From Desulfuromonas sp. (lineage in GTDB: Bacteria > Desulfobacterota > Desulfuromonadia > Desulfuromonadales > UBA2294): a stretch of 38,743 nt of DNA. The notes beneath the pieces were generated by a model. It searched no databases and was not told where the DNA came from. It was given only the letters and a program-made list of their open reading frames with translations. Shown here in pieces: positions 1-38,743 of this stretch (the first letter of the stretch is position 1; every line of letters starts with the position of its first letter). A program made the translations under genes and the position numbers. The stretch is taken from positions 1 through 38,743 of the forward strand of contig PKUH01000022.1 of NCBI GenBank assembly GCA_002869615.1, written 5' to 3'.

Positions 1-1020
1 AAAGTCGACATAAAGGAACTGACGCCGACTCAACTGGTCGAATTCCTCGGCGGATTGGGCAAGGAGAAATTCCGGGCCGGGCAGATCTTGCGCTGGGTTT
101 ACCAGCGTGGGGTGACCGATTTTTCGGCGATGACCGATCTTGCCAAGGATTTCCGGGCTGAGCTCGATAAGCGAGCTTTTATCTCAGACTGGGACCCTGA
201 AGGGGTAGAGACGAGCCGCGATGGTACGAAAAAATACCTTTTTCGCCTGAGCGATGGCGAGTCGATTGAATCGGTCCGGATTCCGATGGAGGGAGACCGG
301 GCGACGCTCTGTATCTCGAGCCAGGTCGGTTGTGCGATGCAGTGCGAATTCTGCCTGACCGGGGATTTCGGTTTGACCCGAAACCTGACCACTGGTGAAA
401 TTGTCAACCAGGTGTGTGCCTGCTTGAAAGATGGACCGATCAGTAATATCGTCTTCATGGGGATGGGGGAACCGCTGCACAATCTTGATAACGTTATCAA
501 ATCCCTCGAAATTTTTTATGTCGATGAAGGGCTTGGCTACAGCCCACGTAAAGTGACCGTTTCAACTTCCGGGCTGGTTCCGGAAATGCGTAGAATAGGT
601 CAGTACGCCCGGGCAAACCTGGCTGTCTCCCTGAACGCGACTACCGACGAAGTCCGTGACCGGTTGATGCCGATTAACAGGAAGTATCCTCTGGCTGAAT
701 TGATAAAGGCCTGTCGGGATTATCCGCTTTCGCCCCGGGCAAGGATCACCTTTGAATATATCCTGATCCGTGACATCAACGATTCCCTTGAAGATGCCAA
801 GCGTTTGGTGAGTCTGATGCACGGGATCAAGGCCAAGGTCAATCTGATTCTGTTTAACGAACATGAGGGCTCAGAATACAGGACACCCGAAGCTGAAACC
901 GTCGATCGCTTCCAGCGATATTTGCTCGATCGCGACATCGTTGCGATTCGCCGGGCCAGCAAAGGCCAGGATATCTCGGCAGCGTGCGGGCAGTTGAAGG
1001 GGAAATTGGAGAAAAAGTAA
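1..1020 (+). CDS. rlmN: Dual-specificity 23S rRNA/tRNA adenine-C2 methyltransferase RlmN, 5' end missing
   Basis: Radical-SAM methyltransferase that makes 2-methyladenosine in 23S rRNA (A2503) and in some tRNAs. The frame is open from the first base and the opening residues (KVDIKEL) look like an RlmN N-terminus, so only a few codons and the start lie outside the window. A TTG at 55 is merely an internal codon. The cluster-binding cysteines CxxxCxxC (C-AMQ-C-EF-C) are encoded at about 331-354, followed by the GDFGLTRNL stretch and MGMGEPL. The C-terminal CGQL cysteine (about 985), which carries the intermediate methyl group in this family, is present. All catalytic features are intact. The 230 bases downstream contain a degraded intergenic repeat, so co-transcription with the next gene is uncertain. 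Confidence 0.95.
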
Positions 1021-1071
1021 ATCATTGCCACGAAAGCAGGAAGGGTACCAGGGAAAAAATAGCAGGATCCT

Positions 1072-1165
1072 TTTTAACGGAGAGTCGGAGAGAAACAGAG
1101 AGAAAATCACGGTTTGTTCTATTTTTCTATCAGTTTTCTGAACCTCTCGCCACCTCTGCGTAAAA
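1072..1165. repeat. Degraded copy of the TTTTAACGGAGAG intergenic repeat
   Basis: This is the gap between rlmN and the MTA phosphorylase gene. It contains TTTTTAACGGAGAG at 1071-1084, a run of gagaga-type sequence, and a facing CACCTCTGCGTAAAAA at about 1150-1165. The same phrases occur in clearer form at 20461-20495 and 29314-29430. The match is partial and the inverted second half is eroded. It lies upstream of the true start of the next gene, so any start called inside it would be spurious. Confidence 0.5.
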
Positions 1166-1250
1166 ATTGGTTTTGATGTTCGTTTCTCTTCGTGATCCTG
1201 GTGTCTTGATGGCTAGCCATGAATTTGGTTTTATTCGAAAGGGTTTAATT

Positions 1251-2111
1251 ATGGTTATCGGAGTTATTGGCGGCAGCGGACTGTATGAAATCGAGGGTTT
1301 GACCGAGGTCGAGGAGGTGCTGGTCGAGACGCCGTTCGGCGATCCGTCGGACGCTTACATTACCGGAACTCTGGATGGCGTCAAGATGGTTTTTCTGCCG
1401 CGTCACGGGCGCGGGCATCGCTTGTTGCCGTCGGAGGTCAACTACCGGGCCAATATCTATGGCATGAAAAAACTCGGTGTTGAACGGATCATCTCGGTGT
1501 CGGCCGTCGGCAGCATGAAAGAGGAGATCGTGCCGGGCCACATCGTCATACCTGACCAGTTTTTTGACCAGACCAAGGGTTTGCGGGAATCGACCTTTTT
1601 CGGTGACGGGGTCGTCGGCCACGTTGCCTTTGCCGACCCGGTCTGTGGTGATCTGGCCGAGCAGGTCTACGCGGCAGCCGGCGAAGCGGGTGCGACGACG
1701 CACAAGGGCGGGACTTATATCTGTATTGAAGGCCCGAACTTCTCGACCCGGGCCGAATCAAATATCTACCGGAAATGGGGTGTTGATATTATCGGTATGA
1801 CCAATATTCCCGAAGCGCGGCTGGCCCGGGAGGCGGAAATCTGTTATGCAACGGTTGCTCTGGCAACCGATTATGATTGCTGGCACGCCGATCACGATGA
1901 TGTCGATATCGAATCAATCCTCGAGATCATTCACAATAATGTGGCGACAGCCCGGCAGATCATCAAGATTGCGGCCGGCAAGGTGGCGCAGTCACGTCCC
2001 TGCGCCTGTGCCCGGGCACTGGAGTTTGCAATTATGACCGATCACGCCCTGATTCCGGAAAAAACGTGTGAAGATCTTCAGCCACTGATCGGCAAATACT
2101 TGAAAAAATAG
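1251..2111 (+). CDS. mtnP: S-methyl-5'-thioadenosine phosphorylase
   Basis: Phosphorolyses methylthioadenosine, the by-product of polyamine and other SAM-dependent syntheses, to adenine and methylthioribose-1-phosphate. The 286-residue protein opens with IGVIGGSGLYE, the phosphate-binding start of the MTAP/PNP superfamily. It carries RHGRGH, the NYRANI loop and the GPNFSTRAES and IIGMTNIPEARLAREAEIC segments. The base-site sequence ATDYDCWH has the aspartates expected for 6-aminopurine recognition, which favours MTAP over a guanosine/inosine enzyme. ATG 1251 is chosen because homologs begin at this motif; the frame is open upstream to 1167 only through repeat-derived sequence. Another purine phosphorylase lies at 4571 and a PfkB kinase follows directly. 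A methylthioinosine phosphorylase is the main alternative. Confidence 0.9.
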   Translation: MVIGVIGGSGLYEIEGLTEVEEVLVETPFGDPSDAYITGTLDGVKMVFLPRHGRGHRLLPSEVNYRANIYGMKKLGVERIISVSAVGSMKEEIVPGHIVIPDQFFDQTKGLRESTFFGDGVVGHVAFADPVCGDLAEQVYAAAGEAGATTHKGGTYICIEGPNFSTRAESNIYRKWGVDIIGMTNIPEARLAREAEICYATVALATDYDCWHADHDDVDIESILEIIHNNVATARQIIKIAAGKVAQSRPCACARALEFAIMTDHALIPEKTCEDLQPLIGKYLKK

Positions 2112-2174
2112 AGCTATTGCCGGAATTTAATTTTTCATATAGTATAATTTCACTACTGAAAGTATGGAGATAAA

Positions 2175-3086
2175 ATGAGTATTCTTGTTGTCGGTTCAGT
2201 TGCCTTTGATTCGATCGAAACGCCGTTCGGACAGGTTGATGATGTTCTCGGTGGTTCGGCGACCTATTTTTCAACCTCGGCCAGTTTTTTTACAGATGTC
2301 AACCTGGTCGCAGTTGTTGGTGAGGATTTTCCCGATGAACATCGGCAAATGCTCCGCGATCGGGGTATCAACCTTGATGGATTGCAAACCTCTTCCGGTG
2401 AAACCTTTCGCTGGAAAGGGCGCTACGGCTTTGATTTGAACGAGGCCCATACCCTCGATACGAAGCTGAACGTTTTCGAGTCGTTCAAGCCGGAAATACC
2501 GGAAAGCTACAAGGGCGCCGAGTATGTATTTCTCGCCAATATCGACCCGGAGCTTCAGCTCGAGGTGTTGCAACAGGTTGAGAAGCCGAAGCTCATCGCC
2601 TGTGATACGATGAACTTCTGGATCGAGGGGAAACGGGACGCCCTGGTCAATACCCTGAAACATGTCGATGTTCTGGTTATCAATGAAGGTGAAGTTCGGC
2701 AACTTGCTGATGAACCGAACCTGCGCAAGGCGGCCAGGATGATTCTTGATATGGGGCCGAAATCGCTGGTTGTCAAGCGCGGCGAGTATGGTGTCCTCAT
2801 GTTTTCCGGACATTCGATTTTTGCTGCTCCGGCATATCCTCTTGAAGAGGTATTCGATCCGACCGGGGCGGGTGATACCTTTGCCGGCGGCTTTATCGGC
2901 TATCTTGCCTCGACCCGAAATGTTTCGGAAGCAAATGTGCGTCAGGCGGTCGTGTTCGGCAGTGTCATGGCTTCATTTACCGTTGAATCGTTCAGTCTGG
3001 ATCGTTTGAAGAGCCTTGATTACAGTGAAATAGAAACTCGTTTCCGCGAGATGAAGCTACTGAGTGATTTTGAGCCGCTCGGCTGA
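2175..3086 (+). CDS. PfkB-family carbohydrate/nucleoside kinase
   Basis: ATP-dependent kinase of the ribokinase/PfkB fold, 303 residues, the usual length. The N-terminal substrate-side motif is seen as LGGSATYFS (residues about 25-33). The C-terminal PfkB signature DPTGAGDTFAGG, with the catalytic aspartate in GAGD, is encoded at about 2848-2885. The substrate cannot be read from sequence. Position directly after mtnP suggests a nucleoside or a ribose-like product of nucleoside breakdown, but this is inference from context. ATG 2175 has a GGAG-type site (tatggagataaa) just upstream. Family membership is certain, substrate unknown. Confidence 0.85.
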   Translation: MSILVVGSVAFDSIETPFGQVDDVLGGSATYFSTSASFFTDVNLVAVVGEDFPDEHRQMLRDRGINLDGLQTSSGETFRWKGRYGFDLNEAHTLDTKLNVFESFKPEIPESYKGAEYVFLANIDPELQLEVLQQVEKPKLIACDTMNFWIEGKRDALVNTLKHVDVLVINEGEVRQLADEPNLRKAARMILDMGPKSLVVKRGEYGVLMFSGHSIFAAPAYPLEEVFDPTGAGDTFAGGFIGYLASTRNVSEANVRQAVVFGSVMASFTVESFSLDRLKSLDYSEIETRFREMKLLSDFEPLG

Positions 3087-3153
3087 TTTCTTTGATGATC
3101 TGGCGGTGGAGTCGAACTCTGTTCTTCGCCAACAGGTCATCGGGTGAGGGGAC

Positions 3154-3774
3154 ATGGGCTTCGAGTTAACTGAAAAACTTAAACGACTGGATATCTCTGC
3201 GCCGAATGTGCTGCGACTACAGCGTTCACTCGCCGACCTGCAGATTGCTATCCCCGGTCAGAAGGCGCAGAAAGCAACCGCTTATGTCTGTGCTTTCAAT
3301 ACGGGAAAGGGTGTTCGTGTTGTTGTTGCTCTACACCTGAAAGACGAATACAAACTGATCTATTACCTCAATACGGAAGGTGAGATCCACCGGGATAAGG
3401 CGAGTCATGTATTGAATGAGGGTGTGAATTTTTCCGAAACTCTCGGATTTATGATGGTTGACCTCGATTTTCATAAAATGGAGGGGGCCGAAAAAGTTTC
3501 ATTCTGGGAGTCCCTGCCGTTAAAAAACCCACCGAAGCCTCCAGCCGAACCGAAGCCAGCGCCACCTGTAAATGCAAAGTCGGTTATAACGGATGACGAT
3601 GTTATCGAGGAAGCGGAAGCACTGAGCAGTGAAGAGTCGATTGAACTCGACCTCGGTCTGCCGCGCAGCAAACTTGCCGGACGGATCAAGAAGGAACGTC
3701 CTTCACCGGCTGAAATTGAGAAGAAAAGAGCGCGTCTCCGGGAAAATCTCGGCCGCTTCCTTTCTTCATTGTAG
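3154..3774 (+). CDS. Conserved hypothetical protein with proline-rich linker
   Basis: A 206-residue protein that I do not recognise as a named family. The first ~120 residues look like a compact alpha/beta domain (YVCAFNTGKGVRVVVALHLKDEYKLIYY). It is followed by a proline-rich linker (NPPKPPAEPKPAPP, about residues 125-140), an acidic stretch (DDDVIEEAEALSSEES) and a basic C-terminal helix (about 180-206). No signal peptide or membrane segment is seen, so it is probably cytoplasmic. It sits 67 bases after the kinase gene and 5 bases before the TPR lipoprotein gene, so it is probably co-expressed with the latter. A purine-rich sequence (gtgagggg) precedes ATG 3154. The layout suggests an adaptor or scaffold, but no function is assigned. 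Confidence 0.7.
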   Translation: MGFELTEKLKRLDISAPNVLRLQRSLADLQIAIPGQKAQKATAYVCAFNTGKGVRVVVALHLKDEYKLIYYLNTEGEIHRDKASHVLNEGVNFSETLGFMMVDLDFHKMEGAEKVSFWESLPLKNPPKPPAEPKPAPPVNAKSVITDDDVIEEAEALSSEESIELDLGLPRSKLAGRIKKERPSPAEIEKKRARLRENLGRFLSSL

Positions 3775-3779
3775 GAGAT

Positions 3780-4523
3780 ATGACATTGCGAGTATTATTT
3801 GCTGTTCTTGTTCTGGGGCTTCTGGTTGGTTGTGTCTCTGCGGATAAAAAGACCGACCAGGCAGAGGTTCACTTTATGCTCGGGGTCTCCTACCTGCAGG
3901 ATAATAATGCGACCCAGGCACTCAAGGAGTTCCTGTGGGCGGCCGAGATTGATGATGATGATGCCCGGCTGCAGGCTGCTCTGGGGCAGGCCTATTTCAT
4001 GAAAGGGGCTTATAGTGACGCCGAAAGGCATTATCTCAAGGCCCTCAAGCTCGATCGGGACAATCCGAAATACCAGAACAACCTGGCCGCCCTCTACATG
4101 CAGTGGGAGCGCTGGGATGATGCCATGGGTTATTTTTACAAGGCGGCTACGAATCTGCTTTTTCCCCAGGCTGAAGTTGCCTGGACCGGCTACGGCTATG
4201 CCCTGTTCAAAAAAGGCGAATACGTGGAAGCGATCGAAGCTTACATAAAAGCTATCGATCAGAACTGGCGTTATCCGCAGGCGTACGTCAGACGCGGCGA
4301 GGCCTTTCATGCTCTGGGCAAACCGGGCAAAGCGATCAGCGATTATCGCGAGGCGCTGAAGCTTGCTCCCAATTATGCTCTGGCCCATTATAACTTCGCC
4401 TTGTCGAGCATGAAACTTCGCGATAAGGAGTCCGCCGTCAGGCATTTTGCCGAAGTGATCAGGCTGGCTCCCGATTCGGAACTGGCGCGGCAGTCAAAAT
4501 CCTATCTGCTTATCCTGGAATAA
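3780..4523 (+). CDS. TPR-repeat lipoprotein
   Basis: A 247-residue lipoprotein with tandem tetratricopeptide repeats. The N-terminus is a short lipoprotein signal peptide ending in the lipobox LVGC, with the acylated cysteine at residue 18. At least five TPR-like helical pairs follow, for example ALGQAYFMKGAYSDAERHYLKALKLD and AYVRRGEAFHALGKPGKAISDYREALKLAPN. PilF/PilW-type pilus assembly lipoproteins have this architecture, but no pilus genes are nearby, so only the general call is safe. It starts 5 bases after the preceding hypothetical gene, indicating co-translation. It probably acts at the periplasmic face of a membrane as a protein-protein interaction scaffold. Confidence 0.85.
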   Translation: MTLRVLFAVLVLGLLVGCVSADKKTDQAEVHFMLGVSYLQDNNATQALKEFLWAAEIDDDDARLQAALGQAYFMKGAYSDAERHYLKALKLDRDNPKYQNNLAALYMQWERWDDAMGYFYKAATNLLFPQAEVAWTGYGYALFKKGEYVEAIEAYIKAIDQNWRYPQAYVRRGEAFHALGKPGKAISDYREALKLAPNYALAHYNFALSSMKLRDKESAVRHFAEVIRLAPDSELARQSKSYLLILE

Positions 4524-4570
4524 CAGGCAAAAGGTTCGTTAATCATCAACCGACTCACGCGAGGGTCACT

Positions 4571-5377
4571 ATGTTCAATCGCTGGAGTAACGCGCTTCAC
4601 CTGATTCGTCATAAGTCCGGGGTTGGTGCGCCTGATCTTGTTGTTATTCTCGGCTCCGGTCTCGGTGCGATTGCCGAAAATTCAGAAATCCTCTGCCGCT
4701 TCAGTTACCAGAACCTCGACGGCATGCCTGCCACATCGGTGCACGGTCACAAGGGCGAACTGATCATCGGCCGGATCGGCGATAAGGTGATCTGGTTTTT
4801 TTCCGGTCGTTTCCATCTCTATGAAGGATACAAAGCTGAAGACGTTGTTGCTCCGGTCGTTCTCGCAGGGGCCGCCGCTGCCCCCCGTATGCTCATAACC
4901 AACGCTGCCGGGGCGATCAATAAGGACTTTTCACCCGGCTCATTTATGTGGATTTCCGATCATATCAACCTGATGGGAGATAACCCCCTGCGCGGGGTCA
5001 GACAAAACCCCTTTATCGATCTCTGCCATCTTTATCACAATACTCTTTGTCCCGAATTGACCGACCGTATGTCCAGCCTCGGCATTGAATTGAATAGTGG
5101 GGTCCTCGCCGGTGTCCTTGGCCCATCGTATGAAACACCGGCCGAGGTCAGGGCCCTAAGGACTCTTGGCGCCGATGCTGTATCGATGTCGACGGTGCCC
5201 GAAACAATCATGGCAAAGTATATCGGTATGGAGGTTGTCGGGTTGTCTTTTCTTGCCAATGCCGCGGCCGGCCTTAACGACCGGGCGCTCAACCATGACG
5301 ATATCATCGACGTTGGCCGGACCGGTGTCGAACTGTTCTCAGAAATCCTTCCGGAGATGATAGAGTTGTGGTTGTAA
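4571..5377 (+). CDS. punA: Purine nucleoside phosphorylase
   Basis: Trimeric-type (PNP/MTAP family) phosphorylase, 268 residues, the usual length, cleaving purine ribonucleosides with phosphate. Visible motifs in order: ILGSGLGAIAE (phosphate loop), SVHGHKGELIIG, SGRFHLYEGY, the conserved NAAGAIN, and GPSYETPAEVRALRTLGADAVSMS in the substrate site. ATG 4571 follows a GAGGG site. Together with the MTA phosphorylase at 1251 and the PfkB kinase at 2175, it suggests a purine-salvage neighbourhood interrupted by the hypothetical and TPR genes. Base specificity (guanine/hypoxanthine versus adenine) is not proven here. The family normally prefers 6-oxopurines. Confidence 0.9.
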   Translation: MFNRWSNALHLIRHKSGVGAPDLVVILGSGLGAIAENSEILCRFSYQNLDGMPATSVHGHKGELIIGRIGDKVIWFFSGRFHLYEGYKAEDVVAPVVLAGAAAAPRMLITNAAGAINKDFSPGSFMWISDHINLMGDNPLRGVRQNPFIDLCHLYHNTLCPELTDRMSSLGIELNSGVLAGVLGPSYETPAEVRALRTLGADAVSMSTVPETIMAKYIGMEVVGLSFLANAAAGLNDRALNHDDIIDVGRTGVELFSEILPEMIELWL

Positions 5378-5447
5378 AGTCTGAACTATTCTTTTTTAAA
5401 ACCTCTAACTTACTGAAAATCAAGAACATTATTATCTTTTCATCGCC

Positions 5448-5475
5448 TTGACACGGCTTTGATGCATGCTAGAAT
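5448..5475 (+). promoter_or_regulatory. Sigma-70-type promoter for the 5482 receiver gene
   Basis: TTGACA at 5448-5453, a 16-base spacer, then TAGAAT at 5470-5475. Initiation about 6-8 bases beyond the -10 box falls on the ATG at 5482, leaving no room for a ribosome-binding site. Confidence 0.65.
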
Positions 5476-5481
5476 TTCGAC

Positions 5482-5880
5482 ATGTATGAATCTGTATCAG
5501 GGAATGGGCACATCCGGAAGATTCTGATTGTTGACGATGAGGAGAATACCCGGATTGGTCTGACGAAACTCTTGGCTGCCGACGGTTATGAGGTTTCGAC
5601 GGCCGGAGATGGTGTGGAAGCTCTGGCCTGCCTCAAAGCGAACCCGTTCCATCTGGTTATTACCGATATGAATATGCCGCGGATGAATGGTCTCGATTTT
5701 ATCGAGACCTTGAGTCGCAAGCATCCGGGTCTTAATGTCATTATGATGACGGCATTCGGCGGAATCGATACCTACGTTGAAGCGATGAAGCTTGGTGTTT
5801 ACGAATATCTTCATAAGCCGATTAAAATCGACGAACTGAAATCCGTGATGAAGAAGCTCTCTCTTGAATTGAAGGGCTAA
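5482..5880 (+). CDS. Single-domain response regulator (CheY-like receiver)
   Basis: A 132-residue stand-alone receiver domain with no output domain. The acidic pair is in ILIVDDEENTR (residues 18-20), the phosphoacceptor aspartate is D62 in VITDMNMPRMNG, the conserved threonine is in MMTAF and the lysine in LHKPIKIDEL. All active-site residues are therefore present. It follows its own near-consensus promoter, which would start the mRNA at or next to the ATG. No Shine-Dalgarno sequence is visible. A universal stress protein gene follows after 31 bases and a receiver-kinase fusion lies at 6497. It probably passes phosphate to or from a partner kinase or acts by protein contact. Confidence 0.88.
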   Translation: MYESVSGNGHIRKILIVDDEENTRIGLTKLLAADGYEVSTAGDGVEALACLKANPFHLVITDMNMPRMNGLDFIETLSRKHPGLNVIMMTAFGGIDTYVEAMKLGVYEYLHKPIKIDELKSVMKKLSLELKG

Positions 5881-5911
5881 TTCTGACCCTGTCTTTTACC
5901 GGGAGGTTCAC

Positions 5912-6358
5912 ATGAAGAAATTTGGCTCAATACTGTTTGCGACCGATTTTTCTGAATGCTCTGAACATGCCTTTGCCTATGCTCTTTCTATGGCCAAGAC
6001 GTTCAAGGCAAAACTGATCGTTCTGCATATCATTAACGAGCCGGTCGATCTGCGCGGATTTTATGTCCCGCATATCTCCTTTGATAAACTTGAAGAGGAG
6101 ATTGAGCAGGGTGCAAAGAAGTTGATGGAGCAGTTTGAAAGAACCTTCCTTGCCGATTTCGAGGATTATGTTTCGTTTGTAGCTCCCGGGATTCCCGATG
6201 ACGAGATTATCAAACGGGCCGAGACTGAATCGGCTGATCTGATTGTCCTGGGGACACATGGCCGAACCGGTCTTGACCATGTCCTTTTCGGGAGCACCGC
6301 CGAGAAGGTCGTACGGAAATCAAAGGTTCCGGTCATGACAATCCGTCAGGAAGGGTAG
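5912..6358 (+). CDS. Universal stress protein (UspA family)
   Basis: A 148-residue UspA-fold protein. The N-terminus (ILFATDFSECSEHAFAYAL) and the C-terminal nucleotide-binding motif are typical: LIVLGTHGRTGLDHVLFGSTAEKVVRKS fits G-2x-G-9x-G(S/T). This suggests the ATP-binding subclass. It has a strong ribosome-binding site (gggaggttcac) before ATG 5912 and is probably co-transcribed with the receiver gene 31 bases upstream. Transcription should end at the hairpin at 6385-6400. Role: cytoplasmic stress or energy-state protein, with no specific partner evident. Confidence 0.9.
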   Translation: MKKFGSILFATDFSECSEHAFAYALSMAKTFKAKLIVLHIINEPVDLRGFYVPHISFDKLEEEIEQGAKKLMEQFERTFLADFEDYVSFVAPGIPDDEIIKRAETESADLIVLGTHGRTGLDHVLFGSTAEKVVRKSKVPVMTIRQEG

Positions 6359-6384
6359 GCACCTCTCCCGGAACAGAATCTTCA

Positions 6385-6411
6385 GGCGGCTTCGGCCGCC
6401 TTTTCTGTTTC
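6385..6411 (+). terminator. Intrinsic terminator after the universal stress gene
   Basis: GGCGGC-TTCG-GCCGCC (6385-6400): a perfect 6-base-pair stem with the stable TTCG tetraloop, followed by a T-rich run from 6401. Confidence 0.9.
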
Positions 6412-6496
6412 TTTTTTCCGCCTTTTTCCTTGTCAGGACAGCCTTTCGGAAGGTATTCTGTCTGCCTTTTGCTAATGATTCAAATGGAGTTTCAGC

Positions 6497-7666
6497 ATGC
6501 CGGAAAAAATCCTGGTAGTTGATGATGAAAGGGTCATTCTTGATCTGGCGACTATGGTCCTCAGTGCCAGGGGCTACCAGATCGAGACCGCTTTTTCAGG
6601 TGCGGACGCACTGGATCGGGTTGCTTCTTTGCAGCCGGAACTGATTCTCCTCGACTACATGATGCCGGAAATGGACGGGCTGACGGTTCTGCGCCAGTTA
6701 CGAGCACAATATCCGGATACATACGTCATCATGTTTACCGGCAAAGGGAGTGAAGAACTGGCCGTTGAATTGATGAAAGCCGGCGCCAGTGACTACATCC
6801 GAAAACCATTCAATAATCAAAATCTGGTAGAACGGATAGAGAATGCGCTCAAGATCAGGCGGATAGAGATCCGGAATCGCGAGTTGCTCGATGAACGGGA
6901 GCGACTGCTCGAGGAAATCGCCGGTTGGAATTGCGAGCTGGAACAGCGCGTTGCCGAGAAGTCGCGCGAGCTTGAATTGGCCCAGTCGGAAATCATTCAG
7001 GCGGAAAAGCTTGGCGCTCTCGGTCACCTGTCGGCCCGCCTGGCCCATGAGGTCAGGAACCCGTTGAATTCAATTAACCTCTTTGCCCAGGTTCTGAAAC
7101 AGGGGCTTACTGATCATCACGAACTCGGTGGGTTGCCGGAGAAAATCCAGCATGAAATCGATCGGATCGACACTCTGCTGATCAAGCTGCTCAGTGTCAG
7201 TGAACTCTCTTTGGGCGACCTGGCCGAAGTCAATCTCGTCGAAGTAATCAATAGCGTTCTCGAAAGTTTCCGTGATCAACTCAACCTGCAGAACATCGAA
7301 TCAATCGTTGATCTGGACGATAATGTTCCGACCCTGAAGGCCAATGAGAGCGATATTGAACAGATTTTTATTAATCTTATTGCCAATGCTTTGCAGGAAA
7401 TGCCGGATGGCGGTCAACTGTTGCTTAATCTGGTTTTTGATGATGAGTGTATGTTTATCCGGGTGGCCGATACCGGCCGCGGTATCCCTGAAGAGGATTT
7501 GCACAGACTTTTCGATCCGTTTTTTACGACCAAGGCAAAAGGGACCGGGTTCGGCTTGTCGGCGGTTTTGCGGTCAGTAAAGAATTGTGGTGGCCGGATC
7601 GTTGCTGACAATCGACCCGAGGGCGGGGCTGTCTTCAGTATTGAACTGCCGAGAGACAGGGCCTAG
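6497..7666 (+). CDS. Response regulator-histidine kinase fusion (REC-HisKA-HATPase)
   Basis: A 389-residue cytoplasmic protein without membrane segments. A receiver domain occupies residues 1-120, with the acid pair in VVDDERV and phosphoacceptor D53 in LLDYMMPEMDG. A coiled coil covers about 120-172. The dimerisation/phosphoacceptor helix has His184 in LAHEVRNPLNS. The ATPase domain has the N box NLIANALQE and the G boxes DTGRGIPEED and GTGFGLS. The N-terminal receiver suggests that it is controlled by phosphorylation from another kinase rather than by a sensor domain. A site resembling aatggag precedes ATG 6497. The next gene starts 2 bases after its stop. Confidence 0.9.
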   Translation: MPEKILVVDDERVILDLATMVLSARGYQIETAFSGADALDRVASLQPELILLDYMMPEMDGLTVLRQLRAQYPDTYVIMFTGKGSEELAVELMKAGASDYIRKPFNNQNLVERIENALKIRRIEIRNRELLDERERLLEEIAGWNCELEQRVAEKSRELELAQSEIIQAEKLGALGHLSARLAHEVRNPLNSINLFAQVLKQGLTDHHELGGLPEKIQHEIDRIDTLLIKLLSVSELSLGDLAEVNLVEVINSVLESFRDQLNLQNIESIVDLDDNVPTLKANESDIEQIFINLIANALQEMPDGGQLLLNLVFDDECMFIRVADTGRGIPEEDLHRLFDPFFTTKAKGTGFGLSAVLRSVKNCGGRIVADNRPEGGAVFSIELPRDRA

Positions 7667-7668
7667 CG

Positions 7669-9264
7669 ATGGCGCTGCTGATTCGCGAAATCAAGCTCGG
7701 GCTTGATGAGGATGAAGCGGAACTGGCGGCCAGGGTTGCCGATATTTTCGGTCTTTTGGAGCAGGATATCGAAGCGCTCAAGGTCATCCGCAGGGGTATT
7801 GACGCAAGGAAAAAATCGGAAATCAAACGGGTCTATACGGTCACGTTCGAGGTTGCCAATGAGTCGGAATTATTAGCAGAATTTGGCTCCGATCATCGTA
7901 TCAGCCGCTATGAGAAACCGGTTGTGCCGGAGCTTCAAAGGGTCGACGGCAACTGCCATGCCCTGGTTGTCGGATCGGGTCCAAGCGGTCTTTTCGCGGC
8001 GTTGCGGCTGGTCCGGCAAGGCCTCAGGGTGACCCTGATCGAGCGGGGTGAACCGGTCGAGGAGCGATCGCGCAAGGTTGAACAATTCTGGCGCTCGGGA
8101 AAGTTTGACCCGCGGTCGAATGTTCAGTTCGGCGAGGGCGGGGCCGGAACGTTTTCGGATGGGAAATTGACAACCCGGGTCAGTTCTCCGTGGTGCCGTT
8201 TCGTGCTGCAGACATTTGTTGATTTCGGTGCGCCACCCGAGATTTTGGCAGAAGCGAAGCCGCATCTCGGGACAGACGTACTGCGCCAAGTTCTGCTTAA
8301 CTTCCGAAAAAACCTTATTGCCGCGGGAGTTGATTTCCGGTTTGAGACGCAGTTGACCGGGTTGTTAACGCATGCCGGCAGAGTGCAGGGTGGAATTGTT
8401 AATGAAACGGATGAGTTTAAGGCTGACGTCGTTGTTCTTGCCCCGGGACACAGCGCCCGGGATACCTATGCCATGCTTGAGCAGGCCGGTGTATTACTTG
8501 AACAGAAACCGTTTGCCATCGGTTTGCGGGTCGAGCACCCGGCTGAATTGATAAATTCCATTCAGTATGGCATGGTCGGCCATAAAAATTTGCCGACAGC
8601 TGACTATGCCCTGAGTTACAATGATGCAGAGTCGGGCCGCGGCGTTTATTCCTTCTGCATGTGTCCGGGTGGTGAGATCATCAGCGCACCGTCCGAATCG
8701 GGGGGGATGGTCGTTAACGGGATGAGCTATCGCAGTCGTAATCAGGAATTTTCAAACAGCGCCCTGGTTGTTTCGGTCGGGCCGGATGATTTCGCTGGCC
8801 GCGACGCCCTGGCCGGGGTCCGGTTTCAAAGACAATGGGAGGCGGCGGCTTTTGCGGCCGGCGGCGGCCAATACCTGGCGCCGGCTCAGAATCTTCTCGG
8901 TTTTCTCGGTACCGGGACCGGGCCGCTCCGTTCCAGCTGTCGATCGGGAGTGCACGAGGCGGAATTGAGCCGGACCCTGCCGGTCGAAGTTGTTTCGGCA
9001 CTTCGCCGGGCGCTGCCGTACTTTGATCGCAAGTTGAAAGGGTTTGTTACCGGTGATGCTGTTCTGGTCGGAATTGAATCGCGAACCTCGGCGCCGCTGC
9101 GCATCGTCCGGAATACGGCCGGTGAATCCGAGTCGCACCCGGGGCTGTATCCGGCCGGAGAAGGGGCCGGCTATGCCGGCGGTATCATGAGTGCGGCTCT
9201 CGACGGGCTGAAATCAGCCGACAGAATTTGTCAAAATATCAAGGATGGAGTTGTCAGTGAATAA
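7669..9264 (+). CDS. NAD(P)/FAD-dependent oxidoreductase, uncharacterised dehydrogenase family (COG2509-like)
   Basis: A 531-residue flavoprotein. An N-terminal extension of about 90 residues with a ferredoxin-like look (residues 1-70 include EDIEALKVIRRGIDARKK) precedes the FAD Rossmann motif VVGSGPSGLFAAL. Family hallmarks follow: FGEGGAGTFSDGKLTTR, the VVLAPGHSARDT segment, SFCMCPGGEI, and the C-terminal AGEGAGYAGGIMSAALDG, which closes the FAD site. The physiological substrate is unknown for this family. The start lies 2 bases after the preceding stop, and the gene overlaps the next one at its 3' end, so it belongs to the 7669-12214 run. No signal peptide, so cytoplasmic. Confidence 0.88.
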   Translation: MALLIREIKLGLDEDEAELAARVADIFGLLEQDIEALKVIRRGIDARKKSEIKRVYTVTFEVANESELLAEFGSDHRISRYEKPVVPELQRVDGNCHALVVGSGPSGLFAALRLVRQGLRVTLIERGEPVEERSRKVEQFWRSGKFDPRSNVQFGEGGAGTFSDGKLTTRVSSPWCRFVLQTFVDFGAPPEILAEAKPHLGTDVLRQVLLNFRKNLIAAGVDFRFETQLTGLLTHAGRVQGGIVNETDEFKADVVVLAPGHSARDTYAMLEQAGVLLEQKPFAIGLRVEHPAELINSIQYGMVGHKNLPTADYALSYNDAESGRGVYSFCMCPGGEIISAPSESGGMVVNGMSYRSRNQEFSNSALVVSVGPDDFAGRDALAGVRFQRQWEAAAFAAGGGQYLAPAQNLLGFLGTGTGPLRSSCRSGVHEAELSRTLPVEVVSALRRALPYFDRKLKGFVTGDAVLVGIESRTSAPLRIVRNTAGESESHPGLYPAGEGAGYAGGIMSAALDGLKSADRICQNIKDGVVSE

Positions 9265-10390
9265 AACCTTTGTTGAAAATGTTCGGGAAAGAGATGTTGT
9301 TGAAACGGTTTTTCTGGTCCGGGATAAAACCCTGGCGATGGCCAAAAACGGTAAGCCTTACCTGACCCTGAAGCTTATGGACCGTACCGGTGAACTCGAA
9401 GGCCGGGTCTGGGACAATGCTGAATCGTTATCGACCCAGTTCGCCAAGGATGATTTTGTTCAGGTCCGCGGCAAGGCAAGCCTTTATCTCGGGAAAATGC
9501 AGCTGGTCGTTCAGGAGCTGGTGCGGCTTGATGACAGTCATATCGACCTCGCTGACTTTCTGCCAGTGTCAAAAGTACCGATTCCGGAGTTGCAGGAACG
9601 GCTCCGGCAGAAAGTTGCATCGATTGAAACGGCACATTTCCGAAAGATGATGGAGCTGTTTATTGACGATCAGGAGTTCCTTGCCATGTACAGTTCTGCT
9701 CCGGCCGCCAAATCAATGCATCACGTTTTTCTCGGCGGACTTCTCGAGCATTCTCTGGCGGTATCGGATCTGGTCGAGGATGTCTGTAAACGTTACCCGG
9801 ATCTCAATCGGGACCTGCTTCTGCTCGGAGCGTTTCTGCACGATGTCGGCAAGGTGAGTGAACTCAGTTACAGCCGGAGTTTTGACTACACCGACGAAGG
9901 CAAGCTTCTCGGGCACATTATGATCGGGGTCGAGATGATCGATGCCCGGATCCGGCAGATTGACAACTTTCCGGAACGTGACGCCGTGCTGCTCAAGCAT
10001 CTGCTGCTGTCACATCATGGCCAGTATGAGTACGGTTCACCGAAGCGACCCAAGACCCTTGAAGCAATCGTCCTTAATTTCCTCGACGACCTCGATTCGA
10101 AGATGAACGGGGTTCAGAGCCATATCGACAAGAACAGCCGGCACGACTCCGACTGGACGACTTACCACCGGCTGTATGATCGCTATTTTTACGCAGGTGC
10201 AGATTCCCGGGATTTACCGGACACCCCGGAAGCTCCCGATACCGTTACCGATGCAGGACGAAATGTGAAGGCTGAAGCTAAGGAACAAAGAAATTCGCAG
10301 CTCGGCGTGACACTCGGTGAGAGAATGAAGGGCGAGAGTCTGGATCTTTTTTCGGCGGCAGCGAAGGGGGAGGCGGACAATGCGGATTAA
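9257..10390 (+). CDS. YhaM-like 3'-5' exoribonuclease (OB-fold plus HD domain)
   Basis: A 377-residue protein. The N-terminal ~100 residues form an OB-fold nucleic-acid-binding domain (PYLTLKLMDRTGELEGRVWD). An HD phosphohydrolase domain follows with metal ligands in HHVFLGGLLEHSLAVSDL, the HD pair in GAFLHDVGKVSEL, LLSHHGQYEYGSPKRPKTLEA and a final aspartate region LDDLDSKM. This is the arrangement of YhaM-type exoribonucleases. GTG 9257 is preferred over ATG 9245 because GGAG at 9247-9250 is correctly spaced for it and homologs begin near MNKTF. It overlaps the end of the preceding gene by 8 bases, suggesting translational coupling. The C-terminal ~45 residues are charged and probably disordered. 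Confidence 0.85.
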   Translation: MNKTFVENVRERDVVETVFLVRDKTLAMAKNGKPYLTLKLMDRTGELEGRVWDNAESLSTQFAKDDFVQVRGKASLYLGKMQLVVQELVRLDDSHIDLADFLPVSKVPIPELQERLRQKVASIETAHFRKMMELFIDDQEFLAMYSSAPAAKSMHHVFLGGLLEHSLAVSDLVEDVCKRYPDLNRDLLLLGAFLHDVGKVSELSYSRSFDYTDEGKLLGHIMIGVEMIDARIRQIDNFPERDAVLLKHLLLSHHGQYEYGSPKRPKTLEAIVLNFLDDLDSKMNGVQSHIDKNSRHDSDWTTYHRLYDRYFYAGADSRDLPDTPEAPDTVTDAGRNVKAEAKEQRNSQLGVTLGERMKGESLDLFSAAAKGEADNAD

Positions 10391-10997
10391 AATCTTTCCG
10401 GTCGGGCCGCTGCAGGTTAATTGCTCCATCCTGGTTTGTGAAGAGAGTGGCCAGGCCGTGGTCATCGACCCGGGTGAGGATGGGGAGCTGATTCTGCAGG
10501 AACTCGAACGGCAGCAAGCCGCATTGAAGATTGTGGTCAACACGCACGGTCATTTTGATCATATCGGTGCCAATGCCGCGTTGATTGATGCGACCGGGGC
10601 CGAACTGATGATCCATTCAGCCGACCTGCCGGTCCTGCAGCAGGCGGCAACACATGCCCAGATTTACGGTTTAAACTTCGTCCCGTCACCCGAACCGACC
10701 CGCTTGCTGGAAGAGGGCGACCGGGTCGAGGCCGGAACGATCGGGCTGGCGGTTCTGCATGTTCCCGGACATTCGCCGGGGGCGATTTGCCTGGTCGCTG
10801 ATCGCGATGTTTTTGTCGGTGACTGCCTCTTTGCCAGTTCGATCGGCCGGACCGATCTTCCGGGCGGTAATCATGATCAATTGATTTCCGGCATCCGGGA
10901 AAAGTTGCTGGTTCTGCCGGATGATATGGTGGTTCATCCCGGACATGGGCCCGATACGACAATTGGTCGTGAAAAAAAACATAACCCGTTTTTCTAG
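10380..10997 (+). CDS. MBL-fold metallo-hydrolase (glyoxalase II-like)
   Basis: A 205-residue metallo-beta-lactamase-fold hydrolase with a two-metal site. The HxHxDH motif is seen as NTHGHFDHIGAN (about residues 56-67). Further metal ligands are in LHVPGHSPGAI, VFVGDCLFASSIGRTDL and the final HPGHGPDTTI. It resembles stand-alone glyoxalase II-like thioester hydrolases of anaerobes, but lacks the C-terminal helical domain of true glyoxalase II, so the substrate is open. It overlaps the preceding gene by 11 bases and has a purine-rich site (gggggaggcggaca) inside that gene. coaBC follows at 11018. Confidence 0.88.
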   Translation: MRIKIFPVGPLQVNCSILVCEESGQAVVIDPGEDGELILQELERQQAALKIVVNTHGHFDHIGANAALIDATGAELMIHSADLPVLQQAATHAQIYGLNFVPSPEPTRLLEEGDRVEAGTIGLAVLHVPGHSPGAICLVADRDVFVGDCLFASSIGRTDLPGGNHDQLISGIREKLLVLPDDMVVHPGHGPDTTIGREKKHNPFF

Positions 10998-11017
10998 ATT
11001 AGACGGAGGGATTGACG

Positions 11018-12214
11018 ATGCTGAGTGGAAAAACGATTGTCCTCGGTGTGACCGGTGGCATTGCTGCCTACAAGTCGGTTGAACTGCTCCGCCTGCTGAC
11101 CAAATCCGGGGCCGCGGTGCACGTTATAATGACCCGGAGCGCCGCTGAGTTCGTCGGTCCGCTGACCTTTCAGACCCTGTCCGGGAATCCGGTTCACACC
11201 GAACTGTTCGACCTCTACCAGGAGAGTGAAATCGGCCATATATCACTTGCCGATCGGGCCGATCTTGTCCTCGTTGCTCCGGCAACGGCTAACATTATCG
11301 GCAAGGTTGCAAACGGTATTGCTGATGATCTGCTGACGACGACGATTATGGCAACCCGAAGCCCGGTGCTGTTTGCTCCGGCGATGAATGTCAATATGTG
11401 GGAAAATCCACTTTATCGGGAGAACCAACAGAAGCTCGAAAAATACGGTTATCTTTTTGTAGAACCAGACTCCGGTTTCCTCGCATGTGGCTGGGATGGC
11501 AAGGGGAAGCTTCCTGATCCGCAACTTTTATTCGACCGGGCTGCTGCGACACTGCATCCTTCCGACCTGGTCGGCGAAAAAGTTGTTGTCACGGCTGGCC
11601 CGACTCGTGAGGAGATCGATCCGGTCCGCTACATCAGTAATTATTCTTCCGGACGGATGGGTTACGCGATCGCCGCGGCGGCGACGCAAAGGGGGGCTGA
11701 GGTAGTGCTTGTTTCGGGTCCGACGGCACTCACTCCCCCAGCCGGGGTAGAACTGGTCAGGGTCGAGAGCGCTGCCGAGATGTACCAGGCGGTAATCGAT
11801 CATTCTGGATCGGCGACGATAGTAGTTAAGGCGGCTGCTGTTGCCGATTATCGCCCGATTGAGCGTGCTTCTACTAAAGTTAAAAAGGGTGGAAAAAAAG
11901 ACTGGACTCTCGCAATGGAGAAGAATCCTGACATACTGGCTGAGCTTGGTGCGATGAAGAAGAATTGGACGCTAATCGGTTTTGCCGCCGAAACTGATGA
12001 CCTGCTTGCCAATGCGCGGAAGAAACTTGAAGCGAAAAATCTTGATATAATTGTCGCCAACGATGTGACCTGCGCCGGCGCCGGGTTTGATGTCGATACC
12101 AATCTGGTCCGTTTTTTGTATCGCAACGGTGAAAGTGAAGAGCTTCCGAAGATGACAAAGCTCGAGGTTGCTCACACCCTGTTCGATCGGCTTGCCAAAT
12201 CGAAGAAAAGTTAA
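11018..12214 (+). CDS. coaBC: Bifunctional phosphopantothenoylcysteine decarboxylase/phosphopantothenate-cysteine ligase
   Basis: Catalyses two consecutive steps of coenzyme A synthesis: CTP-dependent ligation of cysteine to 4'-phosphopantothenate, then FMN-dependent decarboxylation. The CoaC half carries GVTGGIAAYKSVELL, APATANIIGKVANG and PAMNVNMW, plus the substrate-flap cysteine in LACGWDGKGKLP. The CoaB half begins at VVTAGPTREEIDPVRYI and has AAAVADYRP and the lysine-rich KVKKGGKK loop. Length, 398 residues, is standard. ATG 11018 is chosen because GGAGGG at 11005-11010 is well spaced; a TTG two codons earlier is in frame but too close. Its stop codon shares bases with the stop of the opposing gene. 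Confidence 0.95.
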   Translation: MLSGKTIVLGVTGGIAAYKSVELLRLLTKSGAAVHVIMTRSAAEFVGPLTFQTLSGNPVHTELFDLYQESEIGHISLADRADLVLVAPATANIIGKVANGIADDLLTTTIMATRSPVLFAPAMNVNMWENPLYRENQQKLEKYGYLFVEPDSGFLACGWDGKGKLPDPQLLFDRAAATLHPSDLVGEKVVVTAGPTREEIDPVRYISNYSSGRMGYAIAAAATQRGAEVVLVSGPTALTPPAGVELVRVESAAEMYQAVIDHSGSATIVVKAAAVADYRPIERASTKVKKGGKKDWTLAMEKNPDILAELGAMKKNWTLIGFAAETDDLLANARKKLEAKNLDIIVANDVTCAGAGFDVDTNLVRFLYRNGESEELPKMTKLEVAHTLFDRLAKSKKS

Positions 12215-13125
12215 TCCTCTCGCGAGAGGACTTCGAGGATGTGGTCCGGGTTGGTAATCGCCTGCCGGAATTTCGGTCGAAGCATCGTCAGGTGGTTTTC
12301 GATCTCGTGCTCACTCAGTTTTCCTTCCTGCCAGAGCAGCTTAAGGTTTTTGCGGATGATCTTGGCGGTATCGATAGCGCGTTCTCCGGTTGGGTCGGCC
12401 TGCCAGTATGGGCTCTCTTCCATCTGGCAGAGAACGCTCGAAACAGCTTCACCGGCAAGGGATAAATACTCATCAAGATGATCTTCGGCGAGTGTCCATT
12501 TCGAGCCGGTCGCCATCGATCGCATCATTTTCTGCCACTGCTGGAGACGATTGAGAAAAAGTAGTGAGTTGAATATCCGCTTGTTGGTTGAAAAGGAAAA
12601 AATAGTGTCCGAGAGGACGCTGCGCATCATGGTATCGTTGACGCTGAAGTTTTTCCGACCGATTTCCCGGGCCATGCTCCATATCTGGGGATCGATGGAG
12701 CCTTCAACCCTGACCTCCCAGTAGGTATGTTTGAGCAGGGCCGTGTTGAAGGTGCGGATCATCTTGAATGGTACAAAATAGGAGTGAGCGATAGTGTCGG
12801 CGGCAAGATGGGCCAGGTATCCATAGCCGCAGGCTCGTTGCCGGTCGCTGTCAGCCGCTTGCAAAACTTTCATCCCCATTCTCCACGAGTGGCAATGCTT
12901 CAGGTAGTGCGTATATTTTTTCCCGATTGTGATGTCGGCACTGATGCATCCGTAGAGGAAATCGTGCGGGTGTTGTAGCAGAATCGCCTGCAGAGCTGCT
13001 GGCAGTATATTGAGATTATTGAGGATGCCTGATCCGAGTTGCAGATGGACACCGATGCCCCAGGCCAGAGCCTCGGACGGAATCAGTAGAATAAAGATCG
13101 TTGCGATAAATAAAATAAAAGCCAT
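12211..13125 (-). CDS. Zinc-dependent phospholipase C family protein, exported
   Basis: A 304-residue protein with a hydrophobic signal peptide (about residues 1-20, ending SEALA), so the mature chain starts at Trp (WGIGVH). An N-terminal tryptophan is the zinc ligand in secreted bacterial phospholipases C. Further likely ligands are in GCISADITIG, the HYLKHCHSW segment and HLAADTIAHSYFVP. Substrate is not known. A phospholipase or a related lipid hydrolase is possible. ATG 13125 is chosen because it gives a clean signal peptide; the frame is open further upstream, but that part overlaps the divergent gene and looks non-coding. The stop overlaps that of coaBC by 4 bases on the opposite strand. 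Confidence 0.8.
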   Translation of the reverse strand: MAFILFIATIFILLIPSEALAWGIGVHLQLGSGILNNLNILPAALQAILLQHPHDFLYGCISADITIGKKYTHYLKHCHSWRMGMKVLQAADSDRQRACGYGYLAHLAADTIAHSYFVPFKMIRTFNTALLKHTYWEVRVEGSIDPQIWSMAREIGRKNFSVNDTMMRSVLSDTIFSFSTNKRIFNSLLFLNRLQQWQKMMRSMATGSKWTLAEDHLDEYLSLAGEAVSSVLCQMEESPYWQADPTGERAIDTAKIIRKNLKLLWQEGKLSEHEIENHLTMLRPKFRQAITNPDHILEVLSRED

Positions 13126-13189
13126 GAGGCTGTAAACATCCTGAGTTATGTAATAGAATAGTCGACTAGAACAGGACTGTAAAGTATCT

Positions 13190-13906
13190 ATGCCCAAGGA
13201 ACTGAAATCTGAACTGAAAAACCTGCTGGGTGAAGCCCGCGGAGTTCTTGAGGATCTGCAACGGCTCGGCCTCGGGAGCGTGCAGCCGCCCGATCCTGCA
13301 GATGAAGAATCTCTCTGTACGATCGATTCGGCTGATCCGGGCTGTCGCACCGAGACCCTGATCGATATCGCCAATGATCTTGGTGATTGTCAGCGTTGCG
13401 GTCTCTGTGCTGAACGGAAAAAGATCGTCTTTGGCGTTGGTCATGCGCAGGCCGAACTCGTTCTGGTCGGTGAAGGTCCGGGCCGGGAAGAGGATGAGAA
13501 AGGCGAGCCGTTTGTTGGCGAGGCGGGTCGATTGCTCGACCGGATTCTGCTCGCCATGGGGTTGCAGCGCAGTGATGTCTATATCTGCAATGTCGTCAAG
13601 TGCCGACCGCCGGGTAATCGTGATCCGCAGCCGGACGAGATCGCTGCCTGTGAACCTTTTCTGCAACGCCAATTGGCAGCGATCCGGCCTCGCGCCATCA
13701 TTGCCCTCGGCAAATTCGCCGCCCAAACTCTGCTGCAGCAGGATGCCCCGATTTCCCGCTTGCGCGGCACCTGGACAGAATATCACGGAATCCCGTTGAT
13801 GCCGACTTTCCATCCGGCCTACCTGTTGCGAAACCCCCTCGGGAAAAAAGAAGTCTGGGATGACATGAAGCAGGTGTTGAAACATCTGCGCCATGAGCAG
13901 GAATGA
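13190..13906 (+). CDS. Family 4 (iron-sulfur) uracil-DNA glycosylase
   Basis: Excises uracil from DNA to start base-excision repair. The 238-residue protein has an N-terminal extension of about 60 residues, then the cluster-binding cysteines in CQRCGLC and a second pair in CNVVKC and, 16 residues further on, EIAACEPF. The catalytic motif is LVGEGPGREED with FVGEAGRLLD, the NVVKCRPPGNRDP segment and the C-terminal HPAYLLR. All are typical of thermostable-type family 4 enzymes with a [4Fe-4S] cluster. The N-terminal extension is also common in delta-proteobacterial versions. The stop overlaps the ATG of the ABC ATPase gene (ATGA), so expression is probably coupled. No strong ribosome-binding site is seen before ATG 13190. 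Confidence 0.92.
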   Translation: MPKELKSELKNLLGEARGVLEDLQRLGLGSVQPPDPADEESLCTIDSADPGCRTETLIDIANDLGDCQRCGLCAERKKIVFGVGHAQAELVLVGEGPGREEDEKGEPFVGEAGRLLDRILLAMGLQRSDVYICNVVKCRPPGNRDPQPDEIAACEPFLQRQLAAIRPRAIIALGKFAAQTLLQQDAPISRLRGTWTEYHGIPLMPTFHPAYLLRNPLGKKEVWDDMKQVLKHLRHEQE

Positions 13907-14595
13907 ATGTGACTGAAACGCTACTGCTCAGTATCGATTCGGTGACGATGCGTCGCTCCGACAAGGATGGCGTGAAACGGACCATTCTTGATAATGTCAG
14001 TGTCGATATCCCCGCCTCGAGTGTCGTTGCCTTGATCGGCCCTTCCGGCTCCGGCAAGTCGACTCTCCTGCGCTTGCTGAATCGTCTGGATGACCCCGAT
14101 TCCGGATCGATCCGGTTTTCCGGTAAAGAGATCGCTCGCTGCGATCCCCTGCAACTGCGGCGCCAGATCGGGTTGGTTTTGCAAAAACCATTCATGTTTC
14201 CGGGGAGTGTTGTCGATAATCTGCTCTATCCCTCGACAACCCGCGGTCAAGCACCACCTTCGGACACTGCTCTTGCCGAAGTCATGAAGATTTGTGATGT
14301 TGCCGGGGAATGGCTTGACGAGCCGGCCCGTAAACTTTCGGTCGGTCAGCAACAGCGGGTCAGCATCGCCCGGACCCTCTTGAATCAGCCGAGTGTTCTG
14401 CTCCTTGATGAACCGACCAGTTCTCTCGATCCGGATACAGCCGACAGAGTGCTTGGCCGATTGTGCACCTATATGCGCGAAAAAGGCAGGGCATTGCTTG
14501 CGGTAACGCACGATCATATCCTCGCCCGCAAGTATGCCGACCGGATTCTGAACTTGGCCAATGGTTCCCTTGGCGATGCCGGCGGAGGTGAGTGA
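13903..14595 (+). CDS. fetA: ABC transporter ATP-binding protein, FetA/YbbL-type
   Basis: A 230-residue ABC ATPase. Motifs in order: Walker A GPSGSGKST (about residues 47-55), Q-loop VLQKPFMF, signature LSVGQQQRVS, Walker B VLLLDEPTSSLD and the H-loop THDH. It is paired with a UPF0014 permease that begins just after its stop, which is the FetAB (YbbLM) arrangement implicated in iron export and resistance to oxidative stress in Escherichia coli. The substrate here is inferred from that pairing only; phosphate or another metal remains possible. The ATG overlaps the stop of the uracil-DNA glycosylase gene. Confidence 0.85.
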   Translation: MNVTETLLLSIDSVTMRRSDKDGVKRTILDNVSVDIPASSVVALIGPSGSGKSTLLRLLNRLDDPDSGSIRFSGKEIARCDPLQLRRQIGLVLQKPFMFPGSVVDNLLYPSTTRGQAPPSDTALAEVMKICDVAGEWLDEPARKLSVGQQQRVSIARTLLNQPSVLLLDEPTSSLDPDTADRVLGRLCTYMREKGRALLAVTHDHILARKYADRILNLANGSLGDAGGGE

Positions 14596-14597
14596 AA

Positions 14598-15380
14598 ATG
14601 CAGAAATCTGCACTGATTGATCTCGGCCTGCTCGATCTTGCTATTTTATATGGCTTGCTCCTGCTGGTTATCGGGCTGGCCCGCCGGAACCGGTTCGGCC
14701 AGGAGAAGGAGATGCTTGTCGCATCGGTCCGCATGTTCGTTCAGTTGCTCGCCGTCGGCTACGTCCTCAAGGTCATTTTCGCCATCGATCAAGCCTGGGC
14801 GGTCATGCTGATCCTGGTTTTGATGCTGGTTATTGCTGTTCAGATGACGGTTGCCCGGGTCCAACAGAGGATGCCGGGCATCTATCGGATCGTTGCGAGT
14901 GCGCTGTTCCTTGGGTGCGGATGTACGACTTTTATCTTTTGCGGACTGATTATCGGGCTCTCGCCATGGTATGACCCCCGTTACCTTATTCCGCTGGCCG
15001 GGATGATCATCGGAAATTCGATGACCGGATCGAGTCTGGCTGCCGAACGCCTGACGGCTGAAATCAATGATCGTCGGGAAGAGATTGAAACCGCACTCTC
15101 TCTCGGGGTCAGCTCGTTACGGGCGGCCCGCCCGGCCGTGCACAGCGCCTTCCGGGCGGCCCTGATACCGACAGTCAATGCGATGGCGGCGATGGGGATT
15201 GTTTTTCTGCCCGGGATGATGACCGGCCAGATTCTTTCGGGGACGGAACCGCTGCTCGCTGTGCGGTACCAAATTGCGATAATGTGTGTTATAACCATCA
15301 GTGTTGCATTGACTTCCTGTCTCATAGTCTGGCAGGGGGTGCGGAGTTTTTTTACCGAAAACCATCAGCTCCGCGAATGA
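14598..15380 (+). CDS. fetB: ABC transporter permease, FetB/UPF0014 family
   Basis: A 260-residue inner-membrane protein with about six to seven predicted transmembrane segments (for example LAILYGLLLLVIGLA, AVMLILVLMLVIAVQ, CVITISVALTSCLIVW). The family signature is seen in PLAGMIIGNSMTGSSLAAERL and in the loop EIETALSLGVSSLRAARPA, where the coupling helix contacts the ATPase. It should act with the preceding ATPase as an exporter. ATG 14598 fits GGAGGTG at 14584-14590; the GTG at 14592 overlaps the previous stop but is too close to that site. The gene ends 33 bases before the receiver-PilZ gene. Confidence 0.87.
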   Translation: MQKSALIDLGLLDLAILYGLLLLVIGLARRNRFGQEKEMLVASVRMFVQLLAVGYVLKVIFAIDQAWAVMLILVLMLVIAVQMTVARVQQRMPGIYRIVASALFLGCGCTTFIFCGLIIGLSPWYDPRYLIPLAGMIIGNSMTGSSLAAERLTAEINDRREEIETALSLGVSSLRAARPAVHSAFRAALIPTVNAMAAMGIVFLPGMMTGQILSGTEPLLAVRYQIAIMCVITISVALTSCLIVWQGVRSFFTENHQLRE

Positions 15381-15413
15381 TCGGGGCCCGCTGGAAGTGT
15401 GGCCGGAGGGTTT

Positions 15414-16112
15414 ATGGCTATTGATGTTTCCATGAAAATCCTGTTGCTGGACAGTTCCAAATTCTTTCGGACAATCGAAAAGCAGTTCCTGGCCAAAACG
15501 CCGGCCGAGGTGTATGAGGCCGACAACGGTGAAGAGGGTTTCCGCATCTGCAAAGAGCAGAAGCCCGACCTGGTCTACCTTTCCTACGAATTGAATGATA
15601 TGACCGGGCCCGAATGCTGCCGCAAGATAAAAGCTGATCCCGGCCTGCGGTCGCTACCGGTGGTCATGGTCTGCGATCAAAATGCCAAAGATCAGCTCGA
15701 TGCCAGCCGTAAGGCCGGGGCTGAAGGTGTTATTACCAAGCCGATTGACCGGCACAAGTTTATGGAGACCGGCAGGCATTTTCTGCCGACGATTCGCGAA
15801 CCGCGCCGCACCTGCCTTTTTCCTGCTTCCTATACTGTAGATGGCAAGAGCTATACCGGTAAATGCCTCGATATCAGCAGCGGCGGTCTTTTTATCGACA
15901 GCCCGGACCGCTTCGGCATCGGTAAGGTTTTTGATGTGGAATTCAACCTGCCGGGGCAAGGTAGCGGGACGATCAAATGCCGCGGCACGATTGCCTGGTA
16001 CAATGAACGGCCGAATCCGACCAAGCCGAATTACCCGCTCGGTTTTGGTGTCCGATTCATCGAGATCAGCCAGGTCGCCCTGAGCGCCATCGAGCAGTTC
16101 ACCAAGCGATAA
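15414..16112 (+). CDS. Degenerate receiver domain fused to PilZ domain
   Basis: A 232-residue two-domain protein. Residues 1-125 have the receiver fold, but the phosphoacceptor aspartate position reads serine (LVYLSYELNDMTG where LLDxxLPDMxG is usual), the acidic pair reads DSS instead of DDS, and the threonine strand reads MVCDQ. Only the lysine (TKPID) is canonical, so phosphorylation is unlikely. The C-terminal PilZ domain has the c-di-GMP-binding elements RxxxR (REPRR) and DxSxxG (DISSGGLF), then a beta-barrel with GTIAWYN. It should therefore respond to c-di-GMP rather than to a kinase. ATG 15414 follows GGAGGG at 15405-15410. Output partner unknown. Confidence 0.85.
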   Translation: MAIDVSMKILLLDSSKFFRTIEKQFLAKTPAEVYEADNGEEGFRICKEQKPDLVYLSYELNDMTGPECCRKIKADPGLRSLPVVMVCDQNAKDQLDASRKAGAEGVITKPIDRHKFMETGRHFLPTIREPRRTCLFPASYTVDGKSYTGKCLDISSGGLFIDSPDRFGIGKVFDVEFNLPGQGSGTIKCRGTIAWYNERPNPTKPNYPLGFGVRFIEISQVALSAIEQFTKR

Positions 16113-16156
16113 GCCCTGTCTTTACTGTTCCAGGTCATTCCTTTCAGGCAGGGCTT
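16111..16156 (+). other. Long-loop hairpin after the PilZ gene
   Basis: Eight-base arms AAGCCCTG (16111-16118) and CAGGGCTT (16149-16156) are perfectly complementary across a 30-base loop. No clear T-run follows, so this is a weak or rho-assisted terminator at best. Confidence 0.3.
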
Positions 16157-16222
16157 CCGGCAAACTCTCATTTTAAATAAACCGGGAGTAGGCTCTCTTG
16201 AGACCTGCCAGGGGGAGATACT

Positions 16223-16693
16223 ATGAAACGATTGAATATAAAGGTTAATCTTCTGGTTCTGCTTGTTGCAACCTTCATTGTGTTGCCTTTGTCTGCGCAG
16301 GCCGCGCATCATGAGAAGCAACAAACGACTGCCGCCGACGTCAGGGATGAAGTGGGTGAAGCCTATAAGGTTTTCAGCCGTTATACCCTTCAACAACGTG
16401 ACGAAGCTGTCGATGCAGCAGAGAAGCGACTGAAAGAACTTGATGCAAAGATCGAAGAAGTTGAACAGGATATCAAGGCCAACTGGAAAAAAATGAATCA
16501 GGCGGCGCGAAAAGAGGCGAACCAGACCTTAAAGTCGCTGCGTCAACAGCGGAACGAGGTTGCTGAGTGGCTGGGAGGTGTCCGACACAGTTCATCGGAA
16601 GCCTGGGAAGAAGTGAAAAAAGGTTTTTCCGACAGTTATGATCGACTGAAAAAAGCGTTTGACAAAGCGAGCAAAAAATTCAAGTCGAATTAA
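16223..16693 (+). CDS. Small exported coiled-coil protein
   Basis: A 156-residue protein with a cleavable signal peptide (hydrophobic LLVLLVATFIVLPLS, cleavage after about AQA at residue 27). The mature part is almost wholly helical and charged (AAEKRLKELDAKIEEVEQDIK, AWEEVKKGFSDSYDRLKKAFDKA), resembling small apolipophorin-like or stress-response coiled-coil proteins. No enzymatic motif is present. A strong site (agggggagatact) precedes ATG 16223, and a terminator follows the stop, so it is probably a single-gene unit. It is likely periplasmic. Function unknown. Confidence 0.75.
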   Translation: MKRLNIKVNLLVLLVATFIVLPLSAQAAHHEKQQTTAADVRDEVGEAYKVFSRYTLQQRDEAVDAAEKRLKELDAKIEEVEQDIKANWKKMNQAARKEANQTLKSLRQQRNEVAEWLGGVRHSSSEAWEEVKKGFSDSYDRLKKAFDKASKKFKSN

Positions 16694-16704
16694 CCAAGAG
16701 CCAC

Positions 16705-16745
16705 GGGTCGGTCCCGGTATTACGGGGGCGACCCGATTTCTGTTT
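16705..16745 (+). terminator. Terminator hairpin after the exported coiled-coil gene
   Basis: Arms GGGTCG (16705-16710) and CGACCC (16729-16734) enclose a second complementary part (TCCCG with CGGGG). A T-rich stretch (gatttctgttt) follows. It lies between the convergent 16223 and 16756 genes. Confidence 0.7.
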
Positions 16746-16755
16746 AGAAGTATTA

Positions 16756-18141
16756 TTATAGATCTATCCCCAGCCGTTTCATTTTTTCGACCAAGGTTGT
16801 TCTATTAATCTGCAAAAGCGCTGCGGCACGGGCCTTGACGCCATTAGCCAAATGCAAGGAGTCCTCGATCATGGCGCGCTCGATTCCGGTGATTATCGAC
16901 GGCATGTCGACGCCCTCTTCGGTTATGATCGGATGCGGAACAGCTCCATCTTGCGTGCTTTCGATTTCAGAGATTGCCGGTGGCAGGTCTTGCGGAATAA
17001 TCAGTTCTCCGTCGGTCAGAGCCACTGTTCGTTCAATGATATTTTCCATTTCCCGGACGTTGCCGGGCCAGTCATAGGATTCGAGCGCTCTGATGGCATC
17101 CGCTGAAAAACTCATCTTTTCACGATTCATCGACAGGCAACATTTTTCAAGAAAGTGGCGGGACAGCAGAGCAATATCTTCCTGCCGGTCGCGCAGCGGC
17201 GGCAGAAGAATCGGGATAACGTTGAGGCGGTAGTAAAGGTCTTCACGGAAACGTCCGGCCTTGACTTCGTTTTCAAGGGCGGCGTTGGTCGCCGAGATTA
17301 CCCGGACATTGAGTTCGATCCTTCGACCCGACCCGACCCGTTCAAGTTCCTGTTCCTGCAGTACTCTAAGCAGCTTCATCTGCAGCGGCAGCGGCATGTT
17401 GGCTATTTCATCAAGAAAGATCGTACCGTAATTGGCAAGTTCGAACTTGCCCGGTTTGTCGGCGACGGCGCCGGTGAAGGCTCCCTTGACGTGGCCGAAG
17501 AGTTCACTCTCCAGCAGGTCGGCCGGAATTGCTCCGCAGTTGATGGCGATGAAGGGATGATCCTTGCGGCTGCTGTTGAAATGGATCGCCCGGGCGACTA
17601 ACTCCTTGCCGGTTCCTGATTCGCCCAGGACCAGGACGGTCGAATCAGTGTTGATGATTTTCTCCATGCGGCTGAACAGCTGTTGCATTGCCGAACTGTT
17701 GCCGATGATGTTGTCAAACTTGTACTTGCCGCGCAGTTGCTGCCGCAGGTAAAGGTTTTCAGCGACGAGTTTGCCTTGTTCAAGGGCCTTGTTGATGACG
17801 ATTTGCAGTTCATTGAAGTTCAGTGGTTTGGTAATGTAGTCGAAAGCCCCTTCCTTCATCGCCTCGACAGCCGTTTCGGCCGACCCCATGCAGGTGATCA
17901 TGATGACGCTCGAGTGCGGGCGATTGGCCCGGATCCATTTCAGGATGTCGATGCCGGTGGCATCCGGCAGGATGAGATCGGCAATGATGATATCGAAGCG
18001 GTTCCGGTCAAGGGTGTCGTAGGCATCGGCGGCGTTGCCGGCGGTCGTGACCTCGTAGCCGGTGCTGTTCAGCAGGGTGGTTAATGCTTCGCGACTGCTC
18101 GGCTCGTCGTCGATCAGCAGGATATGTGCTTTCGTCTTCAT
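16756..18141 (-). CDS. Sigma-54-dependent response regulator, NtrC family
   Basis: A 461-residue transcription activator. The receiver domain (1-120) has the acid pair in LLIDDEPSS, phosphoacceptor D55 in [12 protein letters not shown] and lysine in YITKPLN. The AAA+ domain has Walker A GESGTGKE, the sigma-54-contacting GAFTGA loop, and an intact R-finger region ([14 protein letters not shown]). A Fis-type helix-turn-helix lies at the end ([21 protein letters not shown]). It should activate sigma-54 promoters when phosphorylated by a sensor kinase. No cognate kinase is adjacent, and I did not find a clear -24/-12 promoter in the neighbouring gaps. It is divergent from nfeD, separated by 155 bases. 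Confidence 0.93.
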
Positions 18142-18262
18142 AAGAATTGTGATCCACGTAGCGTCATGATTTTGACGTTTTGAATAAAAGTACCATTATT
18201 TCAGGGTGACATGCAAGGTAAAATCTTCAGCGGTTTCAGCGGCTTAAGATGTCGAATGCAAA

Positions 18263-18290
18263 TTGACACGTATTGATTGACTGATAGACT
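18263..18290 (+). promoter_or_regulatory. Sigma-70-type promoter for nfeD
   Basis: TTGACA at 18263-18268, a 16-base spacer and TAGACT at 18285-18290. The ATG at 18297 lies 7 bases beyond the -10 box, i.e. at the expected transcription start. Confidence 0.6.
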
Positions 18291-18296
18291 CAAAAC

Positions 18297-19640
18297 ATGT
18301 ACAGGCTGATCAGAATATTTTTTTCCGGGTTGTTGCTGGTGGTCGGATTAGTGTCTTTAATGACACTGGAACTTCCAGCCAGCTCTGATGCAATCCATGG
18401 CGTCCGAATTGTCTCTTCGATTAATCCGGTTGTCGCAGGTTTTCTCCGGCAGGAGATTTCCCGGGCAAATGAAGCCGGGGCGGCAGCCTTTCTTCTTGAA
18501 CTTGATACCCCGGGCGGCCTCGACACCGCCATGCGCGAAATTATCAAGCAGATGCTCGGTTCAAAGATCCCGGTCATCGTCTATGTTTATCCGCCGGGAG
18601 CCCGGGCTGCATCGGCCGGGGCGCTCATGACCCTGGCCGCCGATTTTGCCGTCATGGCACCGGGCACCAACCTCGGGGCGGCAACGCCGGTCAGTATCGG
18701 CAGCGGGTCCGGCGGCCAGCAGACGATGGACGAGACGATGAAGGCCAAGGTCGTCAATGATGCCGTCGCCTATGCCCGGAGCATCGCCCGGCAGAAGGGC
18801 CGTAACCAGGAGTGGGCCGAACAGATCATCCGTGAGAGTATCTCGACGCCGGCGAACGAGGCGCTGGAATTGAAGGTCATCGACCTGATTGCCGAGAACG
18901 AACAGGCTCTTCTCGACGCGCTGGACGGGCGGTCTTATCTGCGCAACGGTGAATCCTTAACCCTGAAAACAGCCGGCAAATCTCTGAAATTTTCCGAGAT
19001 GAACTGGCGTCAGAAGATCCTCAACACGATCAGTAATCCGAATGTCGCCTACATGTTGCTGATGCTCGGCATTCTCGGCATCTTCTTCGAGATCTCGCAG
19101 CCCGGTGTGATCCTGCCGGGCGCGGTTGGCGCTCTGGCGTTGCTGCTCGCGTTTATCGGTCTGCAGATGTTGCCGGTCAATTATGTCGGGGTCCTGCTGA
19201 TTGTGCTGGCCGTTGTTCTGTTTATCCTGGAAATAAAAATTATCTCATACGGAATGCTCACCATCGGTGGAATCATCGCCCTGACCATCGGCTCAATGAT
19301 TCTGATTGACGGCTCCGAGCCGTACCAGCAGATATCTCTCGCCGTGATCATCGCCACGGTCTCGGTATTCAGTGGATTTTTTGCCATCGCCCTCTATTTT
19401 ATTGTGCGGACCCAGCAGCGGCCGGCGGTCTCCGGCCTTGCGGCGATGGTTGGTGAACGGGGCGAGGCCGCGACTGACATCAAGGGCGAGGGCCGGGTGT
19501 TTGTTCACAGTGAGTATTGGACTGCCGTTTCCAATGAACCAATCAGGCAGGGGGACGAGATCGAGGTTGTCGGAATGCTTGACCGCATGAAACTTGAAGT
19601 CAGGAAAGTCAGCTCAGAACCGGAATCGAAGGAGGAGTAA
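18297..19640 (+). CDS. nfeD: NfeD-type membrane serine protease (ClpP-like domain plus NfeD)
   Basis: A 447-residue long-form NfeD protein. An N-terminal signal anchor (about residues 5-25) is followed by a ClpP/SppA-like protease domain: [16 protein letters not shown], the nucleophile serine in [10 protein letters not shown] and the likely base lysine in [11 protein letters not shown]. Four to five transmembrane segments follow (about 237-370), then a soluble C-terminal OB-fold NfeD domain ([21 protein letters not shown]). Such proteases cleave the C-terminus of the partner slipin, which is encoded immediately downstream. The catalytic residues appear intact. No ribosome-binding site is visible before ATG 18297, and the promoter suggests a leaderless message. 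Confidence 0.9.
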
Positions 19641-19641
19641 G

Positions 19642-20403
19642 ATGATACCAGTCGGATTCATTGGATGGGCGATCGTTATCGCTCTGGTGCTCGTGATTAT
19701 CGGCAGTGCAGTCCGGATTCTAGTCGAGTATGAGCGGGGCGTGGTTTTTCGTCTCGGGCGGTTCGCCGGGATCAAAGGTCCGGGACTCCGTTTCATTATT
19801 CCGGTCATTGACCGGATGGTGAAAGTCCCGCTCCGGACAGTGGCGATGGACGTACCGCCGCAGGACATTATTACCAAGGATAATGTTTCGGTTAAGGTCA
19901 ATGCCGTCCTCTACTTTCGGGCGGTTGAACCTGACAAGGCGTTGATCGAAGTGGAGAATTATCTCTACGCGACCAGCCAGCTTGCTCAAACCACCCTCCG
20001 TTCGGTGCTCGGCCAGTCGGAACTCGACGAGCTGCTGACTCACCGCGACAAAATCAATCAGGAGCTGCAGACCATCCTTGACCGTCAGACCGATGCCTGG
20101 GGAGTCAAAATTTCCAATGTCGAGGTTAAACACATCGACCTGCCGGAGAACATGCAGCGGGCAATGGCACGGCAGGCAGAGGCCGAGCGGGAGCGACGTT
20201 CCAAGATTATTCACGCTGCCGGCGAATTCGAGGCGTCGAAGAAGCTGGCTGAAGCGGCCAAGGTTATCTCGGCGCAGGAGAGCGCATTGCAGCTCCGTTT
20301 TCTGCAGACCTTGACCGAAGTTGCGGCGGAAAAGAACTCGACCATACTGTTCCCGTTGCCGATCGATTTGCTGAAGCCGTTTATTCAGGACAAAGACAAG
20401 TAA
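19642..20403 (+). CDS. Slipin (SPFH/stomatin/prohibitin family membrane protein)
   Basis: A 253-residue integral membrane scaffold. An N-terminal hydrophobic segment ([18 protein letters not shown]) anchors it, then the SPFH domain starts at [20 protein letters not shown] and continues through [23 protein letters not shown] coiled-coil follows ([26 protein letters not shown]), and the C-terminal [13 protein letters not shown] is the hydrophobic tail that NfeD-type proteases are known to cut. ATG 19642 is chosen because GGAGGAG lies just upstream. The gene begins 1 base after the nfeD stop, so the two form an operon. Likely role: membrane microdomain organisation. Confidence 0.93.
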
Positions 20404-20436
20404 AGTCAAGTGTCGGTTTCACCTTGAGCAGACTGC

Positions 20437-20500
20437 GTGAGAATAAAATCTTTAAGGCAGTTTTAACGGAGAGACGCAGAGGCGCTGAGAGAGGCATAAA
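20437..20500. repeat. Intergenic repeat: GTGAGAATAAAA module plus TTTTAACGGAGAG module
   Basis: 20437-20460 matches 29234-29257 closely (gtgagaataaaa, ctttaa, gc-g). It is followed at 20461-20473 by TTTTAACGGAGAG, identical to the arms at 29314 and 29418, and by acgcagaggcgctgagag. The same order of modules in two places argues for a shared mobile or duplicated element. Confidence 0.65.
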
Positions 20501-20707
20501 TAAGAAAAAATTCAAAAAACCATAATCCTTTTATCTCTCCCTTTTGATCCCTCTCCTTTAAGTCTGGTTTCTTTTCAAATATACCGGGTTGCTGGCGGCG
20601 CCTGTCATAGACATGATAAGCCTCTGCGCTATATCGCATTTCTTGTGAAAAAAGGTCTAAAAAGCTCCGTGATTCCGGCAGGTTACAAAATAGAACGATA
20701 TTTTATC

Positions 20708-20736
20708 TTGACATTAATTGCTGTTTTCTGATTATA
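20708..20736 (+). promoter_or_regulatory. Candidate sigma-70 promoter for pyruvate carboxylase
   Basis: TTGACA at 20708-20713, a 17-base spacer and ATTATA at 20731-20736. The implied leader is about 175 bases long. Confidence 0.5.
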
Positions 20737-20918
20737 TGGGCTCCCCTGCATGGGGTGTAAGTTATTAATTTTATTATAAAAATTCATTTTTACTAAAATA
20801 TTTCGGGGAATTTTTGATCAGGCTGAAGCTGCATTGACGACCGGGGAAAGTCGTACAAGCCGATGCCTGGCCCAATCAAGATTTACAATAAAAACAGCTG
20901 CTTTCTGGAGGAGGTTGC

Positions 20919-22718
20919 ATGGCTGTCAAGAAATTCAAGAAGATTATGGCGGCAAACCGGGGCGAGATCGCCATCCGGATATTCCGGGCCTGTACCGAGC
21001 TCGGTATCAGTACCGTCGCCATCTATTCGGAAGAGGATCGTCTCTCCCTGCATCGTTACAAGGCCGATGAAGCCTACCTGGTCGGCAAGGGGAAGGGGCC
21101 GATCGATGCCTACCTGTCGATCGATGAAATTATCGATCTGGCGCGGCGCAAGGATGTTGATGCCATCCATCCCGGCTACGGGTTCCTTTCGGAAAATGCC
21201 GAATTTGCCGAGGCCTGCGAGCGGGCCGGAATTACCTTTATCGGCCCGGGCGCTGATATCCAGCGCGGACTCGGCGACAAGGTTGCCGGTCGTGAAGTCG
21301 CGCTGGCAGCCGGGGTACCGGTGGTGCCGGGAACCGAAGAGCCGGTCAAGACCGATGAAGAGGCACTGATCTTTGCCAAGGAGGCCGGTTACCCGGTTAT
21401 CGTCAAAGCCTCAGCCGGTGGTGGCGGGCGAGGCATGCGGGTAGCCTATAACCAGAAAGAGTTGCTCGAAGGGGTCAAGTCGGCCGCCTCGGAAGCCAAA
21501 GCGGCGTTCGGTAATGATGCTGTTTTCATCGAGAAGTACATCGAGAATCCGAAGCATGTCGAGGTGCAGATCCTCGGTGACACTCACGGCAATGTTGTTC
21601 ATTTCTACGAGCGCGACTGCTCGATCCAGCGGCGTCATCAGAAGGTCATCGAAATTGCGCCGTCGCTCTACCTGAACGACAAAAAGCGGAAAGAGTTATG
21701 CGGCTTCGCGATGAAGATTGCCGGGCAGGTTAATTACGTCAACGCCGGCACGATCGAATTCCTGATGGACAAGAAAGGCAACTTCTACTTCATCGAGGTC
21801 AATCCGCGTATCCAGGTCGAGCATACCGTTACCGAACTGGTGACGATGCGCAACCTGGTGCAGGCGCAGATTCGCGTTGCCGAAGGCTACAAGCTCTCCG
21901 ATCCGGAGATTGGCATCAAGAGCCAGAAGGACATCGAACTGCGTGGCTACGCCATCCAGTCGCGAATCACCACCGAGGATCCGAATAACCAGTTCGCGCC
22001 CGATTATGGAACGATCAAGGCTTACCGGACCGCCGCCGGTTTCGGGGTTCGTCTCGATGCCGCCGCCGGTTATGCCGGGGCGATCATAACCCCGCATTAC
22101 GATTCGCTTCTCGTCAAAATTTCAACCTGGGGCCTGACCTTCGGCGATGCCTCACGCACCATGCACCGGGCGTTACAGGAGTTCCGGATCCGTGGCGTCA
22201 AGACCAACATCGGCTTCCTCGAAAAGGTGATTACCCATCCGGTGTTCCTTGATGGCAAATGTGACACCTCGTTCCTCGAGAAGCACCCGGAAGTGTTTGA
22301 ACTTCGCGAAAAGAAAGATCGCGCCAACAAGATTCTCAGCTTTATCGGCGATGTGTCGGTCAATGGCTACCCGGGTATCTCTCCTGAGAAACGGCTGCGG
22401 TTCCGCAACTTGCGCGAGGCCGACATTCCGTCAGTTGCATACGGCCAGGCCCATCCTCGCGGCACCCGTGACATCCTGCTTGCCAAGGGGCCTGAAGGGC
22501 TGGCCAAGTGGGTGCTTGACGAAAAAAAACTGCTGGTGACCGATACCACCTGGCGTGATGCTCACCAGTCGCTGCTGGCGACCCGGGTCCGGACCGAAGA
22601 TCTCGACAAGATCGCCCACGCCACGGCTCACCTCGGCGGCGGACTCTTCTCGCTCGAGATGTGGGGCGGTGCGACCTATGATGTCTCCATGCGCTTTTTG
22701 CGGGAAGATCCCTGGTAG
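20919..22718 (+). CDS. pyc: Pyruvate carboxylase, N-terminal part, ending at an in-frame amber codon
   Basis: Pyruvate carboxylase makes oxaloacetate from pyruvate, bicarbonate and ATP, using biotin. This 599-residue part holds the complete biotin carboxylase domain: KIMAANRGEIAIRIFRA, the ATP-grasp glycine loop SAGGGGRGMR, the EKYIENPKHVEVQ and FIEVNPRIQVEHTVTE motifs. It then enters the carboxyltransferase domain with TDTTWRDAHQS (the catalytic aspartate region) and MWGGATYDVSMRF. The reading frame stops at TAG 22716-22718, straight after REDPW, and continues in the same frame afterwards. A strong site (ggaggaggttgc) precedes ATG 20919. The usual enzyme is one chain of about 1150 residues; this part alone has an incomplete carboxyltransferase barrel. 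Confidence 0.93.
   Translation: MAVKKFKKIMAANRGEIAIRIFRACTELGISTVAIYSEEDRLSLHRYKADEAYLVGKGKGPIDAYLSIDEIIDLARRKDVDAIHPGYGFLSENAEFAEACERAGITFIGPGADIQRGLGDKVAGREVALAAGVPVVPGTEEPVKTDEEALIFAKEAGYPVIVKASAGGGGRGMRVAYNQKELLEGVKSAASEAKAAFGNDAVFIEKYIENPKHVEVQILGDTHGNVVHFYERDCSIQRRHQKVIEIAPSLYLNDKKRKELCGFAMKIAGQVNYVNAGTIEFLMDKKGNFYFIEVNPRIQVEHTVTELVTMRNLVQAQIRVAEGYKLSDPEIGIKSQKDIELRGYAIQSRITTEDPNNQFAPDYGTIKAYRTAAGFGVRLDAAAGYAGAIITPHYDSLLVKISTWGLTFGDASRTMHRALQEFRIRGVKTNIGFLEKVITHPVFLDGKCDTSFLEKHPEVFELREKKDRANKILSFIGDVSVNGYPGISPEKRLRFRNLREADIPSVAYGQAHPRGTRDILLAKGPEGLAKWVLDEKKLLVTDTTWRDAHQSLLATRVRTEDLDKIAHATAHLGGGLFSLEMWGGATYDVSMRFLREDPW
22716..22718 (+). other. In-frame amber codon interrupting pyruvate carboxylase
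   Basis: The sequence reads REDPW-TAG-RLERLRKKVPN. The intact gene would span 20919-24374 in one frame, 1151 codons plus the stop. Related enzymes have glutamate here (DPWERLERLRK, from memory), and GAG to TAG is one base change. TAG is the ordinary stop of several genes in this window (mtnP, 6358, 7666, 10997, 36413), so the codon is not generally reassigned. Confidence 0.9.
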
Positions 22719-22730
22719 CGTCTCGAGCGG

Positions 22731-24374
22731 TTGCGCAAAAAGGTGCCGAACATCCTGTTCCAGATGTTGCTGCGTGGTTCCAACGCCGTCGGCTACACAA
22801 ATTATCCCGATAACGTCGTCCAGGATTTTACCGTCAAGGCGGCCGAAGTCGGGGTCGATGTTTTCCGGATTTTCGACTCGCTCAACTGGACCAGGGGAAT
22901 GCAGGTTGCCATGGAAGCGGTCCGCGAGCGAACCGACGCCGTCTGCGAAGCGGCAATGTGCTACACCGGTGATATCCTCGATCCGAAGCGTGACAAATAT
23001 CCGCTCAAATACTATGTCGATCTCGGCAAAGAGCTTGAAAAAATGGGTGCCCACATATTGGCAATCAAGGATATGGCCGGATTGCTCAAGCCGTTTGCCG
23101 CCGAAAAACTGGTGAAGGCGCTCAAACAGGAGATCAGTATACCGATTCACCTGCATACCCACGATACGTCGAGCAACGGTGGGGCGATGCTGTTGATGGC
23201 GGCCCAGGCCGGGGTCGATATCGTCGATACGGCAATCTCCTCGGTGTCTGGCCTGACTGCCCAGCCTAATATGAACTCGCTGCTGGCAGCACTTGAAGGG
23301 AGTATCTGGGATCCGCAACTCGATAACGAAGGACTGCAGAAGCTCGCCAACTACTGGGAGACGGTTCGGACCTATTATGCTCCGTTCGAATCGGAGCTGC
23401 GCAGCGGCACCGCCCAGGTTTATCATCACGAAATTCCCGGCGGTCAGTACTCGAACTACAAGCCGCAGGTCGAGGGGCTCGGACTCGGCCACCGCTGGGA
23501 AGAATGCAAGGAGATGTACCGAAAGGTTAATTTCATGTTCGGCGATGTCATCAAGGTCACCCCGTCATCGAAAATTGTTGGTGACATGGCGATGTTCATG
23601 GTCCAGAACAATCTTGAGCCGGAGGATGTTTTCGAACGGGGCGAGGATCTGGCCTTCCCGCAAAGCGTCATTGATTTCTTCAAGGGTATGATTGGTCAGC
23701 CGGTCGGTGGTTTTCCGGAGCGGCTGCAGGCGATTATCCTCAAGGGTGAACAGCCGTTGACCTGTCGTCCAGGTGAAATGCTCGAACCGATTGATTTCGA
23801 TGCCAAGAAGGAAGAACTCGAGAAAAAACTCGGCCACCAGGTTCCTGATCGTGATCTCCTCTCGGCAGTCCTTTATCCCGGTGTTTTCGAGGAGTTCTAC
23901 CGTTTCCGTCAGGAATTCTCAGATACTTCGGTTCTGCCGACGCCGGTATTTTTCTTTGGTCTTGAACCGGGAGATGAAACCTACATCGAGATCGAAGAAG
24001 GCAAGACCCTGATTATCAAACTTAACGCCATTGGACGAATTCAGGATGACGGCACCCGCAACATCTACTTCGAGCTCAACGGTGAGCCACGCGTTGTCGT
24101 GATTCGCGACAACTCGGTTGAATCGAGTGAAGAGGCGCACCAGAAGGCCGATCCGGACGATGCGAGGCAGGTCGGCGCGCCGATGCCGGGCAAGATCTTC
24201 AAGCTACTGGTCGCTGTCGGCGATGCGGTCAAGGCAGGTGAGACCCTGTTGACCACCGAGGCAATGAAGATGGAAACCAACGTCAAGGCGAAAAAGGACG
24301 GGGTGATTGCCGACCTCAGGTTCGGTGAAGGAGCCCAGGTCGATCAGGGCGATCTTCTGGTGATGATGGAGTAA
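22731..24374 (+). CDS. pyc: Pyruvate carboxylase, C-terminal part (carboxyltransferase remainder and biotin carrier)
   Basis: In-frame continuation of the upstream part. If translated separately it would need TTG 22731 or GTG 22743, neither with a good ribosome-binding site. It contains QMLLRGSNAVGYTNYPDN, the metal-bridging carboxylated lysine in AIKDMAGLLKP, and the metal-ligand histidines of IHLHTHDTSS. The spacing from that lysine to the two histidines (29 and 31 residues) equals that of the Rhizobium etli enzyme. The catalytic threonine lies in VTPSSKIVGD, and the biotinylation site is EAMKMETN near the C-terminus. No other stop or frameshift was seen, so the damage is a single codon. 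A strong bidirectional terminator follows. Confidence 0.88.
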   Translation: MRKKVPNILFQMLLRGSNAVGYTNYPDNVVQDFTVKAAEVGVDVFRIFDSLNWTRGMQVAMEAVRERTDAVCEAAMCYTGDILDPKRDKYPLKYYVDLGKELEKMGAHILAIKDMAGLLKPFAAEKLVKALKQEISIPIHLHTHDTSSNGGAMLLMAAQAGVDIVDTAISSVSGLTAQPNMNSLLAALEGSIWDPQLDNEGLQKLANYWETVRTYYAPFESELRSGTAQVYHHEIPGGQYSNYKPQVEGLGLGHRWEECKEMYRKVNFMFGDVIKVTPSSKIVGDMAMFMVQNNLEPEDVFERGEDLAFPQSVIDFFKGMIGQPVGGFPERLQAIILKGEQPLTCRPGEMLEPIDFDAKKEELEKKLGHQVPDRDLLSAVLYPGVFEEFYRFRQEFSDTSVLPTPVFFFGLEPGDETYIEIEEGKTLIIKLNAIGRIQDDGTRNIYFELNGEPRVVVIRDNSVESSEEAHQKADPDDARQVGAPMPGKIFKLLVAVGDAVKAGETLLTTEAMKMETNVKAKKDGVIADLRFGEGAQVDQGDLLVMME

Positions 24375-24413
24375 GGCTGGCAACTTTGACGAGTTGGTAG
24401 TAACCAATACTGC

Positions 24414-24449
24414 AAAAGCGGGGACAGAATCGATTCTGTCCCCGCTTTT
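24414..24449. terminator. Bidirectional terminator between pyc and the prenyltransferase gene
   Basis: A perfect 36-base palindrome: arms of 18 bases (aaaagcggggacagaatc and its exact complement) meeting at 24431/24432. A-tract on one side and T-tract on the other serve both converging genes. Confidence 0.9.
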
Positions 24450-24453
24450 AATT

Positions 24454-25431
24454 TCAGGTAATGAGCAACCCGAGCCCACTCCCCAGCGCGGCCAAAACAA
24501 AGCTGATTAATGTCCATTTCTGAGCTGGAATAATTTCCGTTGTTTTATTTTTTTGCATCAGCCTGATCGCGGCCATGATGCCGAACGGCATGCCGATTAT
24601 GCCGAGTCTTATTCCTTCATTGAGACCGACAACCGGAAGAACAAGCAACAACAGGTACGCTACAATTATCATTGTCATGAATAACCATTCGGCACTATTT
24701 CGACTTAACCTGACAACGAGATTCTTCTTGCCGGCGGCGAGGTCGGCGTTGCGGTCCGGAAACTCATTGATCACCAGAAAGGCAGCTATCAGGATACCGA
24801 GCGGTAGTGAAAGCAGGATGACATCTGTTGGCAACGTGTGTCTTTGCACCAGGTAGGTGCCGCAACAGATCAGTGGTCCATAGGTGACGGCGACGGCCAG
24901 TTCACCAAATCCGCGGTAGGAGAGTTTGGCCGGTGGTGCGTTGTAGAAATAGGCAAGACCAACACCGATCAAGCCGATTACAAAAATAAGGGGCTCACGG
25001 TAGAAAGTGATCACAAATCCGGCGGCGATACCGTGCAGATAGAAGAGAGCGGCGACGGCGAAGGTTTGTCGGCTGGTCATAAGGCCATCGACAATAACCC
25101 GTTTTCCTCCCGAAAATGGGCTTTGATCCTCATCGTTGACTCCCATATCCGCTTCGTAATCAAAAACTTCTCCCGAAGCGTTCTTGGCCGCTTCCAGGAA
25201 AAATATACCTGCCACCGTTAATGCCAGCCATCCCCAGTGAATCGAGCCGACAGATGCAGCAATGCAGGTACCGAGGAATATGGAGGATATCGATGCAAGA
25301 CTGATTTTCGGGTCGATGAGGCGCCAGATGCCGAGCAGGATGTTTCCGGTTACTGCAGTATTTTCTGCATGTGCGTGATTGTTGTTGATGATCTGTTCGG
25401 ATGAAGACGCAGATAGATGCATTGGATCCAT
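24454..25431 (-). CDS. UbiA-family prenyltransferase (MenA-like)
   Basis: A 325-residue integral membrane protein with about eight hydrophobic helices. The first aspartate-rich site is seen around GEVFDYEADMGVNDEDQSPFSGGKRVI, and the second around INEFPDRNADLAAGKKNLVVRL. Both are arranged as in 1,4-dihydroxy-2-naphthoate prenyltransferases, which attach a polyprenyl chain during menaquinone synthesis. The first motif is not the textbook NDxxDxxxD, so another aromatic acceptor is possible. ATG 25431 is chosen because GGAGGG precedes it by 4 bases; the frame is open upstream, but those codons are unlike the family. No other menaquinone genes are nearby. Confidence 0.82.
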   Translation of the reverse strand: MDPMHLSASSSEQIINNNHAHAENTAVTGNILLGIWRLIDPKISLASISSIFLGTCIAASVGSIHWGWLALTVAGIFFLEAAKNASGEVFDYEADMGVNDEDQSPFSGGKRVIVDGLMTSRQTFAVAALFYLHGIAAGFVITFYREPLIFVIGLIGVGLAYFYNAPPAKLSYRGFGELAVAVTYGPLICCGTYLVQRHTLPTDVILLSLPLGILIAAFLVINEFPDRNADLAAGKKNLVVRLSRNSAEWLFMTMIIVAYLLLLVLPVVGLNEGIRLGIIGMPFGIMAAIRLMQKNKTTEIIPAQKWTLISFVLAALGSGLGLLIT

Positions 25432-25664
25432 TTTGCCCTCCATAATGTTAGAGATATTTAACTTTAGGCCGAATCCTTGTGAATGCAACTGCATCGGCTC
25501 ATTTTCACGAGAGTCATGCGCAGTTTCATGATTGTAGAGATTTAGGACCTGAATAGGTCGGGGGGGGATTGGAACCCGGATTGATTGCAGTGAAAAGTTG
25601 CCGGCGTGATATTTTCAGGACTTATTCGCAACTTGTTTTAAGCCGCAGCTGTCTTTCAGGAGCC
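25432..25664. other. Gap between recQ and the prenyltransferase gene
   Basis: 233 bases with no gene recognised. It contains an uninterrupted run of eight G at 25560-25567 (a likely length-error site) and no clear terminator or conserved site. Confidence 0.4.
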
Positions 25665-27482
25665 TTATTTGCACATATACTCGATAATTTCATCGATAAA
25701 TTCATCGCCATAGCGTTCGAGCTTGGTCTGACCCACTCCATTAATGCCGAGCATATCTTCTCGGTTGGTCGGCAGGGTCGCCGCCATCTCGGCAAGTGAA
25801 CCATCGCCGAAAACGACATAAGGCGGCACGCCGTCACGATCGGCGATCTGTTTGCGCCTGGCGCGCAGTAACTGGAACAGATCCTCGTCGTATTCGATAC
25901 CTGCAATTTTACGAGCTGGTTTCTTGTTGCGTTCGGGTTTGACCCGCAATCGGCTTAATGACAGTTTTTTTTCACCACGTAAAAGTGGCCGGGCGGCTTC
26001 AGTCAGTTTGATTATCGAATAGTTGGCCATGTCCTGTTCGAGGTAGCCGAGGTGGATCAGTTGTCGCAACAGGTGGCTCCAGTGATCCTGATTCTGGTCT
26101 TTGCCAATACCCCAGGTTGAGAGTTTTTCATGCTGCAGCGAGTAGATTCGTTCTGTTTTGGCGCCACGTAATACATCAACAACGTGGCCGATGCCGAAAC
26201 GCTGGCCAACGCGGAACACACAGGAGAGAGCTTTGCGGGCATCCTCCGTCGCATCAAATGATTCCGGCGGGTCAAGGCAGATATCACAGTTACCGCAATC
26301 CTCTCCGAGTTGTTCACTGAAGTAGCCAAGCAGGGCACGGCGACGGCAGGTGCCGGATTCGGCAAAAGCGGCCATGGCATTCAATTTCTGAATTTCAATC
26401 CGGTTCTGCTCCGGATTGCCCCCCTGTTCAATCAACCCCCGGGAGAGGGCGATGTCACCATAGCCGAAGAGCAACAAGGCTTCGGCTGGCAGGCCATCAC
26501 GCCCGGCCCGGCCGGTCTCCTGATAGTAGCTTTCGATATTCTTCGGGAGGTCGTAGTGCACGACAAAACGAACATTTGGTTTATCGATTCCCATACCAAA
26601 GGCAACCGTGGCGACGACGATCTGTATATCATCACGCAGAAACTGTTCCTGAACCGTTCGACGGGTCTCGGCGTTGAGCCCGGCATGGTAAGCCGCAGCC
26701 TTGTACCCGTCGTCCTGAAGTTTTGCGGCAATACTTTCCACCCGTTTACGGCTCAAGGCGTAAACGATGCCCGATTCCTCCTGCCGACCGGAGAGAAATC
26801 GCCGCAGCTGCTCGGCCGGTTTTTTTTTGTCGATCAGGGTATAACGGATATTCGGCCGATCAAAGCTGGCACATATCTGGAGTGGTTTGTTGAGACTCAG
26901 TCGTTGCAGAATATCGCGGCGGGTCTGTTTTTCAGCGGTTGCCGTGAGTGCCAGCATCGGTATTTCGGGGAACTGCTGCCTGAGGGAACCAAGCTGGATA
27001 TATTCGGGACGGAAATCATGCCCCCATTGGGAAACACAGTGAGCTTCATCAATGGCAAAAAGGGCGATCTCGAGTTCCTCCAGTCTTTTCCTGAAACCAT
27101 TGTTCAAGAGTCGCTCCGGCGCAACATAAAGCAGGTCAAGTTCACCGGCGTGCAGTTGCGCCAGCACCTGCCGCGCTTCAGCCGCTTTCAACGAGGAATT
27201 GTAGCAGGCTGCCCGTACGCCATTGGCAACCAGGGCATCAACCTGGTCTTTCATTAATGAAATCAGGGGGGAGACGACAATTCCGACGCCGGGACGCAGC
27301 AGGGCCGGTATCTGGTAACAGATTGATTTACCGCCCCCGGTCGGCATCAGCACGAAGACGTCGTTTCCGGCAACGACCTGGTCGATTATCTGTTCCTGAT
27401 ATTCGCGAAATTCCTGGTAGCCGAAAGTCTGTTGCAGAATCTCTTTGGCGTTGTTGTTTTCGGTCGGGATATGTTTTTCCAT
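25665..27482 (-). CDS. recQ: ATP-dependent DNA helicase RecQ
   Basis: 3'-5' superfamily 2 DNA helicase for recombination and fork repair, 605 residues from ATG 27482, close to the usual ~610. Helicase motifs: MPTGGGKSICYQIPAL (Walker A), DEAHCVSQWGHDFRPEY, LTATAEKQTR, and motif VI YYQETGRAGRDG. The RecQ-C-terminal zinc-binding cysteines are in TCRRRALLGYF and CGNCDIC. The HRDC domain occupies the last ~80 residues (ELLRARRKQIADRDGVPPYVVFGD). An alternative ATG lies 10 codons upstream at 27512; neither has a convincing ribosome-binding site. The repeat-rich gap of 27558-27715 lies upstream. Expressed alone or with the prenyltransferase gene. Confidence 0.95.
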   Translation of the reverse strand: MEKHIPTENNNAKEILQQTFGYQEFREYQEQIIDQVVAGNDVFVLMPTGGGKSICYQIPALLRPGVGIVVSPLISLMKDQVDALVANGVRAACYNSSLKAAEARQVLAQLHAGELDLLYVAPERLLNNGFRKRLEELEIALFAIDEAHCVSQWGHDFRPEYIQLGSLRQQFPEIPMLALTATAEKQTRRDILQRLSLNKPLQICASFDRPNIRYTLIDKKKPAEQLRRFLSGRQEESGIVYALSRKRVESIAAKLQDDGYKAAAYHAGLNAETRRTVQEQFLRDDIQIVVATVAFGMGIDKPNVRFVVHYDLPKNIESYYQETGRAGRDGLPAEALLLFGYGDIALSRGLIEQGGNPEQNRIEIQKLNAMAAFAESGTCRRRALLGYFSEQLGEDCGNCDICLDPPESFDATEDARKALSCVFRVGQRFGIGHVVDVLRGAKTERIYSLQHEKLSTWGIGKDQNQDHWSHLLRQLIHLGYLEQDMANYSIIKLTEAARPLLRGEKKLSLSRLRVKPERNKKPARKIAGIEYDEDLFQLLRARRKQIADRDGVPPYVVFGDGSLAEMAATLPTNREDMLGINGVGQTKLERYGDEFIDEIIEYMCK

Positions 27483-27591
27483 TACGATCTTTAACTCTTG
27501 ATTGATTCGCATGAATCTTGAAAATTCGGTTTCGCAGTATAACCTGACTGAAGTCAATAGTGATAGGGCTCGATGAATAAATATTAGTAAA

Positions 27592-27642
27592 CAGTTGACA
27601 GTTATCAGTCGCCAGGAAAAATCTTGTAGAAACTGTCAACTG
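27592..27642. repeat. Inverted repeat of the CAACTGTCAACTG type
   Basis: Perfect 12-base arms CAGTTGACAGTT (27592-27603) and AACTGTCAACTG (27631-27642), with a 27-base loop. An additional CCAACTGT follows directly. No T-run or obvious terminator form. Confidence 0.75.
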
Positions 27643-27705
27643 CCAACTGTGTTATCCTGCTTTACAAATATTTTACAAATCTTTGACCTCCGCATGACGA
27701 CGTGT

Positions 27706-27766
27706 GCTGTGAGACGTGATTGACTGGGGCCAACTTGAACAAACCTGGCGACTCACAACTCACAGC
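27706..27766. repeat. Second inverted repeat, GTGAG/CTCAC type
   Basis: Arms GCTGTGAGACGTGA (27706-27719) and TCACAACTCACAGC (27753-27766) match in 12 of 14 positions across a 33-base loop. It ends just before the ribosome-binding site of the von Willebrand gene. Confidence 0.7.
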
Positions 27767-27787
27767 AAACGTAAGGAGGAAAGATTC

Positions 27788-29125
27788 ATGAAAACGACAC
27801 AAAGAATTCTCAGCCCGATCCTGATTATTGCCGCCCTGTTTTTGGTGGTACCGGTGCAGGCACGGCCACTGGTCGAATGCGATCTGAGCCTCGACCGGAC
27901 TGTTTTGCCGGCCGGGCAGGCGCAGAGGACCGTCATCAAGGTGAATCTCGATGTGCCGGCTATCCCGGTCGAGACTGACAGGCCGGCGGTCAACCTGACC
28001 CTGGTTATGGATCGGTCCGGTTCAATGTCGGGACAGAAAATTAATAAAGCGCGTGAGGCGGCCATTACTGCGCTGCGTCGACTCGGGCCGCAGGATCTCT
28101 TTTCCCTGGTTGTTTACGATCATAATGTTCAGACTCTGGTGCCGCCGCAGAGTGCGGCCAATACTGAATGGATCGAATCGCGCATCCGCAGTATCGGTAC
28201 CGGCGGCAACACCGCGCTGTACGGCGCAGTCAGTCAGGGAGCGGCTGAAGTGCGCAAGAATTTACATCGTTCTCATGTGCACCGGGTGGTGCTGCTCTCC
28301 GATGGCCTCGCCAATGTTGGTCCGAGTCAGCCGGCTGATCTCGCCCGCCTGGGTGCTGCCCTGATCAAGGAAGGGATTTCGGTCACGACTATCGGTATCG
28401 GCACCGATTTTAACGAGGATCTGATGTCTCAACTGGCTGACCGCAGCGACGGCAACCACTATTTTGTTGAATCGAGCCGTGATCTGCCGCGCATCTTCGC
28501 GGCTGAACTTGGAGATGTCCTCTCGGTCGCCGCCCGCAAGGTTATTATTGAGATTGATTGCCCGAACGGGGTTCGGCCGCTCCGTATTATCGGCCGTGAC
28601 GGACGGATTCGTGGCAACCAGGTGCAGATTCATCTGAATCAACTCTATGGTGGGCAGGAAAAGTATGCATTGATTGAAGTCATGGTAGAACCGGGTCGAG
28701 AGAATGCGACACAGAAGATTGCTGATGCCCGTTGTTCTTATGAGAACGCCCTGACCAACAAGCCGGAACGTTCGATGTCGGTCGCCTCGGTCCGTTTCTC
28801 GAAGAGCCTTGATGACGTGCGACGCTCGGCGAACAAGCCGGTACAGAAGGCCGTGGTTGAAAACGAGCTCGCCGAAGCGCGCGACAAGGCGCTTGACCTC
28901 TACAACGCCGGCAAGAAGGATGAAGCGGTGCAGCAGTTAAAAGAAAAGAAAGCCGAGATATCCTCGCGCAGCCAGGCTCTCGGGTTTGACGATATTGCCG
29001 AAGAGGCCGAGGAAGAGCTTGCGGAAGATGAAGAGGTCTTTGCCGCACCGAGCATGGCTCCTTCAGTCCCGAAATCGATCCGGTCCGAAAGCTACAAGGT
29101 CCGCAAGCAGCAAAAAGATTATTGA
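27788..29125 (+). CDS. Exported von Willebrand factor type A domain protein
   Basis: A 445-residue protein with a signal peptide (about residues 1-25, ending VPVQA). A small domain precedes the VWA domain, whose metal-ion-dependent adhesion site is complete: DRSGSMSG (DxSxS), the threonine in TGGNTALYGA and the aspartate in LLSDGLANVG. A beta-rich part follows, then a helical, charged C-terminal third (about 340-420: EAQD-rich helices, EEAEEELAEDEE) and a basic tail. No chaperone ATPase or protease partner gene adjoins it. ATG 27788 follows AAGGAGGA. Role likely in periplasmic or surface protein interaction; no specific partner evident. Confidence 0.85.
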   Translation: MKTTQRILSPILIIAALFLVVPVQARPLVECDLSLDRTVLPAGQAQRTVIKVNLDVPAIPVETDRPAVNLTLVMDRSGSMSGQKINKAREAAITALRRLGPQDLFSLVVYDHNVQTLVPPQSAANTEWIESRIRSIGTGGNTALYGAVSQGAAEVRKNLHRSHVHRVVLLSDGLANVGPSQPADLARLGAALIKEGISVTTIGIGTDFNEDLMSQLADRSDGNHYFVESSRDLPRIFAAELGDVLSVAARKVIIEIDCPNGVRPLRIIGRDGRIRGNQVQIHLNQLYGGQEKYALIEVMVEPGRENATQKIADARCSYENALTNKPERSMSVASVRFSKSLDDVRRSANKPVQKAVVENELAEARDKALDLYNAGKKDEAVQQLKEKKAEISSRSQALGFDDIAEEAEEELAEDEEVFAAPSMAPSVPKSIRSESYKVRKQQKDY

Positions 29126-29136
29126 TCTGCTATGAT

Positions 29137-29164
29137 GTCCGGGGCTGGGATACCTGCTCCGGAC
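29137..29164 (+). terminator. Hairpin after the von Willebrand gene
   Basis: GTCCGGGGCTGG-GATA-CCTGCTCCGGAC: a 12-pair stem with one T-T mismatch and one G-T pair. Only a short T-run follows (gtattt), so termination is possible but not certain. Confidence 0.5.
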
Positions 29165-29490
29165 GTATTTAACGCAAAGGGAATATGAACTTCCTTGGCG
29201 CCTTTGCGACTTGAGTGAGCGAAGCGAACGGGCGTGAGAATAAAAGCTTTAAAGCTGGTTTAACGCAAAGACGCAAAGTTCGCAAAGTTTAAGCAATGCT
29301 AAATGCCAAAGCATTTTAACGGAGAGACGCTGAGGCGCAGAGAGGTATACTTTATTTTGTTTTCCTTGGTGTCTCCGTGTCTTGGTGATGATATTGATGA
29401 TTTTCATCTCTCTCCGCCTCTCCGTTAAAACGAATTTGAATTTCCTTTGCGCCTTGGCGTCTTGAGTGAGCGAAGCGAACGAGCGTTAAG
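29165..29490. repeat. Composite intergenic repeat cluster
   Basis: No gene is seen here. Modules in order: TTTAACGCAAAGG (29168-29180); a CCTTTGCG phrase followed by a 20-base unit 29210-29229 (cttgagtgagcgaagcgaac); GTGAGAATAAAA (29234-29257); TTTAACGCAAAGACGC (29259-29274); a palindromic unit 29314-29430; and an exact second copy of the 20-base unit at 29461-29480. Two related families are interleaved, one built on cgcaaag and one on gagagacgc. Confidence 0.75.
29314..29430. repeat. 117-base element with 13-base terminal inverted repeats
   Basis: Perfect arms TTTTAACGGAGAG (29314-29326) and CTCTCCGTTAAAA (29418-29430). Sequence beyond the arms is also roughly complementary (gcgcagagag against ctctctccgc). 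No coding capacity, so it is MITE- or REP-like rather than an insertion sequence. Confidence 0.7.
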
Positions 29491-29515
29491 GTTATTTGAT
29501 TCCAAGGTTTTTTTA

Positions 29516-31192
29516 ATGACCCGATTCAGACTGATCACATCCTGGCTTCTGCTGCTGATCCCGACCCTGTTGTTGGGGGTCGGCGCACTTTACCTGCTCA
29601 AGTGTGAGGAGAGCCGACTCGAAGAGTCAGCCAGGGCGACAGCCAGGGATCGGATTGCCGCCATCGCCGGCAATATCGATCTGGCGATCGCCGAGGTCAA
29701 GGACGGACTGGTCGAAACCATGCAAGCCCTGCCGCCCGGAAACCTTGAGCAGCAGGCCGATCTGCTTGAGGAGTGGAAACGGAGTAATCCGCTGGTCCGG
29801 AATGTCTTTGTCTGGGCGCCGGGCCGCGGTCTGCTCTATCCGGACCCGGAAATGCCGGCAACTGATGAAGAAGCCGGCTTTATCCGCCGCTACCTGCCAT
29901 TGTTCACCAATCGGGCTGCCTGGGTTGAACTGCCGATGGATCGTTATCCCGAATCGACAGCGCAGGAGCAGGTCAGCAGTATCCTGCTTGATCGCAAGGA
30001 GTTGCGCCAACTGGCCAAACAGGCTCCGGCCACGGCATCTGCCGGTCAATCTTACGCGGCAGAAGAGGATGAATCGCCGCTTGGTTCCGGGGGCTGGCGA
30101 CACTGGTTCGCCGACAATCGATTGCATCTTATCGGCTGGTATGATTCCGGCGGCGGTGCACAACGGATCGGGGTCGAAGTCGAGATGATGGCACTTTTAA
30201 GCCGGTTGCTCGGTAACTTTCCGGTCTCACCGCCCTATGGAGAAACCTATGCCCTGGTTGATGGTAACAGCAATGTTTTCCATCAGGTCGGACCGGTTGA
30301 AATTGCCAGTCAGAAACCTTTGGCCAGGGTTTCGATCAACGAGCTGCCGCACTGGCAGGTTTCAGCCTACCCGAATCCCGAATCTGCCGTTTCCGAGAGT
30401 GGTTTCTTCCTTGTCTCGTCTCTGCTGGTCGGCATTTTTGTCATTGCGATTCTGTTCGGCGGATCACTGCTTCTCTGGCAGGCGCACCGTAATCAACGTG
30501 ATGCCCGTCAAAAAACTTCTTTCGTCTCAAACGTTTCCCATGAGTTGAAAACACCGTTGACCACCATTCGTATGTACGCCGAAATGCTTGCTGAAGGGAA
30601 GATCAAACAAGAGCAAAAACAGCATGACTACCTGCAAACAATTGTTCGGGAAAGCCAGCGTTTGACCCGTCTGGTCAATAATGTGCTCGATTTCAGTCGT
30701 CTCGAACAGGGGCGTAAAGAGTTTTCACAAGAGAGGATCGATCTTGCGGCGTTGTTGCACCAGCTTCTGGATAGCCAGTTGGTGCGCCTTGAAGAGGTTG
30801 GCCTCCAGTTGTCCCGGAAAATCGGTGAGGTCCCTGTGCCGATCGATTGTGATCGTGATGCTATCGAACAAATCGTACTTAACCTTGTCGACAATGCCAT
30901 TAAATACGCGGCCGATGGCAAAAAACTGGTGGTTGAGTTGCAGTCCGGGAGTCACTCCGTGGTCGTTCGGGTTCGCGATAACGGACCAGGAATTCCTGCT
31001 CAGCACCGTCAGCAGGTCTTTGCTAAATTTCATCGGGTCGATGCTTCCCTGACAACCCGGAAACAGGGAGCCGGCCTCGGTTTGAGTATTGCTCGCCAGC
31101 TGGCTGAAGGGGTCGGCGGGTCACTTGCCTTCTGTCCGAATGCCGGAGGGGGTTCCTGTTTTGAACTGTCGCTGCCGATGGGAATAAACTGA
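29516..31192 (+). CDS. Membrane sensor histidine kinase
   Basis: A 558-residue kinase. Transmembrane segment 1 is near the N-terminus (SWLLLLIPTLLLGVGALYLL), and segment 2 around residues 300-325 (FFLVSSLLVGIFVIAILFGGSLLLW), enclosing a ~280-residue periplasmic sensor region that I cannot name. No HAMP domain is seen between segment 2 and the phosphoacceptor helix SNVSHELKTPLTTIRM. The ATPase domain has NLVDNAIKYA, DNGPGIP and GLGLSIARQL. ATG 29516 is chosen because the in-frame codons before it translate the repeat (LSERSER). The cognate regulator gene overlaps its stop (ATGA), so they form an operon. Confidence 0.92.
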   Translation: MTRFRLITSWLLLLIPTLLLGVGALYLLKCEESRLEESARATARDRIAAIAGNIDLAIAEVKDGLVETMQALPPGNLEQQADLLEEWKRSNPLVRNVFVWAPGRGLLYPDPEMPATDEEAGFIRRYLPLFTNRAAWVELPMDRYPESTAQEQVSSILLDRKELRQLAKQAPATASAGQSYAAEEDESPLGSGGWRHWFADNRLHLIGWYDSGGGAQRIGVEVEMMALLSRLLGNFPVSPPYGETYALVDGNSNVFHQVGPVEIASQKPLARVSINELPHWQVSAYPNPESAVSESGFFLVSSLLVGIFVIAILFGGSLLLWQAHRNQRDARQKTSFVSNVSHELKTPLTTIRMYAEMLAEGKIKQEQKQHDYLQTIVRESQRLTRLVNNVLDFSRLEQGRKEFSQERIDLAALLHQLLDSQLVRLEEVGLQLSRKIGEVPVPIDCDRDAIEQIVLNLVDNAIKYAADGKKLVVELQSGSHSVVVRVRDNGPGIPAQHRQQVFAKFHRVDASLTTRKQGAGLGLSIARQLAEGVGGSLAFCPNAGGGSCFELSLPMGIN

Positions 31193-31893
31193 TGCGTACA
31201 CGGATCCTGATCGCTGAAGATGATGCCAGCCTCCGGGTCGGACTGGTTGACCTACTCGAAGCAGAAGGTTATTCGATTATTATTGCCGAAAATGGTCAGC
31301 TGGCGCTTGATAAATATCGCGAGGCAAAACCTGACCTCGTAATCCTCGATGTCATGATGCCGGAAATGAGCGGCTACGATGTTTGCCGCGAGATCCGCAA
31401 GGAGGACAGTCGGACGCCGATCCTGATGCTGACCGCCAAGGGCGAGGAAATCGACAAGGTGGTCGGTCTCGAACTCGGTGCCGATGATTACGTGACCAAG
31501 CCGTTCGGTCTTTACGAACTCCGGGCCCGTGTTGCCGCCGTTCTGCGGCGATCAGCCAATACCCCGGCTGAATCGGGCGCTCAATTGCCGGATACATTTG
31601 TGATCGGCCGGTCTGAAATTAACCGGAAAACGTACGAGGTCTTTCGCGGTGAACTGCGCAACGAACTGACAGCGCGTGAACTGAAACTGCTGGAGTTTTT
31701 TTACAGCCGCCCGAATGAAGTGTTGTCACGCAATGATCTTTTAAACGCTGCCTGGGGGGTTGATTACTTCGGTACGACCCGGACCCTCGATCAGCACATG
31801 GCACAACTGCGTAAAAAGATCGAATCGGATCCGGCCGCACCGATGTTTTTGCTGACTGTGCACGGGGTCGGGTACAAGTACCGACCGGTCTAA
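31192..31893 (+). CDS. OmpR/PhoB-family response regulator
   Basis: A 233-residue transcription factor. The receiver domain has the acid pair in LIAEDDASLR, phosphoacceptor D53 in VILDVMMPEMSG, threonine in MLTAKGEE and lysine in YVTKPFG. The C-terminal winged helix runs from about residue 135, with the recognition part DLLNAAWGVDYFGTTRTLDQHMAQLRKKIE and the wing HGVGYKYRPV. It is the obvious partner of the overlapping kinase gene (stop and start share ATGA). The regulated genes are not evident nearby. Confidence 0.95.
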   Translation: MRTRILIAEDDASLRVGLVDLLEAEGYSIIIAENGQLALDKYREAKPDLVILDVMMPEMSGYDVCREIRKEDSRTPILMLTAKGEEIDKVVGLELGADDYVTKPFGLYELRARVAAVLRRSANTPAESGAQLPDTFVIGRSEINRKTYEVFRGELRNELTARELKLLEFFYSRPNEVLSRNDLLNAAWGVDYFGTTRTLDQHMAQLRKKIESDPAAPMFLLTVHGVGYKYRPV

Positions 31894-31915
31894 TCCGTTC
31901 GCCACTCATCCATGT

Positions 31916-31943
31916 AAAAGGGCCGGTGTAAAACGGCCCTTTT
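31916..31943. terminator. Terminator between the response regulator and hydroquinone reductase genes
   Basis: Arms AAAAGGGCCG (31916-31925) and CGGCCCTTTT (31934-31943), perfectly complementary with an 8-base loop. The A and T tracts let it serve both converging genes. Confidence 0.92.
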
Positions 31944-31963
31944 CTTGTTCCTGGGGTGAACAT

Positions 31964-32923
31964 TCAGACAACGGGCAGCGGCTCCGGACCTTTGGGGATA
32001 ATCCCGTTCGGGTTCAGGTCTTTTAAGGAATAGTAGCCTGTTTTGATATGATCAAAACTGACCGTACTGGCAACACCGGTCAATTGGTAGATATTGTTCA
32101 GATACCTTGATATGTTCGGATAGTCCTTGATCCTTTTCTTGTTGCATTTGAATATTCCATGGTAGGCAACGTCGAAGCGGACCAGGGTGACAAACAGCCG
32201 GACGTCAGTTTCGGTCAGGTGCCGGCCAAAGACGAATGGGCCGCCGTTTCCCTGCAGCCTTCTTTCAAGGTCATCCAGAGCAGAAAAGACTTCATCATAA
32301 GCCTCTTCATAGGCTTTCTGGCTCGTTGCAAATCCTGCCCGATAGACCCCGTTGTTCAGCTTTTCGTAGTAAAAATGGTTCAATTTGTCGATCTCTGAAC
32401 GTAAATCCGGCGGGTAAAAGTCGATCGCGTTATTGGAATAGTCAGTGAAGGCCGAGTTCAGCATTCTCAAAATATCGGCAGACTCATTGTTGACCATGCA
32501 GCCCCGTTGTTTGTCCCAGAGTACCGGGACGGTGGCTCTGCCGGTATAAACCGGATCCTGGCGGGTGTAGAGTTCATGCATGTATGTTGAATCGTGCAGA
32601 TGATCGACGGTCGCTCCGGGGTAGCTCCCGAACTTCCAGCCCTGTGGCGTCATAACCGGAGAGGCTATCGAAACAGAGATAGTCTGTTCGAGCCCGAGAA
32701 TCTTGCGCACGAACAGGGTGCGGCAAGCCCAGGGGCAGATCAGGGCGACGTAGAGGTGATAACGGTCGGCTGCTGCCGGAAATCCATCGCCGCCGGTCGG
32801 ACCGGAACGCCCATCGGGAGTGACCCAGTTCCGGATCGAGGAGCGCTGGCGCAAGAATCGGCCAGCATTGTCCTTGTCCTGAACCGGTTGCCAGTCTTTT
32901 GTCCACTTGCCATTTACCAGCAT
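31964..32923 (-). CDS. Glutathionyl-hydroquinone reductase-like protein (YqjG/Xi-class GST)
   Basis: A 319-residue protein of the Xi-class glutathione transferase family, which reduces glutathionyl-hydroquinones. The catalytic cysteine motif is ALICPWACRT (about residue 64). Family-typical segments follow: TVPVLWDKQRGCMVNNESADI and the C-terminal helical half with LTETDVRLFVTLVRFDVAYHG. GGAG lies 7 bases upstream of ATG 32923. It is followed on the same strand by no gene; the yceI gene ends 35 bases upstream of it, so the two may be co-transcribed. In an organism of this type the thiol cofactor might be something other than glutathione; that is inference. Confidence 0.9.
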   Translation of the reverse strand: MLVNGKWTKDWQPVQDKDNAGRFLRQRSSIRNWVTPDGRSGPTGGDGFPAAADRYHLYVALICPWACRTLFVRKILGLEQTISVSIASPVMTPQGWKFGSYPGATVDHLHDSTYMHELYTRQDPVYTGRATVPVLWDKQRGCMVNNESADILRMLNSAFTDYSNNAIDFYPPDLRSEIDKLNHFYYEKLNNGVYRAGFATSQKAYEEAYDEVFSALDDLERRLQGNGGPFVFGRHLTETDVRLFVTLVRFDVAYHGIFKCNKKRIKDYPNISRYLNNIYQLTGVASTVSFDHIKTGYYSLKDLNPNGIIPKGPEPLPVV

Positions 32924-32958
32924 GGGTCAACTCCGGATGGGCGGAATCCGCCGGTTGG

Positions 32959-33546
32959 CTACTTCGCTTTCGTCGCTTCGATTTCTAGTCCGATCTCAAC
33001 CTCTTCACCGACGACAACGCCGCCGGTTTCAAGAGTTTTATTCCAGGTCAGACCAAAATCCTTGCGATTGATCGTTGTGGTTGCTTCGAATCCGGCTTTG
33101 ACATTTCCCCACGGATCCTTGACTTCACCGGCAAAGCTTCCCCGAAGTTCAACCAGTTTGGTATTGCCGCGGATTGTCAGTTCACCGTAAACGACAATGT
33201 CATTTCCTTTGCCAACGACCCGGGTGCTCTTAAATGTCATTTGCGGATGGTTGGCAACATCGAAAAAGTCGGCGCTGCGCAGATGGTCGTCTCTTTTTTT
33301 GTTTCCCGTATCGATCGATGCTGTATTAATCGTGGCACTGACACTCTGGATCGTGCGGTTCTCCGGGTCTGCCTCAATCGTTGCGACGTAATCGGTGAAC
33401 TCACCACGGACATTTGAGATCACGAGATGGGCGACCTTGAAGTGAACTTGCGAATGAACGTCGTCCACAGTGTAAATCGCGGCGGTTGCCGTTTGAACAG
33501 CAAAAATACTGAGTACTAAAATGCTTAAGAATATTTTCCTGGACAT
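32959..33546 (-). CDS. YceI-family periplasmic lipid-binding protein
   Basis: A 195-residue exported protein. The signal peptide (LSILVLSIFAVQTATA) is cleaved at about residue 22. The YceI lipocalin-like barrel has the usual YTVDDVHSQVHFKVAHLVISNVRGEF start, DTGNKKRDDHLRSADFFD and the closing NRKDFGLTWNK. The family binds polyisoprenoid or other amphiphilic molecules. GGAGG precedes ATG 33546. The divergent LysR-type gene starts 127 bases away, which suggests that it may control this gene. A redox or quinone theme is shared with the downstream hydroquinone reductase. Confidence 0.92.
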   Translation of the reverse strand: MSRKIFLSILVLSIFAVQTATAAIYTVDDVHSQVHFKVAHLVISNVRGEFTDYVATIEADPENRTIQSVSATINTASIDTGNKKRDDHLRSADFFDVANHPQMTFKSTRVVGKGNDIVVYGELTIRGNTKLVELRGSFAGEVKDPWGNVKAGFEATTTINRKDFGLTWNKTLETGGVVVGEEVEIGLEIEATKAK

Positions 33547-33640
33547 GATATGCCTCCGTTATTCAATCGTTTTATGTTTCTTGAGATAGACCGTAGCAGG
33601 ATAAAGAATAGAATGATAATATGATTATTAAATGAAAAGT

Positions 33641-33658
33641 ATAGTTTTAGACTATAAT
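33641..33658 (+). promoter_or_regulatory. LysR-type box overlapping a -10 element
   Basis: ATAGT (33641-33645) and ACTAT (33651-33655) form a dyad with a 5-base centre, matching the T-N11-A pattern of LysR-type sites. A TATAAT -10 box (33653-33658) overlaps its right half, 14 bases before the lysR ATG. This suggests autoregulation and divergent control of yceI. Confidence 0.5.
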
Positions 33659-33672
33659 GATAGGTAGACATT

Positions 33673-34551
33673 ATGACTCTCGATCAATTAAGAATGCTGG
33701 TGAAAATCAGGGACACCGGCTCCGTACTGGCTGCCGCCGAGGCTCTGTATCGGACCCAGCCGACAGTCAGTGTTGCGATTCGCAAGCTGGAGGATGAGCT
33801 CGGGGTTCAGCTTCTTGACAGAGATCAGTATCGGGCCTGTTTGACACCGGCCGGCGAGACCCTCTGTCGCAAAGCCCGTTCGGTTATCGCCCGGTCGGAT
33901 GAGTTGTCGGCTTTAGCGGAGCACCTGGCGTCCGGTTATGAGCCTGAGCTCAATATTGCTATTGAAGCGAGCTGCCCGATGCCTTTGATCCTGGAGGTGC
34001 TGAAAAATGTTGAACGAATCTATCCGCAAACCCGATTTAATCTGATGGCAGAAAACATCTGGGGCGCCTTGAGTCGGCTGAAGGAGGGTGAGGCCGACCT
34101 GGCAATCTCTCCATGGTTTGTTGAAGATACGTCACTGGAATCCAAGACCATGTTGCACGAAACGATGATCGCGGTAGCGTCCCCACAATTCCCGCCATTA
34201 AAGTCGGGTGCTCCGCTTGTTTATCAAAGCATGAAAGAGGCGGTTCAGGTGATCGTCAAGGATAGCAGTCGGTTGCCGAAGGAGAAGAAAATCGGGGTCA
34301 TAGAAGAGGGCCGGCACTGGCTGGTCAATGACCACTACACGAAAAAGGAGATCTTGCTTGCCGGCATGGGTTGGGGCCGACTTCAGCACCATCTGATTGA
34401 AAAAGAGCTGGCCGAAGGCAAGCTGGTTCCATTAACGATCAGAAACTATGAGAGTACGCTCGATATTGAAATTCGTATCGCCCGCCGACTTGACAGAACA
34501 GCCGGGCCGGTTGCAGCAGAATTGTGGAACGAGTTCAAGGTTATCTGTTGA
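33673..34551 (+). CDS. LysR-family transcriptional regulator
   Basis: A 292-residue regulator with the N-terminal winged helix (GSVLAAAEALYRTQPTVSVAIRKLEDELGVQLLDRD, residues 15-50) and a C-terminal periplasmic-binding-type effector domain from about 90. It is divergent from yceI, and an ATAGT-N5-ACTAT dyad overlaps its -10 box, as in autoregulated LysR systems. The effector is unknown. Transcription should end at the hairpin at 34577-34606. Confidence 0.93.
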   Translation: MTLDQLRMLVKIRDTGSVLAAAEALYRTQPTVSVAIRKLEDELGVQLLDRDQYRACLTPAGETLCRKARSVIARSDELSALAEHLASGYEPELNIAIEASCPMPLILEVLKNVERIYPQTRFNLMAENIWGALSRLKEGEADLAISPWFVEDTSLESKTMLHETMIAVASPQFPPLKSGAPLVYQSMKEAVQVIVKDSSRLPKEKKIGVIEEGRHWLVNDHYTKKEILLAGMGWGRLQHHLIEKELAEGKLVPLTIRNYESTLDIEIRIARRLDRTAGPVAAELWNEFKVIC

Positions 34552-34576
34552 GGGACCCCAGGTGGCGGGTTCAATA

Positions 34577-34606
34577 AAAAAGGCTGCCGATTTCGGCAGC
34601 CTTTTT
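34577..34606. terminator. Bidirectional terminator between lysR-type and rubrerythrin genes
   Basis: Arms of 14 bases (aaaaaggctgccga and its exact complement) with a 2-base TT loop. A and T tracts on both sides serve the converging genes. Confidence 0.92.
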
Positions 34607-34610
34607 GTTG

Positions 34611-35186
34611 TCAGTATGTCTCGACAAACATCTCGAAATGGTCTCTGGGATGTGCACAGGCCGGGCACTTGTCGAGGGCATGAGTCCCTTCATGGATAAA
34701 GCCGCAGTTGCGACACTTCCACGATACCGATTGTTCTTTCTGAAAGACGGTTCCATTTTCAACATTCACCAATAATTTCCGATAGCGGTTTTCATGACTT
34801 TCTTCTACCTTGGCGATCGCCCGGAAGGTTTTGGCGACGTCGTGAAATCCTTCCTCGTCGGCAATTTTGGCGGCTTGCGGATAAAGTTCAGTCCATTCTT
34901 CGTTCTCTCCGGCAGCGGCTGCCTTCAGGTTCTCGGCTGTGTTGCCGATGACTCCGGCCGGATAGCTCGCGGTAATTTCGACCATCCCGCCTTCAAGATA
35001 CTTGAAAAACTGTTTGGCATGCTGCAGTTCGTTGTAGGCTGTTTCAAGAAACAGGGCCTCAATTTGCCGGTACCCTTCTTTACGGGCGACCCCGGCGTAA
35101 TAGGTGTAACGGCTTCTCGCCTGGGACTCACCTGCAAAAGCGGCCAACAGGTTATGTTCTGTTTTGGTTCCTTTTAAACTGCTCAT
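34611..35186 (-). CDS. rbr: Rubrerythrin
   Basis: A 191-residue non-haem iron protein that reduces hydrogen peroxide in anaerobes. The N-terminal ferritin-like di-iron domain has the metal-binding motifs [14 protein letters not shown] and the [15 protein letters not shown] helix, then [11 protein letters not shown]. The C-terminal rubredoxin-like domain carries two Cys pairs (CRNCGF and CPACAHP). All ligands are intact. A strong site (ggaggaaattc) precedes ATG 35186. Divergent from the STAS-like gene; together with the hemerythrin and YceI genes it forms an oxygen/oxidant-handling neighbourhood. Confidence 0.96.
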
Positions 35187-35345
35187 GAATTTCCTCCCTG
35201 GTAATCCCGCAATGCGGAATCCTTTTCAGCAATGATCTTCTTAGATTTTATGAATAAATTTGTGTATTATAAGCAAATTGAGCTGAAAGGTGAAAGCTTA
35301 ATCATCTTTTTGTCGTCCCATAAATCATCTAACAAGGAGGGTGTT

Positions 35346-35705
35346 GTGGAGCGATCCAGATATATTCAACATAAAGGTCGGGAAATCTATATGCTCGACT
35401 GTTCCGACTGCAAACCCCAGGATATCTCTGATATCATTGACGAGTGCGCCCGCCAGGTAAGGTCCCGCCCGGAAGGCTCGGTCAGGACATTAACAATTGC
35501 CGGTGGCGGCAAATTTGACAATAATGTTCTGCAGAAGCTGAAAGAGTTGACCCAGGGTAATGCCCCTTATGTCGACCGGGCTGCTGTTGTCGGGATTACC
35601 GGTTTGTACAAGGTTGTGATGAACACAGTCAAGCTCTTCAGCAAGCGCCAGTTCCACCTGTTTGACACTGTCGAGGAGGCCAAAGACTTTCTCGCATCCG
35701 AGTGA
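35346..35705 (+). CDS. STAS-like hypothetical protein
   Basis: A 119-residue protein with an alternating alpha/beta pattern (GREIYMLDCSDC, VRTLTIAGGGKFDNNVLQKLKELT, DRAAVVGITGLYKVVMNTVKLF, FDTVEEAKDFL) that resembles STAS/SpoIIAA-like single-domain proteins. Name and function are not known. GTG 35346 is chosen because AAGGAGG (35334-35340) is correctly spaced; the frame is open to 35232, but the earlier residues (NKFVYYKQIELKGESLIIFLSS) do not fit the family. It would be cytoplasmic. It sits divergent from rubrerythrin and upstream of a new promoter. Confidence 0.75.
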   Translation: MERSRYIQHKGREIYMLDCSDCKPQDISDIIDECARQVRSRPEGSVRTLTIAGGGKFDNNVLQKLKELTQGNAPYVDRAAVVGITGLYKVVMNTVKLFSKRQFHLFDTVEEAKDFLASE

Positions 35706-35717
35706 GCGTTGCTTGTA

Positions 35718-35745
35718 TTGACATGTTTTAGTAAAACTGTACAAT
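35718..35745 (+). promoter_or_regulatory. Sigma-70-type promoter for the DUF3185-hemerythrin pair
   Basis: TTGACA at 35718-35723, a 16-base spacer and TACAAT at 35740-35745. The spacer holds a GTTTT-AGT-AAAAC dyad (35725-35737) that could be an operator. Confidence 0.65.
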
Positions 35746-35784
35746 GCCGACAAATTTTATCTTTAATCAAAAGGAGATGTGGTT

Positions 35785-35997
35785 ATGGCGAAGAAGGGGA
35801 TGGGTCAGAAAAAAATTATAGGGATCGCGTTGTTGGTCGTCGGTGTGATTCTTATCGTCTGGGGTTTCAATGAAGCCGGTTCGTTCGGCGGCAAGCTTTC
35901 GAGCGCCATATCAGGTTCCCCGGGTGACCGGGTTCTCTGGTTCTATATCGCCGGCGGTGTCTGTTCGGTCATCGGTCTGTTTAATATCTTCAAGTAA
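35785..35997 (+). CDS. Small membrane protein, DUF3185-like
   Basis: A 70-residue protein with two hydrophobic segments (IIGIALLVVGVILIVWGF at about 10-27 and VLWFYIAGGVCSVIGLFNIF at about 48-67) and a loop containing SGSPGDR. It resembles the DUF3185 family of short inner-membrane proteins of unknown function. ATG 35785 follows an AAAGGAGATG site; GTG 35779 is in frame but less likely. The hemerythrin gene follows after 14 bases, so they are probably co-expressed. Confidence 0.82.
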   Translation: MAKKGMGQKKIIGIALLVVGVILIVWGFNEAGSFGGKLSSAISGSPGDRVLWFYIAGGVCSVIGLFNIFK

Positions 35998-36011
35998 TTT
36001 GAAGGTGCTTT

Positions 36012-36413
36012 ATGTTTGTCTGGAAAGAAAAATACGTTCTTGGTATTGGTGAAATCGATAAGCAGCACAAGGCTCTGGTCGACTTAATTAACCGCTTGTT
36101 TTCTGCTATGCAGTCCGGCGCAGGTAAGGACGTTCTGGAGGAAACCCTGAATGGTCTTGTCGATTACACCCGCCACCATTTTATGACAGAGGAAATCCTG
36201 ATGGGGAATTATGATTTTCCCGATGTTGATGCCCATAAAATGGAGCATCGGAAATTTGCTGAAGAGGTTGAAGCTTTCCGGCAAGATTTTCAGTCAGGAA
36301 ATACCGGGATTTCAATTCAGTTAATCTCCTTTTTGCGCGACTGGCTTGATTCTCATATTTGCGAGACCGATTACAAATACGGTGAATATCTGCGTGGGCA
36401 GGGAGCGCGCTAG
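36012..36413 (+). CDS. Bacteriohemerythrin
   Basis: A 133-residue oxygen-binding di-iron protein of the hemerythrin family, cytoplasmic. The ligand pattern is seen as GEIDKQHKALVDL, the tandem-histidine helix TRHHFMTEE, HKMEHRKF and the C-terminal HICETD. All expected histidine and acidic ligands are present. Such proteins bind O2 for storage, sensing or delivery in microaerophiles and anaerobes. A GAAGGTG site precedes ATG 36012, and a terminator lies after the stop. Confidence 0.94.
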   Translation: MFVWKEKYVLGIGEIDKQHKALVDLINRLFSAMQSGAGKDVLEETLNGLVDYTRHHFMTEEILMGNYDFPDVDAHKMEHRKFAEEVEAFRQDFQSGNTGISIQLISFLRDWLDSHICETDYKYGEYLRGQGAR

Positions 36414-36442
36414 GATTCTCCAACAATGAATTATGGCGATGC

Positions 36443-36475
36443 CGAGGGCGGGATAGAATCCTGCCCCCGTTTTTT
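36443..36475 (+). terminator. Terminator after bacteriohemerythrin
   Basis: Arms GGGCGGGAT (36446-36454) and ATCCTGCCC (36458-36466) pair with a 3-base loop; one G-T pair. A run of six T follows at 36470-36475. Confidence 0.85.
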
Positions 36476-36651
36476 ATGCTCCGGTAAAGATATTGTTGGT
36501 TTCCATGTAGGAGTGAACCGTGAAATGTGAAGATCTGACCCTTCAAGGACCTTACTTGTTGCTGATTGATTTTTAATGTATTAATCTTGCTTTCATCGTG
36601 ATAGGTTCATTATTAAGTTGATTCGATGTTTTTTTTAACGGCTTATCTGTT

Positions 36652-36738
36652 TGAATAAAATCAGGCCAAACCTGTTGTAAGGCAGGGACGGAAAGCTGCG
36701 GGTCTAAAAACGACTTTAGATAGCCGGGCTGTCATTGT
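36652..36738 (+). ncRNA. GEMM-I (cyclic-di-GMP class I) riboswitch aptamer
   Basis: Matches the GEMM consensus, recalled from the family: CCAAACC (36666-36672), a hairpin CCTGTT-GTAA-GGCAGG (36671-36686) capped by a GNRA tetraloop, GGGACGGAAAGC (36685-36696), the tetraloop-receptor strand CGGGTCTAA (36699-36707) with its partner TAGATAGCCGGG (36717-36728), joined by a TCTAAA/TTTAGA stem (36703-36720). The usual GGGC before AAACC reads GGCC here, and the usual GACGCAAAGC reads GACGGAAAGC; these two changes are opposite (G to C, C to G). The base before them that decides c-di-GMP against cGAMP binding reads G by my alignment. Leads into the kinase gene at 36832. Confidence 0.85.
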
Positions 36739-36773
36739 GAAATATTTTTTCATATGACACCCCGGCTATTTTT
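36720..36773 (+). terminator. Riboswitch expression platform: intrinsic terminator
   Basis: Arms 36720-36735 (atagccgggctgtcat) and 36754-36769 pair in 15 of 16 positions, followed by TTTTT. The 5' arm is also the 3' end of the aptamer, so the two structures exclude each other. Ligand binding should prevent termination. Confidence 0.85.
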
Positions 36774-36831
36774 GTAGATAAGAGGCCCGTTCTCTTCAAA
36801 CCAGCAGTAAGGTCTGATCCGGGGGGGATTC

Positions 36832-38352
36832 ATGGACCTGACAAAGAGCACTCAATCACCTTTAGCCATCTCTCTGCTACAGGCATTGCCGCATCCGGCT
36901 ATGCTGATCAATCAATCCAGAGAAATCCTGGCGGCTAACAAATTGGCTTTAGAGGCTGGCGCTGTCGTCGGCCAATTTTGCTGGCAAACATTTGGTCAGG
37001 CTTCTTTTCTCACCGAAGAACATCAACAAAAACTTGATAACGGGGAAGCTGCAGGTGTTCATTGTTCCTTTTGTCGTGCTGATCCATCTCTTGAAAACCT
37101 GTGCGAAGAAAACGATCCCAGAGTCAAGGTTTTTGAAAGTATTGTCGATACCTATTGGGTTGCGATAAACGAGGAGATTTATCTTCATTATGCTATTGAC
37201 GTCACAGAACAGGTTGAAGCGCATGTTGCCAGGGATGCTGCTGAGGAAAGGCTCTGGAAAAGTCAGTTGTTGCTCAACGAAACGAGTAAAATCGGCAAGG
37301 TAGGTGGCTGGGAGCTTAATATTGATACCGGAGAAAATCGATGGACGGAAGAAGTTCATCGTATCCATGAGGTCAGCCTGGACTATGAGCCGACCCTTGA
37401 AGATGGCATTAATTTCTATTCCGTGGCATCAAAGCCGGTTATTGCGGAAGCCGTTCAACGAGCAATTGAAAATAATGAACCTTATGATCTTGAGCTTGAG
37501 ATAGTGACTGCAAAAGGCAATCTTCGGAATGTTCGTGCTATCGGTACGCCAGACCTGGAGAATAGAAGGCTTTATGGTTTTTTTCAGGATATAACGGAAA
37601 AGAAGAAACTTCAGGATGCACAACTCCGTTCGAGCCAACTCTCGGCCCTGGGGGAAGTTGCCGCCGGAGTCGCTCATGAAATAAACAACCCGATCAACGG
37701 GGTTATTAACTATGCCCAGTTGCTGATAAACAAGAATGATGTGGATGACAAGTCAAACCAGATACTTGAGAAAATCATAAAAGAGGGAAGCCGGATCTCG
37801 AATATCGTCGAAAATCTGTTAAATTTTGCCCGGAAAGATCGTGGTCTGTTTTCATACCAGGATTTAATTGACATTGTTATAGAGCCGATCAATCTGCATT
37901 CTCAGTTATGTAAAAACGATGGCATTCATATTGAGGTTGAGGTACCCGATGATCTCCCTCAAATCTACGGTAACCAGATGCAGCTTGAACAGGTGGTTTT
38001 AAACCTTCTGAGCAATGCACGATATGCTCTCAACAAAAAGTTCCCCGAGCCATCCGCCGAAAAAGTTATAGTGATTGCGGCAACACCATCAAGTTCCAAT
38101 CGAGGCGATTTTGTTCAATTGAGCGTTAAGGACACCGGTTGTGGAATCCCCAAAGATCATCTGGATAAAATCTTCAATCCGTTTTACACAACCAAGGAAA
38201 CAGGTGTTGGAACCGGGCTTGGCATGAGCGTGTCGCACGATATTCTCGAAAAGCATGGTGCGACGATCACGGTAGATAGTGAGGTCAATACGTTTACGTT
38301 GGTAACGGTTACTTTTCCGGTCAACACCCGGGAACAGGAAGCCAGAAACTGA
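36832..38352 (+). CDS. Cytoplasmic PAS-domain sensor histidine kinase under riboswitch control
   Basis: A 506-residue soluble kinase. A PAS-like domain (about 1-130) contains four cysteines (50, 78, 81 and 91; a CSFC pair). A second PAS domain (about 150-255) ends in FQDITEKKKLQDA. The phosphoacceptor helix has His282 in VAAGVAHEINNPING. The ATPase domain has the N box LLSNARYAL, DTGCGIP and TGVGTGLGMS. The kinase core is complete. The first-domain cysteines may bind a metal, a cluster or a thiol signal; this is conjecture. A ggggggg-att site precedes the ATG at 36832. Transcription must pass the riboswitch terminator. No cognate regulator is seen before the window ends. Confidence 0.92.
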   Translation: MDLTKSTQSPLAISLLQALPHPAMLINQSREILAANKLALEAGAVVGQFCWQTFGQASFLTEEHQQKLDNGEAAGVHCSFCRADPSLENLCEENDPRVKVFESIVDTYWVAINEEIYLHYAIDVTEQVEAHVARDAAEERLWKSQLLLNETSKIGKVGGWELNIDTGENRWTEEVHRIHEVSLDYEPTLEDGINFYSVASKPVIAEAVQRAIENNEPYDLELEIVTAKGNLRNVRAIGTPDLENRRLYGFFQDITEKKKLQDAQLRSSQLSALGEVAAGVAHEINNPINGVINYAQLLINKNDVDDKSNQILEKIIKEGSRISNIVENLLNFARKDRGLFSYQDLIDIVIEPINLHSQLCKNDGIHIEVEVPDDLPQIYGNQMQLEQVVLNLLSNARYALNKKFPEPSAEKVIVIAATPSSSNRGDFVQLSVKDTGCGIPKDHLDKIFNPFYTTKETGVGTGLGMSVSHDILEKHGATITVDSEVNTFTLVTVTFPVNTREQEARN

Positions 38353-38553
38353 ACACAGCGCGTACCATTCGGAAACGAAGAGCCGTTCCTTTAGTATTCA
38401 ATTCAGCAAAATGTACAGCGCGCGATGCAATTTTATCATTACACCCTGCCGCAACACTTCCCTGGATCATCCGGGGATATTTGAGTAGGCGTTTTAGCTT
38501 GAACCCGGGTGCCTTCTGCCATTTTGATTTCGTCATTATCGACTCTGGCCGGC
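38353..38553. other. Gap between the kinase gene and the edge gene
   Basis: About 200 bases between converging genes. No clear terminator, repeat or gene is seen; short open frames here are not convincing. Confidence 0.4.
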
Positions 38554-38742
38554 CTATCCCCCCCGCTTTTTCAACTCTCCCTGTACCAGTTTTTTTTGTG
38601 CCGGATTCAGTCGTTTCGACATAAGCAGGTTATTGAGGTCGGTTGTTTTCAGGTTCGGCAGAAACAGGGTGAACCAGACGGCCGGGGTATTGCGATTTTT
38701 CAGCATCGCCAGCCGCAGGTTCGGCCGATTTTTCCACTTTGA
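38554..38742 (-). CDS. Unrecognised protein, C-terminal part cut by the window edge
   Basis: The frame is open from the right window edge to TAG at 38554-38556, giving 62 residues of the C-terminus (for example NLRLAMLKNRNTPAVWFTLFLPNLKTTDLNNLLMSKRL, then NPAQKKLVQGELKKRGG). The pattern resembles the end of helical-repeat proteins seen in Geobacter relatives, with helices built as AxxNPxTP...LPxLxxxDL. That recollection is not a database match. It faces the kinase gene. Confidence 0.5.
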   Translation of the reverse strand, partial: SKWKNRPNLRLAMLKNRNTPAVWFTLFLPNLKTTDLNNLLMSKRLNPAQKKLVQGELKKRGG

Positions 38743-38743
38743 G

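Follow-up and report, generated by a model that had tools for sequence, protein, structure and literature searches.

The window, a stretch of 38,743 nucleotides of Desulfuromonas sp. DNA (contig PKUH01000022.1), carries a genuine c-di-GMP-I riboswitch aptamer at 36655-36736, upstream of a histidine kinase gene. It is a known riboswitch kind with a minor variant of the ligand pocket. The aptamer, a terminator exclusive with it and the kinase gene were all found by computation. It is quite probable that they form a c-di-GMP-I riboswitch that acts as a transcriptional ON switch and controls the kinase gene with c-di-GMP as its ligand. We infer that binding occurs and that c-di-GMP is the molecule bound. 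The riboswitch would be a clean added example of a second messenger controlling the amount of a histidine kinase, and its pocket is a naturally occurring C92U version of the c-di-GMP pocket that has been studied most. The features are as follows.

36655..36736, + strand: c-di-GMP-I (GEMM-I) riboswitch aptamer, from the RF01051 match
36665, + strand: G at Vc2 position 20 (c-di-GMP-type, not the A20 cGAMP-type), RF01051 alignment column 11
36671..36686, + strand: GNRA-capped P2 hairpin with a GUAA loop at 36677-36680, from the RF01051 alignment and folding
36692, + strand: A at Vc2 position 47, the intercalating base, from the RF01051 alignment
36694..36730, + strand: P3 helix, UCUAAA/UUUAGA wholly paired, without an 11-nt tetraloop receptor, from sequence, alignment and folding
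36732, + strand: U at Vc2 position 92, the Watson-Crick partner of the ligand and usually C, RF01051 column 83
36718..36773, + strand: intrinsic terminator sharing the P3 3' strand and base 92 with the aptamer, T5 tail at 36769-36773, from folding
36821..36827, + strand: G-run, a possible ribosome-binding site before the ATG at 36832, from sequence
36832..38352, + strand: soluble PAS-like/HisKA/HATPase_c sensor histidine kinase with intact H, N and G boxes, from domain matches and sequence

Aptamer fold and ligand pocket

The original prediction had placed a GEMM-I riboswitch on this strand in front of a sensor kinase gene and had named a scan with the RF01051 covariance model as the check. 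The whole window was scanned with cmscan and Rfam 15. RF01051 (c-di-GMP-I, GEMM-I) matched at 36655-36736 (+) with a score of 63.4 bits (gathering score 35, E 2.8e-10). The match is complete (model 1-87) and is the sole Rfam match over threshold in the window. It is not a chance match, and both the riboswitch and its strand were confirmed. The P1 pairing is weak in the sequence.

Docking of a GNRA tetraloop in an 11-nt receptor on P3 is common, but not universal, in the RF01051 family. The GUAA tetraloop of the prediction does cap P2. Of its tetraloop-receptor strand, the CUAA letters are present, but the usual partner UAUG was absent from the window aptamer by sequence, alignment and fold. 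The CUAA strand lies opposite UUUAG in an uninterrupted helix. Since CUAAA is fully paired with UUUAG and UAUG is missing, no 11-nt receptor forms.

The pocket positions 20, 47 and 92 are given in Vc2 numbering. Column 83 of RF01051 was mapped to Vc2 C92 and pilM C75 via published structure contacts. The ligand contacts in the Geobacter structure 4YAZ include G74, C75 and C76 (PMC7288161), and C75 is named as the ligand-pairing base in pilM (PMC9262584). These three bases match the 'gCC' of the RF01051 consensus. GGC and UAU, as names of Rfam subfamilies, also appear to fit positions 20, 47 and 92 in the consensus of each of these subfamilies. In the RF01051 alignment, position 92 is the only conserved pocket base changed in the window aptamer. 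Compared with the Vc2 type of RF01051, the fold, G20, A47, the GNRA loop on P2, the strand and the position before a signalling gene are the same, whereas U92 replaces C92 and the 11-nt receptor is lacking.

The A20G change switches a cGAMP riboswitch to c-di-GMP, and G20 is the mark of c-di-GMP-type aptamers (PMC6456294). Membership of GEMM-Ib, the 3',3'-cGAMP riboswitch, was rejected for the window aptamer, as position 20 (36665) is G and not A. The aptamer is thus not of the A20 (cGAMP) type raised by the original prediction. Engineered changes at G20/C92 weaken c-di-GMP binding (PMC9049102), and the affinity for c-di-GMP is probably lower with U92 than with C92.

Terminator and proposed mechanism

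The segment 36716-36778 folded with -31.2 kcal/mol (z -8.3), and none of 200 shuffles equalled it. The 5' arm of the terminator is the P3 3' strand plus base 92, and U92 pairs with A in the hairpin. The segment 36718-36736 is common to aptamer and terminator. When the aptamer was forced in folding, its fold stayed within about 1.3 kcal/mol of the optimum for transcripts ending before 36760. The terminator fold was preferred by 6.5 kcal/mol at 36764 and by 13.4 kcal/mol at 36772. Because of the shared strand and the switch of fold after 36760, aptamer and terminator are mutually exclusive. This exclusion supports the direct control of the kinase gene that had been predicted, with ligand binding as a predicted step.

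The pilM riboswitch of Geobacter metallireducens is an experimentally shown ON switch, in which a terminator (T+A+H) competes with the aptamer (P+A) and the ligand-pairing C is sequestered (PMC9262584). By analogy, the exclusion in the window would be the ON design established for pilM. As in this GEMM-Ib riboswitch, the 3' aptamer strand is drawn into the terminator together with the ligand-pairing base, a U-run follows and the whole stands before a gene. The two differ in the pocket: the window has G20 where GEMM-Ib has A20, and C75 of pilM is U in the window. Of 169 GEMM-I copies from the order, 79 showed the same aptamer/terminator layout.

In the proposed mechanism, the P3 3' strand and base 92 would fold into the terminator hairpin without ligand, and transcription would stop before the kinase gene. 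With c-di-GMP bound, G20 would hold one guanine and U92 would form a G.U pair with the second. The ligand-bound aptamer would retain the P3 3' strand, the terminator would be blocked and kinase mRNA would be made. Expression of the kinase gene would probably require a cyclic dinucleotide signal. It is quite unlikely that the copy is instead decayed or constitutively OFF, its RNA made unresponsive by the weak P1, by U92 and by the high stability of the terminator. The poor P1 pairing fits such a decay, and so does the lead of 13 kcal/mol that the terminator has at full length. However, the aptamer scores well over the cut-off and keeps all conserved pocket bases but one, and the kinase ORF is intact. 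The terminator (-27.1 kcal/mol) is also mid-range among the 79 similar riboswitches of the order (-48 to -5). The original prediction was partly supported: it was right in kind and wrong on the receptor, and it was incomplete in mechanism, with U at position 92 and the terminator expression platform lying beyond its description.

The U92 variant and the identity of the ligand

One pattern in which only base 92 was varied gave about 140 C92 matches versus 10 U92 matches in 136 genomes of the order, and reversed-pattern controls gave no matches. A slightly looser pattern gave 12 G20/U92 matches in 11 of 134 genomes. The codes at positions 20, 47 and 92 among 169 copies were GAC (107), AAC (48), GAU (10), CAC (4) and AAU (0), the expression admitting only C or U at 92. 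A c-di-AMP-type A20/U92 pocket was not found. All 10 U92 copies have G20, where about three A20 copies were expected (P about 0.03, which is weak). A C21:G46 pair was seen more often among U92 copies (6 of 10) than among G20/C92 copies (21 of 107; Fisher p 0.01, shared ancestry not removed). The C20 copies are L007 (G000:C81:12038-12115), L039, L239 and L241, and L039 precedes the same cytochrome gene family as the A20 copy L005 of the window genome.

The c-di-GMP-I-UAU family (RF03168; U20, A47, U92 and a score over 65.9, the bases being read from the model consensus) was also considered. The window shares U92 and A47 with it, but has G20 where the consensus has U20, and its best clan match is RF01051. 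Other G20/U92 copies (L004, L109, L272) exceed the RF03168 cut-off.

The base at position 92 alternates at two orthologous loci in other members of the order. Upstream of a PAS-GGDEF gene, U92 occurs in L109 and L110 and C92 in L254, L256, L257 and L258. Upstream of a transglutaminase-like gene, L272, L273, L279 and L281 have U92 and L275, L276 and L277 have C92; L281 (U92), L276 and L277 (C92) belong to one genus. G20 is unchanged in all copies at both loci. Such variation at base 92 with a constant target points to one ligand common to these aptamers, with the G.U pair tolerated, and speaks against a new specificity. It suggests that U92 is tolerated in G20 aptamers, and the sensed ligand is probably left unchanged. 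Because C92 and U92 alternate at orthologous genes, these loci are a natural test of the role of the ligand-pairing base in affinity and specificity. With G20 arguing against the cGAMP (A20) subclass, the alternation makes c-di-GMP the most likely ligand.

The genome (3.08 Mb, 121 contigs) has 16 RF01051 matches. By inspection, seven have A20 and are of the cGAMP type (L002, L005, L009, L011, L012, L013, L015), and one, L007, has C at this position. Three aptamers are G20/U92, namely the window, L004 and L016. There are 16 GGDEF domains above the Pfam cut-off. Two GGDEF proteins, L154 (GHLAGS...GGDEF) and L155 (GHLVGS...GGDEF), combine an intact GGDEF motif with serine at the selectivity site of Hypr cyclases. 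The meaning of this serine and of the active GGDEF form has been described (PMC6456294), and both proteins are candidate cGAMP synthases. These two Hypr-type cyclases and the seven A20 aptamers indicate that cGAMP is probably made, and both c-di-GMP and cGAMP are likely to be present.

This leads to another reading, in which the G20/U92 aptamer prefers 3',3'-cGAMP in the reverse of the orientation found in A20 aptamers, with guanine at G20 and adenine in a Watson-Crick pair with U92. The G20/U92 aptamers, recurrent in the order, would then be an undescribed subtype reading cGAMP reversed, and the kinase would be cGAMP-induced. The probable presence of cGAMP is in its favour. U is the natural partner of adenine, and c-di-AMP is bound when the same scaffold carries both G20A and C92U (PMC7288161, PMC9049102). 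Moreover, one coat-protein-like gene family carries G20/U92, A20/C92 or G20/C92 aptamers. Nevertheless, one shared ligand explains more easily why position 92 switches between U and C at orthologous loci that keep G20 and their target, and one of the alternating targets is a GGDEF enzyme gene. Both the reversed orientation and the new subtype are therefore considered unlikely. G20 speaks against cGAMP as the ligand, and U92 keeps it under consideration.

The kinase gene and other putative riboswitch targets

The sensor kinase target of the prediction was supported. The ORF 36832-38352 encodes 506 aa with HisKA (9e-17), HATPase_c (2.5e-24) and a weak PAS_3 match, and no strongly hydrophobic segment was found in it. 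In its N-terminal region (window 36877-37185), for which Pfam gave no confident match, cysteines are clustered (FCW ... HCSFC ... LC); this region is perhaps a metal- or redox-sensing PAS-like domain. On the other strand, a short open frame enters from the contig end and faces the kinase gene, and no response-regulator gene lies downstream on the contig, which ends at 38743. The kinase gene thus looks monocistronic and orphan.

Among 58 genomes of the order, none had a kinase ortholog at the E<1e-100 level by which conservation of the riboswitch-kinase pairing could be judged. The paralog in the same genome (C69, 70%) lacks a GEMM in its locus; a genome-wide contig scan gave only distant kinases. 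Elsewhere in the order, at least three further GEMM-I copies stand in front of histidine kinase genes, namely L230 (G20), L128 (A20) and L176 (A20). The L176 kinase has dCache_3 and HisKA, and its gene ends outside the stretch examined. GEMM-I before a kinase gene is a recurrent pairing as a kind, not unique to the window.

Other copies in the genome stand upstream of receiver-domain genes (L001, L002) and a receiver-PilZ gene (L016), and several two-component parts look riboswitch-controlled. The first long ORF downstream of the G20/U92 copy L004 (1500-1579) resembles a REP-associated transposase, perhaps an insertion into a former target gene. Two aptamers are in tandem at G000:C1:30194-30391, the first L008 1501-1579 (G20) and the second L011 1501-1579 (A20). 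Each is followed by a terminator-like hairpin, and a large secreted-protein gene lies downstream. Two-input control by c-di-GMP and cGAMP is possible at this locus.
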